Source: Aporhodopirellula aestuarii (GTDB lineage: Bacteria; Planctomycetota; Planctomycetia; Pirellulales; Pirellulaceae). From it: 64,000 nt of DNA. The DNA is taken from positions 186,001 through 250,000 of the forward strand of contig NZ_JAMQBK010000024.1 in the NCBI RefSeq assembly GCF_023701485.1, given 5' to 3'. The notes below the pieces were generated by a model. The model had not been told where the DNA came from, made no database searches, and saw only the letters and a program-made list of their open reading frames with translations. Shown here piece after piece: positions 1 through 64,000 of this stretch (position 1 is the stretch's first letter; every line of letters starts with the position of its first letter). Made by a program: the position numbers and the translations under genes.

Positions 1-2782
1 ATCCGCTGCTGTCTTCGGAAGGTTCCTCGGTTGAATCGCTTTCGCTCGGCCGATCGGAGCCGTCGCTGCTATCGGATGCACTTTCGCTGGGGCGGTCGGA
101 ACCGTCGCTTGGTGGTTCTGAGTTGGATGTCGAGTCGTTGCTTTCGGATGGTTGATCGCTGTCGCTACCCGATGAATCGCCGACGCTCGGATCGTCGCTT
201 TCGCTGGGCCGATCACTGTCAGAACCTTCCGATCCCGAGTCGCTAGTCGACCGCGAGGTCGAATTGGAACCCGAACCACTTGATGAAACGGGTACGCTGG
301 TAGAGTCATCACTTCGCGAATCACTGCCAGAATCCGATGTGCTCGTTGATCGTGAATCGGATCCCGATCCGCTGCCGCTATCTGATTCGGATGCACTTGT
401 GCTGCCTGAATCTGATCCGCTTCCTGATGCAGAGCCACTTTGGCTCCCGCTGCCGGAGGCACTGTCCGAGTACGATTCCGAAGCACTCGCTGAGTAGCTT
501 TGTGAGTCCGAACTGCGGTCGATGCTTGATTCGCTTTGGGAATCGCTGCCCGACTCGCTAGTTGATTGGGACGCCGATTCAGATTGCGACTGGGATTCTG
601 ATTCGGACTCACTCGATATGGAATTGCTTTCGCTGCTTGCTGATGAATTCCAACTGTACGAAGGCACGCTCTCCGAGTCTGACTCGCTTCGTGATTCACT
701 TTCGGATGTGCTCGATTCAGACTGGCTGGATTCAGATGTCGATGATTCGCTGGTTGATGATTCACTCTCGGACGCCGATGACTGCGAACTGCTGACGGAC
801 GGACTGCTGGTTGATTCGCTTGATTGCGAGGTGGACGAATCGCTCGACGAACCGGAATCGCTTGATTGCGAGTTGCTCGACGACGAATTGCTCGCCGATG
901 AACTGGATCCAGACACGCTTGGCAGACTGATCGACGTACTGGAATCACTCGATTCGCTTGTCGATGAGTCGCCGGACTGGGAATCGGACGAACTATCTGA
1001 CGATTCACTCGATGCGGACGACGACCCGTCGGAGCTTGATGAAACACTGATGCTGGGCAGACTGGTCGAGTCACTCGAGTCACTTGACTCGCTGTTGGAT
1101 GAATCGCTTGATTGAGAATTCGACGAACTGTTGGACGAACCGCTCGATGCCGACGAGGAACCGTCCGAGCTGGATGAACTGCTCAGGCTCGGCAAACTAG
1201 TCGATGTGCTCGAATCGCTGCTGTCCGACGAATCACTTGATTGACTACTGCTGTCGCTGCTTGATGAAGACGCTGAACTGTCGCTTGAATCGCTGCTGCT
1301 GGATGCGGACGAACTAAGGGAGGAATCGCTGCTGTCGGATGACGACGAGTCTGAGGATGATTGACTACTCGACGATGACTTTGATGACGACGACGAACTG
1401 CCGGAACTGCTGCTCGATGAGGGGCTGCTCGATGACGAACCACTGCTTGATGACGACGAAGACGACGGGCTGCCGGACGACGAGGAGGATGATCCGCTGC
1501 TCGACGAACTCGAACCTGATGAACTGCTGGAAGCCGACAGAGAACTGCTAGAGCTCGACGACATGCTCGATGAGCTTGAGCTGCTCATGCTCGAACTACT
1601 CGACGAGCCACTGCTGCTTGACGAGCTCCCCGATGACGAGGATGAAGATGACGAAGGCGACGACGATGAACTGTTGGATGAGGAATCGCTGCTAGAACTG
1701 CTGCTGGAGCCTGAACTCGAGGAACTGCTGGAGCTTGATGAACTGCTCGAACTACTGCTGCCATCACAGCAACGGCAACCGATGGTTAAATATGCCGATG
1801 TGTCTTCGTGGAAGTGGCAGACGATCTGTTGGCTGGCCAGCAATGCATAGTCGCAAACGTTGTAAACTGAGACAGCAGGGCCAATCGGTTTCCATCCGCC
1901 ATCAAAACGTAGCTCGCGAGCCGTTCCCCACGACTTTGCTTTGATGCGTTTCGCCGGCTTGCATAGCAGCGTTTGTTTCGGCGGGTCGATCACCCAAGAT
2001 CGCTGACCGTCGAACTGAACTTCCAAGTATTGTTTCGGTGAATCCGCGATCGGTCCGCGAATACGCTGTGCCGAGTGATTTCGAGCGGTGATTCGTACTG
2101 TGTCGCCAGCCGGATCCGTGACCGCTTCGATCTCGCCCGCTTTATCGAGTTGATAGAGGTCACAGTCCGCACTGCCCGTCCGCATCCCTCGACGGCCAGC
2201 GATACCACCGGTCGGAACCTCGACAAGGTAAACCGGATCAGCGGGCCGACCGACCCGAACCACTGCCCATTGGTCACCGAGTTGGTTGAGGTCTCGACGC
2301 CACAGAATCTGTGCCGATCCGTCCGGCTTCGACTGCAGCGTGTCACCAGCCGATTCGCCAACGTCCGCGAACTTATGCCAAGTTTTTACGACGTTGACTC
2401 GCGCGGCCACGACGCCATCGAACACCACGCGGCCGACCTTGTCTTCCGCGATCGGTTCGATGGCGACCCCAACGCGACCTGTATGTTCGCTTTCGGTCGG
2501 GCGCACGCACTCGATTGTTGCATCGCGAACGAATCGGGCCAGTTCCATCGGGCCGAGTGTCGGATCGGTCAGCGGCGACTCGAAGCCGACGATTCCGCCA
2601 ATCGGAACCGTGGTTGCCGACAGGTTGTGAACGCGAACGGTTGCGGCGTTTCGCAGATGCGTGCGAGGACCACCTCCGCCCGGCAGTCGATTTCGATGCG
2701 AGGCTTCGGCAGCGACAAGCAATCGGTTGTATTCAGCAGCGGTGATCGCAAACTGATCGCCTGGTTTAACGCGTCGGGTCAT
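1..2782 (-). CDS. Phage tail-region protein with giant serine-rich C-terminal region (3' end outside window)
   Basis: The minus-strand frame opens with ATG at 2782, overlapping the stop of the upstream gene (TAATG), and stays open to position 1, so at least 927 codons are present and the end is missing. Residues 1 to about 339 are ordinary globular sequence, starting MTRRVKPGDQ and closing with a Cys-rich IGCRCCDG. From about position 1765 down to 1 the protein is almost only Ser, first with Gly, Asp and Pro, later as Ser-Glu, Ser-Asp, Ser-Gly, Ser-Gln and Ser-Thr pairs. All six Ser codons are mixed, so this is not a simple nucleotide repeat. It follows the tape measure gene and a 263-aa gene, the usual place of tail-tip or fibre proteins. 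A role as virion surface protein or adhesin is inferred. Plus-strand Asp/Leu-rich frames here are shadows. Confidence 0.8.
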   Translation of the reverse strand, partial: MTRRVKPGDQFAITAAEYNRLLVAAEASHRNRLPGGGGPRTHLRNAATVRVHNLSATTVPIGGIVGFESPLTDPTLGPMELARFVRDATIECVRPTESEHTGRVGVAIEPIAEDKVGRVVFDGVVAARVNVVKTWHKFADVGESAGDTLQSKPDGSAQILWRRDLNQLGDQWAVVRVGRPADPVYLVEVPTGGIAGRRGMRTGSADCDLYQLDKAGEIEAVTDPAGDTVRITARNHSAQRIRGPIADSPKQYLEVQFDGQRSWVIDPPKQTLLCKPAKRIKAKSWGTARELRFDGGWKPIGPAVSVYNVCDYALLASQQIVCHFHEDTSAYLTIGCRCCDGSSSSSSSSSSSSSSSSGSSSSSSSDSSSNSSSSSPSSSSSSSSGSSSSSSGSSSSSSMSSSSSSSMSSSSSSSLSASSSSSGSSSSSSGSSSSSSGSPSSSSSSSSGSSSSSPSSSSSSGSSSSSSKSSSSSQSSSDSSSSDSSDSSLSSSASSSSDSSDSSASSSSSDSSSQSSDSSDSSDSSTSTSLPSLSSSSSSDGSSSASSGSSNSSSNSQSSDSSNSESSDSSDSTSLPSISVSSSSDGSSSASSESSDSSSDSQSGDSSTSESSDSSTSISLPSVSGSSSSASNSSSSNSQSSDSGSSSDSSTSQSSESTSSPSVSSSQSSASESESSTSESSTSESSQSESSTSESESRSESDSESVPSYSWNSSASSESNSISSESESESQSQSESASQSTSESGSDSQSESSIDRSSDSQSYSASASESYSDSASGSGSQSGSASGSGSDSGSTSASESDSGSGSGSDSRSTSTSDSGSDSRSDDSTSVPVSSSGSGSNSTSRSTSDSGSEGSDSDRPSESDDPSVGDSSGSDSDQPSESNDSTSNSEPPSDGSDRPSESASDSSDGSDRPSESDSTEEPSEDSSG

Positions 2783-3573
2783 TAGCTGATCCCCAACACG
2801 TTGAAGTTTCCTCCGTGATAGACTTGTTCAACGTAAGCTGCCTCAGGAACTTGCAGCACACGATCGCCAACCACTTTCTCGCCATGTTTGACCCACAGGT
2901 AATCCCATCCCTGCTTGCTGATCCCGGTGATGTTGCCAACCGTCATCCCGAACTCGTTCGGTCGAGCGGCGAAATGGTAAGTCACATCGACCCAGTTCTG
3001 CTCATCCTCACCCCCTTCGCCACCGAGAAACAACGCTTCGCCGGGAGAGAAGATCGACCACGCTGTTGAATTCACTCGGCCGGTCATTGAGACCATGGCA
3101 AGCAGATAAGCTGTCGAAACGAACTCAAACTTTTTGCGAACGGAGAATTCAAACGCGGGGACTGTGATGTCAACGCCTGCGACGCCAGAATCGCTGACGC
3201 CGATCGCTCCGTGATAGACGGGAGCCGCGATCCCCGGCGCGGAGTAGATACCACGAGTCTGCAGCGATTGATTCAGATGCGTTGTAGCTCCGGTCGTACT
3301 GAACGAAACCGGATCGAGTTTGGTCTTGTTGATCGTGACGCTGACCAAAGCGTGCTTCTGGTTGATGAACTCCGAGTCAATTTGCAGGTACGGGATCAGC
3401 TCCTTGTGAATCGCTTTGTAGTACTGGTACAACGCACTTGAAGCGGCTGCCGGATCAACTGCCCCGCCGTTCGTCGCGACGTATGAAGTGAAATCGGAGT
3501 GTGATTTTCCTCGCGACGCCTTTTCGGACAGAGCCGCGACCTCGAAGTCGTATCCACCGGTAGAGATTGACAT
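2782..3573 (-). CDS. Phage structural protein of unknown function (263 aa)
   Basis: The start ATG at 3573 shares its A with the tape measure stop (TGATG), and the end overlaps the start of the Ser-rich gene, so the three are translationally coupled. I do not recognise a family. The protein is soluble, without signal peptide or membrane segment, and rich in Gly, Ser, Thr and beta-branched residues (for example GIYSAPGIAAPVYHGAIGV), which suggests a beta-rich structural protein. Its place directly after the tape measure is that of distal tail or baseplate proteins in siphoviruses. The function is therefore inferred from gene order only. Confidence 0.75.
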   Translation of the reverse strand: MSISTGGYDFEVAALSEKASRGKSHSDFTSYVATNGGAVDPAAASSALYQYYKAIHKELIPYLQIDSEFINQKHALVSVTINKTKLDPVSFSTTGATTHLNQSLQTRGIYSAPGIAAPVYHGAIGVSDSGVAGVDITVPAFEFSVRKKFEFVSTAYLLAMVSMTGRVNSTAWSIFSPGEALFLGGEGGEDEQNWVDVTYHFAARPNEFGMTVGNITGISKQGWDYLWVKHGEKVVGDRVLQVPEAAYVEQVYHGGNFNVLGIS

Positions 3574-6500
3574 CAGCTAAATACCAACCCTCCCGACTGC
3601 GAACGCTCAACAAGGCGTCGAGTGTTCTCAGCGGTTTGAATGATTGCACGTTTCATGTCCTCGCTGAATTCCCCGCCCGACATCGCAGGCAACTGCAATT
3701 GCGACGTGCTGTTGGAGATTGCGGAGTCAAACGCAGCGAGGGAACGACCAACGGATGCGAATGCTTCGGTGATCGCGGCAACGTCGAGCGTCAGCGGAGA
3801 GTCCATCTCTTTCGGTTCGGGCTCATCCGAGAACTCTGGCAGATCCAACGGGACATCGACTGGGTTCTCGGCGACGACCTCGTTGTTTTGCTCGCCGTTT
3901 ACGTTCGCATCGTCGACTTGTTCAGGTTCCAACCTCAACTGCGGCGCGAAGATGACCTCGACGGGATCGTCCTCAGCGGCAATGGGCTCCAATTTCTTCA
4001 GTGGCTCGCGAGCCTGTTGTGGAATCGTCGAAGCTCCACTGCCGAGACCCAAACCTCTCGCATCAAAATTGCCGGCAACTTCGGTTCGATCGGTGTCGGG
4101 ACCGTTTGCGAACTGGTCTATTGCCGCCTGAGCGTCTGGGTTCAGGTCGAGTCGGAGGTCTTTCGCATTGGGCGGTTGCAACTCGGGATCGTCGATGCCG
4201 GGGAGATCGACCTTGGGAATATCGACTGCGCCTGGCTCGGGCATCTTGGGCGGAGCGACTGGTGGTTTCGGCGGAGCGGCCTCGTCGGGTTTCGGCTCAG
4301 CATCGGAAGGGGCCGTCGCGTTGTTGGCTCGTTCCACCGCAGCATCGAACTCGGCCTGTGCGGTGGCGATTTGCTCGTCACGTTCCTTCTCGCGATCTTC
4401 AGCGTTCGGCCGAACTGCCTCGCGTGCCGCTTTCGCTTCCGCTCGCATCTGATCGAGGGTGCGTTGCACTCCGACAGTCGTGTCGTCGATGATTTGTTGG
4501 CGATTCGACTGCGCCGCATCGTTTTCGCGGAACTGTTGTTCCTTGGATTGGTCGACAACCGCGTTCTTCGCATCGGTCTCATCGTCGATCGCTCGCATGT
4601 CGGCGTCGATGTCTTGTCCTTCGCGAGCCTTGCGGCGTGCTTCGAGTTGTGTGGCGATGCCTTTCTGCATCTCAACCCGGTTGGCTTCGATCTGCTCCTT
4701 GCGTTTCGATCGGCGACGCTGACGCTCGATGATCGCTTGCTGGCGTTGCTGTTCCTCGGCAGCATCGGCCGCTCGAGTGTCAGCGTCAATCTTCGCCATT
4801 TCGACATCGACGTTGATGTCATCGTCGAACAGACCTTTGAGTTTGATCCACGCTTTTTTGAGGAACCCCACGGTCGAGTTCCACATCGACTTCACTTGAC
4901 CAACGAACACGGTCCAAGTGTCGGCAAGGTAATCGACGGTTTCGACCCAAGCATTCTCGACGCCGGCCAATGCGTTGATGAGCACTCCGCCGATCTGCAC
5001 CGATACGTCGCCTGCAATGCCAACGAGTTCGTGAAGTTTGAGGAATCCCTTTTTGAGGAATCCAATCGTGTTGTTCCAGCCTTTTTGCACAGCAGACGTG
5101 AGGATCGTCCAACCATCGGCCATGAATCCGAGCGTGCTGTTCCAGACGCCGGCAAGCCCGGTCAAGGCACCAATCAGAACATCCCCGATCGCGTAGGCGG
5201 AGTCGGCCCACACGTCAGAGACATATTGAGTGAAGTCCGCCCAGACGCCTTTGATGTAGGTCGTGCCTTTGACCCACTGCAGTTTCAAGTAAGTCCACAA
5301 CACATCGGTGGCCGCAGTGATGTCACCAGCAGCCAGAGCGTTGGCAATCGCACCGAATGCGGCGAGCGTGTCGGCTTTGAGTGTTTCAAATAGACCTTTG
5401 AGATACTCGACTGCCTGGCCAGCTATGCCGGTGGAGTAGAGGAAGTAGCCACCAAGCGCGGCGACTGCTGCGACAACAAGGCCAAGCGGGGTAAACAGCA
5501 GTCCGACCGCCGAGACGATGACGCCGATTGCACCACCGATGAATGAGAAAATGGTCGCGAGTCCGCCCACCGCGAACGACGCAACGGCAGCGAATGAACC
5601 AAGAGCGAACAATGCCGCGCCGATCGTGAAGATCGCGATGGCACTCGCAGCGGCAATCTTGACGATCTTCTGATTCTTGTTGATCCACTCGATCACCCCT
5701 GACGCCGCGCGGCTAAAGGCTTGAACCATCGTCGTGACGCTGCCTTCCAGCGATTCACCGATGGCGATCGCGACTCCCTCGATGGAAGACTTCAGGATTC
5801 GGAACGCTCCGCCGAGTCCGCCTTCCATTTCCTCAGCAGTCTTGCCGGCGATTCCGCCTGCCTTTTGCAGCTCGGAATACAAATCGCGGGTATCGGCGAC
5901 ACTCTTGCCAATGGAACTGGCCGCGGTGATTCCCAGCAGCCCGAACACCTCGTTCAGTTTCTCAGCCTTTTCGGCCGTTCCCATCTTCTCGGTTGCAGCA
6001 GCGACTTCGCCGAGAATGTCGACGAGTGATCGGGCGTTGCCTTTCGCGTCCTTGGTCGTGACGCCAAAGGTGGTTTTGAATTTCTCCGATTCGGCGGCAC
6101 TGATCGTCAGCAAGCGACGCATTGCGTTACCGGCCGACGATCCCTGGATACCCATATTGCCGAGCGTACCGAGAATCGCGAGCGTCTCTTCGAGGCTCAT
6201 GTTCGCGTCGGCAGCGACGGGGCCGGCGTAGGACAAGGCTTCGCCGAGAGACTCCACCGTGTTGAACGACTTGTTCGCTGCAGCGGTAAGGCCATCGGCC
6301 ACTCGTGTCGCTTCGCCAGCTTCCATTCCGAACTGACGAATCGTTGCTGCCATGATGCCGGAGGCCTGAGTCGCGTCGGTGCCAGTCGCGCGGGCCATAT
6401 TCATCACGGCGGCGGTCATCTTCTCGATCTGTTCCGGTTTGAAACCGGCGCGACCGAGTTCGGTCATCAACGAGGCGACTTCGCTGGCAGAGTAACTGGT

Positions 6501-6791
6501 GGTTGCTCCGAGCTTCTTTGCCGTATTGCGAAGCGACTCAAGCTGCGATCCAGTCGCTTGCGTGATCGCAGCAACGCCACGCATGGCATCGTCGAAGTTG
6601 GAGAAGATGGCGACGCTGCCGGCCAGTGGTGTGGCGGCAGCCGCGCCGAGACCCATCAGCTTTGTGCCAAGCAACCGTGTCGATGCACCGAATGACTCCA
6701 GCCGCTTCTGAGCCGATCGCAGACCTTTGACGAACGCTGCATCCTTGGTCAGCAATTCGACATAGGCGGATCCGGCTCGGACTTGGGACAT
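3573..6791 (-). CDS. Phage tail tape measure protein, TP901 type
   Basis: This 1072-aa protein sets tail length and is extruded during DNA ejection in siphoviruses. Residues about 60-330 match the TP901 tape measure core (FSNFDDAMRGVAAITQATGS, followed by TSYSASEVASLMTELGRAGF). Residues about 370-455 form a long hydrophobic stretch typical of tape measures. Residues about 540-660 contain Trp-rich repeats (VWNSTLGFM, GWNNTIGFLKKG, MWNSTVGFLKKA). Then follow a charged coiled-coil region with many Gln, Arg and Glu (about 670-850) and a Pro-rich stretch. The start overlaps the end of the small chaperone-partner ORF, as expected. Large plus-strand frames in the same span are shadows. Confidence 0.96.
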   Translation of the reverse strand: MSQVRAGSAYVELLTKDAAFVKGLRSAQKRLESFGASTRLLGTKLMGLGAAAATPLAGSVAIFSNFDDAMRGVAAITQATGSQLESLRNTAKKLGATTSYSASEVASLMTELGRAGFKPEQIEKMTAAVMNMARATGTDATQASGIMAATIRQFGMEAGEATRVADGLTAAANKSFNTVESLGEALSYAGPVAADANMSLEETLAILGTLGNMGIQGSSAGNAMRRLLTISAAESEKFKTTFGVTTKDAKGNARSLVDILGEVAAATEKMGTAEKAEKLNEVFGLLGITAASSIGKSVADTRDLYSELQKAGGIAGKTAEEMEGGLGGAFRILKSSIEGVAIAIGESLEGSVTTMVQAFSRAASGVIEWINKNQKIVKIAAASAIAIFTIGAALFALGSFAAVASFAVGGLATIFSFIGGAIGVIVSAVGLLFTPLGLVVAAVAALGGYFLYSTGIAGQAVEYLKGLFETLKADTLAAFGAIANALAAGDITAATDVLWTYLKLQWVKGTTYIKGVWADFTQYVSDVWADSAYAIGDVLIGALTGLAGVWNSTLGFMADGWTILTSAVQKGWNNTIGFLKKGFLKLHELVGIAGDVSVQIGGVLINALAGVENAWVETVDYLADTWTVFVGQVKSMWNSTVGFLKKAWIKLKGLFDDDINVDVEMAKIDADTRAADAAEEQQRQQAIIERQRRRSKRKEQIEANRVEMQKGIATQLEARRKAREGQDIDADMRAIDDETDAKNAVVDQSKEQQFRENDAAQSNRQQIIDDTTVGVQRTLDQMRAEAKAAREAVRPNAEDREKERDEQIATAQAEFDAAVERANNATAPSDAEPKPDEAAPPKPPVAPPKMPEPGAVDIPKVDLPGIDDPELQPPNAKDLRLDLNPDAQAAIDQFANGPDTDRTEVAGNFDARGLGLGSGASTIPQQAREPLKKLEPIAAEDDPVEVIFAPQLRLEPEQVDDANVNGEQNNEVVAENPVDVPLDLPEFSDEPEPKEMDSPLTLDVAAITEAFASVGRSLAAFDSAISNSTSQLQLPAMSGGEFSEDMKRAIIQTAENTRRLVERSQSGGLVFS

Positions 6792-7009
6792 GGAGACTCG
6801 TTCTCACGGGGTTGGAATCTTGCGCCGAGAAGATGTGCGACTTGTTCAACAGTGGCTTTCACCGGAATGGACCGCGTGACCGTGTAGGGATTGAAGTCAT
6901 CGGGCCTGAACGGTTTTCGTCGACGCTTGCGATCGCGATTGATCTCGGCCGTCAGTGCCATGACACTGGATGCGATGTGCCAATCGTGCTGGCGTTTCGC
7001 CTCGGCCAT
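6749..7009 (-). CDS. Tail assembly chaperone partner (frameshift-extended ORF)
   Basis: An 86-codon frame follows the 166-aa chaperone and overlaps the tape measure start, the position of the lambda GT extension. Its sequence (MAEAKRQHDWHIASSVMALT, then NRDRKRRRKPFRPDDFNPY) resembles the second half of phage tail chaperones, which often end with a D-F-N-P or D-F-H-P motif. The same frame is open upstream of the ATG at 7009 and reads DIERLIIRLAGIIGVDPGPL and TLRQLVQ without any usual start codon. This implies that ribosomes enter by a -1 shift from the 166-aa gene near 7096-7130. The ATG at 7009 is given only as the first Met. No classical slippery heptamer is obvious. Confidence 0.7.
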   Translation of the reverse strand: MAEAKRQHDWHIASSVMALTAEINRDRKRRRKPFRPDDFNPYTVTRSIPVKATVEQVAHLLGARFQPRENESPCPKSEPDPPMSNC

Positions 7010-7029
7010 TTGGACGAGTTGCCGAAGTG

Positions 7030-7530
7030 TCAGTGGTCCGGGGTCGACTCCGATGATGCCGGCAAGCCGAATGATGAGTCGCTCGATGTCGGCACCGCGA
7101 GCTTGCGTTCCAGGTCCTCCACAATCCGGTCCACCAGATTGGGATCGTCCAGCCGCTTCTCGATCGCTTCCAATCCCCGCATCTCGATCATCTTCTGCTT
7201 GTCGGCCGCCTTCCTCAGAAGACGGCGGCGGGACTCCGGGAAGTACGCGACCAACGCATCCACCAATGCCTTGCAGGCTTCGTCGATCGAGTCGCCCGCC
7301 AGTCCCTCGGCGAACGCTTCGTCGTCAACGTCTTGTTGATCGGCTTGCGGCTTACAGATCGCAAACAACACATCGCCGAGTAGTAGTGGGTCGCTCGACA
7401 ACCGAGTGACGAGGTCGCCGTCGATCGCGTCCAGCAATCGCACGTCAGTGAGTGCTTTGACGCGGCGAAGCGTGGTGTTGTCGATGTCGACGATCCAAAC
7501 CCGACCGCGACGATCAATGAATTTCTGCAT
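7030..7530 (-). CDS. Phage tail assembly chaperone (G-like)
   Basis: The 166-aa protein starts MQKFIDRRGRVWIVDIDNTT and is acidic and helical, with a Ser/Pro tail. It lies between the tail tube gene and the tape measure gene, where siphoviruses encode the chaperone that coats the tape measure during assembly. Its last third overlaps the -1 frame that leads into the 86-codon partner ORF. The family is assigned by position, size and the overlapping frame rather than by a strong motif. It is probably in the same operon as its neighbours, separated from the tube gene by 22 bases. Confidence 0.75.
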   Translation of the reverse strand: MQKFIDRRGRVWIVDIDNTTLRRVKALTDVRLLDAIDGDLVTRLSSDPLLLGDVLFAICKPQADQQDVDDEAFAEGLAGDSIDEACKALVDALVAYFPESRRRLLRKAADKQKMIEMRGLEAIEKRLDDPNLVDRIVEDLERKLAVPTSSDSSFGLPASSESTPDH

Positions 7531-7552
7531 GGAGTTCTGTTCCGAGGATTAC

Positions 7553-7966
7553 TTAGGGCGTTCCGCCACCAACGTTCATGCCGCTGCCAGACGAAGATTG
7601 GGTTGGCTTCAAGGTGACGTCGGCCGACACCACTTCTTCGAGGTTTTGATTGACATTGAAGTTCATGACTTCACAGGTCAGTGTCAGCGAACCACCAGCA
7701 TCCGAAATGCCAACGTCAGTCGGCGTTCCGCTACTCCACAGTCCTTGCAGCATCCCGAACGCGGTGTCGCCGTTCTTGTTGAGCACCGTGAATTCGATCG
7801 ACGCGTCTTTTAGAGTGCCGACTGTGGCTCGCCAGCCGTTGTTGTCACGAGTCGATGCGTCTGCTTCGGCCTTTTCGAGATTGACCGTCAAGTCTTTGAC
7901 GTTCTTGATCTCGGCACCGTCGATCGTCAGGACGGCATCGAGACCGAGTTTTACTTCTGCTGACAT
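7553..7966 (-). CDS. Phage tail tube protein
   Basis: A 137-aa protein, MSAEVKLGLDAVLTIDGAEI, with the pattern of siphoviral tube proteins: an N-terminal strand, the KDLTVNLEKAEADASTRDN segment, and a beta-rich middle (GTLKDASIEFTVLN) typical of the TP901-1/lambda V-like fold. The polymer forms the lumen of the tail. Length and position (upstream of the chaperone and tape measure, downstream of the tail terminator genes) fit. The C-terminus is Gly/Ser-rich and probably flexible. It is encoded 27 bases after the HK97 gp10-like gene. Confidence 0.88.
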   Translation of the reverse strand: MSAEVKLGLDAVLTIDGAEIKNVKDLTVNLEKAEADASTRDNNGWRATVGTLKDASIEFTVLNKNGDTAFGMLQGLWSSGTPTDVGISDAGGSLTLTCEVMNFNVNQNLEEVVSADVTLKPTQSSSGSGMNVGGGTP

Positions 7967-7993
7967 GTTTCGATTCCATCCGTGGTCGAGAGA

Positions 7994-8551
7994 CTATTTC
8001 ACCGAGTCACGCCAGAACTTCGGCAGGCGTGCTTGATTGGCAATGAGGGCAGGTTTCATGAACGGGCGTGCGGGATAGCGGCGTGGTTTGCTGTCTCCGC
8101 GGCGTTCGTTCTCTTCTTCGATCAGTCGTGTGGCTCGGCTGGCTTGGGCGATCGTGAGCAGTTTGATGCGGGCAAACTTGCCGGGCTGCTTCGCACGGAT
8201 CGGCCCAAACTCGCCGACGCGGAACCGATGTCGTTTCAGCTTGCGTCGTTTGGTAACAACGCCACCGAATTCATGCAGATTCCATAGCCGGCCAGTGATC
8301 TCATTGACGGGGCCAATGACTGCTTCGCCGCGATCGCGGTTGACTTCGTAGCGAAGCACACGACGCAGCATTCCGGTCGGTGAATTTGGCGGCGATCCTG
8401 GGTTGGATGTTTTTTTGCGTTTGCGAATGGATCGTTTCGCGGTCATCCGGATGGTGCCGGCCGCATGATTCATGCTTTTGAAAGTCGCTTGGTTGACCTT
8501 CTTTTTCAGTTGGCCCGGTGTGAATCGCACGCGAGCCCGAATGTGCATCAT
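7994..8551 (-). CDS. HK97 gp10-like head-tail/tail completion protein
   Basis: A basic 185-aa protein with the closing signature YPARPFMKPALIANQARLPK, which is characteristic of HK97-gp10-like proteins, and a GSPPNSPTGMLRR segment earlier. Members act at the head-tail junction or in tail maturation. The start overlaps the stop of the 147-aa gene by four bases (ATGA), a sign of translational coupling. It is richer in Arg and Lys than most family members, which may reflect DNA or neck contacts. Confidence 0.85.
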   Translation of the reverse strand: MMHIRARVRFTPGQLKKKVNQATFKSMNHAAGTIRMTAKRSIRKRKKTSNPGSPPNSPTGMLRRVLRYEVNRDRGEAVIGPVNEITGRLWNLHEFGGVVTKRRKLKRHRFRVGEFGPIRAKQPGKFARIKLLTIAQASRATRLIEEENERRGDSKPRRYPARPFMKPALIANQARLPKFWRDSVK

Positions 8552-8991
8552 TGCGCTAGCTCAAACGTCAACGTCAGTAGGCTCGTGAATTGATTGAACT
8601 GAGTCCAATGCTCGGATGAATAGAGGACTGAGTTCTCGACCTTGACGCAGCGGGCTGCCACGAACGAATTGAGACGTTTGAGCCGGAAGTAGTCGGCCAG
8701 TTCTTCGACGAAAAACACCAGTGGGTCAATCTCTTTGGCATCGCCCTTGCTGAACTTCTTTTGGACGGCCACGTCGATTGTTGCGTGGTACTTGTTCGAT
8801 GCTCTATCGAGCGGGAGATACTCCACCTCGCGAGGCACCACGGTGACTCGCAGTTCCTTCATGTCTTCCAGATCGAAGTTGGGAACGTAGAGTCGCTGAG
8901 CGGAGAGGTTCGACTTGCTAAAGTCGCCAGCGTTGATTTCCGCGACGACGCTTTCGGCAATCTGAATGACGGTTGCGGGCGTTGCTGTCAT
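8548..8991 (-). CDS. Tail terminator-like protein
   Basis: The 147-aa protein begins MTATPATVIQIAESVVAEIN and has alternating helix and strand (LYVPNFDLEDMKELRVTVVP, then KYHATIDVAVQKKF). It ends with a strand-rich segment, SLLTLTFELAQ. Order in the operon (head completion, this gene, gp10-like, tube) matches the tail terminator of lambda-like phages (gpU class). No catalytic motif is seen. Overlaps of four bases on both sides tie it to its neighbours. The assignment is by position and fold pattern, so moderate. Confidence 0.7.
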   Translation of the reverse strand: MTATPATVIQIAESVVAEINAGDFSKSNLSAQRLYVPNFDLEDMKELRVTVVPREVEYLPLDRASNKYHATIDVAVQKKFSKGDAKEIDPLVFFVEELADYFRLKRLNSFVAARCVKVENSVLYSSEHWTQFNQFTSLLTLTFELAQ

Positions 8992-9368
8992 GTGATCGTG
9001 TCAACCAGTTTGGTGTGGATGCGGAGTTTGACGCGGAAGGGATCGCTGTATCGCCACGGCGGTTCGTTGCCGATTGACATCAGTTCGTAAACGAAGGTCG
9101 TGTCACCGTCGGTTTCGAGAATGCGATCGCCGCGTCGTGGCCAAGTGCCGATAGCGGATTGCAACAAGTCTTTCGTGTTAATCAGAAAGTCGCGGACTTG
9201 AGCACGAGTGATGACGCCATCGCCATCGTCCTGTTCGTACTCCGATTTGCCAATTGTGGCAGGCAGATCGACGGAGACATCGTCACGCTGATACACCACA
9301 TCTCGCGAGGCATGCTTGGTCAGCTTCTCCGCCAACCAGGACTGCCCGCGATGCAGCATGTCGGTCAC
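8988..9368 (-). CDS. Head closure/head-tail joining protein
   Basis: A 126-aa protein starting MTDMLHRGQSWLAEKLTKHA. The segment VVYQRDDVSVDLPATIGKSE and the later VRDFLINTKDL resemble small stopper proteins that close the portal after packaging. The end (PWRYSDPFRVKLRIHTKLVD) is typical of this group. It overlaps both neighbours by four bases. Position between capsid-linked genes and the tail terminator supports a neck function; the exact class is inferred. Confidence 0.7.
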   Translation of the reverse strand: MTDMLHRGQSWLAEKLTKHASRDVVYQRDDVSVDLPATIGKSEYEQDDGDGVITRAQVRDFLINTKDLLQSAIGTWPRRGDRILETDGDTTFVYELMSIGNEPPWRYSDPFRVKLRIHTKLVDTIT

Positions 9369-9655
9369 GATTTGCGAGCCGCGGGTTTCGCTGGGGCTTT
9401 CAACAGCGTTGATGCCTTGTCGCTCAACTCATCCAGCCACGCCTCATTCGATCGGCGTTGATACTCGCTGGCGATCGCATCGGATTCCTCCTGCAATTGC
9501 TGCTCACGCAGATTGACTGGAGTTGCTGGCGATTGAAACGGATTGAGAACGCTAGCTGCCTGATTGCTGTCCTTGTCACGCTTTTTCGATGGCAACAAGG
9601 CGACGGCAATCAACAGCAACACCACGACGGTTGCGATTCCGGTTAGTAACGTCAT
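9365..9655 (-). CDS. Small membrane protein in the head-gene cluster
   Basis: The frame opens earlier (9706), but ATG at 9655 fits better: it follows the stop of the previous gene (TGA at 9662-9660) and starts directly with a hydrophobic segment, MTLLTGIATVVVLLLIAVAL, followed by the positively charged LPSKKRDKD. The remaining about 65 residues are hydrophilic and helical (EEQ-rich, ending in a basic Ala/Pro/Lys tail). The predicted topology is one membrane span with the rest cytoplasmic by the positive-inside rule. No family is recognised. Together with the next two genes it forms a membrane-linked insert among virion genes; a holin- or spanin-like role is possible but not shown. Confidence 0.65.
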   Translation of the reverse strand: MTLLTGIATVVVLLLIAVALLPSKKRDKDSNQAASVLNPFQSPATPVNLREQQLQEESDAIASEYQRRSNEAWLDELSDKASTLLKAPAKPAARKS

Positions 9656-9659
9656 TTGC

Positions 9660-10607
9660 TCACATACCTCGCTTGATGAGAATGAATCCGAGTAGAAAGA
9701 CGGCAAGCACGATTATCGCGATCGTTGCCAGTTCACCTGCCGATGCCCACAGAAAGGCACTTCGCGTTTCGTTCGCCCTGTCGAACAACAGATCGCGAGG
9801 TCGGTCACGATCTCGGTCGAACGGACGCCAGTTGTCTGATGGCTCTACGGGACAGTAACCGTCCGGACAATCTTCAGTATTGAGTTGCAACTTGGGCGAG
9901 ATCGCGTCGTCCCACGAATAGCCTCGTGTTTTCAAGGCACCAGTCTTCTGGGCCTGCCGAGTCTGTTGATACAGTTGGTAACCCTGGTGGAGATCGGCGT
10001 ATAACTCAGCCGCAGTTGCCGGCAGCATTGCGCGGCCAGCCGCGTGAACGTGTCCGCCAGTGTTGTCCTGAAACAGAACCACAGGAAACTGCTCGACGGG
10101 GACGATGTTGGCAAAGCGAGTTTGATAGAGTGCGTTGCCTGACGTGTAGACTTGGAAGTCACAGTCGGTTCGCAACTTGTAAAGCTTCGAATCGTGGTTG
10201 AACCAATCGAGCAACTGCTTGCTCTTCGCATCACTGCCAATGAACAACGCGATTTGATACTTCTTCTTCGATGGCTGGGGTTGCGGAGCAGCCACCGGCA
10301 GAACAGGCTGCGGTGCGATCGTTGGCGTGTAGATCGTCGTCGGTTCGCAAGTTGGACAGATCGAAACCGACTGCTGTTTGATCTCGCCTTGAGCATTCAG
10401 GTTTACTGACTGAGGCTCGTCAAGCTTTTCGATCCTGCCGACGCGCGGAGCAGGCGGCACGGCATTGGGGACACTCCAAACATCGTCGTCGGGCTGGACG
10501 GTTGGACACGGACGAAGTGCCGTGAACACGGTCCCAAGGAGTACGGCGTGAATGATCGCCACCGCGACGAGCCCCAGGCTCAATCGAATCCGAATTCCAT
10601 CGTTCAT
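9660..10607 (-). CDS. Bitopic membrane protein with thioredoxin-like middle, function unknown
   Basis: The 315-aa protein has an N-terminal membrane segment (about residues 8-30, LGLVAVAIIHAVLLGTVFTA) and a C-terminal one (about 295-312, ATIAIIVLAVFLLGFILIKR). Between them are a Pro-rich linker with an SICPTCEP pair of cysteines and a compact domain (KKKYQIALFIGSDAKSKQLL ... FPVVLFQDNTGGHV) whose strand-helix order looks thioredoxin-like. The CPTC cysteines lie before the domain, not at its active site. It overlaps the upstream lipoprotein gene by four bases. Known siphoviral head modules do not include such a protein. Confidence 0.65.
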   Translation of the reverse strand: MNDGIRIRLSLGLVAVAIIHAVLLGTVFTALRPCPTVQPDDDVWSVPNAVPPAPRVGRIEKLDEPQSVNLNAQGEIKQQSVSICPTCEPTTIYTPTIAPQPVLPVAAPQPQPSKKKYQIALFIGSDAKSKQLLDWFNHDSKLYKLRTDCDFQVYTSGNALYQTRFANIVPVEQFPVVLFQDNTGGHVHAAGRAMLPATAAELYADLHQGYQLYQQTRQAQKTGALKTRGYSWDDAISPKLQLNTEDCPDGYCPVEPSDNWRPFDRDRDRPRDLLFDRANETRSAFLWASAGELATIAIIVLAVFLLGFILIKRGM

Positions 10608-11209
10608 TGAATTACCTCATAACTTCGATAGGGCAAGGAGCTGGCCGGGTCGTCGAGGACCGTGAGTGCGAATCCGCCATAGCCAGCCCAAAGGCGAACG
10701 AACTGCTCACGCGGTGTGAGTTCAAAGCGGCCGGGATAGTTGTTGTCGAGAATCGCGGCGTATTGCCGACCGTCGCGATTGACCCAGCCAACGAAGGTGC
10801 AACAGTGAGCCGGCTTCCACCACAGGATTGCACCGCGCCGAGTCGCAGTCGCCCAATCGAGGAATCGCGGATCGGCTTTGACGGTGTAGCTGTAGTTGAT
10901 GTCGGCAGCGTCGAGTCGGCTTCGCAATCGCGAGTCCCATTCGCCGTCGCTGTAAGTGGCACGCCAGCGTTCCCCGAGTTCATACTCGTTCAGCCACCGC
11001 AAGTGATTGACGAGCGAAGCGTGAACGCAACTGCCTTGGTTGAGCCTGCCAGTCCAATTCCGTTGGTGCAATTTGTTGGGCAAGTTCGCGGCGGGTTGCT
11101 CCGGCGCGGGGGCCGGGAGCGGTCGCACCTGAACAGGTTGTTCGGGCAAACAGCCAATTGCCAGACACAGGACGCACGCGGCGATGATGGCTCGCAATGT
11201 TGCGTTCAT
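10604..11209 (-). CDS. Lipoprotein papain-like (C39/clan CA type) cysteine peptidase
   Basis: The start at 11209 (ATG) is chosen because AAGGAG lies 10 bases upstream and a lipoprotein signal follows: MNATLRAIIAACVLCLAIGC with lipobox L-A-I-G-C. The longer frame to 11488 has no sensible sequence. The mature 180 residues carry a papain-like triad: NQGSCVHASLV (oxyanion Gln and nucleophile Cys, about 56-60), PAHCCTFVGW (His, about residue 136) and AILDNNYPG (Asn, about 154). It would act outside the cytoplasmic membrane, bound by lipid. Such a protein among head genes is unusual; peptidoglycan cross-bridge cleavage, entry exclusion or lysis are possible roles. Confidence 0.78.
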   Translation of the reverse strand: MNATLRAIIAACVLCLAIGCLPEQPVQVRPLPAPAPEQPAANLPNKLHQRNWTGRLNQGSCVHASLVNHLRWLNEYELGERWRATYSDGEWDSRLRSRLDAADINYSYTVKADPRFLDWATATRRGAILWWKPAHCCTFVGWVNRDGRQYAAILDNNYPGRFELTPREQFVRLWAGYGGFALTVLDDPASSLPYRSYEVIQ

Positions 11210-11223
11210 GCAGTGAGTGCTCC

Positions 11224-11571
11224 TTAACTCTTGAAAATGACCCAGAGGATCGGATTGATTTGTTCGACCGTCGACAGGAAGCGGATGGGCAGTCCGCACA
11301 TCACTTCCGACTTCAGGTAAAGCGGCTTCGACGGATTGAAAAGTTTGCTGCCCGTCGTAGACGAGCGAACGTAGTAACCGAGTTGGACGACTTCCTCGTC
11401 GGGAAGCAGTGCTTGCACACGCCATGTCGCTTCGGTCGAGGCAACAGCGATGCAAAGGCAGGTTGCAAACGGCGATGCCCGAAGCCACTGGCTGGTCTTG
11501 CGATCTTCGTCAAACACCAGACGTTCGATCGCCTTGGCCCGGTCGGCCGTTACTTGGCTGATCGACGCCAT
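11224..11571 (-). CDS. Conserved-looking phage protein, function unknown (115 aa)
   Basis: Two start codons lie close together at 11577 and 11571. The second has AAGG six bases upstream and is preferred. The protein begins MASISQVTADRAKAIERLVF and is a compact alpha/beta protein without membrane segment or signal. It sits between the DUF2190 decoration gene and the lipoprotein gene. The centre (PDEEVVQLGYYVRSS, then LYLKSEVMCGLPIRF) suggests a beta-barrel or strand-rich virion component. I do not recognise the family. Confidence 0.6.
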   Translation of the reverse strand: MASISQVTADRAKAIERLVFDEDRKTSQWLRASPFATCLCIAVASTEATWRVQALLPDEEVVQLGYYVRSSTTGSKLFNPSKPLYLKSEVMCGLPIRFLSTVEQINPILWVIFKS

Positions 11572-11579
11572 GACCATCC

Positions 11580-11909
11580 TTATTGACTCAGTCGAACACG
11601 GACGGTGGGTGTGTTGGTGCCGGCGGAAAGCACGGCTTTGCCGAGCAACTTGTTGCCGGTCGCAGTCGTGACCGATTGGCCAGCGGTCGCGTCCCAGTAA
11701 ACCTTGGCACCAGGAGAAACCGAAATCGCGGGGTCCTTCGCGACGTCAAAGACGCCTTCGACACTGATCGCACCGAGCACGTTGGCTTTGATGTCGTGTT
11801 TGGTGATGCCGACCAGTTCGCCTTGCACGACGACACTACCGGCCGGAAGATCAGCGTCCGGCGTGTAGTCGACGGCCGCTCCCTCTTGAACAAAATCTGC
11901 TGCGGACAT
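11580..11909 (-). CDS. DUF2190 family capsid decoration protein
   Basis: The 109-aa protein starts MSAADFVQEGAAVDYTPDAD. It has the usual DUF2190 pattern: a start with bound water-like Gly/Ala loops, VVQGELVGITKHDIKANVLG, then ISVEGVFDVAKDP and GAKVYWDATAGQSVTTA. Proteins of this family follow the major capsid gene in many phages and decorate or stabilise the capsid surface. Here it lies directly after the fused protease/capsid gene, 57 bases downstream. Length is normal for the family. Confidence 0.88.
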   Translation of the reverse strand: MSAADFVQEGAAVDYTPDADLPAGSVVVQGELVGITKHDIKANVLGAISVEGVFDVAKDPAISVSPGAKVYWDATAGQSVTTATGNKLLGKAVLSAGTNTPTVRVRLSQ

Positions 11910-11966
11910 GGATTGTTAGACCTGAGGTTTGGGACGTGAGTTTTAGGTGAGAAAGTTAAGCTCGGA

Positions 11967-13994
11967 TCACGCTTCGCCGGTGACCTTCACGGCGGCGCGT
12001 GGGTCCTGGCTATTCACGCCGAAGTCGATGTAACTTCGGAAACCCATCCCAAGCATGTTGGGTGGCATTTCAACGCGTTCGATCACCGGCGTGCGGCGGC
12101 CATTGAGGAATACAATCTCAAAGGCTGGCAAAACCTTGGGGTTGGCGAAGAGGTACCACGCCTTGCCGCTCGCGCCTCCGTAGTAGGAGTCGGATAGATG
12201 CGGAGTCGAAACGACCCGATACTTATTGCGATGCGGATTGTCGACGGGGATTTTTGTGGGAGTCCCCGAGGCGTCGATCATCAACTGCGATGAGCCCATC
12301 AGCAGTTCGGCTTCGGTTTCAAGCTCGACCGGAACGACCAGGAATTCCGGACGAAGGTTGATCGGCTTCTGGTCTTTCGGCTTAGTTCCCGGCCCTGCTT
12401 TCTGCTTACGGAACGTCGTCTTAGCCGCAGTCAGACTATCGGGGCCGAACTTGGTGTCGACACCGGTGAGCAAGTTGGAGTTGCCAGCACTGAAGAACGC
12501 GGGGGAATTTCCGAGCAACAAAGTGAAGAACATTTCGTCGATCGACTCGGCCCCACTTCGCCCCATTTGACGCGGAATATCCATGAAGGCCGAGAGGTCA
12601 TCGTTGATGATGTCCTTACGCGTCAGCGTAAGCAGCTGGCCATAGGTATCCGCCTGATTTGTGTACTTCTGCTCCGAAAGCTTGCCGTGCTTTAATTCGC
12701 CATCGGGAGCGACAGGCTCGAAACCGCCCGTGCCCAGCAACCGAAACCGCGAAACTTCTTTGAAGTCGCTCACGCTGCCCACGCTGCACAGATCGTATGC
12801 GGCGATCTGGGTCGTTTCATAAGCGGCCAGCAATGTTTTGTTCATCACATTTTCAAGTATTCCAGGCAGGCTCATTGTCGAGAAGCCAGCCTGAATCGTG
12901 ACGCGGCCGTCGCCAAACACGCGTGGGACGTCGTGTCCTTCGAGTCGCGCACATTCCGCAACCAATTCACGCAGACCAATTTGCCCCATCGGCTGCGCCA
13001 GGTCGAGCGTGCGTTCTCCGTAGCTGGCCAGCAGGGTTTTCTCCTCGATACCCACTGACATGCAGGCAGCTGCCTCGAGGACTTCGCGAGTGCAACTTGG
13101 GCGGACCGAAGATTGCTCTGGCGCGGAGGGACGTTCATTGCGTAGCACAACAAGCTCCGTCTTAGTCACGCTCCAACCCTGTTCGATCGCATCGGCTTCG
13201 ATGTCCGTATGTTTGCCTTCGCATACTTTGCGAATGCCAGCGATACGTCGCGACTCGGAAGCAGCTTCGGCACGCATGTCTTCTACAGGTGTGCGAGGCT
13301 GAGGGGGTCGAGGCTTCGGGTCGAGTTTCAAGCTTGCATTTACCGGTTCGAGTTCATCCTTGTCGTCCGTTGTCTCATCCTGCTCCTCGCTTTCTGCGGC
13401 TAGGCCGGCTGCGACTCGGGCCTCGGTCTCATCGTCAGCGCCCAGGGCCACGAACGACACTTCGCCAAGGGTGCTTTTGCGAGCGACATAGACGGGACCT
13501 GAAAACTCACGACCGTTCGCCTTGGTCGTCTTTCCCTCGGGAATGAATACGACCTTGTCGGCACTTGCACCGAGCGATGCCTGCCACGGAAATCCGTTTT
13601 CGCTGGTCGCAATCACTTCCTGAGCCGTTGATCCAACGCCCGAGATCACGCCAGAGACTTCCAGCGTTGCTTCGCTAACACGGATGTCATCGGTGTGGCC
13701 GACAATGCTGCCGCGATCATGGTCTTTCAGAATTGGTCGACTCTTGCGAGCCACACGCATGCCGGTCAGATCAACAACGACTGGATGGGGCCAGCCGCCG
13801 AGTCGCATCGCGCCACCGGTGTAAGCGGTCATGGAGAACTTGCGAAGCGCAGGTTTCCCCTCGCTGGCCGACTCGGCCGCTTGCAGGGTGATTGTTGCGG
13901 CATCGTCACAAACAATACGGAGACTGCTAGGAGTCCCGTCCTCGCTTGCTTCAAGTCGCTTGTTGGACGGTTTGTTCTTGGTCGTCGTGGTCAT
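11967..13994 (-). CDS. Prohead protease (S78-like) fused to major capsid protein
   Basis: The frame opens at 14048, but ATG at 13994 (MTTTTKNKPSNK) has AGGACAAGG just upstream and is preferred; 14048 remains possible. Residues about 30-210 are a prohead protease: RPILKDHDRG supplies the His, WQASLGASADKVVF the Ser, and LGEVSFVALGADDE closes the fold, as in S78 peptidases. A charged linker with Pro repeats (about 205-260) acts as scaffold region. The rest, from about residue 310, is a major capsid protein (LPGILENVMNKTLLAAYETT, DIINDDLSAFMDIPRQMGRS). The protease would cut the linker to release the capsid subunit during maturation. This fusion type is known in some phages and prophages. The start overlaps the portal gene end by 44 bases. 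Confidence 0.92.
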   Translation of the reverse strand: MTTTTKNKPSNKRLEASEDGTPSSLRIVCDDAATITLQAAESASEGKPALRKFSMTAYTGGAMRLGGWPHPVVVDLTGMRVARKSRPILKDHDRGSIVGHTDDIRVSEATLEVSGVISGVGSTAQEVIATSENGFPWQASLGASADKVVFIPEGKTTKANGREFSGPVYVARKSTLGEVSFVALGADDETEARVAAGLAAESEEQDETTDDKDELEPVNASLKLDPKPRPPQPRTPVEDMRAEAASESRRIAGIRKVCEGKHTDIEADAIEQGWSVTKTELVVLRNERPSAPEQSSVRPSCTREVLEAAACMSVGIEEKTLLASYGERTLDLAQPMGQIGLRELVAECARLEGHDVPRVFGDGRVTIQAGFSTMSLPGILENVMNKTLLAAYETTQIAAYDLCSVGSVSDFKEVSRFRLLGTGGFEPVAPDGELKHGKLSEQKYTNQADTYGQLLTLTRKDIINDDLSAFMDIPRQMGRSGAESIDEMFFTLLLGNSPAFFSAGNSNLLTGVDTKFGPDSLTAAKTTFRKQKAGPGTKPKDQKPINLRPEFLVVPVELETEAELLMGSSQLMIDASGTPTKIPVDNPHRNKYRVVSTPHLSDSYYGGASGKAWYLFANPKVLPAFEIVFLNGRRTPVIERVEMPPNMLGMGFRSYIDFGVNSQDPRAAVKVTGEA

Positions 13995-15507
13995 CCTTGT
14001 CCTCATGAACATCGGTGTCAACAGAGTTTGAATCGAGCGAAAGTCCAAGCTGGTGCATCAGCTCCAGTTCCTTGGCACGTTGTTTAAGTTCCGTCTCCCA
14101 ATCACGACCCTGCCGCGCAAATTCGATGGCCAGAGTAGTCGTATGATTTGAGAGACGGATCTTTTGGGCGTTGGCTTCCTTGGCAGGATCGACATGGTCG
14201 AATCCATCCCACATCCACGCTCTTTGGAACGTCGAATCGAGTGTGCGAAGCGAGTTGGGCAGATAGCCCTCGATAAGAATGGCTTCGCGAAGCCAAGCGT
14301 TCAGGATGCGATCCAACACAGTGCGAGCAAGCTGTGCCTGCTCAACGCGGATCGACTTAAAGTAGGTTTGGTGGTCAAGTCGCCCACTGGCGTAGTTGTA
14401 GCCCGACGAATTCCCCGCGGCGACGTTGAAAGGCATGTTCAGACAACGAGCGATCTCGTTGAGAATCTCTTTCTTGAACTCCGCATACGTCGTACTTGGC
14501 TGCTCGCTCCTCATTTGAGCCATCTTCCAACCGCCAGGCATTGTGAGCAGCATTCGCTTCTCAAGTTCAATCGGCTCGAATGGTTCCGCAGCGTCGGCTT
14601 CGCCATTGGCCGGTGCGTCGGTGTAGAGGATGCCCGCGAAATCGGCGGCCGTTTCTGCAGCCGCAAGTACCGCCAGCGTGAACCGACGAAGTTGTGCGAA
14701 TAGAGGCAATGCGGGCGTAATGTCCGGGATTCCTCGAATCTGCCCCGGACGATCGCAACGAAAGTAGTGAAGCACCGCGGCAGCCGGCACCGTGTCAAAC
14801 TCTTCGTCGATCGTGAACGTCACATCGCCAGGATGTTCACGCAGCACGTCGTAGCTGAGCGGGTTTCCGTCGGCATCGAACTGGATTCCGTCGATATAGC
14901 GAGAGCGGTCTGCGACCAACGTCGGCGAGGCCACTTGGTCGGCTTCGATCAATCGCACGTCGAGCTTCACAGTCGAGTCAACTCGCTCGTTGCTGGTCAG
15001 CAAACCAAACGATTCGCCGTCCGAAACGCGGGCGAGTCGCATCGTCCGCAGCTTTTCCGCCAGACCAACTGCCTCAGCCCAAGCAAAGAATTCCGCTTCA
15101 ACGAAACGATTCGCAGCATCATCCGGCGTCAGCATTTGAAGTCGTGGTCCAGTGCCAACCACGTCGTTCGCGAGTGTCAGTGTGATGCCGCGAGCGTAAC
15201 TGTTGTTGGCGACCTCGTATCGCGAGCGATTGCGAAGCGTACGCCGCACATCGGGGCTATTCGCCGCAGCGGACGACAAACCATCGGCTCGCGACCAATG
15301 TTTCATGTTGTCGAGCGTCGTATTCGCAGCGTCGTACTTCGCACGAAGCCGCGAAAAGAAGGGCTGCCGGGGTGAGCGTCCCGACGTGGATGAAGAGCGG
15401 GAAGCTCCGCCACGCCATGCTTGCTCGATAATCCCTGACAACATCTTCAACATCCGTGTTGGTTTCCTATTGCCGTCCCCGGCAGCCCTGTGTTCATCGC
15501 GAAACAA
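13951..15507 (-). CDS. Phage portal protein, lambda B type
   Basis: The 518-aa protein forms the dodecameric channel at the capsid vertex. Lambda-family features are visible: ADGLSSAAANSPDVRRTLRN, RSRYEVANNSYARGITLTLA, NDVVGTGPRL, the ADQVASP segment and HYFRCDRPGQIRGIPDITPA. The later LNMPFNVAAGNSSGYNYASG is also characteristic. It ends in an acidic Asp/Glu-rich tail (EDKDDHDDQEQ) that overlaps the capsid gene start. ATG at 15507 or 15453 are both possible starts; no strong RBS separates them. The gene follows a 65-aa ORF by nine bases, as expected for one operon with terminase upstream. Confidence 0.94.
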   Translation of the reverse strand: MFRDEHRAAGDGNRKPTRMLKMLSGIIEQAWRGGASRSSSTSGRSPRQPFFSRLRAKYDAANTTLDNMKHWSRADGLSSAAANSPDVRRTLRNRSRYEVANNSYARGITLTLANDVVGTGPRLQMLTPDDAANRFVEAEFFAWAEAVGLAEKLRTMRLARVSDGESFGLLTSNERVDSTVKLDVRLIEADQVASPTLVADRSRYIDGIQFDADGNPLSYDVLREHPGDVTFTIDEEFDTVPAAAVLHYFRCDRPGQIRGIPDITPALPLFAQLRRFTLAVLAAAETAADFAGILYTDAPANGEADAAEPFEPIELEKRMLLTMPGGWKMAQMRSEQPSTTYAEFKKEILNEIARCLNMPFNVAAGNSSGYNYASGRLDHQTYFKSIRVEQAQLARTVLDRILNAWLREAILIEGYLPNSLRTLDSTFQRAWMWDGFDHVDPAKEANAQKIRLSNHTTTLAIEFARQGRDWETELKQRAKELELMHQLGLSLDSNSVDTDVHEDKDDHDDQEQTVQQAT

Positions 15508-15516
15508 AAAGAAGGA

Positions 15517-15714
15517 TCAGCCAGCCGAAGGTGGCACGATCTTGTTAAAACGCAAGCCACGATTCGGCTTGCGAACCGCGTCCTTGCCAGCGAGATGCTT
15601 GTCCGCAGCAATCTGCTCGGTCAGCTTGTGCTGCTCAACGGAACCCGCATCACCCGAAGCCTTAGCTGGCCCCTCAGCATTTTCACGGATTACATCTTTC
15701 AACTCTTCAGGCAT
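15517..15714 (-). CDS. Small hydrophilic protein between terminase and portal
   Basis: A 65-aa frame, MPEELKDVIRENAEGPAKAS, highly charged and predicted helical, ending with a basic segment (RKPNRGLRFNKIVPPSAG). It occupies the place of the small head-to-tail or gpW-like gene between large terminase and portal, but I see no similarity that would confirm this. It is preceded at 15748-15784 by one copy of the bipartite intergenic motif, so it is probably the first gene of a transcript carrying portal and capsid. Codon use and spacing support a real gene. Confidence 0.6.
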   Translation of the reverse strand: MPEELKDVIRENAEGPAKASGDAGSVEQHKLTEQIAADKHLAGKDAVRKPNRGLRFNKIVPPSAG

Positions 15715-15747
15715 GGCTTGCGTTTGATTAGAAACATTGCTTCATCC

Positions 15748-15784
15748 CTGGTTACCTATGCCGTAGGAGGCGAGACTTGTACGC
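15748..15784 (-). promoter_or_regulatory. Bipartite intergenic motif, copy 2 (candidate promoter of head genes)
   Basis: Read on the minus strand: GCGTACA, 13 bases, ACGGCATAGGTAACCAG. It lies in the 91-base gap after the large terminase gene and ends 34 bases before the ATG at 15714. Two other copies (19446-19482 and 30759-30795) have the same spacing and orientation relative to the downstream gene. TGTACA with a 17-base spacer to CATAGG has promoter geometry. The sigma-70-like protein encoded at 30801-31415 is a candidate reader. Confidence 0.55.
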
Positions 15785-15805
15785 GAATATTCAGAAAGGC
15801 TTGAT

Positions 15806-18073
15806 TTAGTTCCGTTTTCGCTTTTGCAGTTCTTTGAAACTGACTCGCTCGCGTCGGCGAGTTGGTTCTACATCGGTGCCAAACAACAATGCGCCTTGCA
15901 TCGAAGCGGCGACGGAACAGCCGACTAGGCAGTCGAGCCAGTGGTTATCGGGCTGTTCGGGGCGGGCTTTCCATTCGTCGACAGTCCGACCGCGGCCTTC
16001 TGTTTTGATAAAGTATTCGGCGGTGATTTGTTCGGCGAACATTCGATGCGTTTCGGCTTGGTTGCCGTAAACGGACAGGCAACCACGATCGCCCATCGCG
16101 ACAGCGAGCCTCGCGTGCGTGAACGACTTCCACCAATTCGTGTCGTAGATGATGTGCCGGATCGCGCGTTTCCCGTGGACGCTGGGAATTCGCCAGTTCA
16201 AACCCACGCGGTCGCCGGGGCGGCGTTTGTATTCGCTGAATGGATTCGAGGACGCACCGACGAAACGTCCGTGCGAAGGCAATAGGATCGAAGCATGTGG
16301 GCTTTGCCGACAGAATTGATAGACCACGTTCGTGGAGTGTCCCCAGTTGGCGTCGATCAAGCACCGCCCAATCTTCATTGCCGCACCATCGTCACGTTGC
16401 CATTCACGACCAAGCAAATCTTCGGTGAGCGATTCGAGCCCGGCATAGATACTGCCTTCGAGTCCTGTGCCGTCCGCAGCGGTTGCCAGCGTGTGGCGTG
16501 CATCGCGAAGCGTGTAGTACGCTCGGCTCTGGTCGGGATACGCCCCGTAGTCGAGAACGTAGCCCGTGAAATCGTCTTCCCATGCGGCGACCACAAAGAA
16601 CAAGAGTTTTTGCTGCACGTCGATAAACGCAGTGAGATGGTTCGCCGAAATCGGAACGCAGCGTCGTTCGAGTCCGTTGATTTTGCCAGCGACCTGCTCG
16701 GCCGTAAGTTGGTCGGCATCGACGCGTTCTTCCGGCAGTGGTTCATTCTGATACTCCGCGAAGAATGCCGCTTCGTCTTGTAGCTTCAAATTCATTGCGT
16801 GCTGGATCGCGGACAGCTCGTCGTGATTGAAACGTTCTTTCCACGCGACATCGGCACCCTCGTCCATCGCCCGCCGGTTCTCGCGATAGAACTCGGTTCC
16901 GGCCGCGCCGCCGTCGCCGGCTCGCAAACCTTCGGCACGGATTTCCGCGTAGCGTTCCCATAGCGTTTCATTTGTTGGAAATGAGTTCACCATTCGCGTT
17001 CGCGCACCGTTCCATTCCGGATGTTTGTCGCGATCGAGAATGTTGTCGGCCATGTCGCCGGGACGAATGACCGTGCAGGGCATGATGCCCGAGATCTTTT
17101 TACCTGGGCCGGCGAGTCCGAGCACCGCGCCGGCGAGGATCGCTTCGCGGTTGGCACATTGCGAAAGCGAACGAGCCGACTCGTCCGTTTGCGGGTCATC
17201 GAGCACGACCAACGAAGGTCGAACCGTTCGTCCATCGGGCCGCTTGAACTTCATTCCACGAATGCGTCCGGTCAGGCCGGCAACTTTGATGATCGCACCG
17301 CTCGCTTTGCTGTTAGCGATGGTTGGCAGGACAACTTCTTTCGCCGTCCATCCAATTTGCGTGCGTTTGCCTTGATAGAGCTGCCCGTTGGCTCGGTTTG
17401 AGATTCCGTCCAACGCCTGAATTGGAAAGCAGACTTCCGGGTAGTCGGCCAACAAAATTTCATTGGCATCGAGTTCCGTTTTGATCGAGTCGAGCATGTC
17501 GCATGCGTGGCCTTCGTCGCTGCCGATCAAACATACGAAATCTCGGTAACCGTTTAGCACTGCCCAGATGCACGCAACCTCGGCCAGCGAACTTTTTCCA
17601 CTACCGCGAGCCATCGCGAGTGAGAACAGACCACCACGAACGACCGCTTCTTCGATGCGCTCAATCACCTTCAAGTGATCCGGCGACCATTGCAGATGAA
17701 ACGTCAGCGAGAAATAGGCTTCGCAAAAGTATCGAAAACTACTGGCGGCCTTCGCTTTTCGCCGCGGATCCTCGATCACTGGCAAGTCACCGATGTCGCG
17801 ACCGGCCAATGCGATCGCTGCATTGCGGGCGCGGGCTTTGTCTTTGACCTTGCCGTACGGATCCTCGTCGGCCGGCGGCTTCGGACGATGGCGTTCTTCG
17901 ACTAGCCAAGCGGTGAAGCGGAGGAGGTCAACGTGCGTTCCGTCTCCGATGCGATTTCCAGCTCGCGTTCGATAGCGATAGAGCTGGCGTTCGTTGATCA
18001 CCTCACCGAACGGCGTGCTATTGAGCGTCCTGCAGCACTCGCTCGGTTTCATTCGTCGCGGGTCAGTCGCCAC
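15806..18073 (-). CDS. Phage terminase large subunit
   Basis: The packaging motor ATPase and nuclease. GTG at 18073 is chosen because AGGAG lies seven bases upstream and it overlaps the stop of the preceding gene; the frame itself opens at 18130. From GTG the protein has 755 residues. Walker A is SLAMARGSGKSS (about residue 155), Walker B is SLVVLDDPQTDESA (about 286). The C-terminal nuclease shows FIDVQQ, ANWGHSTNVVYQF and DNHWLDCLVG, with the acidic residues expected of a Gp17-like RNase H fold. The first about 70 residues are an extra domain that resembles the preceding 105-aa protein (shared DGT, V/L-rich, TAW-L-E-H pattern). Confidence 0.93.
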   Translation of the reverse strand: MATDPRRMKPSECCRTLNSTPFGEVINERQLYRYRTRAGNRIGDGTHVDLLRFTAWLVEERHRPKPPADEDPYGKVKDKARARNAAIALAGRDIGDLPVIEDPRRKAKAASSFRYFCEAYFSLTFHLQWSPDHLKVIERIEEAVVRGGLFSLAMARGSGKSSLAEVACIWAVLNGYRDFVCLIGSDEGHACDMLDSIKTELDANEILLADYPEVCFPIQALDGISNRANGQLYQGKRTQIGWTAKEVVLPTIANSKASGAIIKVAGLTGRIRGMKFKRPDGRTVRPSLVVLDDPQTDESARSLSQCANREAILAGAVLGLAGPGKKISGIMPCTVIRPGDMADNILDRDKHPEWNGARTRMVNSFPTNETLWERYAEIRAEGLRAGDGGAAGTEFYRENRRAMDEGADVAWKERFNHDELSAIQHAMNLKLQDEAAFFAEYQNEPLPEERVDADQLTAEQVAGKINGLERRCVPISANHLTAFIDVQQKLLFFVVAAWEDDFTGYVLDYGAYPDQSRAYYTLRDARHTLATAADGTGLEGSIYAGLESLTEDLLGREWQRDDGAAMKIGRCLIDANWGHSTNVVYQFCRQSPHASILLPSHGRFVGASSNPFSEYKRRPGDRVGLNWRIPSVHGKRAIRHIIYDTNWWKSFTHARLAVAMGDRGCLSVYGNQAETHRMFAEQITAEYFIKTEGRGRTVDEWKARPEQPDNHWLDCLVGCSVAASMQGALLFGTDVEPTRRRERVSFKELQKRKRN

Positions 18074-18380
18074 GGTGCATCTCCTGTAAGAGCCAAGCGG
18101 TGTAGACGACCAGGTTGATCGTGCCATCAACGTTTGTCGGTGCGCCGGCTTCTAGATCGGCGGCGATTTGTTCCTCTGGAACGCGCTGGCGGTACGCGTT
18201 GCTCAACAACTTCGAAAGTTGCTCGACCGAAAGTTTGGTCGGGTCAACATTCTCTCGTTTGCCTTCCATGTCGGGATCCGTGGGTTGGTTCGCAACTCGC
18301 CGCACACGTTGGCGGCTGTCGCGTTTGTTTGCATGTTTGGCATCGTCGGCCGCATGTTTGGGCCGGCGACGTTGGGCCAA
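18063..18380 (-). CDS. Terminase small subunit candidate (DNA-binding-like, 105 aa)
   Basis: The protein has a basic N-terminal half (MAQRRRPKHAADDAKHANKR) and a helical C-terminal half (LSVEQLSKLLSNAYRQRVPE ... INLVVYTAWLLQEMHRGD). It overlaps the large terminase start, the normal place for TerS. Its second half aligns by eye with the N-terminal extension of the large subunit encoded next door, so the two may share a small DNA-binding or dimerisation fold. Function as TerS is inferred from position and size. Confidence 0.65.
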   Translation of the reverse strand: MAQRRRPKHAADDAKHANKRDSRQRVRRVANQPTDPDMEGKRENVDPTKLSVEQLSKLLSNAYRQRVPEEQIAADLEAGAPTNVDGTINLVVYTAWLLQEMHRGD

Positions 18381-18440
18381 AACTGGCGGCGTGCGCGGGT
18401 GAAAAGAAACCTGGGAATTACTGAAACATTACTTCCGGAC

Positions 18441-18516
18441 TTCGCTTGAGGTGTCTCGAAACGCATGGCTCATGTGTGTCAACGAAACGAATTACACGCC
18501 TTTTGGAGACACACGA
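18441..18516 (+). promoter_or_regulatory. Repeated leader, copy A (upstream of amidoligase)
   Basis: TTCGCTTGA at 18441-18449, 13 bases, then GCATGGCTCATGTGTG at 18463-18478, then CAACGAAACG, a T-rich patch and GGAGACACACGA before the ATG at 18517. Four more copies occur at 19.6, 20.0, 20.5 and 21.9 kb with identical spacing. The CATG-GCT-CATG core can pair with itself as DNA or RNA (ACGCATG with CATGTGT). Confidence 0.75.
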
Positions 18517-19374
18517 ATGAACGCCAACGACATCGCCTTCGGTATCGAAATCGAAACCCACATGCCTGGCACCGACCGCACGCCGATCGGTGGATACCAC
18601 AACGGATTGCCGGTCGCTTGGCTGCCCGCGGGTTGGAAAGCAGAGCGCGACGGCAGCATCCGCACGCCGGCCGGACGCAAACCATGCGAGTTTGTATCTC
18701 CGGTTCTTCGCGGCTACGAAGGACTCGCCAACGTAGAGACCGCGGTGGACGCGATCAAAGAACGCGGCGCACGGGTTAACGAATCTTGCGGCCTGCACGT
18801 AACGGTTTCCTGGAACGGCGACGCCGCGGCCTTGGCCCGACTGATTTCGCTGATCGCGAACCACGAACGAGCCATCTACGCTTCGACCGGCACCAAACGC
18901 CGCGAACGAACCCACTGGGCAAAGCAAATCAAAAGATACGGCAATAAAGACGCCGCGAAGACCCGCTGCGAACGAGACCGCTACCACCTTCTCAACCTCA
19001 CGCACCTGGCCGCCGGCCGAAACCGAATCGAGATTCGGGCCTTCGCCGGAACGCTCAACAAGACGAAACTGATCGGATACATCCAAATGATTTTGGGCTT
19101 GGTAGAACTCGCCCTCACTACGAAACGCTGCAGCGGATGGGATTACGCCAAGAAGCCTGGCACGAAGAGTTGCTGGGACCGACCGGATGCCGGCCACGGC
19201 GAAACGGAACTCAACCGGCTCTTCTACCGCCTCGGATGGACCAAGGGTTGGTACAAGGGCGAACTTCGCAACAAACGCTTCGGCGAACTTTCCTCCGCCG
19301 AACAAACCTGCGACTGGAAGCCAGTCAAAAAGAAGCTTCTTGAATTGGCCCGCAAATACGACCAGGCGGTCTAA
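18517..19374 (+). CDS. Predicted amidoligase (Amidoligase_2 family, GCS-like fold)
   Basis: ATG at 18517 follows GGAGAC by six bases; the longer frame from 18451 would translate the repeated leader and is not used. The 285-aa protein has the family pattern of the carboxylate-amine ligase (gamma-glutamylcysteine synthetase-like) fold: FGIEIETHMPGTD (metal-binding Glu pair), WKAERDGSIR followed by CEFVSPVLRG, CGLHVTVSW, and RNRIEIRAFAGTLN. Such enzymes couple ATP hydrolysis to amide bond formation and are known in phages and mobile elements, where peptide, protein or cell-wall modification has been proposed. Substrate is unknown. It is the first gene of the small-gene region and is closed by a hairpin at 19399. 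No ATP-grasp or amidotransferase partner lies next to it. Confidence 0.88.
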   Translation: MNANDIAFGIEIETHMPGTDRTPIGGYHNGLPVAWLPAGWKAERDGSIRTPAGRKPCEFVSPVLRGYEGLANVETAVDAIKERGARVNESCGLHVTVSWNGDAAALARLISLIANHERAIYASTGTKRRERTHWAKQIKRYGNKDAAKTRCERDRYHLLNLTHLAAGRNRIEIRAFAGTLNKTKLIGYIQMILGLVELALTTKRCSGWDYAKKPGTKSCWDRPDAGHGETELNRLFYRLGWTKGWYKGELRNKRFGELSSAEQTCDWKPVKKKLLELARKYDQAV

Positions 19375-19398
19375 CCGCGGACGGCCTTCCGCCCCTCC

Positions 19399-19430
19399 AA
19401 CGCCGCGATGTATCTCGCGGCGTTTCTTTG
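19399..19430 (+). terminator. Intrinsic terminator after amidoligase
   Basis: Perfect 10-base arms AACGCCGCGA (19399-19408) and TCGCGGCGTT (19415-19424), a six-base loop, then TCTTTGGTTTT. It ends the amidoligase unit before the next leader. Confidence 0.75.
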
Positions 19431-19445
19431 GTTTTGCGGGGGCAC

Positions 19446-19482
19446 GTGTACATCGTGTCGCGTCAACGGCGTATGTGACTAA
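19446..19482 (+). promoter_or_regulatory. Bipartite intergenic motif, copy 1
   Basis: GTGTACA, 13 bases, ACGGCGTATGTGACTAATAG. It has the same architecture as the copies at 15748-15784 and 30759-30795 and points toward the 91-aa gene. Leader copy B lies between it and that gene, so this unit may have two promoters or a promoter plus another control site. Confidence 0.5.
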
Positions 19483-19580
19483 TAGCGGGCCACTGTTTTG
19501 CAACGCGACAGACGCCGCAGTTTCGGGCCACGTCGGCGAGATCGAGAAACATTCAAAAAGACTGCGAATTGCTGGCTGGC

Positions 19581-19662
19581 TTCGCTTGATGTGTTTTGAA
19601 ACGCATGGCTCATGTGTGGTCATACGAAACGGTTTTTCATTCACCCAAACGGAGACACAAAC
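19581..19662 (+). promoter_or_regulatory. Repeated leader, copy B
   Basis: TTCGCTTGATGTGTTTTGAA, then GCATGGCTCATGTGTG at 19603-19618, CATACGAAACGGTTTTT and ACGGAGACACAAAC before the ATG at 19663. A GAAACATTCAAA segment occurs upstream, as in other copies. Confidence 0.75.
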
Positions 19663-19938
19663 ATGACCATCGACCAACTGATCGGATTGCTCGAAGAGTA
19701 CCGCGACGTACATGGGCCGGACGCCGAAGTGCGTTTGATGACGCAAGAGAACTGGCCTTTTGAAAACCGCATTGCCGGAATCACCAGCGGCGCGGAGATG
19801 AACGAAGCGAGCGAAGACGACCCCAGCGAATACTTCGATGACCAAGACGTCGCCGAAGACGCGATCGTCTACATCGTCGAAGGAGGCCAGATCTGCTACG
19901 GCAGCAAACGGGCCTGGGAAGCGTGCCGCGATTGCTAA
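19663..19938 (+). CDS. Small acidic phage/plasmid protein, function unknown (91 aa)
   Basis: The ATG at 19663 follows CGGAGACACAAAC. The protein begins MTIDQLIGLLEEYRDVHGPD and continues AEVRLMTQENWPFENRIAGI, then an acidic stretch and VYIVEGGQICYGSKRAWEAC. This resembles small proteins commonly annotated in phages and plasmids that start with a 'leucine-rich helix, D-A-E-V, W-P-F-E' pattern; I know of no assigned function. It has its own repeated leader and a 12-base inverted repeat directly after it, so it behaves as a separate cassette. Confidence 0.85.
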   Translation: MTIDQLIGLLEEYRDVHGPDAEVRLMTQENWPFENRIAGITSGAEMNEASEDDPSEYFDDQDVAEDAIVYIVEGGQICYGSKRAWEACRDC

Positions 19939-19955
19939 ACGCGGCAAGCGAAAGC

Positions 19956-19990
19956 GAGTTCGGGAAACATTCAAAGACTTTCCCGAACTC
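19956..19990 (+). terminator. Perfect 12-base inverted repeat, terminator or operator
   Basis: GAGTTCGGGAAA (19956-19967) and TTTCCCGAACTC (19979-19990), loop of 11. No T-run follows; it abuts leader copy C. It may end the 91-aa unit, or act as an operator or RNA stem for the next one. Confidence 0.5.
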
Positions 19991-20070
19991 TGCTTGCTGT
20001 GTCTGAAACCGCATGGCTCATGTGTGTCAACGCAGACGCATTTCCCCTTTCCAACAACGGAGACCCAACC
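19991..20070 (+). promoter_or_regulatory. Repeated leader, copy C
   Basis: TGCTTGCTGTGTCTGAAACC, then GCATGGCTCATGTGTG at 20011-20026, TCAACGCAGACG, T-rich patch, ACGGAGACCCAACC before the ATG at 20071. Spacing of CTTG to GCATGG is identical to the other copies. Confidence 0.72.
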
Positions 20071-20280
20071 ATGGCAAAGAACACCGCTCGCGTCGAAGAC
20101 GCTTACACCACCGCGCATGTCCGGGCTTTGACCTTGCTCGAAGACCTTCACCAAATCGTCGAAGACATGCCGGCCCCCGATGCCGACCATCCCATCAATT
20201 GGGAACACGTCGGTTCGCTTCAACACCTTTCCGAACGGCTCAAGGAATTGAAAGACTTCGTTGCTCCGGCCGGCGAATAG
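20071..20280 (+). CDS. Small helical protein, paralogue of the 77-aa protein at 22108
   Basis: A 69-aa protein, MAKNTARVEDAYTTAHVRAL, predicted fully helical. Alignment by eye with the 77-aa product at 22108-22341 shows the same skeleton: A-Y-x-x-A-H, a helix with L-L and an acid-rich end, P-D, W-x-H-V, and a final helix with L-x-E. The two are therefore paralogues within one element. No catalytic residues or metal sites are visible. It has its own leader (copy C) and a strong terminator, so it forms a one-gene unit. Function unknown. Confidence 0.82.
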   Translation: MAKNTARVEDAYTTAHVRALTLLEDLHQIVEDMPAPDADHPINWEHVGSLQHLSERLKELKDFVAPAGE

Positions 20281-20300
20281 ATTCTCGCCCGCAACCTTTC

Positions 20301-20328
20301 GGCCGCGCTCGACAGCGCGGCCGTTTTT
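20301..20328 (+). terminator. Intrinsic terminator after the 69-aa gene
   Basis: GGCCGCGCT (20301-20309), CGAC loop, AGCGCGGCC (20314-20322), then GTTTTT. A typical GC-rich stem with a T-run. Confidence 0.88.
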
Positions 20329-20471
20329 CGTTGAATCGCCGCCGACGTTGGCCCGTGTCGCGAGCTGTTGCCAACAAGCAGCAAACCATGCCGACATCTC
20401 TTTCCGGGCCACAAACGCAAACGTCCGCGGAACTTGAAAACATCGCAAAAGACTGAGAATTACTGCCGAGA

Positions 20472-20562
20472 ATCGCTTGAGCTGTTTCCAGATGCATGGC
20501 TCATGTGTGTTAACGCCAAACGGCAAAACGTTTTCAAAACCCTTTTCACGAGAGACAAAACC
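20472..20562 (+). promoter_or_regulatory. Repeated leader, copy D
   Basis: TCGCTTGAGCTGTTTCCAGA, then GCATGGCTCATGTGTG at 20494-20509, TTAACGCCAAACGG, AACGTTTTC and ACGAGAGACAAAACC before the ATG at 20563. In this copy the short frame starting at ATGGCT meets TAA after five codons, which argues against a conserved leader peptide. Confidence 0.72.
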
Positions 20563-20814
20563 ATGGCCATGAACGAAACGAAAAAAGCGAAGGTCGCCGC
20601 TCTTCGCACCGAGATGCGAAAGCTCGACCCCGAAACGTATCAGGAGATTCGTCAGTCGTATTACAAGATCGCCGAGGAGCTTCGTCCCTTGGTCGACGCC
20701 CTTGAAAAGGCTGACGCGGACCTGGGACCGGACGGCACGCTTTTGGAAGAGCACTACATCTTTTGCGAGATGCTCGAACGGCTCAACAAGAGCCTTCTTG
20801 GCGGGGTTGTTTAA
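20563..20814 (+). CDS. Small helical protein, function unknown (83 aa)
   Basis: ATG at 20563 after GAGAGACAAAACC; the longer frame to 20368 crosses the leader and is not used. The protein (MAMNETKKAKVAALRTEMRK ... EELRPLVDALEKADADLGPD) is helical, charged and probably forms a coiled coil or helical bundle. No known motif is visible. It is the first gene after leader copy D. A GC-rich stem without T-run follows at about 20835-20856, so read-through to the HARE-HTH gene is possible. Confidence 0.75.
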   Translation: MAMNETKKAKVAALRTEMRKLDPETYQEIRQSYYKIAEELRPLVDALEKADADLGPDGTLLEEHYIFCEMLERLNKSLLGGVV

Positions 20815-20964
20815 CCCGCCGGCCGCACAACAACCGCCGCGGACGGAACCGCGGCGCGACTCGCAAGGACGGAAGCCGAAACGCAAACGGGCGTTGTCGC
20901 GGCTGGTTCCCGCGGCCTGACGATGGCAGCCAACCACGAACGAAGTCCAAACGGAGAACGAACG

Positions 20965-21444
20965 ATGAAGAAGGCAGACGTAAAGATCGGTGGAGAATAC
21001 TTCGCAACGGTCACCAACAAGAAAGTGACGGTGCGTATTGACGCAGAGAACCGAAGTGGAGGATGGGACGCAACAAACCTCTCGACGGGAAAGAAAGTGC
21101 GAATCAAGACGGCCGGCCGGTTGAAGGGTTCGGCGCGGGCTACTGAGACGCCGGCAACGAAAACGCGGGTCAGGAAACGAGTCGCGAAAAAGACGGAGGA
21201 AACCACGGGCGTTGAAAAGAAGCTCTCGTGCGTGAAAGCGGCGTTGAAGGTCCTGGCTGATAGCGGCGAACCGATGAACGCGCAAGAGATGATCGCCGCG
21301 ATGACCGAAGCTGGGTTGTGGGAAAGCCCTGGCGGTAAGACGCCGCACGCGACGCTTTACTCGGCGATCCTGCGAGACATGAAACGCGGCGATGAAAGTC
21401 GCTTCGTCAAAACGGAACGTGGTCGGTTCACGGCGAGAGCATAG
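20965..21444 (+). CDS. HARE-HTH domain protein (winged helix), 159 aa
   Basis: ATG at 20965 is preceded by GGAGAACGAACG. The N-terminal about 45 residues (MKKADVKIGGEYFATVTNKK, VRIDAENRSGGWDATNL) form a small beta domain, followed by a basic Thr/Lys/Arg linker. Residues about 85-159 (CVKAALKVLADSGEPMNAQE, TEAGLWESPGGKTPHATLYS, ILRDMKRGDESRFVKTERGR) match the HARE-HTH fold known from DNA-modification and chromatin-linked proteins. A role as DNA-binding regulator or in modified-DNA recognition is inferred. It is followed by the 77-aa gene nine bases downstream. Confidence 0.85.
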   Translation: MKKADVKIGGEYFATVTNKKVTVRIDAENRSGGWDATNLSTGKKVRIKTAGRLKGSARATETPATKTRVRKRVAKKTEETTGVEKKLSCVKAALKVLADSGEPMNAQEMIAAMTEAGLWESPGGKTPHATLYSAILRDMKRGDESRFVKTERGRFTARA

Positions 21445-21453
21445 GGCGAAGCG

Positions 21454-21687
21454 ATGAAGTTCATTTGCGACGTCCGCCAGGTAAATGACTTGGCCGAAGG
21501 CGAAACCGCACCTCCGGAACCCGACATGGGATACGAACTGCGGTCGATCGCCGGCGAAAACTTTGAAGCTGGTGTTGTGGAATATGTGGTCCGCCGCGGA
21601 GACGCGATCTTTGCGAGGACAACGGCCTGCGAAGAGTTTGCGGTCACGGGCAAGAACGCCCACGTTTTGGTGCCGCTCGGCTTCTAG
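21454..21687 (+). CDS. Hypothetical small protein (77 aa)
   Basis: The frame starts MKFICDVRQVNDLAEGETAP, has a strand-rich centre (GVVEYVVRRGDAIFARTTAC) and ends VTGKNAHVLVPLGF. It follows the HARE-HTH gene by nine bases with GGGCGAAGCG upstream and probably shares its transcript. Not recognised. A terminator-like hairpin follows at 21704. Confidence 0.68.
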   Translation: MKFICDVRQVNDLAEGETAPPEPDMGYELRSIAGENFEAGVVEYVVRRGDAIFARTTACEEFAVTGKNAHVLVPLGF

Positions 21688-21703
21688 TCCGAACGCCGCC
21701 GAC

Positions 21704-21740
21704 AACGCCCGACGTTCGTAGCGTACGGGCGTTTCGTCGT
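21704..21740 (+). terminator. Terminator-like hairpin
   Basis: Arms AACGCCCG (21704-21711) and CGGGCGTT (21726-21733), then TCGTCG. Stem is good, the T-run is weak. It separates the leader-D unit from leader E. Confidence 0.45.
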
Positions 21741-21848
21741 GACGGCCGTAACCACGCGGCGCACCCGAGTCACGCGACACGCGGCAACGTCGTGGCCCAA
21801 CGCACTCCGGCGAAAAACATGTTGAAGTTTTGGAATGTTTCGTGGACT

Positions 21849-21928
21849 TCGCTTGATGTGTTGGCAAACCAATGGCTCATGTGTGGTTGTACGAACGGTT
21901 TTTCAAACAACACGAACGGAGAAACGAA
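21849..21928 (+). promoter_or_regulatory. Repeated leader, copy E
   Basis: TCGCTTGATGTGTTGGCAAA, then CAATGGCTCATGTGTG at 21870-21885 (one base of the core changed), GTACGAACGGTTTTTC and CGGAGAAACGAA before the ATG at 21929. An imperfect inverted repeat (CGAAAAACAT / ATGTTTCG) lies just upstream. Confidence 0.72.
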
Positions 21929-22111
21929 ATGAAGATGCAACCGCAGCGAATGCGATCGGCTGTTGTATTCGCCGACGGCCGGCGAATCGAAGTCGAAGAA
22001 CCCTTGTCAGTTCAAATGATCGTCGCCGATGCGAAACGCGCTGGCGCGGCCAAGGTTGAACTCGAAAACGGCACCGAAATCTATCTCAACGAGAAAGGAG
22101 ACCAGAAATGA
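21929..22111 (+). CDS. Hypothetical small protein (60 aa)
   Basis: ATG at 21929 follows CGGAGAAACGAA. The protein (MKMQPQRMRSAVVFADGRRI, then MIVADAKRAGAAKVELENGT) looks like one compact beta-alpha-beta unit. The same frame is open back to the ATGGCT of the leader, but the RBS supports the inner start. Its end overlaps the next gene by four bases (ATGA). It is first in a four-gene unit with the 77-aa, DUF4314 and 106-aa genes. Function unknown. Confidence 0.75.
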   Translation: MKMQPQRMRSAVVFADGRRIEVEEPLSVQMIVADAKRAGAAKVELENGTEIYLNEKGDQK

Positions 22112-22341
22112 ACAAGGTTCAAACGCTTAACGCTCAGCCAATCCAACCCGCACCGGCTTACGAAAACGCTCACCAGATTGCCCGCGATCTCTTGCAACAC
22201 ATCGAGTTGCAACTCGACCGAATGATTCGGCCGGACAACAAGGCTTTGCGATGGACGCACGTACGAGCGTTGAACTTGGTCAACGCTCAGCTTTCGGAAG
22301 TTGCCGCGCTGGTCGACGAAACCAACAACGCTCGCAACTAG
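22108..22341 (+). CDS. Small helical protein, paralogue of the 69-aa protein at 20071
   Basis: A 77-aa protein, MNKVQTLNAQPIQPAPAYEN, with helices AHQIARDLLQHIELQLDRMI and RWTHVRALNLVNAQLSEVAA. It shares the A-Y-x-x-A-H, L-L, P-D, W-x-H-V layout with the 69-aa product. Start overlaps the previous stop (ATGA). The two paralogues sit under different leader copies, which suggests duplication or separate capture of related cassettes. Function unknown. Confidence 0.8.
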   Translation: MNKVQTLNAQPIQPAPAYENAHQIARDLLQHIELQLDRMIRPDNKALRWTHVRALNLVNAQLSEVAALVDETNNARN

Positions 22342-22352
22342 GAAACAAAACG

Positions 22353-22568
22353 ATGAAAACGAATCTCAAGGCGGGCGATCGCGTGCGGCTGATTTCGATG
22401 ACCGACGACCCCGATCCGATTCCCGCCGGCACCACCGGAACGGTGGCCGGCGCTTATCCACAAAGCGATTGGACGCAGGTCGATGTCGACTGGGACAACG
22501 GCCGGTCGCTGATGCTTTCCATTCCACCGGACGTCGTCGAGCGACTGCCGGCCGGCCAAACGAACTAA
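22353..22568 (+). CDS. DUF4314-like small protein
   Basis: ATG at 22353 is preceded by AGGAAACAAAACG; the frame opening at 22251 is upstream shadow. The 71-aa protein has the DUF4314 pattern: KAGDRVRLISMTDDPDPIPA, GTTGTVAGAY, VDWDNGRSLML and a final D-V-V-E-R-L. This family is a small SH3-like barrel seen in phages and plasmids; its role is unknown. It is third gene of the leader-E unit. Confidence 0.85.
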   Translation: MKTNLKAGDRVRLISMTDDPDPIPAGTTGTVAGAYPQSDWTQVDVDWDNGRSLMLSIPPDVVERLPAGQTN

Positions 22569-22580
22569 GGAGCAACCACC

Positions 22581-22901
22581 ATGTCCACACGAGCGACGAT
22601 CGCAGTCCGCCGCGCCGACCGAACATACGCAGCGGTCTACCTTCATTACGACGGTTACCCCGAACACACAGGAGAAATTCTGATGCAAAGCTACCAAACT
22701 CAAACCGCCGCCGAGGAACTCGTCTCCCACGGCGACCTTCGATGCCTGAACCGCGAGACCGGCGAGGCCGAACGATTCTCAGACGGTGATCCGCCGGCCA
22801 AGTTGCCGACCAACGACTCGCTGATTGATTTCGCGAGAAATTGCGGCGCTCGATTCGTCTATGTCTTTGACGACGGAGCTTGGTCGTGCAAGGAACTCTA
22901 G
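22581..22901 (+). CDS. Phage small protein of the STRATIAV / HYDGYPEH type (106 aa)
   Basis: The protein starts MSTRATIAVRRADRTYAAVY and continues LHYDGYPEHTGEILMQSY, a combination I recognise from many phage and plasmid hypothetical proteins. RBS AAGGAGCAACCACC is strong. The last part (FARNCGARFVYVFDDGAWSC) completes a small alpha/beta fold. No function is known. Its stop is directly adjacent to the stop of the convergent methyltransferase gene. Confidence 0.85.
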   Translation: MSTRATIAVRRADRTYAAVYLHYDGYPEHTGEILMQSYQTQTAAEELVSHGDLRCLNRETGEAERFSDGDPPAKLPTNDSLIDFARNCGARFVYVFDDGAWSCKEL

Positions 22902-24212
22902 TCACCGCATGTTCTCCTCGCGTCTGCCCACTGGGATCGGCGATTCGCCGGTCCGTTCGAGGATTGCTTTCTTGCCGGTGAAGCGTTGGTAGCGATCAAC
23001 GATCACGTCGCAGTACGGCGGATCGAGTTCCATCAAGAATGCCTTGCGCCCCGTCTGCTCCGCGCCGATCAGCGTCGAGCCACTGCCGCCAAACAAGTCG
23101 AGCACGTTCTCGCCTTTCCGCGACGAGTATTGCATCGCCAAAACCGCGAGTTCGGCGGGCTTGCCAGTGAGGTGTTCGAGCTTCTGCGGAGCGATTTTCT
23201 TGACGTGCCACAGGTCCGTCGCGTTGTTTGGCCCAAAGAATTTGTGACCAGCACCTTCTTTCCATCCATAGAACGCCCATTCATGTGCCCCCATGAAGTC
23301 TTTGCGGGTCATCACGGGGTGTTGCTTGTCCCAGATGATGGCCTGGGAAAAATACAAACCGGCTGCGGCCAGGACCGGCGGGTAGTTGGCGATGTTGGAG
23401 AAGCCACCCCAGATGTAAAAGCAACGGCCGGGTTCGAGCACGCGAGTGATGTTGCCAAACCACGCTTTCAACAATCGGTCGAACTCTTCGTCGGACACAA
23501 AGTCATTCGCAAGCGGCCGATCCTTGGCCCGCATCTTCTTCGGGCCTTCCTTCGTCTTGCCCTTGCCAGCCTCGAACGACGAATTGCCGGCCGCGATCGC
23601 ATTCTTGCTGCGAGGTTCCACCTTCACGTTGTACGGTGGATCGGTATTGCAAAGGTGAATCTTCGCGCCGGAGAGCAGACGATCGAGGTCTTCGACGCTG
23701 GTCGAGTCACCACACATCAGTCGATGGTCGCCGAGGATCCAAATGTCGCCGCGCTGCGTGATCGCTTCGTCTGGCGGTTCGGGGATGTCGTCTGGATCCG
23801 TCAAACCCTGCGTTACACCGGGATCGAGCAGCTTGGCGAGTTCATCATCGTCGAAACCGAGCAACTCAACATCAAAACCTGATTCTTGTAATCCGCCGAT
23901 TTCCAAGGGCAACAGGTCGTAGTCCCACTGCGCGTTCTCGCCAGTCCGGTTGTCGGCGATCCGGTACGCTTTTACCGCTTCAGGTTCGAGGTCCGTCGCG
24001 ATGTGAACGGGGACTTCGGCGAGTCCGAGTTTTTTCGCCGCCTTGAACCGTGTATGGCCGACGATAATGACACCGTCGGTATCGACCACGATCGGCTGGC
24101 GAAACCCGAACTCGTTGATCGAGAGGATGACGGCATCAACGGCGTCGTCATTGATGCGAGGATTGTTCTCGTAAGGCTTGATTCGATCAAGCGACCACAT
24201 TTCGACCTGCAT
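22902..24212 (-). CDS. ParB-domain DNA methyltransferase (N6-adenine/N4-cytosine, beta class order)
   Basis: The 436-aa protein has an N-terminal ParB/Srx-like nuclease-fold domain (residues about 1-125; NPRINDDAVDAVILSINEFG, VIIVGHTRFKAAKKLGL, YRIADNRTGENAQWD). A methylase domain follows: DPPY catalytic motif at about residue 190 (LCNTDPPYNVKVEPRSKN) and the SAM-binding VLDLFGGSGSTLIGAEQ at about 370. This order, catalytic motif before SAM motif, is the beta group. Phages carry such enzymes to modify their DNA, either against host restriction or to regulate replication. It heads no obvious restriction partner in this module. Confidence 0.95.
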   Translation of the reverse strand: MQVEMWSLDRIKPYENNPRINDDAVDAVILSINEFGFRQPIVVDTDGVIIVGHTRFKAAKKLGLAEVPVHIATDLEPEAVKAYRIADNRTGENAQWDYDLLPLEIGGLQESGFDVELLGFDDDELAKLLDPGVTQGLTDPDDIPEPPDEAITQRGDIWILGDHRLMCGDSTSVEDLDRLLSGAKIHLCNTDPPYNVKVEPRSKNAIAAGNSSFEAGKGKTKEGPKKMRAKDRPLANDFVSDEEFDRLLKAWFGNITRVLEPGRCFYIWGGFSNIANYPPVLAAAGLYFSQAIIWDKQHPVMTRKDFMGAHEWAFYGWKEGAGHKFFGPNNATDLWHVKKIAPQKLEHLTGKPAELAVLAMQYSSRKGENVLDLFGGSGSTLIGAEQTGRKAFLMELDPPYCDVIVDRYQRFTGKKAILERTGESPIPVGRREENMR

Positions 24213-24601
24213 GTTTGCCCTTCCAAGGCGAGAGAATGAAACGGGAAGGGTTGGGTCGGTCGTTGGTTTGATGGGTGGTTGGTTGGGGATCCGATGCGTT
24301 CGGACGGACGTGAATTTTCGTTCGGACAGCCGAAACTAACTGTGCCTAATAAGGCTGCTGTTCCCGCGGCCCTGACCAGAGAACGGATCGGCCGGGAGTA
24401 CCTACGCGTTGAGAAGCGTCATGAATGAATCCGTCAGACAGCCCCCTCATGCGTGCAAACGTGTATCGCGGGCGAGTGGGACTGACACGCTGACGCATTA
24501 GGAGAGAGAGTGTTTTTATTCGTATATCGTTGGGTTTCCGCGTACCAAAACCGTCAGCTAATCCGTCAGTTTGACTCTCTGACGTTTGCTGACAGATTCG
24601 A
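24213..24601. other. Intergenic region between methyltransferase and Prim-Pol genes
   Basis: 389 bases without a credible gene. It holds most of the CTGACG repeats, an AT-rich patch (GTTTTTATTCGTATATCG at about 24511) and an RBS-like CTTCCAAGGCGAGAG for nearby genes only on paper. Iterons plus an AT-rich patch are typical of origins. Confidence 0.6.
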
Positions 24602-24684
24602 TCATTCCAGGCCTAAATCGTTCGCATTGGTCGCCAACACGTCAGAATCGTCCGCATCATCGCTGACGGATTGGCTGACGGATT
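24428..24684. repeat. Iteron-like cluster of CTGACGGATT repeats (candidate replication origin)
   Basis: CTGACGGATT occurs at 24663-24672 and 24675-24684, CTGACAGATT at 24589-24598, and the reverse form AATCCGTCAG at 24428-24437 and 24560-24569. Shorter cores CTGACG/CGTCAG are at 24490-24495, 24550-24557, 24579-24584 and 24640-24645. Nine sites in about 260 bases span the intergenic gap and the last codons of the Prim-Pol gene. Confidence 0.7.
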
Positions 24685-26872
24685 GTTTGGGCAGATCGGG
24701 CACCGTGGTGAGGCGATAGCCCGACGCCGGTTTGGTTCGCGTTTCGATCGTGACCGGTTCGATGTCTTCTTGCTGCATCAGCGTTTGTACGATTTGATCG
24801 AAGTCGCTTGCCTTCAACGTCATCGAACGCATCATTTCACGGCGAGCCATGGTGTAGTTGGGTCGGTCGGCGAGACGTTTTTTGAATTTCAAGCACTCGG
24901 CGTGAAACGGGTTCTCGGCGACGTGAACGGATGCGAGGTAGAGTTGCCGGCGGGTTTGGTGCAGTGAAAACTCGCTGGCCCAACGCACGGCATCAATCGA
25001 AATCATCGGCTGCAGATGGTTTTCGCTGACCGCGTAGATCAACGCCAGCTTTTTGGCATGCTCGCACGTCCGACTCCATGCGGCACGAGCCACCTCGTCC
25101 CCAGCGTCGTCGGCCTTGTCGTATTCCACCTCGGTTTGTTCACGCAACTGCGTAATCGCGTCCTCCGCTTCCGGCGTGAACGCTACACGCAGCGGTTTGG
25201 GATGGAACTTCATGAAATTGCCAGTGCCCGGCTCGAAATCCGCCCACCACTTCGCGATCTCCAGAACCTCCTCAGGAACGTCTCTTGCCGATCCGGGCGT
25301 TTGCCCTTTGCCACGCTTGCCGACGTCGATGATATTCAGCCGGGCAAAGAAGCCGTTGGTCAACATTCGCTTCGATAACGACTCGTAGAAGTATTGAGGC
25401 GTCGCAGTGCCGAACAACGTCAGGTGGGGCTGATCGACATGGATTGCCTCTTTCTGGTTTGCTTTCACGCGGATCGGATAGACATCGCCAGCGGATGTGT
25501 AGAGCGTCAACAAAATGTTCGGAATCGACTCGCGGCTGTTTTCTCGGTCGAGATTGATCTGCCGCAAAACACCGTCCATTTCATCGTTCTGAAACAACAT
25601 GCGTCCGCTGCGAACCAGGGCGTCCTGGATTCCTTCGCCCGACGCGAACTTGTCACCGATCGAAGTCGCCTCGCCAATCTGGAAAAGGACTTGCGAGTTG
25701 ACCTTTCGAGGGAATTCTTTACCGGTTCCGCTACCGGCGAGCGCGAGCAGGTAGAGATTCGTACGAAGATCACCGGCGGTCGCGACTTTGCGACCGGCCA
25801 AGAACGACTGCAACGCCATCGCGCCGCAAAAGGCAAGGCCGATGTTCGGGTAGGGTGCGTTGGCGAGCGAGAAGTCCATGACGCGGCGAACGAACCCGGG
25901 AACTTCAAACAACCGCTCGGGCAACATCCCTGGATCCGCGATTCCCGTGAACTTGGACAATGGCTTTGCGTCTTTGGAAACCGTCTTCTTCGGTTTCGTC
26001 ATGAAACCGGACAGATCGACTTCGCTTGCCGTTTCGATCGGACCGTCATCGCGGAGCCAACCAAACGGCCGGTCGTGGGACTTAGTCGCGGCTTGATTGA
26101 TTTTGTGTTGCAGTTCGCGATCGGACCAGGGCGGGACGCATCGAGGGTTGTAGTCCGCCGCGAGAATCGCCAGGGCACGATCCGGTTCGATGCCAAAACC
26201 GTGAACCAGCGCTGTCGCGGCGGCGAAGGTTTGCGAGTGACCGCTGCTGCCCGCAATCGCTGGCGGCATGGCGTTCAAATAGGCAATGGCTCGGGCCTCG
26301 ACATCTCCATCCGACGCAGACCGCGTCGATGAGGTCGGCTGCTTGATTGATACCTGCACACCACGTTTGACGATCACGGCGTCAGCCAGAGCTTTCACGC
26401 ACGCAGCCAACATGGGTGCAGGAACGGTTGCGGGTTCATTGTCGAGGACATCGTACGGTTCGCCTTCGGGATGGATGCTGGGGCCGACGACGGTTTGAGT
26501 CCCGGTGGATCGAAGCTCAACAATCATCGAGCCGTCGTTTGGATCGGCGTGTTTCTCGGTTGTCGCGCCAGCGGCGATGTACCAACGATGCGAACGGGGT
26601 GCCGACGGCCGGCCAGTTACTGCCACAGTCGGTGGCAGATATTGATCGGCCAGTTCAATCGCTTCGGCGCAATCGAGATCGACGTCGACGATCCAACCGG
26701 ACGGCTCGCCGAGAATGATGCCGATATTGCTGTTCTCGGGAAACGCTTCGGGCTTCAATCGCAACTTTGTCCAGTCGCGGCGCGACGGCGACTTTGACCG
26801 AGGGCGCAGCGGCACGCAGTACCAGCCACGTTGGCGATAAATCGCAACTTGTTCCCGCACATCGGCTATCAA
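24602..26872 (-). CDS. Prim-Pol plus DUF3987 replication protein
   Basis: The 756-aa protein begins with a bifunctional primase/polymerase domain (residues about 8-170: YRQRGWYCVPLRPRSKSPSR, IGIILGEPSGWIVDVDLDCA with the Asp-x-Asp metal site, VELRSTGTQTVVGPSIHPEG). A middle segment contains the primase-associated helical piece (HGFGIEPDRALAILAADYNP). Residues about 320-700 are a DUF3987 ATPase with Walker A LALAGSGTGKE and the Q-N-D-E-M-D and LTLFGTATP motifs. It likely primes and helps unwind element DNA. The extreme C-terminus (KQSVSQSVSDDADDSD) is encoded by part of the iteron cluster. It overlaps the upstream helicase gene by four bases. Confidence 0.92.
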   Translation of the reverse strand: MIADVREQVAIYRQRGWYCVPLRPRSKSPSRRDWTKLRLKPEAFPENSNIGIILGEPSGWIVDVDLDCAEAIELADQYLPPTVAVTGRPSAPRSHRWYIAAGATTEKHADPNDGSMIVELRSTGTQTVVGPSIHPEGEPYDVLDNEPATVPAPMLAACVKALADAVIVKRGVQVSIKQPTSSTRSASDGDVEARAIAYLNAMPPAIAGSSGHSQTFAAATALVHGFGIEPDRALAILAADYNPRCVPPWSDRELQHKINQAATKSHDRPFGWLRDDGPIETASEVDLSGFMTKPKKTVSKDAKPLSKFTGIADPGMLPERLFEVPGFVRRVMDFSLANAPYPNIGLAFCGAMALQSFLAGRKVATAGDLRTNLYLLALAGSGTGKEFPRKVNSQVLFQIGEATSIGDKFASGEGIQDALVRSGRMLFQNDEMDGVLRQINLDRENSRESIPNILLTLYTSAGDVYPIRVKANQKEAIHVDQPHLTLFGTATPQYFYESLSKRMLTNGFFARLNIIDVGKRGKGQTPGSARDVPEEVLEIAKWWADFEPGTGNFMKFHPKPLRVAFTPEAEDAITQLREQTEVEYDKADDAGDEVARAAWSRTCEHAKKLALIYAVSENHLQPMISIDAVRWASEFSLHQTRRQLYLASVHVAENPFHAECLKFKKRLADRPNYTMARREMMRSMTLKASDFDQIVQTLMQQEDIEPVTIETRTKPASGYRLTTVPDLPKQSVSQSVSDDADDSDVLATNANDLGLE

Positions 26873-28533
26873 AATGGGGCCTCTTCCAATGCCGCATTTG
26901 GAATCTCGCCGAGTGTCTGCTTGATGATGCGATCGTATTTCTGGCCTGCGATTGAGCGAACAATCAGCTTTTCGGTCGCCGCGAGAAGCCCCGAGCCGGC
27001 AACATCAACCGCTTCTTCCGCGTTCGATGGGCACGGATCGAGACAGCGTTCACTCCACCAAGCCTCGGCTTTGCGACGTGCGTAGCCAGAGTGCTCGATG
27101 CAGATGTACTCGCTTTGCCAACGTTCGAGGCCGATCATGTAGTCAACGCGCAGGCATCGTGGTGCGTCTTCGTCCGCGTCGCGTTTGCGATGGACGCGAT
27201 AGATGATGTCTTGGACGTCGTACTCGGTGTCAGTGACTTCGCCAGACAATACTCCGGCCTCCGACGCCTGTGCATCATGAGCTTCTCGCTCGGGTGGCGG
27301 GAAGGGATGACCGCACTCGGGACAGTTGGCATAGCCGCATGCAACCAAAGCGTGACACTTCTCACACTCCTTGGCTGGCGGTTCTTGTCCGGGGCGAGCG
27401 GCTTTGTCCTTCGGTTTGATCTGGTCGATCGGTCCGTGGCGTTCAATGTTGCCGCCAAAGTCGAGGACCAGGCAGTTTTCCTTGCCGGGATGCAAACGAA
27501 AACCTCGACCGACGCATTGATAAAGCAAGCCAGGCGACATCGTGGGACGCAGCATCACCACGCAATCGACTCGCGGTGCGTCGAAACCGGTGGTGAGCAC
27601 GTTTACGTTGCAGAGAAAGCGTAGCGGTTCGGTTTCGATCAACGATGTTGGGGCATCGCCACGGAAGCGGGCCAACAGTTCGTCTCGTTCGCCCGCTGGT
27701 GTTTCGCCGGTCACGAAACCGCACTCGATGCCGTGATTTTCCCGCAACACTTCAACGACACGCCGCCCGTGTGCGACGGACGACGCAAAGATCAACACTG
27801 CCCGGCGATCGACCGTCAGTTCAACGATTTCGCCACACGCGGCGGACACGAGGGCGTCGTCGTTGACCAACGATTCGACTTCTTCACTGACGAACTCGCC
27901 GGCGCGGAGATGAAGGCCACCAAAATCGGCTCGATTCACGCCGGCCTTGGAAATGAGCGGACTCAGGTATCCGTCACGAATCAATTTCTTGATGCCGATT
28001 TCGTAGCAGACTTGATTCAAGAAATGGTCCGCCGAGCAGATCATGCCGGAATCGAGGCGGAACGGAGTCGCTGTCAGGCCGATCACGCGAACGTGCGGAT
28101 TGATAACCTTGCAGTCGGCCAGGAACTGCCGATACATGCCGTCGCCCTTCTTTGAGATCAAATGGGCTTCATCGACGACGATCAGATCAAATGGATCGAG
28201 GTCACACGCTCGCTTGTAGATGCTCTGAATGCCAGCGACGAGAACGGGGGTGTTCGTGTCGCGTTTCTTGAGGCCAGCTGAATACAGGCCGACCTTGATG
28301 TCGGGACACAGACGGCGAACCTTGTCGGCGTTCTGTTCGAGTAATTCTTTGACGTGCGCCAAGATCAATACGCGACCATTCCATTGCGTCACAGCGTCGG
28401 ACGCGATCTTAGCCAGCACGAGACTCTTGCCCGCCCCCGTCGGCAAGACCGCAACAGGGTTATCGTCGCGGTTTCGCAGGTGATCGTAGACCGCATCGAC
28501 GGCGGCTTGCTGGTAGGAACGCAGTTTCATCAC
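26869..28533 (-). CDS. DEAD/DEAH superfamily 2 helicase with zinc ribbon
   Basis: A 554-aa SF2 helicase of the type found in phage replication modules. Motif Q/I: LRSYQQAAVDAVYDHLRNRD and VLPTGAGKS (residues about 31-38). DEAH box: LIVVDEAHLISK at about 121. Motif III: GLTATP, motif VI: QCVGRGFRLHPGKENCLVLD. After the helicase core comes a zinc ribbon with CEKCHALVACGYANCPECGH (about 387-406), then a C-terminal domain (about 430-554) with Trp- and Cys-containing segments. It overlaps RusA and Prim-Pol genes by four bases each, so the replication genes are one operon. Confidence 0.93.
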   Translation of the reverse strand: MMKLRSYQQAAVDAVYDHLRNRDDNPVAVLPTGAGKSLVLAKIASDAVTQWNGRVLILAHVKELLEQNADKVRRLCPDIKVGLYSAGLKKRDTNTPVLVAGIQSIYKRACDLDPFDLIVVDEAHLISKKGDGMYRQFLADCKVINPHVRVIGLTATPFRLDSGMICSADHFLNQVCYEIGIKKLIRDGYLSPLISKAGVNRADFGGLHLRAGEFVSEEVESLVNDDALVSAACGEIVELTVDRRAVLIFASSVAHGRRVVEVLRENHGIECGFVTGETPAGERDELLARFRGDAPTSLIETEPLRFLCNVNVLTTGFDAPRVDCVVMLRPTMSPGLLYQCVGRGFRLHPGKENCLVLDFGGNIERHGPIDQIKPKDKAARPGQEPPAKECEKCHALVACGYANCPECGHPFPPPEREAHDAQASEAGVLSGEVTDTEYDVQDIIYRVHRKRDADEDAPRCLRVDYMIGLERWQSEYICIEHSGYARRKAEAWWSERCLDPCPSNAEEAVDVAGSGLLAATEKLIVRSIAGQKYDRIIKQTLGEIPNAALEEAPF

Positions 28534-29048
28534 ATCAACTCCCCGTTGTGCCGTTTGCTACCTCGTTCGATTGGCAGCGCTGGTGGCAGCAGGTCGTTGA
28601 TGAAAGTGCAACTCTCGCAGATGCGATTGCCTGGACCTGTGGAAACAAAGGCCTCGTCGCAACGCAAGCACGAACGAAAGCCAGCTTTCCCGATCGGTGC
28701 AGGGATGCGTTGAATCACAACTTCGGCGTTGCCCGCTTTCGGTGCCGGCTCCCGTTTCTCGATCGTTAATCGCACGATCTGGCTATCGTCCTCGTACGCA
28801 CCGCCCCACTGCATCGAGTCCAGCATCGCCTTCAAGCAATTGTCGACATCACGCCGGCGTCGATCGGGCGGATGGACGACGATGTCGACGATCAAATCGC
28901 CTGTGAGCGTTTCGATGTTCTTACGATTCAGCAGCGAACTGACGGCCGCTCGATACTTCCTGCCTTCCTTGCTGATCAACACGCGATTGCCAACGTGTCG
29001 CCAGTAATGATTGACCGAAGGCGGATAGGGCAACGTGAGTCGGATCAT
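28530..29048 (-). CDS. rusA: RusA-type Holliday junction resolvase with C-terminal zinc ribbon
   Basis: Residues 1 to about 115 are RusA: LTLPYPPSVNHYWRHVGNRV, DLIVDIVVHPPDRRRRDVDN, CLKAMLDSMQWGGAYEDDSQ with the expected Asp residues that bind metal. RusA normally ends near 120 residues. Here a 55-residue extension follows with a four-Cys ribbon, FRSCLRCDEAFVSTGPGNRI and CESC. The extension may aid DNA or partner binding. The enzyme resolves recombination intermediates before packaging. It lies between the DUF669 gene and the helicase gene. Confidence 0.92.
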   Translation of the reverse strand: MIRLTLPYPPSVNHYWRHVGNRVLISKEGRKYRAAVSSLLNRKNIETLTGDLIVDIVVHPPDRRRRDVDNCLKAMLDSMQWGGAYEDDSQIVRLTIEKREPAPKAGNAEVVIQRIPAPIGKAGFRSCLRCDEAFVSTGPGNRICESCTFINDLLPPALPIERGSKRHNGELM

Positions 29049-29074
29049 GGTGGCTTACTTCGATGTTCAACGAG

Positions 29075-29116
29075 CGAATAAAAACACCCAGCCAACAATC
29101 CATTGCTGACTGGGTG
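29075..29116 (-). terminator. Intrinsic terminator after the DUF669 gene (minus strand)
   Basis: Arms CACCCAG (29110-29116 on the minus strand) and CTGGGTG (29085-29091), followed on the minus strand by TTTTTATTCG. It lies 26 bases after the stop of the DUF669 gene and may partly separate it from rusA. Confidence 0.65.
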
Positions 29117-29141
29117 CCGTTCCTTGGAAGCTGTCGGGCGG

Positions 29142-29615
29142 TTAACGCTTCCAAGGCGGGGACGCGGACTGGTCGTCCGAACCGCTGACTTGCGAGGCGG
29201 CGATCGGTTGAGCCACAGCGTCCTTCTTCGAGTAGCCCTTCACTTCGTTTTGCAACTCGCCGGTGTCGTTGCGGCGTTTCACTCGCACATGAATCACGCA
29301 TGGCAAGTTATGTAAGTCCGCCGAGTCGGTTGGCACCAAGACGCCAACCGACCGGCAGATCGCAGACAACTCCCGCCGGGCGATTTCCACCGCGGTCGCG
29401 TTGGGGTTGTCGAGGTTGAGTCGCACCCAGAGAAGACGGTTTGCGTACTCGCCCTCCACGATCTGAAACGTCAACTGCAGATAGTTTCCAGAGCCGGATT
29501 TGGTGGGCTTCATTTCGCTATCGGTGATGACAGCGACATACTTGCCAGCGGGGATCGGTTCGAGATCGTCGGCTGGTTCGACGGTGTTGGCATCAAAGCC
29601 GTTGAGATTTGCCAT
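29142..29615 (-). CDS. DUF669 family protein (phage ssDNA-binding/annealing partner)
   Basis: ATG at 29615 is chosen; the frame to 29792 overlaps the ATPase gene and has no good sequence. The 157-aa protein shows the DUF669 pattern: PADDLEPIPAGKYVAVITDS, EMKPTKSGSGNYLQLTFQIV, NRLLWVRLNLDNPNATAVEI, and the late VIHVRVKRRNDTGELQNEVK. The acidic/Trp tail (SGSDDQSASPPWKR) resembles single-stranded-DNA-binding proteins, whose tails recruit partners. In phages such genes pair with a RecA-like (Sak4) ATPase, as here. Gap to the ATPase gene is 55 bases. Confidence 0.88.
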   Translation of the reverse strand: MANLNGFDANTVEPADDLEPIPAGKYVAVITDSEMKPTKSGSGNYLQLTFQIVEGEYANRLLWVRLNLDNPNATAVEIARRELSAICRSVGVLVPTDSADLHNLPCVIHVRVKRRNDTGELQNEVKGYSKKDAVAQPIAASQVSGSDDQSASPPWKR

Positions 29616-29670
29616 GGTAAGTCTGTGGTCCTTCGTTTGGAGTCTGTAGAAAGAGAATTGGTTGAGTCGT

Positions 29671-30429
29671 TTAGTTGGCCGACATCGCTGCCACGAACGC
29701 CGCCCACGAGAGCGGCAATTCTTCAGCGATGCCGTAACGATTCTTGGCAACGCAACTGGGCGATCCGTAAGCACGCACGACGCGTTCGCCACCGTCTTTG
29801 CCGATCGCGTGAGCGATGGTGCGTTTGCGGTTGAAACCTCCGTCTTCGCTCTGCGTGCGCATCTTTCGCGTCGCGAACAGCACGGCGTCGCACCACTCTT
29901 TCACCAGGGCAGCGGCGTGCTTGTGCAGTCGCGGCGAATAGCGGTCGTAGGGTGAGGACTCGGGATCCTCGAACCGTTCGACCTTGGAATGGGCGATCAA
30001 GACCGTCACCATGCCGCGCGAACGCAGCACATTGAGCAGGTCGAGTACTTCACGCCACAGAGAGAGGGCGTGCATGTAACCGCGGGCATACCCGCCGTCG
30101 ACCTTCTCAATCGACTCGACGGCATACTGCTGACAGAGTTTGTCCCAGACGAGACGCTCCAGCCAATCGAGCGAGTCGATCACGACGGATTCGTAATCGT
30201 GCTTCTCATTGACGAGCGTTTTCAGGGCGGCAATGACGTCATCGAACTTCGTCGCCAGCGGAAAGCGATCGCATTCGATTTCGTCGAGACCGTCTTCCGT
30301 TTGAATGAAGATCGGTTTTGGGGCTTCGCTGCCAAACGTTGACTTGCCGATGCCTTCGACACCGTAAAGCAAGACACGAGGCGGCTTCGATTGCCGGCCA
30401 GATTGAATGGTTGTGAGTAAGTTGGTCAT
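29671..30429 (-). CDS. Sak4-like AAA ATPase (phage recombination protein)
   Basis: The 252-aa protein is a single-domain RecA-like ATPase: Walker A LLYGVEGIGKSTFGSEAPKP (residues about 20-40), then IFIQTEDGLDEIECDRFPLA, Walker B ESVVIDSLDWLE, and SRGMVTVLIAHSKVERFEDP. This combination matches the phage 'AAA_24/ATP-binding' group that includes Sak4 annealases, which work with an SSB-like partner (the neighbouring DUF669). The frame is complete with normal length. It is followed by the 77-aa gene upstream (43 bases). Confidence 0.9.
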   Translation of the reverse strand: MTNLLTTIQSGRQSKPPRVLLYGVEGIGKSTFGSEAPKPIFIQTEDGLDEIECDRFPLATKFDDVIAALKTLVNEKHDYESVVIDSLDWLERLVWDKLCQQYAVESIEKVDGGYARGYMHALSLWREVLDLLNVLRSRGMVTVLIAHSKVERFEDPESSPYDRYSPRLHKHAAALVKEWCDAVLFATRKMRTQSEDGGFNRKRTIAHAIGKDGGERVVRAYGSPSCVAKNRYGIAEELPLSWAAFVAAMSAN

Positions 30430-30471
30430 GGGTTGGATAGTTCCTTCGTTGAATGGTTGGGATGGCTGGAA

Positions 30472-30705
30472 TTACAGAGTCGGGATCGCTTCGATGTCGA
30501 AATTGCCATCGCGATCGCTGGTCACGAGGTAGTGCTTGAAATCAATTTGGGCGACGAACCGTTGGTTGGTTCCCAGTTGCTTGCGGAGCGACTTGCACGC
30601 TCCGGTGAAATCTCGTGACGCTTCGTTGAAGCGGTCGGCCGATCGCAAGTAACGGCCGACCGCCAATGAAAGTGCTACGCGGCGTTCAATGTCCAAATCA
30701 CTCAT
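30472..30705 (-). CDS. Hypothetical protein, first gene of the recombination unit (77 aa)
   Basis: The protein, MSDLDIERRVALSLAVGRYL, has a helical N-terminal half (RSADRFNEASRDFTGACKSL) and a short strand-rich end (HYLVTSDRDGNFDIEAIPTL). Not recognised. It starts 54 bases after the third copy of the bipartite motif and directly precedes the Sak4-like gene, so it is probably the first gene of the replication transcript. Confidence 0.68.
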   Translation of the reverse strand: MSDLDIERRVALSLAVGRYLRSADRFNEASRDFTGACKSLRKQLGTNQRFVAQIDFKHYLVTSDRDGNFDIEAIPTL

Positions 30706-30758
30706 TCGCTAACCTGGTGGATGGGAGGTTTGATGTTCCGACGACCCGTTGGCCGCCC

Positions 30759-30795
30759 CTGGTTACCTATGCCGTGAATTGGTCGCCCTGTACGC
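30759..30795 (-). promoter_or_regulatory. Bipartite intergenic motif, copy 3 (candidate promoter of replication genes)
   Basis: Minus strand: GCGTACA, 13 bases, ACGGCATAGGTAACCAG, identical over the whole second half to copy 2 at 15.7 kb. It fills the 95-base gap between the sigma-like gene and the 77-aa gene. Confidence 0.58.
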
Positions 30796-30800
30796 CAATC

Positions 30801-31415
30801 TCAGAAATTGGCCACGCCATACTTCTTCAAGTGCTTGGCGATCTCGGCACGCACCGCGTTGAACCGCCGACGCGGCAGGCCATACTTTTTCATCGTGCTG
30901 CTCATCGAATGACAACGCAGGTACTCGCACACCCGCCGCAATTCCGCGGGCATCGTCTGCATCGCGACCTCCAAAGCGTCCGCTTCGTCGATCGCCTCGA
31001 ATGGATCGCTGTAAGACGACTGGCTTCGTCGGACCTGGTCCTCGTCACAGATTTCGCCACCCAGAGTCGCGAACGTTTCATCCACCGTGTCGACGGGCGT
31101 CTCAAACGATTGCATTTGCACGCCATCTTCGATCGGATGCCGTTTGTGGCGTTTCCTCGATCGCAACAGTTCTCGCACGCCCGAGTTGATGACTCGGTTG
31201 ATGAACGTGTTCACCTTCGATCGCGACGGGTCGAAACAGTCAGCTTTTTGGATCAAGTACATCAGCAACTCTTGAGCGATGTCTTCGGCGTCACAGTCGC
31301 TGAATTCCGGTCGCCGATGGAGTTGCTCGGCTTTGATCCGCGCCGTCTTCATGGCGAAATCGTTAAGAATCTCTTCGCCGAGCCGTTTGCCTTCCGCTTG
31401 AGTATTCGCACTCAT
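30801..31415 (-). CDS. Sigma-70 family (ECF-like) RNA polymerase sigma factor
   Basis: ATG at 31415 follows GGAGACAACC; the frame opening at 31493 is longer but lacks an RBS. The 204-aa protein shows sigma region 2 (FSDCDAEDIAQELLMYLIQK, FDPSRSKVNTFINRVINSGV, RELLRSRKRHKRH) and a degenerate region 4 (MQTMPAELRRVCEYLRCHSM, then MKKYGLPRRRFNAVRAEIAK, a helix-turn-helix). It probably directs RNA polymerase to promoters of this element. The bipartite motif lies directly downstream of it and at two other operon heads. Region 4 is not a classical match, so promoter choice cannot be predicted from sequence. Confidence 0.85.
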   Translation of the reverse strand: MSANTQAEGKRLGEEILNDFAMKTARIKAEQLHRRPEFSDCDAEDIAQELLMYLIQKADCFDPSRSKVNTFINRVINSGVRELLRSRKRHKRHPIEDGVQMQSFETPVDTVDETFATLGGEICDEDQVRRSQSSYSDPFEAIDEADALEVAMQTMPAELRRVCEYLRCHSMSSTMKKYGLPRRRFNAVRAEIAKHLKKYGVANF

Positions 31416-31607
31416 GGTTGTCTCCGGCTGGAGGCATCCCGTGATGCGAGCGATTCGCACAGACCGCAAAGAAGCTGCGTCGCGACAAGCCATGTCACGA
31501 AAAGAACGCAGGCGGCCGGCGAGGTTCGTTCGTCACGTCCTCACAGCGAAGACGTGCCGCGACTTCTCAAGTCGCCGAGCGACATTTGGAGTCGCTAAGA
31601 AAAGTTT

Positions 31608-32312
31608 TTAGACTCCGATACGGTTGTCGCCCTCTTGATCACGGTCCTTGTGCGGTGACTGTCGTGATACGGATCGCTGACGCTTATTAAGGTCGCGAAA
31701 CGGACTGGGGTCGTCGTTCCACCAATGTTCCATGACAACTCTTCCGCCAGATGATTCAACCGCAGAAAACCCGACCGCTTGAAAAAACAGCAAGAGGCGA
31801 AGATTGGATTCCTCGACCGTGACTTTGATTCGCGTCCGACGCTCTCGGGTCAATCTCGATCGCAGCTCGGAAATCAATTGCTGCCCAAATGAATGCAATT
31901 GAACCTCTGGTTCGATAAAGATCCGTTCCAACTCGACATGCTGCTTGTGGAGTTGATAGACCATGGAACCGACAATCACGGGCTTGCGGCGGCCGACACG
32001 AGGCAACTCAATCACCATGGCGACTGTATTTCGTTGGCTCAGGCGACTTTTGTAGTCGTCTTTGCTCCACGGAGCACAGGTTGCCGCAACATCAATCGCC
32101 ACAACATCTTTCAAATCTCGATGGATCATCCAACGCACGTGCCCGTCGATCGGCGTTTTTGATGGTGACGGCTTGGACCGCCGTGCGTTCATCGGTCGCG
32201 TCACCGGGAAATCAATGTGCAAGGCCGAAGCGATTCCTTGTACTTCCGCGGCCGATAGCCGGATTCCGCGTTCTTGCTTTAACGCTTGTTGGATTCGGTT
32301 TCTAAGAGTCAT
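31608..32312 (-). CDS. GNAT family N-acetyltransferase
   Basis: ATG at 32312 gives 234 residues; the frame extends to 32390 but the inner Met is more likely. Residues 1 to about 40 are a small helical unit (MTLRNRIQQALKQERGIRLS). The GNAT domain follows: VRWMIHRDLKDVVAIDVAAT, a central strand VIVGSMVYQLHKQHVELERI, FIEPEVQLHSFGQQLISELR (the Q/R-x-x-G-x-G/A loop is degenerate), and LRLLLFFQAVGFSAVESSGG. It resembles RimI-like enzymes that acetylate protein N-termini. The substrate is unknown. It stands alone between the sigma factor and the defence-like genes. Confidence 0.82.
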   Translation of the reverse strand: MTLRNRIQQALKQERGIRLSAAEVQGIASALHIDFPVTRPMNARRSKPSPSKTPIDGHVRWMIHRDLKDVVAIDVAATCAPWSKDDYKSRLSQRNTVAMVIELPRVGRRKPVIVGSMVYQLHKQHVELERIFIEPEVQLHSFGQQLISELRSRLTRERRTRIKVTVEESNLRLLLFFQAVGFSAVESSGGRVVMEHWWNDDPSPFRDLNKRQRSVSRQSPHKDRDQEGDNRIGV

Positions 32313-32386
32313 CGTTGTCCTAAGGCTTAAAGTGTTATTCGTTAGCTGTTGTGGTTTCTTTCGCAGCGAATTTGTTTCCAGATAGT

Positions 32387-33538
32387 TCAAACCAACCAGT
32401 CGATGTCGGCGGGCGGTGAATAGACTGGACAGACACCACGACTGAGGTGCGCTCGCAGATGATCGGCCAGCGGTTTTAATTCCGTGTCGAGTACATCAAG
32501 CGTTCGCTTGATGCCAACCGAAACCGATTGGCTCACTTTCTTGATGTCGCCAACTTCGCGAGGTTTGCCACCCTTGCCCAATACCGATGCAAAGTGCAGG
32601 GCCAACTGGTCCTGTTCGGATTGCAGCTTTTCCAGCCATCCCAAGTCATGGTTCGCTTTCGCTTCATCGATCTCGCCCATCAGCTCGTGGTACCGACCAC
32701 GACACTCTTCCACCGCCGCTTCGTCCGTCAATTCGCCGGACGATCCAATCAGCTGTCGCTCGTCGATCCCGATGCGACTGGCCAACAACGTGACCGCCGG
32801 TACCGCTCGATGCGGCGTCGCCAACAGCCGAGCGATGTAGAGTGGTCCGACATTGTTCTCGAGGTAGGTCTCCTGCCCCTCGAACCGCACCACCCACATC
32901 TGGCCTTTGCGATAGAACGCATTTCCCAGCGGCACACTCGACAATGGCAAGACCTGTGCAAAACGCTCCGGTCGCGACTGGACCCGTTTCGAGCGAATAG
33001 CGAAAGCTTCAGTGATGCTCAGTCTTCCCGCGAAACCCTCGCCGGGAAGCTCATCGCCAATCAAAATCATTCGTGACGCACCACTCCGGTCTGCCAGACG
33101 CGATGCTGATCGGGTCGTCGTCAAAACAATCGGAAACGATTCACCACCAACTTGCACCTCGCCAATTCTCCACGCCACACCCGGTAACAGTGTTTCCGCC
33201 GGGCCGCCGTCCGGCATCGCCGAGGCAAACAATTCCGCGATCGCCCGACCGTCAATCGACCATTGCCGCAATCGCTCTTTCTCAACCAAGTCTGCGCCGT
33301 CGAAAGGGCACGCTTCGTAAAACTCAACCCCAGTTGGTCGCGGAACACGAACCACATCGTGGACATTGCATTGTCCGCAACTTGCATGCAGCGACATCGA
33401 CGGCTCGGCCGGCACCAACACGCCGGATCGAACTAGGTCGTCGGGATCGCAACCGCCCAGTAATCGAAGCGTGTCGCAATCCACCAACGGTTCATCGCCT
33501 CGGTCAAGCAACCGAAACAGCGTCACAATCGCTCGCAA
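32387..33538 (-). CDS. Unknown protein with C-terminal winged-helix signature (383 aa)
   Basis: The frame starts with TTG at 33538; GTG at 33526 is an alternative. The start overlaps the end of the 399-aa gene, so the two are coupled. The protein has a Cys-containing N-terminal part (HASCGQCNVHDVVRVPRP), a middle domain with a strand-rich core, and a C-terminus (VSVGIKRTLDVLDTELKPLA, DHLRAHLSRGVCPVYSPPAD) that matches the C-terminal winged-helix signature common in actinobacterial and planctomycete regulators. A coiled region precedes it. I do not know the whole protein. It is the last gene of the XRE/ImmA locus and may be an effector or regulator. Confidence 0.7.
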   Translation of the reverse strand: MRAIVTLFRLLDRGDEPLVDCDTLRLLGGCDPDDLVRSGVLVPAEPSMSLHASCGQCNVHDVVRVPRPTGVEFYEACPFDGADLVEKERLRQWSIDGRAIAELFASAMPDGGPAETLLPGVAWRIGEVQVGGESFPIVLTTTRSASRLADRSGASRMILIGDELPGEGFAGRLSITEAFAIRSKRVQSRPERFAQVLPLSSVPLGNAFYRKGQMWVVRFEGQETYLENNVGPLYIARLLATPHRAVPAVTLLASRIGIDERQLIGSSGELTDEAAVEECRGRYHELMGEIDEAKANHDLGWLEKLQSEQDQLALHFASVLGKGGKPREVGDIKKVSQSVSVGIKRTLDVLDTELKPLADHLRAHLSRGVCPVYSPPADIDWLV

Positions 33539-34703
33539 GGTCGATCCCCCACTGACGAAGGTACTTTTCAGCCAACAAGCGATCTCGCGTCGCCAACGAT
33601 TTGATGGTGCTACGGTTGGGCCGCGTGATTGAGAGGTTGAACTCGTGACCGTTTTCCATCAGGAATCGCAGGTCGACGCGCTCGAGATGCATGATCGACC
33701 GCGGCAAGTTGTCTTGCCGGATGTATCGTTCGATCATGCGTTGAAAACTCGATGGTCCGAAGTCGACGTTCGGATTGAAGTGCAACTTTTCTTTTGAGCC
33801 GAGAATCAACACACGAGCCGCCGCGATCACGACCGAGCGAACAGCGTCCTCGGGATCAGTCGGAAACCGAAACTTCGGATCCAACAGGATCCCCAGCGAG
33901 AATGGCTCGGCGTTGGGATCTTCCGGCGGCAATTCGATCCCCAGGAACTCGCGAGCAAAGATCTTTTGCAGCGGACCGATTGTCGGTTTTCCACCGAGCG
34001 CGTACACGTCGAGAACGTGATTCGCTTCGTCGTAGGCAAATACGTTTTCAAACACATGCGTTTCACAAACCCGCTTGAACGCGTTGCCGCCGTCGATCAG
34101 CTTCATGAACGTTTTGCGATAGTCGTCCAGGCTCGCGAAGACATAGTGCAGGTTCTCGCAGCGCAGCAAGTACTCGGCCACGCATTGCCGGCCGCGACCC
34201 TGATGAGCCGAATAGAACGCTGACAAGGCACCAGAGAACGACTTCATGTGCTGGGGCGAGGTTCGAGGTTTCGCCGACGGAAGGTTGATTCGCCGCTGGG
34301 ACGATCGCCCGCCAATCACGCGGTCGGCTGCCGCGAAGCGCGCGGCCACTTGCCAGACCTCCGGCTTCGACAGATAGGTCAGCATCGCGACGTCGTACCG
34401 GCTATCGAACCGTTCTAGTTCCGCAAGGAAATCGTCTTCGCCAATTTGGATGGCTTGTTGAAAGATCGAACGTTGTCCCGACTCCGTGGCCATCGAATGC
34501 AAGTCACGCAGTAGCAATTCGATCTTCTGTCTCGTCGGCTCCTCCAGCGACTGATACGCCTGAAAGATCGGTTCCACGTCCGTTTCGATCGCCTCGGACC
34601 AATTCACGTCGATCGGAATCTTCAGCCCGCCAAACATTTCCTCCAGCAAACCGTTGGAAGTCTGCCGCAGGACGTTCCGCGGATTAAATCCAGCTAATGA
34701 CAT
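33504..34703 (-). CDS. Unknown protein of the XRE/ImmA locus (399 aa)
   Basis: ATG at 34703 (MSLAGFNPRNVLRQTSNGLL) follows GAGGGGGAAAGACG; the frame opening at 34736 is less likely. The protein is soluble, helical in its first half (TRQKIELLLRDLHSMATESG, AMLTYLSKPEVWQVAARFAA) and mixed later (ALGGKPTIGPLQKIFAREFL, RSIMHLERVDLRFLMENGHE, FNLSITRPNRSTIKSLATRD). I see no nuclease, ATPase or membrane motif. It has its own promoter with the operator-like sequence 27 bases upstream, shared with the XRE gene. Function unknown. Confidence 0.75.
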   Translation of the reverse strand: MSLAGFNPRNVLRQTSNGLLEEMFGGLKIPIDVNWSEAIETDVEPIFQAYQSLEEPTRQKIELLLRDLHSMATESGQRSIFQQAIQIGEDDFLAELERFDSRYDVAMLTYLSKPEVWQVAARFAAADRVIGGRSSQRRINLPSAKPRTSPQHMKSFSGALSAFYSAHQGRGRQCVAEYLLRCENLHYVFASLDDYRKTFMKLIDGGNAFKRVCETHVFENVFAYDEANHVLDVYALGGKPTIGPLQKIFAREFLGIELPPEDPNAEPFSLGILLDPKFRFPTDPEDAVRSVVIAAARVLILGSKEKLHFNPNVDFGPSSFQRMIERYIRQDNLPRSIMHLERVDLRFLMENGHEFNLSITRPNRSTIKSLATRDRLLAEKYLRQWGIDLASDCDAVSVA

Positions 34704-34729
34704 CGTCTTTCCCCCTCTCGGAAACATAC

Positions 34730-34752
34730 CGTACACTACACACTAAACAATG
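34730..34752 (-). promoter_or_regulatory. Operator-like sequence upstream of the 399-aa gene
   Basis: Plus strand CGTACACTACACACTAAACAATG. The ACTAAACAATG end is identical to the sequence upstream of the XRE gene (36022-36045), and both carry TAGTG/CACTA half-sites. Candidate binding site of the XRE protein encoded at 35540. Confidence 0.6.
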
Positions 34753-34763
34753 AATCAAAAACG

Positions 34764-34786
34764 AATGCCTCCGATTAGGAGGCATG
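34764..34786 (-). terminator. Intrinsic terminator of the XRE-ImmA pair (minus strand)
   Basis: ATGCCTCC (34779-34786 on minus) and GGAGGCAT with a five-base loop, then TCGTTTTTG on the minus strand. It follows the ImmA gene stop by about 20 bases and precedes the promoter of the 399-aa gene. Confidence 0.75.
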
Positions 34787-34805
34787 AACAAACCCTCAAA
34801 GCTGC

Positions 34806-35543
34806 CTACTCAGCGAACAAACCCAGATACTCCAATTGAATCCGCATCGCCTCGTCCGACACCGCGAATTGATCCGCCAGCGATTCACAGAACACCTCAC
34901 GCATCAAACGGATCGGATCCGGCTGGACCTCGATCCCATCGGCGTCGATCAAGAAACGAATCGGCTCGATCGTCGGCACGAGTTCTCGAAGCCGACAGTC
35001 GCAAATCGGATCATCGCTGCCGGTTAGCATTCGCCACGCCGGCCTGAGCAACCATTCGGGCATCAGTAAACAACCAGCGAACTCATCGGCTTGTCGTTCG
35101 ATCAAGGGACGAGCGTGATCCTTGCGACAAATCACGTCCGGCATTTCCTCGTCACCGTACAAGACCGCATGTCCGGCTTCGTCCAGGAACAAAAACCGGT
35201 GTAACTGCCAGTGTGCGATTTCATGGCCGAGCGTGAAGTGATAGCGACCGAGAAGATCGGGAAAGCGATCTGGATTCAGCGCGTCGTCGATCAGGATGTG
35301 CTGTCGCGAGAACCAGATCGCACCATGAACGCGACCACCAAGTTGGCTCTGGAGATCCGAGAAGCCAAAAGTCAGCGGCAACACCGAGGTCGCGACATCC
35401 TCAATTTCGATGGGAGGTTTCACGATCGGCCCGAATCGCTTCGCGTACTCCTCCAGCACAGTGTCGGCCTCGGCAGCGATTTGGCGGGACGACAGCGGCG
35501 GCACTTCGATTCCCTGTGCGAACAAATCAACGACCATCGTCAC
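34806..35543 (-). CDS. ImmA/IrrE-family metallo-endopeptidase
   Basis: The 245-aa protein has the HExxH zinc site YHFTLGHEIAHWQLHRFLFL at about residues 104-123 and the downstream RQADEFAGCLLMPEWLLRP that supplies the third ligand (E-x-x-A-D-x-F-A). This is the ImmA/IrrE (COG2856) pattern. Such peptidases cleave a partner XRE repressor; here the XRE gene is directly upstream with a four-base overlap (ATGA). The N-terminal about 60 residues are a linker and small helices, the C-terminal about 60 are unique. A role in relieving repression of the locus is inferred. Confidence 0.93.
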   Translation of the reverse strand: MTMVVDLFAQGIEVPPLSSRQIAAEADTVLEEYAKRFGPIVKPPIEIEDVATSVLPLTFGFSDLQSQLGGRVHGAIWFSRQHILIDDALNPDRFPDLLGRYHFTLGHEIAHWQLHRFLFLDEAGHAVLYGDEEMPDVICRKDHARPLIERQADEFAGCLLMPEWLLRPAWRMLTGSDDPICDCRLRELVPTIEPIRFLIDADGIEVQPDPIRLMREVFCESLADQFAVSDEAMRIQLEYLGLFAE

Positions 35544-35905
35544 TTCCCCCGCTTTTTCATTTTACGAATCTGTTCTTTGATGATTTCAAATTGTTTCGGT
35601 GAAAGCCCAGTCGCCAACCGCATCAGCTCGGGCATGTCTTTTGGGTGTTGGCGGACCATGACATCCACGTCATCCGGCACGCGATCGGCCAGCCGAATCC
35701 ATTCGTCGGAATCTTCGCCCAACAACTCAGCGATCTTCGTGACACGATCTGCCGTTGGCGGTGCAAAGTGATCCTGCTCGACCTGTGACAAATACGTTGC
35801 CGACACGCCGATCATCTCTGCGAATTTGCGCAGCGTGATCTTCTTCGCCGTTCGTTTCTGGCGCAGCACCGCGCCAAACGACTTCGCACCACGAGCCTTT
35901 TTCAT
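35540..35905 (-). CDS. XRE-family HTH regulator
   Basis: ATG at 35905 (MKKARGAKSFGAVLRQKRTA) is preceded by GGGGAGG nine bases upstream; the longer frame to 35977 is rejected. An XRE helix-turn-helix lies at residues about 11-65 (KKITLRKFAEMIGVSATYLS, QVEQDHFAPPTADRVTKIAE). The C-terminal part (LADRVPDDVDVMVRQHPKDM, SPKQFEIIKEQIRKMKKRG) is shared by eye with the second XRE protein at 48751. It likely represses its own promoter and that of the 399-aa gene through TAGTG/CACTA sites and is cleaved by the adjacent ImmA/IrrE protein. Confidence 0.92.
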   Translation of the reverse strand: MKKARGAKSFGAVLRQKRTAKKITLRKFAEMIGVSATYLSQVEQDHFAPPTADRVTKIAELLGEDSDEWIRLADRVPDDVDVMVRQHPKDMPELMRLATGLSPKQFEIIKEQIRKMKKRGK

Positions 35906-36021
35906 CGCGCAGGCCTCCCCGCCGAATCGTCGCCCGAATTCCACTGCATCCAAAGCATGGCAATCTCCATCAACCACTTACTCCTCCGGAAACCCGCGAA
36001 AACACGAGCCCCCGACCCTCG

Positions 36022-36045
36022 GTGTATAGTGTGCACTAAACAATG
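36022..36045 (-). promoter_or_regulatory. Operator-like sequence upstream of the XRE gene
   Basis: Plus strand GTGTATAGTGTGCACTAAAC followed by AATG. It contains the inverted repeat TAGTG-TG-CACTA and shares ACTAAACAATG with the site at 34730-34752. It lies 117 bases upstream of the XRE start. Confidence 0.6.
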
Positions 36046-36401
36046 CAATCATAATATGCCGTGTCCCAAAACCCAGACAATCCCCCAATTCAGAATTTTG
36101 CTAGCAAACCCGCCAGCCCGGATCATTGAACTCATCGCTCGTGACACGTTTGGTCACGTGGGGAGCAAGAAAGCGAGAATTCTAGATCGGATTCACAGCA
36201 ACCGACTGAATCCGTTTAGGGATTCCTCAACTGATCCACAATCAACATTTGTCCCCAAATGCTGTCTCACAGCCAAGCGAAGTCGTACGGCTGTTCGTGT
36301 TTCCGATTTAGAAATCAGAGATTCGGAAGCCACAGCGAGACCGCTTGGTACGGGAAGAATGTTATCGAGACAACGTCATTAGAGCAGCCCAGTCCAATAA
36401 G
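36046..36401. other. Intergenic region between XRE locus and acyl-CoA dehydrogenase fusion
   Basis: 356 bases, more AT-rich than the neighbours (for example CATAATATGCC at 36050). I see no gene with an RBS, no repeat and no clear terminator. Open frames on the plus strand from 36259 and 36345 run into the following gene in antisense and are not supported. Confidence 0.5.
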
Positions 36402-38357
36402 TTACTCAACACTTGCAGGCTGCTGTTCGTCTTTTGTGCTGCTGGCCTTGGTGTCTCTAACACCGTATACCGCCATCTTCCAAAGATCGGATCCGTACTT
36501 CTCACTTACGACCGTCATTCGCATAACGTCCGTAGTGCCGTCAGCGATTCGCAATCCCATCAGATCTCGAACTCGATCACCGAGATCAGTTTCTCGACTG
36601 TATCCCATCGCTCCGTGGGCACGCATAGCTGCATCACACGCTGACAATGCGATTTCGACGCCTTCAGCTTTCAGGCCGTTTACCAACGGCGTTGCACCGT
36701 CGTAGTCGCCATTGTCGATCATTTGGGCCGCCTCCCGTGCTAGCGACATCGCCATTCGCAACTTTGTTAGGTACTCACCGAGTGGTTGCTGCAGGTGCGT
36801 GAAGCGGCCTATCGGTGCGCCAAATGCATCTCGTGTTTCGATTCGCTCGGCCATCTGATCCAGAGCTGCTTCGCCGCATCCGATCGCCGCGGCGGCCTGC
36901 ATCAGTCGCCAGTATTGAAAATGTTCGTTGAAAATTTCACCTCCATCACCATCTTCGCCCAGCAGGTGGTCTCGGCTGACGAACATGTCGTTGAATTCAA
37001 GACCACCAAACGAATTGCCGGTCAGCCCATGGGCGTAGCGGTCAACCACTTTTAAACCGGGATGATCGATGGGGATGAGAAACGCCGAACGTTCTCCGTC
37101 ATTGCGGTCGGCCGCCAGTGTGTAGAGCACAACGTGAGTCGCTTGACGCAACCGTGCGTTCCAAAGCTTGCGTCCGGTCAATTTGAAGCCAGCCTCGTAA
37201 CGAACAGCGTTACTTTTCATGGCCTTCATATCTGTTCCCGCGGTTGGCTCCGTAATCGCCACCGCCACGTAGGCCTCCCCAGCCGCAAGCTTCCGCAACA
37301 CATCCTGAGATAGTGCTGTGCTTGATTTTGTCAGAGGCCGGCCATGTGCGCCTCCGATGACATCACGCAAGTTCAGATTGATTCTCCCAGCATGGCGAAA
37401 CAATTCGATTGCTTCGGAAGCCGAGTAACCACCGCCTCCAACTTCCACCGGTAGGTCAACACCTGGCAATCCGAACTCGGCTCCCCCACGTCGCCAAGCT
37501 ATCGGCGAGGTCAATTCGCCTGACGATCGCAACTGATCAGCCAGCAAGTCAATCTTGGCTTTGATGGCCTCGACCCTCGAAGCGTCGTCAGGCGATTCAT
37601 CGGCGTCGTCCGCCAAGAATCGAACGGTGAATATCGTATTTAGTTCGTAGGTTTGGTTGGACTTATCCAGCCCGTCGGGGACGACAAAGAACACTCGCTG
37701 TTTCGTCGCGGTCGGGACGCCACCATACTCGACCAAGAAGAATCGCTGTTTCAACGGGCTCGCAGGATTGAGAAATGACAACTTGCCTTCATTGTTCTCT
37801 TTTAGCAACACAAAATGCCTGCCTCGTACGGTTCCGTCCGCTGTCGTCACCGTGTAAGCCAAAACCTTCATCTCCCCATGCTTTACCGAAAGGTCCGGCC
37901 CTTCAGTTTCCGACCACTTCGGCTCCAGTGCGGAATGCGGACTGTTGGGCGCAGATAAGACCGAGATTGCAGTCGGCATCTCTTGAAAGTCATCGCAAAG
38001 ATAAGCCATCAGGTTGACGAACCGATCGTTGCTGATTCGACCTAGCAACAACTCTGGTTTGTCTCGAAACACCCGCAACGCCGTCCGATGCGGGTGCGGA
38101 TCGACCGCCAGCCCCGCCATCACCCGAAGTCCCTGTGACGCAATCAACGCGGCCGAAATTGGACATGCCCCACCACCCTTGCAGTCGATTAACTGGTCCA
38201 AGTCGCCCTGCGCAACAAGGATCGGCGATTCGTCCGAATGATCTTGTTGAACACGATTCAGGGCATCGTTTGGAGTCGTCCTGACATCGTCAGGCGTGGC
38301 GACTCCAGGCCGGCTTACAAAAACTATGCAAAACAAAAAAACGTGCAAACGTCGCAT
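36402..38357 (-). CDS. Secreted papain-like domain fused to an acyl-CoA dehydrogenase-like domain
   Basis: ATG at 38357 has AGGA six bases upstream and opens a signal peptide (MRRLHVFLFCIVFVSRPGVA). Residues about 45-250 look like a papain-like domain: CKGGGACPISAALIAS (Cys), VRGRHFVLLKENNEG (His), LSFLNPAS (Asn). Residues about 280-650 are acyl-CoA dehydrogenase-like: GLPGVDLPVEVGGGGYSASE, VAVAITEPTAGTDMKAMKSN, HGLTGNSFGGLEFNDMFVSR, HGAMGYSRETDLGDRVRDLM, and IADGTTDVMRM where the usual Y-E-G-T is changed, so catalytic competence is uncertain. An exported flavoprotein fused to a protease-like domain is unusual. Alternatively two ancestral genes were fused. Confidence 0.8.
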   Translation of the reverse strand: MRRLHVFLFCIVFVSRPGVATPDDVRTTPNDALNRVQQDHSDESPILVAQGDLDQLIDCKGGGACPISAALIASQGLRVMAGLAVDPHPHRTALRVFRDKPELLLGRISNDRFVNLMAYLCDDFQEMPTAISVLSAPNSPHSALEPKWSETEGPDLSVKHGEMKVLAYTVTTADGTVRGRHFVLLKENNEGKLSFLNPASPLKQRFFLVEYGGVPTATKQRVFFVVPDGLDKSNQTYELNTIFTVRFLADDADESPDDASRVEAIKAKIDLLADQLRSSGELTSPIAWRRGGAEFGLPGVDLPVEVGGGGYSASEAIELFRHAGRINLNLRDVIGGAHGRPLTKSSTALSQDVLRKLAAGEAYVAVAITEPTAGTDMKAMKSNAVRYEAGFKLTGRKLWNARLRQATHVVLYTLAADRNDGERSAFLIPIDHPGLKVVDRYAHGLTGNSFGGLEFNDMFVSRDHLLGEDGDGGEIFNEHFQYWRLMQAAAAIGCGEAALDQMAERIETRDAFGAPIGRFTHLQQPLGEYLTKLRMAMSLAREAAQMIDNGDYDGATPLVNGLKAEGVEIALSACDAAMRAHGAMGYSRETDLGDRVRDLMGLRIADGTTDVMRMTVVSEKYGSDLWKMAVYGVRDTKASSTKDEQQPASVE

Positions 38358-38407
38358 GGAAATCCTGGTGGAGTTGAAGTTGACAACCTTGTAAACGGCT
38401 GTGGCGA

Positions 38408-41400
38408 TCATTTCTGTTTCAAGTTCTTGTAGACCTTAGCCAGGAGGTGTTCCAAAGCAATCTTTCGGAATTCGTCATCGCTCATCAAGCGATCGAAGAT
38501 CTCTTCGTTGCCTTCCATTCGGTCGATGACCAATCCCTCAAACGACTTTTCAAAGACACCTCGAAAGTCGTCTTTTGAATTGGCCGCCGCAGCCTTTTGA
38601 AGATCTTCGTTTTCGTTTGCTTCCTCTTCGATCTGATCAAAAAACAATTGGTCGGCCTGTGTGAAGTCCGTCCCGAACCGTTCGTTGAGCAGCGTGATCA
38701 GTTCCGAGAGACGGATTTGCTCGTCATCTCGCCCCGTTCCCACATCCGACGGTCCCTTCAACGGGCTGGCGTCGCCAGTCTCCAGGTCGATGCTGCCTTC
38801 GCTGATCTTTTGCAGGCGGTAGTACTGCAAGTCGATCTCGTTGCCCAAGTGGTAGGCAGGCCCGGTTTCACGCTTGGGAAGCTTCGTCAGCAAAAACCGA
38901 AGGTATGTCGCCAACTGCTCCAAATCGGAATCTTGGTACGGTAAAACCTGGGAAAGAAAGCCGTACATATTGCGGAAGTTAACTAAAAGGGCTTTCGTTT
39001 CTTCTTGTTCCTCTTCCGTTTTCGCGGTGAAGCGATCTTTGGCGATGTCGAGAATGCCACTCATTTGAGCTTGATCGTTCGGTGTTTCTTTTCGTTTTGG
39101 CTGGAAATAGATTTTGCAGAAAGCAATTACTTCGGACTCATCGAACAGAGCCGTTTCCTCAATCTGATGTTGCAGCCGGTAAAGATGCTGCGCGTCGGTG
39201 ATCGGTTCAGTTGGCGTGTCCTCGTAGTACGGCTTGAACGCCGCATAGATCTCCTCGGGTTTATTGCGAAAATCTAAAACGAACGTGTCCTCTTTTCCGC
39301 TGCACGTTCGGTTTAGCCTCGACAGGGTTTGCACGGCACGTAATCCGCTCAGTTTGCGATCGACGTACATCGTATGCAGAAGGGGTTGATCGAAACCTGT
39401 TTGATACTTCTCAGCAACTAACAGAACTTGGTACTGTTCCGTATCAAACTTGCTTGGCAATTCTGATTCTTTGATTCCTTCATTCATGCCCACTTCTGTG
39501 TATGACTTGCCAGGCGCGTCTGGATCTTCCACCGTTCCCGAGAACGCAACTAACGTCCGGATGTCATCGTATCCCTTCGCCTTGATGTACCGGTCGAACG
39601 ATTGCTTGTAGCGAACCGCATGCAACCGCGACTCAGTCACCACCATCGCTTTAGCCCGGCCGCCAATCTTATGCTTGACATGCGTGCGGAAGTGCTCCAC
39701 CATCACTTCGGTCTTCATCGCCAGGTTGTAATCGTGCAGACTCAACGCCCGCGCCAAGGCCCGAGCGGCCTTCTTGCGTAGCACATTGGGGTCTTCTTCG
39801 GATGCCTGCACAATCCGAAAGTAAGTCTCGAACGTGGTATAGTTCTGAAGCACGTCCAAAATGAAGCGTTCTTCGATTGCTTGTCGCATCGTGTAGAGAT
39901 GAAACGGCGATTGGCCCGTCTCGCCCGGCTCATCAAAAACGATTTTGGTCTTGTACTTCGGCGTCGCCGTAAACGCGAAGAAGCTCAAATTCGGCTGCTT
40001 ACCTCGCTTCATCATCTCCCGAACCACGCCGGCAAGATGATCGGCATCGTCATCATCTTCGTCATCCAATCCGTGCTCGGCCGCATACTTCGCGGCATCC
40101 TCGGCAATTTGCTCCGCATTCAGAATGCCTTTCAATTCCATTGCAGATTCGCCGGATTGCGAACTGTGAGCTTCGTCGACGATGACAGCGAAACGGCGAT
40201 CCTTCGTCGAAATATTTAATCCAGGCAGGCTTTCTTCGCGAAGTTTTTCCAGCGTCTCGCTCACGAAAGGAAACTTTTGCAGCGTCGTGATCACGATCGG
40301 CGTTCCACCAGCCAGCGCTTTCACGAGTTGCTTGGTATCTTCGTCGATCTTCTCGACCACCCCCTGTTTGTGATCGAATTGGTAGATCGTGTTCTGCAAC
40401 TGTTGATCCAGCACTCGTCGATCCGTCACGACGATCACGCTATCGAAAACGCGACGGTCATTGGCATCGTGCAATGAAGACAGGCGATGGGCTAGCCAGG
40501 CGATCGAGTTGGACTTGCCGGACCCTGCGGAGTGTTGAACCAAATAGTTTTTACCTGGCCCGTTTTTTCGGGCACTATCGACCATTTTGCGGACGCAATC
40601 GAGCTGGTGATAACGAGGAAAGATCATCGTTTCTAAAGTGATGGTTTTGATGCCCGACGACGTCAGGATGCGCTTCTCGCTGACCTGCAAGTGCATGAAA
40701 CGCCCGACGATGTCCAGCAAACTATCCCGCTGCCAAACCTCTCGCCAAAGATACGACGTGCGGTAGCCTCCGTCCTTAGCCTGCGGATTGCCCGCGTGGC
40801 TCTTGTTACCGAGGTTAAACGGCAGGAAGTATGTCTTCTTTCCGCTTAACCGCGTTGTCATAAAAACCGCGTCCTGATCAACCGCGAAGTGTACGAGTGA
40901 ACGCTTCTTGAACGTGAAGATCAAATCGTTGGCGTCGCGATCTTCCTTGTACTGCTTCATCGCGTTCTGGACCGTTTGTCCGGAAAGCGGATTCTTCAGT
41001 TCCGCTGTCACTAACGGCAAACCATTGAGCAAAAGAACCAGATCGAGTGAGTTGCTGTTCGACGTGCTGTAGAAAAGTTGCCGAGTAACGCTCCAAGTAT
41101 TCTCAGCATACGCCGCCAGAGTATCTGGATTCATGGCGTTACTCGGTGCAAAGATCGCGACGCGAAACTTCTTCCCGTAGCACTTGAAACCCTGCCGCAG
41201 AACCTTCAAGACACCCTTCGTGTCCAGTTCTTTGCATAGATGCTCGATCAGCAACCGCTCAGCGTCGTCCCCGTGAATCGTCTTCAGTCCGGCCCAAGGT
41301 TTCGGCTGCGTTGCAGTGATGAAACGGATCACCCGTGAGGGATCAATCGCCCTCGACCGATCGAACCGTTCTTTATCCGGTCCGGAGTTGTAATTGACGA

Positions 41401-41488
41401 ACTCGAATCCGCCGCCACCCTGCTGCGTCGACTGGCAAAGCTCCGCGACGATCGCATCCTCGAATCGAGCCTCCGTGTGTTTCTTCAT
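38408..41488 (-). CDS. hsdR: Type I restriction enzyme HsdR subunit
   Basis: The 1026-aa protein has the PD-(D/E)XK nuclease in the N-terminal third (NSLDLVLLLNGLPLVTAELK at about residues 148-167, with Asp, Glu and Lys in place), followed by an SF2 motor: Walker A QHSAGSGKSNS (about 322), DEAH-like VIVDEAHSSQSGES (about 439), FFAFTATPKYKT, and a C-terminal QTLSRLNRTCSGKEDTFVLD. It cuts DNA far from the recognition site when HsdM/HsdS find it unmethylated. It is separated from hsdS and hsdM by about 3.4 kb of foreign-looking genes. The start at 41488 has a T-rich upstream gap shared with the divergent cassette. Confidence 0.95.
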   Translation of the reverse strand: MKKHTEARFEDAIVAELCQSTQQGGGGFEFVNYNSGPDKERFDRSRAIDPSRVIRFITATQPKPWAGLKTIHGDDAERLLIEHLCKELDTKGVLKVLRQGFKCYGKKFRVAIFAPSNAMNPDTLAAYAENTWSVTRQLFYSTSNSNSLDLVLLLNGLPLVTAELKNPLSGQTVQNAMKQYKEDRDANDLIFTFKKRSLVHFAVDQDAVFMTTRLSGKKTYFLPFNLGNKSHAGNPQAKDGGYRTSYLWREVWQRDSLLDIVGRFMHLQVSEKRILTSSGIKTITLETMIFPRYHQLDCVRKMVDSARKNGPGKNYLVQHSAGSGKSNSIAWLAHRLSSLHDANDRRVFDSVIVVTDRRVLDQQLQNTIYQFDHKQGVVEKIDEDTKQLVKALAGGTPIVITTLQKFPFVSETLEKLREESLPGLNISTKDRRFAVIVDEAHSSQSGESAMELKGILNAEQIAEDAAKYAAEHGLDDEDDDDADHLAGVVREMMKRGKQPNLSFFAFTATPKYKTKIVFDEPGETGQSPFHLYTMRQAIEERFILDVLQNYTTFETYFRIVQASEEDPNVLRKKAARALARALSLHDYNLAMKTEVMVEHFRTHVKHKIGGRAKAMVVTESRLHAVRYKQSFDRYIKAKGYDDIRTLVAFSGTVEDPDAPGKSYTEVGMNEGIKESELPSKFDTEQYQVLLVAEKYQTGFDQPLLHTMYVDRKLSGLRAVQTLSRLNRTCSGKEDTFVLDFRNKPEEIYAAFKPYYEDTPTEPITDAQHLYRLQHQIEETALFDESEVIAFCKIYFQPKRKETPNDQAQMSGILDIAKDRFTAKTEEEQEETKALLVNFRNMYGFLSQVLPYQDSDLEQLATYLRFLLTKLPKRETGPAYHLGNEIDLQYYRLQKISEGSIDLETGDASPLKGPSDVGTGRDDEQIRLSELITLLNERFGTDFTQADQLFFDQIEEEANENEDLQKAAAANSKDDFRGVFEKSFEGLVIDRMEGNEEIFDRLMSDDEFRKIALEHLLAKVYKNLKQK

Positions 41489-41618
41489 AGGAATTGAGTC
41501 TCAGTTGTGAAAGCGGAAAGCTGTGGCGATCGTGGCGAAATGCGGGGGTTGCAACGGCTGCGAAACCGAAAACTGGTCGTCTCCAGGGGAAAATTCCGAA
41601 CCCTGGCCTGTTCGGTAG

Positions 41619-41638
41619 TGTAAAGTTTATTGTAAAGT
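41619..41638 (+). promoter_or_regulatory. Direct repeat TGTAAAGT, candidate operator
   Basis: TGTAAAGT at 41619-41626 and 41631-41638, spaced by TTAT, so 12 bases per period, 38 bases upstream of the GTG at 41677 and between the divergent hsdR and cassette genes. The HTH protein of the cassette is a candidate binder. Confidence 0.55.
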
Positions 41639-41676
41639 CTTAAAACAATCCACGCAGCATAGGGAGAAAAAGCACA

Positions 41677-42465
41677 GTGAATCGCCACGATCCGATTGAC
41701 GAACTAGCTCGCCCGCCGCTGGCGTTGGTAATCGGGCAAGTGCGTTTTTCGCCGGTCCGCAAGATGCCGGAGATGGTCGACGACCTTCAAGAAACGATGC
41801 GGCATGTCGGATTGGAGAGGTTTGACGAAGAGAAAGTCCAACAGGTCCATTTCGGCCCGAAGATCACAACTAGTGACGTAACTCGCTGGGTCTTTCGTAA
41901 TCGAAACCGGACCGAGTCGGTTTTCTTGACCCAAGACTTCATCGTCTTGGCAACAAGCGAATACGCTCGATTTGAAGCATTTCAGGACCGGTTGGTCAGC
42001 CTTGTCGGCAAGCTCCAAGAAATTGCAAACCCTTCTTTTGCCGAACAGGTTGGAATTCGATATCTAAACCTGCTGCGTGAAATTGATGGAGTCACTCCCA
42101 ACCAACTGGTTGCTGACGGCCTCCGCGGATTGTCGGGCGACGAACTGGAATGCAAAACAAGTCAAACGCAGACCATGACTCGCAGTCAAACCGACATCGG
42201 TGTTCTCACCATTCGATGTCTCGACATGGTTGGATCAGATTTCCTTCCACCCGATTTGCAAATTCAAGGCATGAAGTTTTCCAATACGCCAAACGAACAA
42301 GAGTCATATCGCTTGCTGGACATCGACAATACGACAAGCAGCGGCGATGGGATCGAATTCGACGACTTGAAAGAACTCCTGTGGAATCTCCATCGGTTCA
42401 CGTCACGAGCTTTTAAGCAGTCCGTGACAGATTTTGCCCGTGAGTGTTGGAGAAAGCAACAATGA
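41677..42465 (+). CDS. TIGR04255-like protein
   Basis: Start is GTG at 41677 with GGGAGAAAAAGC upstream. The 262-aa protein begins with PPLALVIGQVRFSPVRKMPE, the N-terminal strand pattern of TIGR04255 proteins, and contains TRWVFRNRNRTESVFLTQDF, AEQVGIRYLNLLREIDG and YRLLDIDNTTSSGDG, the usual landmarks. The C-terminus (LKELLWNLHRFTSRAFKQSV) is the typical closing helix. Function is unknown; members are often found in mobile elements and defence-like contexts. It is first in a three-gene, tightly overlapping cassette (ATGA with the next gene). Confidence 0.82.
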   Translation: MNRHDPIDELARPPLALVIGQVRFSPVRKMPEMVDDLQETMRHVGLERFDEEKVQQVHFGPKITTSDVTRWVFRNRNRTESVFLTQDFIVLATSEYARFEAFQDRLVSLVGKLQEIANPSFAEQVGIRYLNLLREIDGVTPNQLVADGLRGLSGDELECKTSQTQTMTRSQTDIGVLTIRCLDMVGSDFLPPDLQIQGMKFSNTPNEQESYRLLDIDNTTSSGDGIEFDDLKELLWNLHRFTSRAFKQSVTDFARECWRKQQ

Positions 42466-43316
42466 ACACGGCTCTAAAACGTCGCAACTCCAAGGTCGTT
42501 TTTTCATTGATTGTTCCAGTTGTTTCCGCGACTGGCTCTGGAATCGTAGTGTGTGACGCTGAGCAGCAAGTTGAAGACCTCGATCTTGATTCCATGAGTT
42601 GGGACAGATTGGATTCAAGCGACTGGAGCGCTTTAGATCGACTACGACAAATTCACCATACGAATCAATTGTCGCGACGATTCAGCTACAACGACATCTA
42701 TTTCACCGCTGGAACCGGGTCTAGCGAATCTGCTGATTTTGTTGTCGCTGAAGCCGAATCAACTCGTTGGCGAAGAGCCGTTGATCAGACGAAGGCGAGA
42801 ATCGTCGAGAACTTGGATCGAGTTCGCGAACAATTGCGTCCACTTGAGGAATCGCACACCACATCGGTCACCGATGTCGCAGCGGCCGTCGCCGACATCC
42901 GGGCTTTGCTTTCGCTTAGCATCACAGAGCTTTCCGCAATCTTGGACGTCAAGCGCCCAACCATCTACTCTTGGCTTCGCGGCGATTCGCAACCTCATCC
43001 TCGGAACTTGGAACGCATTGCATTCCTTCACCAGATTTCCCAGCGATGGGATGAACTCAGCGGGAGACCACTCCGCCGTCATCTACGACATGCCTTTGAC
43101 GAAAACGGAACGACCCTTTTCAGCTTGCTGAAAAGTGACGAGCTCGATTTCGATGAAATCGACAAGCACCTGCTAGCGCTCTCGAAACTGCCGTCGTCGC
43201 AAAAGCTGCCGTCGACGAAAGAGCTTTCGGCTAAGCATGGACTTTCGTCGGAAGCTCATCCGGATGCGGAACTCATCCGAGATATCGAGTCCGGTCGCCG
43301 GCTAACCAATGATTGA
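42462..43316 (+). CDS. HTH regulator-like protein of the three-gene cassette
   Basis: The ATG at 42462 overlaps the previous stop. The 284-aa product has a strand-rich N-terminal part (VVFSLIVPVVSATGSGIVVC), a middle helical part with many Arg/Glu (VDQTKARIVENLDRVREQLR), and an XRE-like helix-turn-helix, LSITELSAILDVKRPTIYSW followed by LRGDSQPHPRNLERI (about residues 155-190). The C-terminal 100 residues carry Lys/Ser-rich repeats (SKLPSSQKLPSTKELSAKHG). It likely regulates the cassette. The next gene starts at its stop with TTG (overlap of four bases). Confidence 0.78.
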   Translation: MNTALKRRNSKVVFSLIVPVVSATGSGIVVCDAEQQVEDLDLDSMSWDRLDSSDWSALDRLRQIHHTNQLSRRFSYNDIYFTAGTGSSESADFVVAEAESTRWRRAVDQTKARIVENLDRVREQLRPLEESHTTSVTDVAAAVADIRALLSLSITELSAILDVKRPTIYSWLRGDSQPHPRNLERIAFLHQISQRWDELSGRPLRRHLRHAFDENGTTLFSLLKSDELDFDEIDKHLLALSKLPSSQKLPSTKELSAKHGLSSEAHPDAELIRDIESGRRLTND

Positions 43317-44227
43317 CTCCACAGGACGGAGCGAGAGTGAAACTACTGGCGAGGTTCGGGCGATGGCTGCAACAAACATTTGATGACGGCTGCGCGGAAC
43401 CGAGCGATCCGCCAACTTTCGATTCTCAAAAGATCGAGAACGCTGGCTGGCGACAGGGCTCAATTCTCTCTAAATCCATGGTCGATCACTTGGTTGCCAA
43501 GCGGTTGCTTCCTGATCAACCAAGTGAAGGCATTTGGTGCGTCTTAACGCAAGACTGCGACCTCGTGCATCACGATCTTTCGGGTGAACCGAAAGTCGAA
43601 GTCGTCCTCGCGCGACACGTCGACAAACCCAACAAGGGATACACGTGGAGTAAGAACGCCAGGGAACTGCATCTCCGAGATGAATCGCTTGGCCAATCGC
43701 TTGCATTTCATGCCCGTGATCGCGAAACAATCCCACGCTGGCAGCTTTGCAGTTTCCAGCCGAATGAAGTGCCTCTCAGTCGCGACAGCATCAAGCTGCT
43801 CGCACGCTGGGTCTCCCGGAAATACTATCGAGCCGCTTTTCCCGGCGCGTTCAACGACCGCATCGGAAGGAAGACTGACGACAAAATCAAAAAGCTCTTG
43901 CAAAAGAGCCCCGGCCATTTCCACGAAATCCACATCCAGATCACCGGAGACGAACTTCCCGCCGGCCAGGACTACAACGCGATCATCCTATGCATCGCAG
44001 CGGACGAAGCCTTGGAAAGCGATAAAGCTTACGAAGCAACGATCGAACTGGGGAAAAAATTCAGGGCGTTGCTGCAGGGATGTGATGGAATCAATGTCGT
44101 CGAATGCCAAGTGAAATCCAGAGACGAAGTCACGCTGGAAGACTTGGACTCGATGCAGCGATGGGATTTTGACAGTATCACAATTCGACAAACCGATACG
44201 ATCGACGACACCCCCGCTGACCATTGA
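43313..44227 (+). CDS. Unknown third protein of the cassette, CDL motif (304 aa)
   Basis: Start is TTG at 43313, overlapping the stop of the HTH gene. The protein has a first strand-helix region (WRQGSILSKSMVDHLVAKRL) and a conspicuous core GIWCVLTQDCDLVHHDLSGE PKVEV, a 'v-x-x-Q-D-C-D-L' motif seen in a family of unknown proteins. The second half is helical and charged (RIGRKTDDKIKKLLQKSPGH), then an alpha/beta end (YEATIELGKKFRALLQGCDG). No nuclease or nucleotidyltransferase motif is clear to me. It is convergent with the membrane protein at 44247. Confidence 0.72.
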   Translation: MTPQDGARVKLLARFGRWLQQTFDDGCAEPSDPPTFDSQKIENAGWRQGSILSKSMVDHLVAKRLLPDQPSEGIWCVLTQDCDLVHHDLSGEPKVEVVLARHVDKPNKGYTWSKNARELHLRDESLGQSLAFHARDRETIPRWQLCSFQPNEVPLSRDSIKLLARWVSRKYYRAAFPGAFNDRIGRKTDDKIKKLLQKSPGHFHEIHIQITGDELPAGQDYNAIILCIAADEALESDKAYEATIELGKKFRALLQGCDGINVVECQVKSRDEVTLEDLDSMQRWDFDSITIRQTDTIDDTPADH

Positions 44228-44246
44228 CGGGATGCGTTGACCAAAA

Positions 44247-44861
44247 TCACATTTCGACAACTCCGTTACCGATCGTGATCCTTTCGATGGTCGCTTCGGG
44301 GTCTTCAGGCAGGTTCAGAATGAGTCCGCCGCGTTCTTCCCAGGGTTCGACGGCAACGTTTACCTCGTCCAACATCAGTTCACCTCCGCTGTGAATCAGG
44401 ATGGGTTGCACGTTCATTACGCCTTGCCACTGTGTCCCGCGTGGCGGGTGAATCGTCCACCGACTCCAGTCGTCATCGCCCGCTTTCATCACGTGCCTAA
44501 ATTCTTGGCGAACTTCGGACGATTCGCCCGGCGGAACATTGGGAAGGATCACATTCAGTTCCTCCGAGACGGTCATCGTTGCGGTCTGTGCAGCGTCGTG
44601 AACGATCTCTCCTTCAGATCGCAAACGGAACCGCACTTCGGTTGTTGTAATCGTCTCGTCGGTGTTATTCGTCAGTTGGAGATTCATCAATACCTTCATA
44701 CGATTCGGGCCGACCGCCTCCGTGCGATAGTCAACGTGGCTCTGCAACTTGCCAGCATCAAATGTGCTTTGGTACATCCAGACAATGAACCCAAGAATCG
44801 CCGCAGCGAGCACGGGGATCAACGCGACTAGATATGGATTGTGTTTTGATTCGTTTGACAA
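44247..44861 (-). CDS. Membrane-anchored protein inside the RM locus (204 aa)
   Basis: An N-terminal membrane segment (YLVALIPVLAAAILGFIVWM, residues about 10-30) is followed by a beta-rich, immunoglobulin-like extracytoplasmic region (MNLQLTNNTDETITTTEVRF, LNVILPNVPPGESSEVRQEF). It lies just downstream of hsdS in the same direction, 79 bases away. Type I RM operons do not normally contain such a gene. No known family. It might sense or anchor something at the envelope, but this is a guess. Confidence 0.75.
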   Translation of the reverse strand: MSNESKHNPYLVALIPVLAAAILGFIVWMYQSTFDAGKLQSHVDYRTEAVGPNRMKVLMNLQLTNNTDETITTTEVRFRLRSEGEIVHDAAQTATMTVSEELNVILPNVPPGESSEVRQEFRHVMKAGDDDWSRWTIHPPRGTQWQGVMNVQPILIHSGGELMLDEVNVAVEPWEERGGLILNLPEDPEATIERITIGNGVVEM

Positions 44862-44940
44862 TGAACAACCTCCTGAGTCGTTAAGAGGTCAGGCTTGAAG
44901 GAGAGTCCAATTGGGCGCGCTCCGCAGGATTTATTGCTGT

Positions 44941-46281
44941 TTATCTGGATTGGCCGGGGATCTCGACATCACGCACGTCGATCTTGCCGGTCGTCGCTGC
45001 CGTGATCAGGGCGGTGCGGTACTCGGTGAGGCGGTCGATGGCTGCCTCGGTCTTTTCGGTGAGTTGATCAATGTGATCCGTTTCTTCAATTAGAAAATCC
45101 CGAATATCCGTTTGTTCGTCGATGGGCGGAACTAGAAGGGGTGCGGCAGATAAAGTCTCGCGATTCAGCTTTGGCATTGCGACACGCATCGAGTTTAACT
45201 CGGCATAGTCAAGAAACGGCGTTGCCAAAATCCAGTACAACAAGAAGTGCGAGTCCATCTCGTCGGATGGATGAATTGGATACATATCAGCACTACACAA
45301 TCCATCAAACGTCGCCAAACAACACTTGTTGAGATGCGGACGGATTTTGCTGTAGACGATGTCGCCTTTGGAAACCTGATACTTACCACTAATCGCTGCT
45401 TGATCGCGGGCACTCTCGAGACAGATTATTCTTCCAGTATTAGATTCGATGTGGTTTGGTGCGATGAGCGGTTGATCGACGTAGGGTTCGATTTCAGGAT
45501 CCACCTGACCTTCCTTGACTCGCGTTTGATATCCGAATCGCATGATTCGCCAGTGCTTAGGCATTTTCCCCAGCCACGGGCTGCCGGAGTCCTTCATAGG
45601 GACAGTTGAATCAAGCCCTCGGGTGACGGCCTGGGTGATGATGGCCATTCGCTTCTCCGAAAGCGACTGCACCAACGCCCGCTTCTTCGCAATCAAACGG
45701 TCAATCTGACCCGTTTTCCAATCCAAAAAGTCAGCAATCTGTTGCTGCTCGTTCGGTGGAACAATTGGAATGCTAAAATTTTTCAAAGACGAAAAATTTA
45801 GCCCTTCGCGACCGCTGCCGCTTTGTTCAAGGTCTATCTGGTTTTGGCCGACGTTTGAGCACAGGACGTAGAACAGAAAGCGAGTGGATAAACTTCTATC
45901 AGGGCGAACAATGCATACATGCTGGTTCACATTGGCATCTCCAAGAGCATCATCGGCGTAATAACAACGGCCGATGGAGGCACCAGTGATGTTGAGAAGA
46001 ACATCACCAGCCTCAACTTGGCTGTTGCTCATTTCCGCATGCACCTGTTCAGAAATAAATACAACGTCATCCAACCTAAGTCCATCGAAATAGACGTTCT
46101 GACTTCGTAGCAATGGGATGCCTTCCTGTTCATATGATTCGGCACCGCCTTTGGGGGTTACACCACTGCCAACTTTTGACACTTGAAATTTCAGTTTTTG
46201 TGCATCCCAATGACTGGGTAGTCGCGTGACGACCTTTCCAGGAATTTTTTTCACGCTTTCGTAGCTGGGTGGCTTCATCAA
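44941..46281 (-). CDS. hsdS: Type I restriction specificity subunit HsdS
   Basis: The 446-aa protein has two target recognition domains separated by helical spacers. First TRD: LPSHWDAQKLKFQVSKVGSG to VPPNEQQQIADFLDWKTGQI. First spacer: DRLIAKKRALVQSLSEKRMA. Second TRD: MPKHWRIMRFGYQTRVKEGQ to VPPIDEQTDIRDFLIEETDH. Final spacer: IDQLTEKTEAAIDRLTEYRT. Each TRD would read one half of a bipartite recognition site. The start overlaps the hsdM stop by four bases (ATGA). Length is normal. Confidence 0.95.
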   Translation of the reverse strand: MMKPPSYESVKKIPGKVVTRLPSHWDAQKLKFQVSKVGSGVTPKGGAESYEQEGIPLLRSQNVYFDGLRLDDVVFISEQVHAEMSNSQVEAGDVLLNITGASIGRCYYADDALGDANVNQHVCIVRPDRSLSTRFLFYVLCSNVGQNQIDLEQSGSGREGLNFSSLKNFSIPIVPPNEQQQIADFLDWKTGQIDRLIAKKRALVQSLSEKRMAIITQAVTRGLDSTVPMKDSGSPWLGKMPKHWRIMRFGYQTRVKEGQVDPEIEPYVDQPLIAPNHIESNTGRIICLESARDQAAISGKYQVSKGDIVYSKIRPHLNKCCLATFDGLCSADMYPIHPSDEMDSHFLLYWILATPFLDYAELNSMRVAMPKLNRETLSAAPLLVPPIDEQTDIRDFLIEETDHIDQLTEKTEAAIDRLTEYRTALITAATTGKIDVRDVEIPGQSR

Positions 46282-48590
46282 ACCACCTCGCTCAACATGT
46301 CCATGATCTCCTTCTCTAGCCCCTTGATCTCCTTTTCGATGGCCTTCAGCGGACGAGGCTCCTCGTACTCGTAGAAGTGTCGATTGAAAGGGATCTCGTA
46401 GCCGAGTTTGATCTTGGAATGGTCGATCCAGGCGTCGTCGCGGTAAGGCAACACCTCTTTCTTGAGATGGGCTTCGCAGTGATCGCGGACCAGTTCCAGC
46501 AACTTGCTGACGTCGGGCTTGGCCGACTTGCTTTTCCCCTTCCCCTTGTAGTCAAGTGGCAGCGGCAACGTGATGTTCGGCGGCAACGGCACATTTTCAG
46601 TGTCTCGTAAATCAGCGTCGGGTTCGGGACGATCTTTGCTGTCGTAGCAAATCTCCGCCTTCGGATCTTTCTCGCCCAAGCTACCCGGTGAGGTCAGCGC
46701 TGACTTGATCGACGCATCGAGCGACAACTCGGCCTTCTCAAATGCGGCTTCAAGAATCTCGATGAACTCGGCCCGATCTTTCACCAATCGCCCACCGTCA
46801 AAATCGCGTCGAAGTTCGTCTAAAACCGCCAAGATCGCAGCTTGAGCCTCGCGGCCAACCATCTCTTCTTGTTGCTTTTTCTTTTTGTCTTTCCGCTTCC
46901 GCGATACCGCCAGCGACTCGAAGGCACTCGTTTGCTTGAATCGCTCGATCCGATCGTCGTTGATCGTAAAATTCAATCTCAACGGTCGTTCGACAACGAT
47001 CTTCAAGTAGCCGAAGTCGCGATTGTCAAACACCTTGCTGACAAACTGACTCTTGCTCTGATCCCGCGACGGATCGACGTTCGAGTTGATTTCGCCGAGC
47101 GTCATGCGAACATCGTGACCGAACTCGGCATACAACCGCGTTAGCATCGCGATGTGGTCGCTCGAACCTCGCTCGCCGTCGCCGATCCGTTTACGTTTGT
47201 CCCCAAGGCTCTTGTCCATCTTCCACGCGAAGTCGGTACCGTTGATCAATTGCACCTTGCCGCGACGTCCCTCGCGTTTACGGTTAGTGACGATCCAGAC
47301 ATACGTGTAGATGCCGGTGTTGTAGAACAGTTGATCTGGCATCCCGATAATCGCTTCGAGCATGTCATTCTCGATGATCCATCGTCGGATATTGCTCTCG
47401 CCCCCGCCGGCGTCTCCGGTGAACAGTGGCGAGCCGTTGAACACGATCGCGATCCGCGACCCTTCGCCTTCACTGCCATCGTCCATTTTGCCGACCGGCC
47501 GCATCTTAGAAATCATGTGCAACAGGAATAGCAACGCTCCGTCGTTGATCCGCGGCAGACCGGGACCAAACCGACCGTTGAACCCAAACTCGTCGTGCTC
47601 TTTGGTAACGTGCTTTTTCTCCGGCTTCCATTCCACACCAAACGGCGGATTGGCCAGCATGTAGTGGAACCGCTCGTCGGGATGTCCATCGCCATCGACT
47701 GTGCCTTCCTTGGGACGCCCGGTGCCCAGCGTATCACCGAACACAATGTTCGTGACATCTTCGCCCTTGATCATCAAATCGCTGCCGCAGATAGCGTACG
47801 ATTCCGGGTTGTATTCCTGGCCGAACAGTTCCAGGTTGGCACTTGGGTTCAGCCCCGTTTCCGGATCAACGATCAACTTTTCTGATTCCGATAACATCCC
47901 ACCGGTGCCGCAGGTGGGATCATAAATCTGAATGACTTTACCTTCGGTGTAGACCAAGTCGTCGTGCGTGAACAGCACATTGATCATCATCTTGATGACT
48001 TCCCGAGGCGTGAAGTGATCCCCCGCCTCCTCGTTGGCTTGCTCATTGAACCGCCGTACCAAGTCCTCGAACACGTATCCCATGGCGATGTTGGGAATCT
48101 TGTCCGGATGCAGGTCGACCTTGCTAACTTCTTTAACGATCTCGAACAGCCGATTGGCGTCATCGAGCTTCTCGATTTCTTCCTCGAATTTGAACTTCTC
48201 TAGGATCGTTCGCGCCCGCGAGGAGAATCCTGCGATGAACTTGGTCAGGTTTGCAGCTAGTTTGTCGGGATCACCCAGCAGGTTTTCAAACGTGAACTCG
48301 GTGGTGTTATGGAACGTCAGCTTGAACTTCTGGTTGATGATCTTTTCGATCGTCTCGCTGTCATACTTGGGAACTTTCTTGCCATCCTTCGTCTTGGTCT
48401 GCTTTTTCAGCCGGTCATATTCCGTGAGTACATCCTCGCGACTGTCTTCAAGAACACAATCGAGCCGGCGCAAAACTGTCAGCGGAATCATCACGCGACG
48501 ATATTGCGGAGGTCGGTACGGACCACGCAGCAGGTTTGCGAGGTTCCAAATGACATCGCCCTGTTCCCGGAAAGCATCCAATTGATTCAT
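46278..48590 (-). CDS. hsdM: Type I DNA methyltransferase subunit HsdM
   Basis: The 770-aa protein is a gamma-type N6-adenine methyltransferase: helical N-terminal domain (VIWNLANLLRGPYRPPQYRR), SAM site YDPTCGTGGMLSESEKLI (about residues 228-245), catalytic ANPPFGVEWKPEKKH (about 312). A Lys/Glu-rich region about residues 560-580 (SRKRKDKKKKQQEEMVGREA) and a long C-terminal part make it longer than classic HsdM (about 500-520 aa); this longer form is common in some type I families. With HsdS it methylates and, with HsdR, restricts. It is the first gene of the operon; the XRE gene is divergent. Confidence 0.95.
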   Translation of the reverse strand: MNQLDAFREQGDVIWNLANLLRGPYRPPQYRRVMIPLTVLRRLDCVLEDSREDVLTEYDRLKKQTKTKDGKKVPKYDSETIEKIINQKFKLTFHNTTEFTFENLLGDPDKLAANLTKFIAGFSSRARTILEKFKFEEEIEKLDDANRLFEIVKEVSKVDLHPDKIPNIAMGYVFEDLVRRFNEQANEEAGDHFTPREVIKMMINVLFTHDDLVYTEGKVIQIYDPTCGTGGMLSESEKLIVDPETGLNPSANLELFGQEYNPESYAICGSDLMIKGEDVTNIVFGDTLGTGRPKEGTVDGDGHPDERFHYMLANPPFGVEWKPEKKHVTKEHDEFGFNGRFGPGLPRINDGALLFLLHMISKMRPVGKMDDGSEGEGSRIAIVFNGSPLFTGDAGGGESNIRRWIIENDMLEAIIGMPDQLFYNTGIYTYVWIVTNRKREGRRGKVQLINGTDFAWKMDKSLGDKRKRIGDGERGSSDHIAMLTRLYAEFGHDVRMTLGEINSNVDPSRDQSKSQFVSKVFDNRDFGYLKIVVERPLRLNFTINDDRIERFKQTSAFESLAVSRKRKDKKKKQQEEMVGREAQAAILAVLDELRRDFDGGRLVKDRAEFIEILEAAFEKAELSLDASIKSALTSPGSLGEKDPKAEICYDSKDRPEPDADLRDTENVPLPPNITLPLPLDYKGKGKSKSAKPDVSKLLELVRDHCEAHLKKEVLPYRDDAWIDHSKIKLGYEIPFNRHFYEYEEPRPLKAIEKEIKGLEKEIMDMLSEVV

Positions 48591-48750
48591 GCGGTCGCGT
48601 CTTGCTTAGGTGGGGATTGGCTTGATAGTGCCGTAGCCGATATGAAGGTGAGCCCGCCACCGATCTCCATTAGCTGGCGAGCGATTGATAGCGGGCGTCT
48701 CGCGAGAGTGTTGCCTAGTGAGTGCTACAATCGTAAGATTTTGGTGGGGA

Positions 48751-49152
48751 ATGAACAAGCTGGCCAACCTCTTTATGCATGCAGGCCGAACCATGAGCTC
48801 ACGAGTCAATGTATCGGGCAATGAACTGGGTGATCGGATTCGCAAGTTGCGCACTGCCAAGGGGTACTCGCTAAGAAAGTTGGCCCCTTTGGTTGGCGTC
48901 GGCTTCTCGTACCTCAGCAAAGTGGAAAACGGGCGTCTCGATTTTGGCGGGGCGCCTTCGGAATCCCTGATTCATCGCTTAGCCGATGTACTGGACGCCG
49001 ACGAGGAAGAATTGCTGTTGCTTGCACATCACGTTCCTCAAACCATCGCCCAGCAAATCTTCGATCATCCAAATTTGTTCCGCGTCCTCGCTCGGTGCAA
49101 CGATCAGCAATTGAAAATGATTGAACGCCAAGCCCACGATTGCGCGAAGTGA
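48751..49152 (+). CDS. XRE-family HTH regulator near the RM locus
   Basis: ATG at 48751 (GGTGGGGA upstream) or 48793 are plausible starts. The HTH is DRIRKLRTAKGYSLRKLAPL, VGVGFSYLSKVENGRLDF. The C-terminal part (LLLLAHHVPQTIAQQIFDHP, NLFRVLARCNDQQLKMIERQ) is similar by eye to that of the XRE protein at 35540 (L-A-x-x-V-P, H-P, Q-x-x-x-I). It is divergent from hsdM and may control RM expression. The stop lies inside the start of the DoxX-like gene. Confidence 0.85.
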   Translation: MNKLANLFMHAGRTMSSRVNVSGNELGDRIRKLRTAKGYSLRKLAPLVGVGFSYLSKVENGRLDFGGAPSESLIHRLADVLDADEEELLLLAHHVPQTIAQQIFDHPNLFRVLARCNDQQLKMIERQAHDCAK

Positions 49153-49511
49153 GGAGCCTCAACGTCGCACTTCTTGCGCTCCTCTTCATCGCAGCCGGCA
49201 TCAATCACTTCGTCGCGCCGGGCGTTTACCTGAAGATCATGCCGGACTATCTGCCTTGGCCGTTGGCTTTGGTTTACGTCTCGGGGTTCTTTGAGGTGCT
49301 TGGTGGTGCGGGCTTGGCGGTGCCACGGCTTCGACTAGCGGCTGGGTGGGGATTGATCGCACTGCTTGTTGCCGTCTTCCCAGCTAACGTGGACATGCTG
49401 ATGAACGCGGACCAGTTTCCGGCGATCCCGGTTTGGGCATTGGTTGCACGACTGCCTCTGCAAGGTGTACTGATCGCTTGGGTCTGGTGGGCGGCGTTGA
49501 AATCGCGATGA
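49149..49511 (+). CDS. DoxX-like membrane protein
   Basis: GTG at 49149 overlaps the XRE stop (GTGA); TTG at 49140 is also possible. About 120 residues with four membrane segments: LNVALLALLFIAAGINHFVA, LPWPLALVYVSGFFEVLGGA, LAAGWGLIALLVAVFPANVD and LPLQGVLIAWVWWAALKS. The N-H-F-x-x-P and G-F-F-E-V-L-G-G motifs are typical of DoxX/DoxD-like proteins. Physiological role uncertain. It is the last gene before the tRNA. Confidence 0.85.
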   Translation: MRSLNVALLALLFIAAGINHFVAPGVYLKIMPDYLPWPLALVYVSGFFEVLGGAGLAVPRLRLAAGWGLIALLVAVFPANVDMLMNADQFPAIPVWALVARLPLQGVLIAWVWWAALKSR

Positions 49512-49840
49512 GATTCGCGTCTCCCAGCTTTCTCAGTGTCTCCAAATCAAATGACCCGGCAAACGGTGTTTGGGCTCCGTTTCGGTGGGTCGCTACGAAG
49601 TGGGTGATTGGAAACATCGCGATTTGCTGGGTCAAACGTAGTTCTCAACTGGACCGAAAGGGAGGTCGCTACGGCTCCTAACCCAAACCGGCTAAGACAC
49701 AGAGAACGTAAGAATTCTGGCCGAGAAACCGAAATCCGCCCGCGAGTGCCGGCCAGAGTGTTCTCAGGATTCTGAGACGACAGAGAAACCGCCGCCGTGA
49801 ACATCGACGCAAGTGGTTGCGGGATAACGGGATAAAACGA
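49512..49840. other. Intergenic region without recognised gene
   Basis: 329 bases between the DoxX-like gene and the tRNA terminator. Frames on both strands lack an RBS and recognisable sequence. No repeat or att-like match to the tRNA end was noticed. Confidence 0.5.
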
Positions 49841-49873
49841 AAAAAGCCGACGTGGAGCACACGTCGGCTTTTC
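49841..49873. terminator. Bidirectional terminator beside tRNA-fMet
   Basis: AAAAAGCCGACGTG (49841-49854) and CACGTCGGCTTTT (about 49859-49872), perfect stem with A-run before and T-run after, so it can act for the minus-strand tRNA and for plus-strand transcripts. Confidence 0.88.
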
Positions 49874-49915
49874 GTTTACTGGTGGGTCGGAAAGTGTTCC
49901 AACCAAACAGAGAAG

Positions 49916-49989
<74 letters not shown>

Positions 49990-50325
49990 GTATTTTTAGA
50001 CGTTCCTGATGCTTCCGAGGTTCACTTTCCATGCACCTTGGAACAAGGTTTTTGGGAACAACATTCGCTGGCTCGTCTTTGGATAAGCATTCCTTAAACG
50101 CCCTGATCTGTCAACCGAGGATGCGAGGGGGCGGCGAAGATTTTTTGAATGTGGCTTCGTTCTATCCGTTATGCTGGCCTAAACTTGACGAGGTGGCGGT
50201 CTGTTCGTTCTGTTGTACTGTGATTTGTCGGCTCCGCAGTGAATCTGTTGTTCCCGCCCGTTTCTCATCATTGAACTCGATTCGTGCCGCCCCCCTCGAT
50301 CTGGCGGGCCCCCAGGCGTCTTTTC
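49990..50325. other. Intergenic region between tRNA and squalene-cyclase-fold gene
   Basis: 336 bases. A T-rich patch at about 50140-50172 (TTTTTTGAATGTGGCTTCGT) could hold a promoter for the gene at 50326, but the spacing between TTGAAT and TATGCT (19 bases) is not ideal. No gene is supported. Confidence 0.45.
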
Positions 50326-52293
50326 ATGAACCATTCGGAACCCGCATCGGCAGATAGCTCCGGCGATTTTTCGCCTGTGGTGCCCGAGCCGAACGCAGGT
50401 CCAGTGCCGAATCCGCGGTCTGTGCCGAATGTTCCGCCAGCGGCCCCACCTCCGCCGCCTGTGCCTCCACCCCCGCCGCCACGGGCGAGCCTGCCGCCGT
50501 TGTCGACATCGCCCCAGCTGGCACCTCCCCAGCCACCCTCGCAGCCATCGGCTTCGCCTCAGCCGGCGAGCCCCCAGCCGGTTGATCCTCAGCCGGTTGA
50601 TCCTCAGCCGATCAACCCGCAGCAGCCGGTAAGCCCGCAGCCACGCCAGCCACAGGCGCCGGCTCAGCCGCGGCAACCCGTGCAGCCGCAGCCACGCTCG
50701 CGGCCTCAACCAGGGGCACAACCACAACAGCAATCACCACAGCCAGCGACACGGGCACAACAGCCTACGCGGGCAGGGCTTGCGGAACCCCAAACTAGCT
50801 CCAACTCGGCCAAGCCGCTGGCCAGCGGTCAATCGGGCGGCGAAGGGGGCAAGATTCCTCGGTGGCGCGGGCTGGTGACGCCGGCGTCGCAAAAGTCCAC
50901 TCATGAGGATGAACCGCTCGAACCGGTTCGCCGTTCGATTCCGGCGTGGTTGGTCAGCATGATCTTCCACATGACGTTGCTGTTGGCACTCGCGCTTTGG
51001 ACGCTGCCGGTCGGCGACGGGATTTCTCGCGTCGTGCTGGAGTTTGGAGAGGCAAAAGAATCGGAGTCGGTCGAGCTGCAGGAGTACGCGCTCGAAAGCG
51101 CAGATTCGGTCTTCCAAGAAGACAGCGCGGACTCGGAGGTCGAAGCGCCGGTGGATTTGGAAGTGGAAGCGATGATCGAGTCGATCGATATTGCGGAACC
51201 GACTGATATTGCGCCGCTCGAAATTGGCGCTACGTCCTCGGACTTGGTCGTCAAGCCGATGTTTGGTGGTCGTACGGGAGCAATGAAATCAGCTCTGTTA
51301 GCCATGTACGGCGGCAACTCCGATACCGTCGAAGCGGTCGATCTGGGGCTGAAGTGGTTGGCCCGCCAACAGCAAAACAACGGTTCGTGGAGCATGCGTG
51401 GTCCGTACGACGATGGATCGTTCCAAGAGAACCGCACGGCAGCGACGGCGATGGCGTTGCTGGCGTTCCAAGGTGACGGCAACACCCATTTCGACGGCCC
51501 GTATGCGAAGGTCGTCGAAAAGGGACTTAAATATCTTTTAAACAAACAGAGTCGCCGCGACGGCTTCTTTGCGGGGGGTGAACCGGATCACCAACGCGCC
51601 TACGCACATGCTCAGGCGACGATCGCGCTGTGCGAACTTTATGGCATGACGAAGGACTCGAAATTGCGAGTTCCATCCGAAGCGGCGATCGACTATTCGG
51701 TCCGTGCTCAAGGGCGCGAGGGCGGTTGGCGATACGATCCACGTGGGGATTCCGACCTGTCGGTGACGGGTTGGTATGTGATGGCATTGTCGAGTGCCCA
51801 AGCGGCGGGGATCGCGGTGGAGCCTTCGACGCTTGCGTTCATCAACGGGTACTTAGATACGGTCGCGGTCGAAAATGGGGCCGGCTATTGTTATCAGAGA
51901 GGACGGCCACCGAGCCCATCGATGACAGCGGAGGGACTGCTCTGTCGTCAGTACCTTGGTTGGAATCGCGACCGTCAAGCGATGTCGCTTGGCTTGAGCA
52001 CGTTGGTGCAGGATTGGCCGATCAATCGTGAATCGATGAACGTCTATTACTGGTACTACGCCACCCAAGCACTGCATCACTACGGCGGTTCGGCATGGGA
52101 GATCTGGAACAGCAACATGAAAGTGGTGTTGCCCCGGATGCAAGTGAAACGTGGATCGGAAGCCGGGAGCTGGTCACCTCAAGCGGATGAACACGGCAAC
52201 GCGTCGGGTCGACTGTACACGACATGCTTCTCGATCTATTGCCTCGAGGTTTATTACCGTCACCTGCCGCTGTACAAGTTGGGCGACAAGTAA
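50326..52293 (+). CDS. Pro/Gln-rich membrane protein with squalene-cyclase/prenyltransferase fold
   Basis: ATG at 50326 (MNHSEPASADSSGDFS) is used; AGG lies eight bases upstream. The first about 190 residues are a Pro/Gln-rich low-complexity region. A membrane segment follows at about 205-225 (IPAWLVSMIFHMTLLLALAL), then an acidic linker with Glu/Ser/Asp. From about residue 310 there are repeated alpha-hairpins with Q-x-x-x-G-S-W/G-G-W motifs (LKWLARQQQNNGSWSMRGPY, GREGGWRYDPRGDSDLSVTG, YYWYYATQALHHYGG), the alpha-alpha barrel of terpene cyclase/prenyltransferase-like proteins. Such proteins with an N-terminal membrane anchor are frequent in planctomycetes; function unknown. The catalytic D-x-D-D-T-A motif is absent. 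Confidence 0.82.
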   Translation: MNHSEPASADSSGDFSPVVPEPNAGPVPNPRSVPNVPPAAPPPPPVPPPPPPRASLPPLSTSPQLAPPQPPSQPSASPQPASPQPVDPQPVDPQPINPQQPVSPQPRQPQAPAQPRQPVQPQPRSRPQPGAQPQQQSPQPATRAQQPTRAGLAEPQTSSNSAKPLASGQSGGEGGKIPRWRGLVTPASQKSTHEDEPLEPVRRSIPAWLVSMIFHMTLLLALALWTLPVGDGISRVVLEFGEAKESESVELQEYALESADSVFQEDSADSEVEAPVDLEVEAMIESIDIAEPTDIAPLEIGATSSDLVVKPMFGGRTGAMKSALLAMYGGNSDTVEAVDLGLKWLARQQQNNGSWSMRGPYDDGSFQENRTAATAMALLAFQGDGNTHFDGPYAKVVEKGLKYLLNKQSRRDGFFAGGEPDHQRAYAHAQATIALCELYGMTKDSKLRVPSEAAIDYSVRAQGREGGWRYDPRGDSDLSVTGWYVMALSSAQAAGIAVEPSTLAFINGYLDTVAVENGAGYCYQRGRPPSPSMTAEGLLCRQYLGWNRDRQAMSLGLSTLVQDWPINRESMNVYYWYYATQALHHYGGSAWEIWNSNMKVVLPRMQVKRGSEAGSWSPQADEHGNASGRLYTTCFSIYCLEVYYRHLPLYKLGDK

Positions 52294-52693
52294 GGCCTAG
52301 TGGGTCTTGCCAGAACGTTGCCCACCGTCTGGCGACGGTGGCTACGGCGAAAATAGAACTGCTGTGGCTGGATAACGCCACTTTCTGGCAGACGTATTGG
52401 AGTTATTGCATCTCTGAAACGCTTCAATTCCCGGTCTTTGGGGACACCAATTTAATTACTGCGGGATTTCAGAAGTAGCAGAACGGCGCAAACCGTCCGG
52501 TAACGTGGGACCGGACGGCTTGCGCCGTTCCGCTAAGAAAAGCACTAGAACAATCGATGCCCGGAGAGACCGAGCTACGTGAAAAGTCTTGATGTCCAGT
52601 TCGCGGATGCTAGCATCGAACGAGACGATTAACTTCTGCTCGATCGAAACGCGGACGAGCTTCATGTGACCGTGCGTTTCGCAACATTTGTGA
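52294..52693. other. Intergenic region with hairpin and REP-like repeat
   Basis: About 400 bases between genes. CCACCGTC/GACGGTGG at 52322-52341 may be a weak terminator of the upstream gene (no T-run). The rest holds the palindromic repeat described separately. No gene seen. Confidence 0.6.
52464..52559. repeat. REP/MITE-like palindromic repeat, copy 1
   Basis: A 56-base palindrome at 52478-52533, arms GCAGAACGGCGC ... and ... GCGCCGTTCCGC enclosing CCGTCCGGT / ACCGGACGG. The flanks GGATTTCA before and AGCAC-N2-GAACAATC after are shared with copy 2 at 63.4 kb. Confidence 0.85.
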
Positions 52694-53542
52694 TCAGACG
52701 TGTAGGGAGGCGAGCCATTTCGCGGCCCGTTCGACTTCCTCTCGGTGCTGCTCGTCGATCAAGCCGCCGTGATCGAGATCCGCCAGCGTGACGATGCGAT
52801 GCTCTCCCGCATAAGCGGCGTGAATCTTTTGCTGGATCGTCGGGAGCACGAGTTCATCGCGTTCGGACATCAAAAACACTGCCGGGATCTGGGATCGCGA
52901 GGCGGATTCGATGGCGTGAAGCGAATCGGGGATCCGTGAGATAACGGGCTTCATCAATCGTCTGGCGGCGTACCGATCGGCAACACCCAAGACGACGTCA
53001 GAAAGATGCGGTGGGTTGCGGAGCCAGAGCGAGAAGCGATCCTTGGCGACATCATTGGGACGCCACTGGTCGAGTCGAGCGGCGAGCGAGAGGGCGGGCA
53101 AGCACCCGAGGCTGTTGCCGCAAATCCAAACTTGCGTGTTCGGTGCAAACCGTGCCTCAAGGACTTGGGATGCAAACGTTTCGGCTGCGGGGGCGAACGA
53201 TTTCAGCGTCGCCCGACCACTACTGCGGCCGTACCCTGGCGGGTTCCACGTCCAAGCTTCGTAGTGGTTGCCGAGATCGTGATAACGGTTGTCGTCGTGA
53301 GGCGGTACCAAGTTGGCGGGAAAGGCGGACGAGCGTTCGGCGCGTCCGGCGGTCCCGGGGAATTTGAGAAGCAGGGTTTGCGGTGGTGGGATGGTGCGCC
53401 AGTCGCGCGTCAGGTCGGTGGGCTCGGGCGAAGTCGGTAGCGCACCGGGCGTCAGGTTCGTTGCGACAAAGGTGTCAAGTATCGACTTCTCACCGCGTTG
53501 AGATTTCCCAACGTTTGGAACTGGAATCTCACACCGAATCAA
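52694..53542 (-). CDS. Alpha/beta hydrolase
   Basis: The frame opens with TTG at 53542; no better start is obvious. The 282-aa protein has the alpha/beta hydrolase order: a glycine-rich loop (LKFPGTAGRAERSSAFPAN), the strand WTWNPPGYGRSSG, the nucleophile elbow VWICGNSLGCLPAL (Ser about residue 143), the acid site FLMSERDELVLP and the His site LADLDHGGLIDE. Substrate cannot be told. It is not overlapping other genes; the 93-base gap to PyrD suggests a separate unit or loose operon. Confidence 0.85.
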   Translation of the reverse strand: MIRCEIPVPNVGKSQRGEKSILDTFVATNLTPGALPTSPEPTDLTRDWRTIPPPQTLLLKFPGTAGRAERSSAFPANLVPPHDDNRYHDLGNHYEAWTWNPPGYGRSSGRATLKSFAPAAETFASQVLEARFAPNTQVWICGNSLGCLPALSLAARLDQWRPNDVAKDRFSLWLRNPPHLSDVVLGVADRYAARRLMKPVISRIPDSLHAIESASRSQIPAVFLMSERDELVLPTIQQKIHAAYAGEHRIVTLADLDHGGLIDEQHREEVERAAKWLASLHV

Positions 53543-53635
53543 TCCTTCCGGTTGGATCGGATGACGCGATGGGCGAAGAACGAAACGGTTGAGGAGATAG
53601 TGAAAAATGGCAATCGGTCGATGAAGGGTGAATTT

Positions 53636-54571
53636 TTACTTGAGTTTGAGGGTACCCACGATGTCGCTGATTTGGGTGGCGCCGAGTTCGCTGAGGGCGG
53701 CGGGGAGTTCGTCGATGAGCCGCATCGAAAGCGTGGGATCGTAGTAGTTTGCGGTTCCGATTTGGACCGCCGACGCTCCAGTAACGAGGAACTGCATCAC
53801 GTCGTCGAGTGAGGCGATGCCTCCGATGCCGATGATCGGGATGTCGACGGCTTGGCGGACTTGGTGGACGCACCGCAGTGCGATCGGTTTGATCGCTGGG
53901 CCGCTCAAGCCGCCCATGCCGTTGCCGAGGATGGGGCGTTGTTTGCGCCAGTCGACTGCCATGCCGAGAACCGTGTTGGTGAGGCAGACCGCATCGGCTC
54001 CACCCTCGGCGGCGCCGCGTGCGATATCCGCGATGCTGGTTACGTTGGGTGTCAGTTTGGCCAGGATCGGAACCTCGGTGGCTTCGCGTGCGGATGCGAC
54101 GACCCGTTGGCAGGATTCGGCGTTAGTGCCGAAGTCGATGCCGCCGCTGACATTGGGGCAGGAAAGGTTCAGTTCGATCGCCGCGACGCCTTGGCATTGC
54201 CCGACGCGGCTAGCGAGGTTGGTGAAGTCTTCGACGGTTCGGCCGGCGACGCTGACAACGATCGGCGCCGAGAGTGAAGTCAGGTAGGGCAGGTGATATT
54301 CGATGAACGCGTCGACGCCATCGTTATCGAGACCGATCGCGTTAAGCAGTCCCGCGGACGTTTCAACCGTTCGCCAGGGTGCGTTGCCAATGCGTGGTTC
54401 GGCGGTGATGGTCTTGGGCAGGATCCCGCCGAGCCGATTGAGGTCGACGATTTCTTGCATTTCGCGCGCGTACCCAAACGTGCCAGAAGCGACCATGATC
54501 GGGTTGGGCAGGACGAGTCGACCCAGGCTTGTCTGCAGCGTGGGGGCGTTCACATCGGTCAGCGAAGTCAT
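53636..54571 (-). CDS. pyrD: Dihydroorotate dehydrogenase, class 1B
   Basis: The 311-aa protein catalyses the oxidation of dihydroorotate to orotate in pyrimidine synthesis. FMN and substrate motifs: [60 protein letters not shown] with Cys (about residue 139) as catalytic base, which is the class 1 feature, [40 protein letters not shown] and [20 protein letters not shown]. Class 1B normally pairs with PyrK; no pyrK is seen here. It overlaps the coaB stop by four bases. Confidence 0.95.
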
Positions 54572-55221
54572 TGGAGAATCAATCGGTTATGAATTTGTTG
54601 GATGAGGCGATTGGCAACGTGTTGCTTGTTGCCTGAAATGGTTTCGATCACGCTACCGTCGCGGTCGAGCAACTCGACATGGTTGTCGGAGGCGTCAATG
54701 GCTTCGGGCCCGTTGCTGACCATCAGGTCGCAGTGTTTTTTTTCGAGTTTGACGGTGGCTCGGAAGCGGCGGTCATCGGTCTCGAGTGCGAAGCCGACGA
54801 CCCATTGGTCGTTGCGTTTGGACTCGCCGAGAACCGCGATCACATCGGGAGTTTCGACGAGGTCGAGTTGCAATGGCCGTCCGGTCTTGGAGAGTTTTTG
54901 GTCGGAAACGTGCAACGGTTTGTAGTCGCACGGGGCGGCGGCACCGATCGCGCCGTCGCAATGCGGGAAAATTTCGTTGGCAACGCGGAGCATGTCATCG
55001 GTGGTGATGACTTCGACAACCTCGGCGGCGGCTGGATATTTGACGGCGACGGGGCCTGACACGACCACAACGTCATGGCCGAGTTTGAGCACCGCTTCGG
55101 CGAGTGCGGCGCCCATCCGGCCGCTCGACGCGTTGGTCAGGTAACGGACAGGATCGAGGTATTGTCTGGTCGGGCCGGAGGTGATCAGGACTTTCACGGA
55201 TGCCGGTTTGGAGTCGTTCAC
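54568..55221 (-). CDS. coaB: Phosphopantothenate-cysteine ligase (stand-alone CoaB domain)
   Basis: A 217-aa protein with the DFP/CoaB fold: [40 protein letters not shown], the CTP/substrate motif [20 protein letters not shown] and [30 protein letters not shown]. The CoaC decarboxylase domain that usually precedes it is absent, so CoaC must be encoded elsewhere. It adds cysteine to phosphopantothenate in coenzyme A synthesis. Start at 55221 overlaps the TerB-like gene by four bases; pyrD follows with a four-base overlap. Confidence 0.93.
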
Positions 55222-55613
55222 GACGAGGCGTCTTTCGGTCCAGAGCTGGCTTTGTCTGCGATGACCGACGAGATGATTTGTTGCAGCCGGTCGCCGACGA
55301 TATTCATGTGAGCGGCAGCGAGTGCGAAGAGTCGTTTTTCGGTTTCGGCGAGAACACCGTCAGCGGCCATCATGACGATCAAGTCGGCGAGCAATTCTTC
55401 ACGGGTCGCTTCATCGGCCGGCAGTTCGAGGGCGGCATCGTCCCCGAGGCCGAACTCCAACGCCGACTGCAATTCGGCTTGGCCGAGCCCTAATTCAACA
55501 CAGCGGTCGGCCAAAAACGCAACTTCGCGTCCGCCGATTGAGCCGTCGGCGAGCGCCATGACCACGAGGTTTCGCAGCTGCCGTTGACGTTGGGTGTAGT
55601 TCGGTTCGCTCAT
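55218..55613 (-). CDS. TerB-like protein
   Basis: The 131-aa helical protein (RQLRNLVVMALADGSIGGRE, VAFLADRCVELGLGQAELQS, LLADLIVMMAADGVLAETEK) shows the two conserved TerB/DjlA-like motifs with D-G and E-x-x-x-L. TerB proteins bind metal and are linked to stress responses or membrane processes. It overlaps coaB and probably belongs to the pyrD-coaB unit. Confidence 0.85.
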   Translation of the reverse strand: MSEPNYTQRQRQLRNLVVMALADGSIGGREVAFLADRCVELGLGQAELQSALEFGLGDDAALELPADEATREELLADLIVMMAADGVLAETEKRLFALAAAHMNIVGDRLQQIISSVIADKASSGPKDASS

Positions 55614-55832
55614 AAGAAGAGGGCTGCAAAAGAGGACGGACGTCGAAGTGGGGAAAATGCTCGAGCGAGCTCGCCGGTGAGGAGTTGGGAACGCCCGCGA
55701 GCGGGGAATTGCCAGGCGGCATTTTGGCGATGCCCTATCGTATCAAAATGGAGTCGTGGGTGAATCGGGCTGGATGGCGAAGTCACGCATTGTCGCATGG
55801 ATGGCGAAATCGGATCGGCGGCGGGATTCGTC

Positions 55833-56987
55833 TTAACGACAGCGGATCAATTCGGCATCGGTGATCCCATTTGCCTTCATCACGGGGCGGATCATGTCGA
55901 TGAAACGGTCCGCGTCGACGGGATAGCCCGCAGTGGGGCGGAACTCGGTTGCTTCGGTTTTCTTTGTTGATGGAGACGCTGACGCGACCTGCATCGCCTC
56001 GCGGAAGTAGGCGTTGAAGGATGCCATCGCGAGTTCTCGCAGATACTTTGCGTGCAGCGAACTCAGTGCGACCGGGACAAACCGGTCGCCTTTGACGGTG
56101 AAATGCAACCGCACGTTTCGATTGTCTCGAACGGTTTCGTAAACGCTCTGCGTTTTGCTCTCGCTGAGAATGCGAACCGGACCACCGCCGAAGATTTCTT
56201 GGATCATGCCGGCATAGTACCGGCGGCCGCCGTGGCGATCGAAGAAAATCTGGACGGGTTCCGGCGGCGTGGTTTTGCGTTGGGACGGCTTAGCTCCGGT
56301 GCGACGTTTGGTTGCTTTCGCGGGCGTTACTGTCGAAGCGGTTGCCCGATCGAGTAGGTCGACGGCTAAACGGAGGCTGGTTTCGCCGAGCAGGTCGCTC
56401 TTGTTCCCACGTGGGAGGATGTTTGACCCGTTACCGCTGCAGAATTGATTGAACGCACCGGCATCAATCATGCGAGCGGCGACGTCACGCAGTTTCCACT
56501 CGCACCGATTCCATTGATCGACTGCGGCTCGAGCCTGCGCGATGGGGACGAGTTCGATCGGCTTGGAGGCGGGGCCACTGGTCGTTTTCAACCATGCGAT
56601 GTCGAGGATCGATTCGTGGTCTAGAGGCAGCAGCGTAGGCAGACAGTCGGCCAGCGTCGCATCGCTGCGGCCGCGTGCGTGGTTGGCGACCGAAAAGATC
56701 GCGTGCAGCGTTGAGAGCGAACCGCCTCGGAAGATATTTTTAGAGTCGTCGACACGAATGGTTGCGTTACCGACGCGGATCGGCGACGCAACATTCAGAA
56801 AAGGGTCAGGTGTAATTTGATCGCTCGAGACATCGTGATTGATTTGCGATTTCGCACCTGGACTCGCGTCATCAAGGTGCCAGGCCGTTGCGGCGACCAC
56901 GAGCGGTCCGAGCTTGGGTCCGTAGCCGGCTTCATCGATGGCGATTAACCACATCGTCGGGGAATCCTGTTCAATAGCGAGTCGCAT
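55833..56987 (-). CDS. Divergent RNase HII-like protein (384 aa)
   Basis: The N-terminus, WLIAIDEAGYGPKLGPLVVA, carries the Asp-Glu pair and the G-x-x-x-G-P-x-V motif of RNase HII. IRVDDSKNIFRGGSLSTLHA matches the D-S-K-x-L region, IFFDRHGGRRYYAGM the third strand, and LSSLHAKYLRELAMASFNAY the S-x-x-A-K-x-x-R-D region, with Glu replacing the usual Asp. A basic, Thr/Lys-rich insert (about 225-250) and a C-terminal extension make it longer than typical RNase HII (about 200-220 aa). ATG at 56954 (MWLIAIDEAGYG) is an alternative start. Whether it removes RNA from DNA is not certain. Confidence 0.78.
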   Translation of the reverse strand: MRLAIEQDSPTMWLIAIDEAGYGPKLGPLVVAATAWHLDDASPGAKSQINHDVSSDQITPDPFLNVASPIRVGNATIRVDDSKNIFRGGSLSTLHAIFSVANHARGRSDATLADCLPTLLPLDHESILDIAWLKTTSGPASKPIELVPIAQARAAVDQWNRCEWKLRDVAARMIDAGAFNQFCSGNGSNILPRGNKSDLLGETSLRLAVDLLDRATASTVTPAKATKRRTGAKPSQRKTTPPEPVQIFFDRHGGRRYYAGMIQEIFGGGPVRILSESKTQSVYETVRDNRNVRLHFTVKGDRFVPVALSSLHAKYLRELAMASFNAYFREAMQVASASPSTKKTEATEFRPTAGYPVDADRFIDMIRPVMKANGITDAELIRCR

Positions 56988-56999
56988 TCACCGCGAATC

Positions 57000-59993
57000 T
57001 TAATGGTTCGGCTGGTTTGACTGCTTCGGCTGGTTCGCGTGATGCGTCGAGGGTCGTTTTCGGAAGCGATCTTGCAGAACGACGAAGCTCGGTACGAGAA
57101 CGGTGCGGACATAGAGGGTGTCAATCATGACGCCTAGGGCCAGCGCGAAGCCGAGTTCGGTGATGCCGCGGAGGGTGGTCTGCTGGGTGGCCTCGGCGAC
57201 GTTCGATGGCCAAACCAGTTGGCTCAGTGGCGGCCACCACGCCGACGCTGTCATGCTAAAAAATGTTGCCGCCATGACGAACCCGCAGGCCGTGACGATT
57301 CCGCCTGTTCTGGCAACGGCGCGGCGGACGGCGGCGAGCGAACCGAGGCGTTTGCGTTCCTCCATGATGCGGGTCACGAGGTAAACGTTGTAGTCTTGGC
57401 CGATGGCGACCAGGATTACGAATAGGAACAGTGGCAGTTTCCAGTCCAAGCCCAAAAAGTCTGGGCCGTCGATTGCACGGAAAAACCAATACGTCAATCC
57501 GAGCGTCGCGTAATAGCTCAGCAAGACTGTGGCGATCAGGTACAGCGAGAGAGCGAGTCGCCGGATGACGACGATCAAAACGGCGAGGACGGCGAGGATG
57601 ACCGCGACCTTGATTCGGCGTGTGTCCCGCAGCGTGACTTCGCGGAGGTCGACGATGGAGGCGGTCGTGCCGGTCGTATACAGTTTCCAGCGGGTTCCTG
57701 TTTCAGCTTCGATTTGTGCGAGGACGGTGCCGATTTCGTCAGAAATGTATTTCAGCTTGGCCGCTGCGGTTTGCGAAAACGGATCTTCTTGGACGATTGC
57801 ATCGAGCCGGATCAAGCGATGGGTGTAGGTGGGTTCGTTGGCGACGAAGTGCAGTCGTGCGAGGCGGTGATTCTGCAATGTGCGTCGTCGCCAGGCTTCC
57901 TTGCTGAGTAATCCCATTTCGCGTTCGGGCGGGAAGTCACCGAGCGGGTCGCTCAGTGATCTCACCCGTCGAACGCCGTCGAGTGAGTACAGCCGTTTGA
58001 TGAGTCGGTCGCTGGTCGTGACTAAGGAATCTTCGGATTGATCAGTTTCCGCGAGGGCCAAGATCGAAATCGGGGCTAACTCCCCGACGCCAAAGTTTCG
58101 ATCGAGCAGTTGCATCCCCTGCCGACTGCCCGCGGTTTGGTGCAATTGCCCGCTGAGGTCGTAGGTCACGTCTTGTTCGTGGTACAGACCTCCGGCGGCG
58201 GGCAAGATCAACAGCAGCCATCCCGCGGCGAGGGTCCATGCCGGATAGCGTGTCAGCGCGATCGCGGTCGCATTCCACATCCGGCTGCCTGACATCAAGC
58301 CGCTTTTTGTCGAGTGGCCGCTGGTGGTGGAATCGCCGCTGTTGATGTCACGGTTAGACAGCAGGGCAACGACGGGACGGTCAGCTTGTTCTTCGAGCGA
58401 AGCTGGCCAGAAGACTTTTGGTCCGAGCAGTCGGAGACACGCCGGGGTCATCGTCATGCAGACCAGTAATCCGACACACAGACAGATCGCGATGATCGGA
58501 CCGGTGTGGTGGAATTTTCCGAAGTCGGCAAACCACAACATGCCCAAACCGACGATCGTGGTGAGTGCGCTGCCCAGCAACGCGCCGCTGACATTGCCGA
58601 GTGCCCGCTCACACGCGACCGGCCACGGATGCACGGCGGCTTCTTCACGCAAACGGGCGATCAAGAACAAACAGTAATCGGTGCCGGCACCAAACAGGAT
58701 CACGACGACGAAGATGCGGCTCGTCGTGTATACCTTGAGGTCCAGCCAAAACCAATCCGCAGAGTCGGAGAGCGAAGTCAACATGGTGACCACGGCAGTG
58801 GCCACCATCACGGCCACCGCGATCGAAACGAGCGGAACGGCGACTAACAAAGGCGCTCGGTAGACGACCGCGAGGATGATCAAAATCATGCCCACGGTGA
58901 ACCATTCGGTGTAGGTGATGGCGGACCGGGCCGCCAACAGAGTTTCGCCACCGATCGCGGCCGAACCGGTGATTTTCACTTTCAAATCGCGAGCTTGGCC
59001 GCGTTCTTCGGGCGGCAAGTATTCCGATTGATATTCGACGCAGCGGTCGACGATTTCCTGCAGTTGTTCGAGCAACGCGATGTTTCCCGTCGCCGCCAGT
59101 TCGCTGGCCAAGGTCAGCACGGCGATGCGAGAGCGAGTCTTTCGTAGCTGGCCACCGATGACGGATTCCTTCCAGCTATAAACGTCCAACAGCACCGTCC
59201 AAGCTTCGAGATCCCGCTCCATGATTGGCAGTGCGGTCGAGGCGATGTTGGGGTCGAGGACGCGGGCGGACTCGAGGTCTTGCTCGATTAGCTTGGGGTC
59301 GGCGCAGCGTGCCATGGCAAGTTGGCCACGATCCCAGTATGCAATCGCCATGCGAGGTTCGTAGGCGGTGGGGGCATTCGGCGGGACACGATCGCCGAGC
59401 AGTTTGTAGAACTCCGCATCAATTTCGATCGCTTGGTCGAACGCTTCCACCGCAACACCGAGCCAACGCTGGGCAGGACTTTGTTCTAAAGATGCGGCGT
59501 TACCGACCGGCCCGGCTGACTCGACCGTGTTGGTGGAAATCGTATATTCAGAACCGCGTTCGTCCGCGTTCGGTTTATCGGTCGCATCGGCTTGAGCGTC
59601 GGGATGCGGTATGAGAATTTTGGATTGGTCGACTTCTCCGCAAACGATTTCTTCGGATCGCAGCCAACAGACTTCGCCAAGTCGATGGTACAGACGCCGC
59701 AGGATGTCGAGCCCGAGCAAACGATCTTGGACGGTCCATTGCTCGCTGTCGCGTGCCAACGCCACCACCATCTGGCTACGCGAGCGGGTTCCTTTGAACG
59801 CCTGATCGAGTAACCGCCCTCCCGCGACGCTGATTCTGGTGCTGGGGAGATAGTCAAAGTCGCCATCGAGTGCGACCGACTTCCACGAGGGGGCCATCGT
59901 CTTGGCGAACACGGCGAGCAGCACCCACACGATCACGATGAGTTTTGCGTGGGAGATGACGACGTGTGCGAAACGCGATGATGGCTTAGTCAC
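57000..59993 (-). CDS. MMPL/RND-family membrane transporter
   Basis: GTG at 59993 is preferred: it overlaps the stop of the preceding gene (GTGACTAA) and opens directly with VTKPSSRFAHVVISHAKLIV; the longer frame to 60149 runs inside the previous gene. The 997-aa protein has two six-span membrane blocks: first span IVWVLLAVFAKTMA at the N-terminus, then VGMILIILAVVYRAPLLVAV, VVVILFGAGTDYCLFLIARL (the G-x-x-x-D-Y motif) and again LFLFVILVAIGQDYNVYLVT in the second half. A large periplasmic loop with an extra helical, TPR-like region (about residues 90-330) follows the first span. MMPL proteins export lipids or hydrophobic compounds. It is in one unit with the secretin-domain gene. Confidence 0.9.
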   Translation of the reverse strand: MTKPSSRFAHVVISHAKLIVIVWVLLAVFAKTMAPSWKSVALDGDFDYLPSTRISVAGGRLLDQAFKGTRSRSQMVVALARDSEQWTVQDRLLGLDILRRLYHRLGEVCWLRSEEIVCGEVDQSKILIPHPDAQADATDKPNADERGSEYTISTNTVESAGPVGNAASLEQSPAQRWLGVAVEAFDQAIEIDAEFYKLLGDRVPPNAPTAYEPRMAIAYWDRGQLAMARCADPKLIEQDLESARVLDPNIASTALPIMERDLEAWTVLLDVYSWKESVIGGQLRKTRSRIAVLTLASELAATGNIALLEQLQEIVDRCVEYQSEYLPPEERGQARDLKVKITGSAAIGGETLLAARSAITYTEWFTVGMILIILAVVYRAPLLVAVPLVSIAVAVMVATAVVTMLTSLSDSADWFWLDLKVYTTSRIFVVVILFGAGTDYCLFLIARLREEAAVHPWPVACERALGNVSGALLGSALTTIVGLGMLWFADFGKFHHTGPIIAICLCVGLLVCMTMTPACLRLLGPKVFWPASLEEQADRPVVALLSNRDINSGDSTTSGHSTKSGLMSGSRMWNATAIALTRYPAWTLAAGWLLLILPAAGGLYHEQDVTYDLSGQLHQTAGSRQGMQLLDRNFGVGELAPISILALAETDQSEDSLVTTSDRLIKRLYSLDGVRRVRSLSDPLGDFPPEREMGLLSKEAWRRRTLQNHRLARLHFVANEPTYTHRLIRLDAIVQEDPFSQTAAAKLKYISDEIGTVLAQIEAETGTRWKLYTTGTTASIVDLREVTLRDTRRIKVAVILAVLAVLIVVIRRLALSLYLIATVLLSYYATLGLTYWFFRAIDGPDFLGLDWKLPLFLFVILVAIGQDYNVYLVTRIMEERKRLGSLAAVRRAVARTGGIVTACGFVMAATFFSMTASAWWPPLSQLVWPSNVAEATQQTTLRGITELGFALALGVMIDTLYVRTVLVPSFVVLQDRFRKRPSTHHANQPKQSNQPNH

Positions 59994-62900
59994 GCGACGA
60001 CCGATCTCGTGAACGCCCGCGGTCGTTATCACGTGACCGCGAGCTCGATCGGTCGTTTCGAGCAGGTGTCTCGGCGGTGACGCCAAATGCCGACATGGCT
60101 TGCCGAAGCGTTTCCGGCGAAACATCTCCCGAGAATCGCACGATCTCAATGTCGCCGCCGGGTTGGGCGGCCATGTCTAGTTTTTCAATCATTGAAACGA
60201 TGAGGTCTAATAAGGGTTCGCCTTCGGCACTCACCAACAAAGTGTTGCCGATCTCGTCGACGCCTAGAGAGAGTTTTCCGCTAAAGGAGAAGTCATTGCC
60301 ACCCCCATCTTGGCCACTCCCGGAGTCCTCTAGGCTGGTACCTTCACTGCGGTTAGACGATCGTCTTCCGCCGTTTTGTCCGCCACCGCCTCTCGCGAAC
60401 GCTTTGTCGTTGCTGCTGAGCAGATCACGGTAGGCATCTTTTACCGTTTCCGCGATCTTCTCAGAGCGACCATAACGGATTGTAACGAGTTTTGTGAACC
60501 GGCTACGTTTTGGGTTGAGCGGTTCGGCAACATCCCATAAAGAAATCAATTCTTTGATTGTTTGCAATTGGCTGCTCGTCGCGCCAGACACAATGATCGT
60601 GCCGGTATCCGAATTGGGCAAAAACTTAAGTTTGCCCCCTTTCGCGAGCCCGGTCGGCCCTTTGTCGTCATCGTCGTTACCGAAGCCGAAGTACCAACGA
60701 GAGAAACTGTCGTTGCTGTCGTCCTGTTCGTCGTCCTCTTTGAAATAGTCTTCGAGGTCGAGCGTAAGGAGCGTGACTGAAGCATTTTTGACATGGAAGA
60801 CGTGATACGGACGCGATGGCGGTTTCATGTCGAGCATCAAGTTCTCGAGAGCATCGAGTGCTTTGGTGTCGTTGCTCGAAAGGATCAAATTGCCATTCGC
60901 GTCGAGTCGAATTTCGACCGGTGGCCGTTGGCTGGAACCGTTGGCGTTTGTAGCTCCTTGTTGCATGGTCAACGTGAAGGAGTCGTCTTGCGTTGCGTTT
61001 GCGTCCGTTGCCCACGGGGACGTTGCAGACTCGAGTGCAACGATTGGATCCGAAACATTGCCGCCGTTAAGTTCTTCTTCGGATTCATTCGCATCGTCGC
61101 TCGGCCCGTTCGAATTGTTCGGGTTCGCCTCGCCATCACCCGACGCGTCGGTATTCTTATCGTCCCCGGCGTCTTCCTCGATTTCGGCGTCGGTATCAAG
61201 ACTCGGGTCAGTGAACTCGCTCTCGTCGGGTAACAGCAGCTCGTTGGGCGAGATGGATTTCCATCGTTCTTTGAGCATTTTAAGATACTCGAGCGTTTCG
61301 GGCGTTGCAGATGCTTCGATGAGTCGCATCGTTTGTCCGCTGCCTCCCGGCGGAGGCATTTCGCCGAGTTTGATCAGGAGTGATCGGACCTCTTCCATTT
61401 CCGATTCGTTTGCCCACAGCAAGACTTGGCGGTAACGCGTGTTGGCGGCGACTCGGAATTTGTCTTCGTCTTTCTTGTCGTCGTTATTGCTGCCGCCCCA
61501 TCCGTAATACGAATACCGACTACGGTTGCTGTTCTTGTCTTCGTCTTTTTCTTCGCCCATCAGGAACGAAATCGATTCAGCCACGGCAGCGGCTTCAAGC
61601 CGGCGGAGCTGAAGGACTTCAAAACGTCGTTTACCGCCATCGAGTCGCTCGATCAACGATTTGACAATGAAGCGATCGGCGGCGGATCCCGAAACGATCA
61701 CCGCGTCGTTGTCTTTGTCGACACGGATCCGCGTGGTCGGTTCGAGCACGTTCATTTCCATCGCGATCTCGATTAGTTTTTCCGGGTCCAACGAGACGAG
61801 CCGGAACACATCGACACGGGCGGTCGCATCGGTAAGAGAACGCAGTGAGCCGCCGGGAACGTCAATCCGTTTGATGAACTCGGCAGCGATCGCGACTCGA
61901 TCGATCGGTGCCCGCACGAGGACTGAGTTTTGACGAACGTTGGCGACGATGGAGATCTCGACTTCTGGTTTGGGCTGCGGCGGCTTGCCTCCGTTCTGTT
62001 GTTGCATCCGCTGCATCATCTGCATCTGCTCAGGCGTCATCGGCGTCTTCTCTTTCTTTTCGACACCGAGGAATTCTTCGAGCAAACGCTTGGCTTCTTC
62101 GGCCGGGATGTGCCGGAGACGAAATTCGGGGGCAAGCGCATCACGACTGGCGACGTCACGTTCTTCCGAAAGCAGGCGAGCGATCTGGCGCAGGTTCACG
62201 GCGGCGTCCATCGCTTCGATGCGGTTCGTTGTTGCCAGTGCGGTGAGTTTCCCCGATTTACTGAGCATCGGTTTTAACTCTTCGGAGAGTTTCTCAGCCG
62301 ACAACCATCCGGCATCCAACATGGTTCGAACGTAAGTGTGATCGGGCAGCTTTTCGAGCTCTTGCGTGCTGACACGCCCAACCATTCCCGGATTGATCTC
62401 AGCGGTTTGGGTGATCGTGATTCCGCCATCGAGTTGCAGCATCGTGTAACCGCGCGAGAGCAAGTGGCGATTGATCAGATCGGCGGTCTCGGAGACGGAC
62501 AAACGTGTGGGGCTGACCAGGTTGACGGCGTCACCGGGGAGTTCTTGCCAATCGATCGGTTGGGCGGAGATGTCGGATAGCCAGCCGATCAGGTCGATCC
62601 AGCCTTGGTTGCGAAAGCGAAAGGAGACTTTGCCATCTTCGCCCACGGTCGCCTTGAGTTCGGCGGGGTCGCCTTCGGGAAGATCGAGACCGTCGCGGCG
62701 AACGACTTTCGGGGTCGCCGACTCAGCGCCGGGCTTTCCCTCTTCACCGTCTTTTTTACCGCCCGGCTTTTCACCCTCTTTGCCCGACTCACCCGATCCC
62801 GGTGGAGTCGGTCGTTGGGGGGCCATCGCGATTCTTGTTGCCGGCGCGGACTCGCCGACAACGGTCGCGTTCCTCATTGCGAGCGGTCCGTCAGCGTAGA

Positions 62901-63120
62901 CCTGGTCAGCGTTCCAGGACGCCGACAAAGCGAATGCAACGCCGAGAACGATGGCGGCGATTATGTGTCGAGAGAGGCACACGGTTGCAAGGGCCTGGGG
63001 CGATAACGTTGCTACCCAGCGAGGGCATGAGTTTGTGGGGACTAGTAGTATGACTTCTAATCCACCGCAAAACAAACCATTATCCGCCCTTAATGCCCTC
63101 TGAGGGACGAGGGGGTGCAA
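59986..63120 (-). CDS. Secretin N-domain (NolW-like) repeat protein
   Basis: Start uncertain: the frame opens at 63120, but a signal peptide (LSRHIIAAIVLGVAFALSAS) begins near codon 49, so GTG at about 62982 is likely. The protein is exported and has several secretin N-type domains: FRLRHIPAEEAKRLLEEFLG, FEVLQLRRLEAAAVAESISF, YHVFHVKNASVTLLTLDLED and KLVTIRYGRSEKIAETVKDA, each with beta-alpha-beta pattern and followed by N-x-x-V/I-V-S-G strands. The C-terminal secretin barrel (about 250 aa) is missing. Low-complexity Asp/Gly/Asn-rich linkers separate domains, and the end is Ser/Arg/Asp-rich. Function unknown; a periplasmic scaffold or adaptor is possible. Confidence 0.85.
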   Translation of the reverse strand: MHPLVPQRALRADNGLFCGGLEVILLVPTNSCPRWVATLSPQALATVCLSRHIIAAIVLGVAFALSASWNADQVYADGPLAMRNATVVGESAPATRIAMAPQRPTPPGSGESGKEGEKPGGKKDGEEGKPGAESATPKVVRRDGLDLPEGDPAELKATVGEDGKVSFRFRNQGWIDLIGWLSDISAQPIDWQELPGDAVNLVSPTRLSVSETADLINRHLLSRGYTMLQLDGGITITQTAEINPGMVGRVSTQELEKLPDHTYVRTMLDAGWLSAEKLSEELKPMLSKSGKLTALATTNRIEAMDAAVNLRQIARLLSEERDVASRDALAPEFRLRHIPAEEAKRLLEEFLGVEKKEKTPMTPEQMQMMQRMQQQNGGKPPQPKPEVEISIVANVRQNSVLVRAPIDRVAIAAEFIKRIDVPGGSLRSLTDATARVDVFRLVSLDPEKLIEIAMEMNVLEPTTRIRVDKDNDAVIVSGSAADRFIVKSLIERLDGGKRRFEVLQLRRLEAAAVAESISFLMGEEKDEDKNSNRSRYSYYGWGGSNNDDKKDEDKFRVAANTRYRQVLLWANESEMEEVRSLLIKLGEMPPPGGSGQTMRLIEASATPETLEYLKMLKERWKSISPNELLLPDESEFTDPSLDTDAEIEEDAGDDKNTDASGDGEANPNNSNGPSDDANESEEELNGGNVSDPIVALESATSPWATDANATQDDSFTLTMQQGATNANGSSQRPPVEIRLDANGNLILSSNDTKALDALENLMLDMKPPSRPYHVFHVKNASVTLLTLDLEDYFKEDDEQDDSNDSFSRWYFGFGNDDDDKGPTGLAKGGKLKFLPNSDTGTIIVSGATSSQLQTIKELISLWDVAEPLNPKRSRFTKLVTIRYGRSEKIAETVKDAYRDLLSSNDKAFARGGGGQNGGRRSSNRSEGTSLEDSGSGQDGGGNDFSFSGKLSLGVDEIGNTLLVSAEGEPLLDLIVSMIEKLDMAAQPGGDIEIVRFSGDVSPETLRQAMSAFGVTAETPARNDRSSSRSRDNDRGRSRDRSSRD

Positions 63121-63577
63121 TTATGGCCACTTGGCATCACGGGCAATTGGCTGTTCCGGCCGACGCGTGAGCGACAAATCCCAGGTGACCGGTCGCTCGG
63201 ATACGCTGAAACTGCGTGTTCAGACAAACCGCTGCGTGAGTGAGGGAAAATGGATCGTGATGCGATCCTCGCTGATGTTGCCTCCACTTGACTGTTGGGA
63301 TTGCAGGGTTGGAGAAGGCCCTCCCCGGCCGCTAGCGCGTCCGACCCTCCCGCACGGGACGTCGATTGTATAACTGAAGGATTTCAAACGTAGCGGAACG
63401 GCGCGAGCCGTCCGGTGACTCGGGACCGGACGGCTTGCGCCGTTCCGCTAAAAAAGGCACTCAAACAATCAACGTCCCACGCGGGAGGGTGAAGTTAAGA
63501 CTGGCAACTTGAAAACTGGCGCAACCGGGTTCGGAATGACTCGTTGGATCTCGAATCTCGGTTTAGCCTCAGCCCGG
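63121..63577. other. Intergenic region with the second repeat copy
   Basis: 457 bases without a supported gene. It holds the nested palindromic element at 63345-63489. The start of the secretin-domain gene transcript probably lies in the left part (63121-63330). Confidence 0.55.
63345..63489. repeat. REP/MITE-like element, copy 2, with outer inverted repeats
   Basis: Outer arms at 63345-63369 and 63465-63489 (CCCTCCCGC and GCGGGAGGG ends) match at 22 of 25 positions. Inside is the 56-base palindrome at 63393-63448 (GCGGAACGGCGC ... GCGCCGTTCCGC), nearly identical to copy 1 at 52.5 kb. A nested structure of this kind fits a small non-autonomous transposable element. Confidence 0.85.
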
Positions 63578-64000
63578 TTAGCGGCGGGGAAGCCATCCGG
63601 CGACGGAGGGCTGCTTTTTGAGACCGATTTCGGACTCGCACCGCAGGTCACGTTGGTCCGTTTCCAAGCGGGCAAAAAAGATAACCGTTTCGCCCATCGG
63701 GACGCGATCGCGCCACCGGATCGGGACCGTGGTTGCGTATCCGTTGCTTGCCGTCGCGAGACTGGCGGTTTCGAGTTGCCGCAATTGCTCGGTATCAAAA
63801 TCCCACCGGCCCAATTGGGCGTCTTCACCCGTTTTGGTCGGATCGAGCGCGATCACGCTCAAACGCGTCACGTTTTTCGGGAGTGGACGTGTTGCGACTG
63901 TGTTGGACGGACGGAGTTGGTCGGTCGGATCGTGGCTACGGCCGAGCAAGGCGATCGGATGGCCGTACTGATCGTCGGCTCGGATCACGAGGTCGACACC
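63578..64000 (-). CDS. Hypothetical protein, 5' end outside window
   Basis: The minus frame is open from the right edge (GVDLVIRADDQYG ...) to the stop at 63578, giving at least 140 residues. The sequence (GHPIALLGRSHDPTDQLRPS, LSVIALDPTKTGEDAQLGRW, VPMGETVIFFARLETDQRDL) is beta-rich with Arg/Asp loops. No domain recognised. The gene's start and neighbours lie to the right. Confidence 0.6.
   Translation of the reverse strand, partial: GVDLVIRADDQYGHPIALLGRSHDPTDQLRPSNTVATRPLPKNVTRLSVIALDPTKTGEDAQLGRWDFDTEQLRQLETASLATASNGYATTVPIRWRDRVPMGETVIFFARLETDQRDLRCESEIGLKKQPSVAGWLPRR

Follow-up and report, generated by a model that had tools for sequence, protein, structure and literature searches.

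Five repeated leaders, each opening a separate unit of small genes in the window (the whole 64,000-nucleotide stretch of DNA that was analysed), belong to a family that stands ahead of genes with a fixed internal spacing, and units headed by such leaders behave as cassettes. A gene for a sigma factor has a usual place downstream of them. We consider it very probable that all the leaders represent a single promoter type specific to the phage. That this promoter is read by the sigma factor of the phage itself is suggested by gene linkage, and here the chances for and against seem to us about equal.

Architecture and distribution of the leaders

The cores of the five leaders are promoter-like and lie on the forward strand at 18445..18478 (A, ahead of the amidoligase gene), 19585..19618 (B), 19993..20026 (C), 20476..20509 (D) and 21852..21885 (E), the first coordinate being in each case the C of CTTG. 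All five are where the initial annotation had placed them, and leader E does carry the CAATGG variant reported there. The shared CTTGA given there holds except in leader C, which reads CTTGC, and the supposedly shared ribosome-binding block differs from copy to copy. The pattern CTTGNNNTGTN6ANNCATGGCTCATGTGTG with up to three mismatches is matched five times in the window and never in 100 shuffles. With a weight matrix built from the wider family, leaders A–E score 64–93; the next best site in the window scores −27, which is within the range of the maxima of ten shuffles (−37 to −20).

In each leader phased A-tracts are followed by CTTG and, after a fixed step of 20 nt, by ATGGCTCATGTGTG at the place of a −10 element. 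Constant spacing had been named as a sign of a promoter, and the fixed step indeed sets the two parts in −35/−10 register. Written as TTG(A/C)(T/G)G – 17 nt – CTCATG, the site has the usual register of the sigma-70 family, with TGG at the extended −10 position. CTCATG is invariant at the −10 place, there is no sigma-A box, and a scan of 17800–23400 found no sigma-70-type sites. A non-standard −10 in a rigid two-part site points to a special reader. A sigma-54 site (TGGC...GC), judged by eye, was rejected because GC does not follow at the required distance. The start codon of the first gene is located 35–63 nt downstream of the block (median 44, 202 genes). In a promoter of this kind the upstream A-tracts, being in helical phase, would resemble an UP element, CTTG would serve as the −35 box and ATGGCTCATGTGTG would cover the −10 region. 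The transcript would start about 3 nt past the block, leaving a leader of 35–60 nt with the ribosome-binding site.

It is very unlikely that the leader is instead an RNA element, i.e. a riboregulator or antitermination site within a transcript begun upstream. In some copies CATG-GCT-CATG is able to form a short hairpin, and an RNA hairpin had been offered initially as an option. However, the folding z-scores of the leaders range from −0.8 to +1.1, revealing no RNA fold of their own, and the bases flanking the core change without preserving pairs, i.e. there is no covariation. Moreover, the phased A-tracts and the CTTG step fit a DNA complex.

The leader had been seen as a shared control element ahead of various small genes, and the case of its being confined to this element had been raised. 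It is not confined: many copies are present in other planctomycete prophages. Specifically, Pirellulaceae have 238 copies (up to two mismatches) in 52 of 199 genomes, as compared to 4 for the reversed pattern, and the 61 leader regions analysed hold 210 leaders. Of 292 half-sites, 282 have a step of 20 from CTTG to ATGG, and none has one of 19 or 21. Because most loci were fetched by a fixed-spacing pattern, the conservation of spacing and core is overestimated. Positions outside the search pattern are free of this bias. Among 147 non-redundant copies, G precedes CTTG in 94%, C precedes ATGG in 93%, T follows the leader block in 78%, and A-tracts are found near −36, −27, −16 and −5. Excluded from the logo were three loci whose flanks suggested chance matches (L019, L039, L042) and three single matches in non-planctomycete records (L083, L101, L114); L217 was fetched but left out of the analysis. 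All leaders in the 61 regions share orientation with their neighbours and no copy is oriented towards head genes, so a phage sigma factor would not control head genes through this motif. An extra-C class, ATGGCTCCATGTGTG, and a T-variant, CATTGGTGT (four of the five leaders of L224), were considered as sigma-specific leader classes and dropped as proof because both sit beside standard leaders within single phages.

Gene units, hairpins and the hammerhead ribozyme

All unit genes are on the forward strand. Unit A contains an Amidoligase_2 gene (18517..19374; Pfam PF12224, 2.3e-19) of family F3, which is present in 25 regions. The gene of unit B (19663..19938; 91 aa) was put in family F2 by gene clustering and has no Pfam match at E<=0.1, and that of unit C (20071..20280; 69 aa) belongs to F1 by a PHROG match (phrog_14596) and clustering. 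Unit D starts with an 83-aa gene (20563..20814; F0 by clustering), followed by a HARE-HTH gene (20965..21444; 159 aa; Pfam PF05066, 4e-13), which occurs in 59 of the 61 leader regions, and ends with a 77-aa gene (21454..21687). Unit E (21929..22901) comprises a 60-aa gene (F6), a 77-aa gene and genes for a DUF4314 protein and a phrog_1987 protein. The paralogous pair noticed initially is right in kind: gene C is the only window gene assigned to F1 by the clustering itself, and the second unit-E gene (22108–22341) is F1-like by sequence reading. Several relatives also have F1 genes after the last leader.

As promoters, the leaders would each drive their own short accessory-gene unit, in many cases ending at a terminator, and the island as a whole would be transcribed in opposition to the flanking replication and head genes. 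Terminator-like hairpins are present in 34 of 71 between-unit intervals as compared to 10% in shuffles, a contrast that is weakened because 12 of 38 first leaders also have such a hairpin upstream. Most units had been described as ending in a hairpin. Those at 19399..19424 (3′ of unit A) and 20300..20323 (3′ of unit C), both on the forward strand, are terminator-like. The one between unit B and leader C, just upstream of the latter (19956..19990, forward strand), has a 12-bp stem, and that at 21704 does not have the required T-tail.

Gene order differs among leader regions, though it is mostly fixed. Compared with the window, L189 has an additional 432-bp unit of leader and F8 gene between units C and D, with the joints inside the leader block. 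The gain or loss of units as cassettes is the part of the proposed exchangeable reservoir that is supported; an open pool is not, since 12 families hold 202 of the 209 leader-first genes. Because all units share an opening block of about 60 nt, we infer that homologous recombination between leaders could add or drop units. It is hardly credible, however, that the leader is chiefly a recombination site for unit swapping with no role in expression. The joints in L189 would agree with this, but every leader in the 61 regions is co-oriented with its neighbours at a tight distance from the start codon, and homology alone would not preserve two distinct blocks separated by variable bases.

In unit D a type II hammerhead ribozyme (20874..20935, forward strand) is located 29 nt upstream of the HARE-HTH start codon. 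It has the conserved core and scores above the Rfam gathering threshold (RF02276, 38.2 bits; gathering 37). CUGANGA and GAAA are both present in 30 of 30 elements, and six stem pairs have double changes. The ribozyme stands just 5′ of HARE-HTH in the window and in 29 of 29 scanned relatives in which this gene is not leader-proximal, and in 0 of 10 scanned relatives in which it is. One may tentatively suppose, with somewhat more doubt than trust in a picture drawn from sequence, that the prophages of this taxon have a regulon of plug-in accessory cassettes, in which new genes enter by recombination within a shared block that doubles as a dedicated promoter for the fast-evolving sigma factor of the phage, and that where HARE-HTH has lost its position beside a promoter the ribozyme trims the joint transcript to a clean 5′ end. 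If this is true, promoter and ribozyme are interchangeable routes to the same mRNA. The ribozyme rule makes the long-open purpose of prophage hammerheads testable at one locus.

Candidate readers of the leaders

The favoured candidate for the reader is a phage-encoded ECF-like sigma factor (30801..31415, reverse strand; the start codon was picked by eye and the open frame extends to 31493). It matches Pfam Sigma70_r2 (9e-9) and PHROG 1740 (6.9e-11); in a profile comparison with the PDB the best solved relatives are of the ECF SigE type (1.5e-7), with further support from Foldseek. The protein is 204 aa long with helices at 23–96 and 142–202, i.e. it has regions 2 and 4 without region 3 at the size of about 200 aa that defines ECF (group 4) factors. 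The predicted structure has a pTM of 0.44, a score at which the domain arrangement is not resolved.

Of 82 clusters, 46 have a homolog of the sigma gene no more than 20 kb away (36/46 with two or more leaders). In all but one of these 46 linked clusters it is 4.8–14.7 kb downstream on the opposite strand, i.e. convergent. It is retained in 13 regions lacking three or more of the five replication genes that separate it from the leaders. Taken by itself, the L148 relative matches no Pfam family. No sigma gene was present in the fetched DNA of 19 of the 61 leader regions (8 cut short, 11 with at least 13 kb downstream); among these, L194 is a prophage that has lost this part and the others, on a partial look, resemble remnants. 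No leaders were found near lone sigma homologs in nine regions fetched, at least three of them short or ended by the contig. Sigma is the fastest-diverging gene measured, with a mean pairwise identity of 0.26 as compared to 0.58 for HARE-HTH and 0.75 for a neighbouring methyltransferase, while the leader block is nearly unchanged. Despite this divergence R186, where the region-4 recognition helix begins, is among the conserved columns (30 of 34). Leader and sigma divergence between phages do not covary (rho 0.11, partial 0.07); leader divergence tracks differences in HARE-HTH (0.36) and in the methyltransferase (0.40).

The last correlations could mean that one of the latter two proteins reads the leaders as an activator or an operator-binding autoregulator. 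HARE-HTH is a winged-helix domain shared with the RNA polymerase delta subunit, and the methyltransferase (ParB_N + N6_N4; 22902..24212, reverse strand; Pfam 6.1e-25) is convergent with the units. Both genes are widespread in the leader regions, the methyltransferase in 54 of 61, sigma-less ones included, and a leader stands immediately upstream of HARE-HTH in 10 regions. We nevertheless consider such a reader unlikely. The HARE-HTH correlation falls to 0.09 once the methyltransferase is allowed for and so may merely mirror the phage backbone, 8 of the 20 loci retrieved by way of HARE-HTH homologs lack a leader that scores above shuffles, and the −35/−10 register is that of a sigma-factor site.

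Morons are accessory genes that carry start and end signals of their own and run against phage transcription. The island might be a row of them, its promoters being recognised during lysogeny by a sigma factor or regulator of the host that is conserved in Pirellulaceae. Opposition to the phage genes on either side, the separate ends of the units and the constancy of the leader beside a diverging phage sigma agree with this, and nine relatives have 29–75 Sigma70_r2 proteins per genome among the matches listed. However, the 9.07-Mb genome of the window has nine leader copies, confined to two clusters, and all nine exact matches to TTG-N17-TGGCTCATGTG are within these clusters. That genome has no match with one mismatch and 37 with two as compared to 77 in the reversed control, i.e. 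no excess of host sites. Together with the missing sigma-A −10 box and the empty sigma-70 scan, this makes a host reader improbable.

With the phage sigma as reader, host RNA polymerase would be directed to the leaders by the phage's own ECF-like factor. Because its gene sits near the repressor end of the leftward replication block, we infer that the island would be switched on after that block, as a coordinated wave.

Significance and comparison with known systems

How planctomycete phages control their genes has hardly been studied, and our literature searches brought up no work on promoters of planctomycete prophages. With hundreds of copies, the leader motif is a marker for a whole group of prophages. 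The predicted sigma–promoter pair is a candidate orthogonal expression switch for planctomycetes, and the leader cassettes provide a natural experiment on the entry of accessory genes into phage genomes.

Prophage hammerheads have been described as flanking genes, with transcript processing suggested as their role (Perreault and others 2011, main text of PMC3088659, where neither planctomyc nor Rhodopirellula occurs). Unlike those, the hammerhead described here is tied to a single gene and is missing where the promoter adjoins that gene. In phages phiEco32 and 7-11 a sigma-family gene is accompanied by a number of promoters that are nearly identical, unlike those of the host, and placed ahead of phage units (PMC4331800); these serve middle and late genes, structural ones included, along the genome direction. 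Our system is similar in having a sigma gene in the phage and repeated non-host promoters with −35/−10 spacing. It differs in that the leaders precede only an accessory island pointing the opposite way, and the sigma factor has no detectable sequence relation to the phiEco32/7-11 type, as it matched none of 50,697 phage records. Like morons, the units have their own start and end signals and run counter to phage transcription; unlike morons, the five units have one special signal in common and not separate host promoters.

In T4 the PeSL promoters are host-type early promoters. PeSL cassettes of T4-type phages place promoter and hairpin repeats between small accessory genes (PMC4503421). The analogy to them, drawn in the initial annotation, stands for the repeated promoter-like block between small accessory genes (five in the window) and for unit shuffling via the repeat, with one clear gain in L189. 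It does not extend to a host-type promoter or an open gene pool: the −10 block of the leaders does not resemble that of the host, and the units draw on a small gene set whose order is mostly fixed. Roughly half of the intervals contain a hairpin.

The leaders and their setting

The five leaders A–E that the initial annotation had described (18445, 19585, 19993, 20476 and 21852) were all found where it had placed them. No sixth leader was found on either strand of the window, where nothing approaches the weight-matrix score of the five. All five point rightward and form an island between leftward genes, with head genes (terminase at 15806–18130, portal and capsid) on one side and replication genes (methyltransferase, Prim-Pol, helicase, RusA, DUF669 and AAA_24) on the other. 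An antisense open frame of 1149 aa (18418–21867, minus strand) spans the whole island and is probably a codon-bias effect. Among the other prophage genes, an adjoining HTH_3 repressor and M78 metallopeptidase pair (34806–35977, minus strand) resembles the ImmR/ImmA switch; further right, beyond the prophage genes, is an HsdR-like type I restriction gene (38411–41488, minus strand).

The consensus of 147 non-redundant leader copies is G-CTTG-[AC][TG]G[TC], a variable middle, and C-ATGGCTCATGTGTG-T[CT]A. The constancy of its core is overstated, since the search pattern itself included these bases. The flanking bases and the A-tracts upstream of CTTG (centred near −36, −27, −16 and −5 in the same copies) lay outside that pattern and are conserved independently. 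The step from CTTG to ATGG is exactly 20 nt in 282 of 292 half-sites, and the leader strand folds no better than shuffled sequences. In a promoter register, TTG would occupy −35 and CTCATG −10, with a 17-nt spacer and TGG at the extended −10. The A-tracts would then fall at about −42, −53, −64 and −73, the places of alpha-CTD contact expected from what is established for UP elements. Transcription would start near the A two bases past the conserved block at −10, and start codons lie 35–63 nt downstream of this block. The leader is very probably a promoter.

One relative (locus L224, G010:C21, 1532–5105) has five leaders with drifted cores, four of which share a T replacing a nearly invariant G. 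The unit genes behind them have 63–90% identity to standard unit genes, and single variants of this kind also stand beside standard leaders in other phages.

Spread and exchange of leader units

The window's own genome has nine leader copies, five in the window and four clustered elsewhere on its contig. The exact 18-base form occurs in 42 stretches of viral contigs, 39 of them convincing from their flanks, and in 33 stretches of genome contigs from 84,980 species. Thirty of the latter are in records named Planctomycetota (Pirellula, Rhodopirellula, Rubripirellula, Stieleria, Roseiconus and MAGs); the other three are single matches outside such records. When up to two mismatches are allowed, the count among 199 Pirellulaceae genomes is 238 copies, spread over 52 genomes and 25 of 68 genera, as compared to 4 for the reversed pattern. 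The 238 group into 82 clusters of 1–7 copies. A genome placed in the same genus as that of the window (G150, contigs C2 and C3) carries four leader clusters, which are four related prophages.

Across 61 regions (the window and 60 fetched), leaders within any one cluster share direction, and 12 families, including F3 (the amidoligase of unit A), F2, F1, F0 and F6, hold 202 of the 209 leader-first genes. The usual order is F3-F2-F1-F0 followed by F6 or F1, and regions may lack units of this order or have extra ones. The unit A amidoligase has at most ~31% identity among the matches listed. Two loci of genome G011 (L149 and L150) have a first unit of ~4.6 kb in place of 1.14 kb, with the amidoligase reading frame broken after ~35 codons, suggestive of an inserted element.

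The proposal that small genes are shuffled by way of the leader gains support from locus L189, whose sigma factor is 95% identical to that of the window. Between units C and D it carries one extra 432-bp unit made of a leader and an F8 gene. Bases upstream of the F8 leader match those upstream of window leader D, and the leader after the F8 unit matches leader D itself, which places the joints of the extra unit inside the shared block.

A phage sigma factor as candidate reader

The product of 30801–31415 (minus strand) is a sigma-70-family protein (Sigma70_r2, 9e-9; PHROG sigma factor, 6.9e-11), and its profile matches ECF SigE best among solved structures (1.5e-7). Its AlphaFold model (pLDDT 83, pTM 0.44) gave Foldseek matches of which those listed are titled sigma or polymerase-complex entries (best E 1.2e-3); no match was found in 50,697 phage records. 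Of the 82 leader clusters, 46 have a homolog within 20 kb, in 45 cases on the opposite strand and 4.8–14.7 kb downstream of the leaders. A profile search found the factor in 42 of the 61 leader regions. It is kept in 13 of these 42 although at least three of the five intervening replication genes are missing or replaced. Physical linkage would not account for this degree of retention. A reader of host origin is disfavoured, since the window's genome has no host site within one mismatch of the leader motif and no excess at two (37, fewer than the 77 of the reversed control).

Other results speak against the sigma factor. Its identity falls to 18% (mean 26%) while the leader is unchanged. Between phages, non-orthologous leaders do not diverge in step with it (rho 0.11); the test is weak because sigma distances are near saturation, yet it lends no support. 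Leader divergence does track HARE-HTH (0.36) and the methyltransferase (0.40), and given HARE-HTH the partial correlation with sigma is 0.07, with 27 of 200 permutations as high. The factor is missing from 19 of the 61 regions, of which 8 are cut short and 11 are not; among the uncut ones, L194 is a prophage that has lost its right-hand part, and others retain few phage genes. No leader was found in nine fetched regions around lone sigma homologs. With this counter-evidence, the promoter reading keeps our high confidence, and we consider the chances that the sigma factor reads the leaders to be evenly balanced.

The hammerhead ribozyme and known systems

In unit D, the F0 gene and the HARE-HTH gene (20965–21444, plus strand) are separated by a type II hammerhead ribozyme (20874–20935, plus strand). 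We scanned 39 relatives picked from the fetched loci. All 29 in which HARE-HTH is not leader-proximal have a hammerhead, always beside this gene (in L164 detected only in sensitive mode). None was found in the ten with a leader directly before HARE-HTH, family F5 (L159, L169, L170, L173, L174, L185, L187, L195, L203 and L206), six of which were negative in sensitive mode too. CUGANGA and GAAA are kept in 30 of 30 elements, double changes occur at six stem pairs, and by a simple rule 27 of 30 end 23–32 nt upstream of the start codon. The hammerhead probably serves to cut the joint transcript, which would free the HARE-HTH mRNA. A promoter directly before HARE-HTH would make it unnecessary.

No prior description of the leader, sigma factor and ribozyme arrangement was found among the literature matches listed. 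The arrangement would work like the sigma regulon of phiEco32-kind phages (PMC4331800) combined with units similar to PeSL cassettes (PMC4503421). A host-type promoter is a defining feature of PeSL cassettes; the leaders here lack it, and for this reason we do not class them as PeSL.
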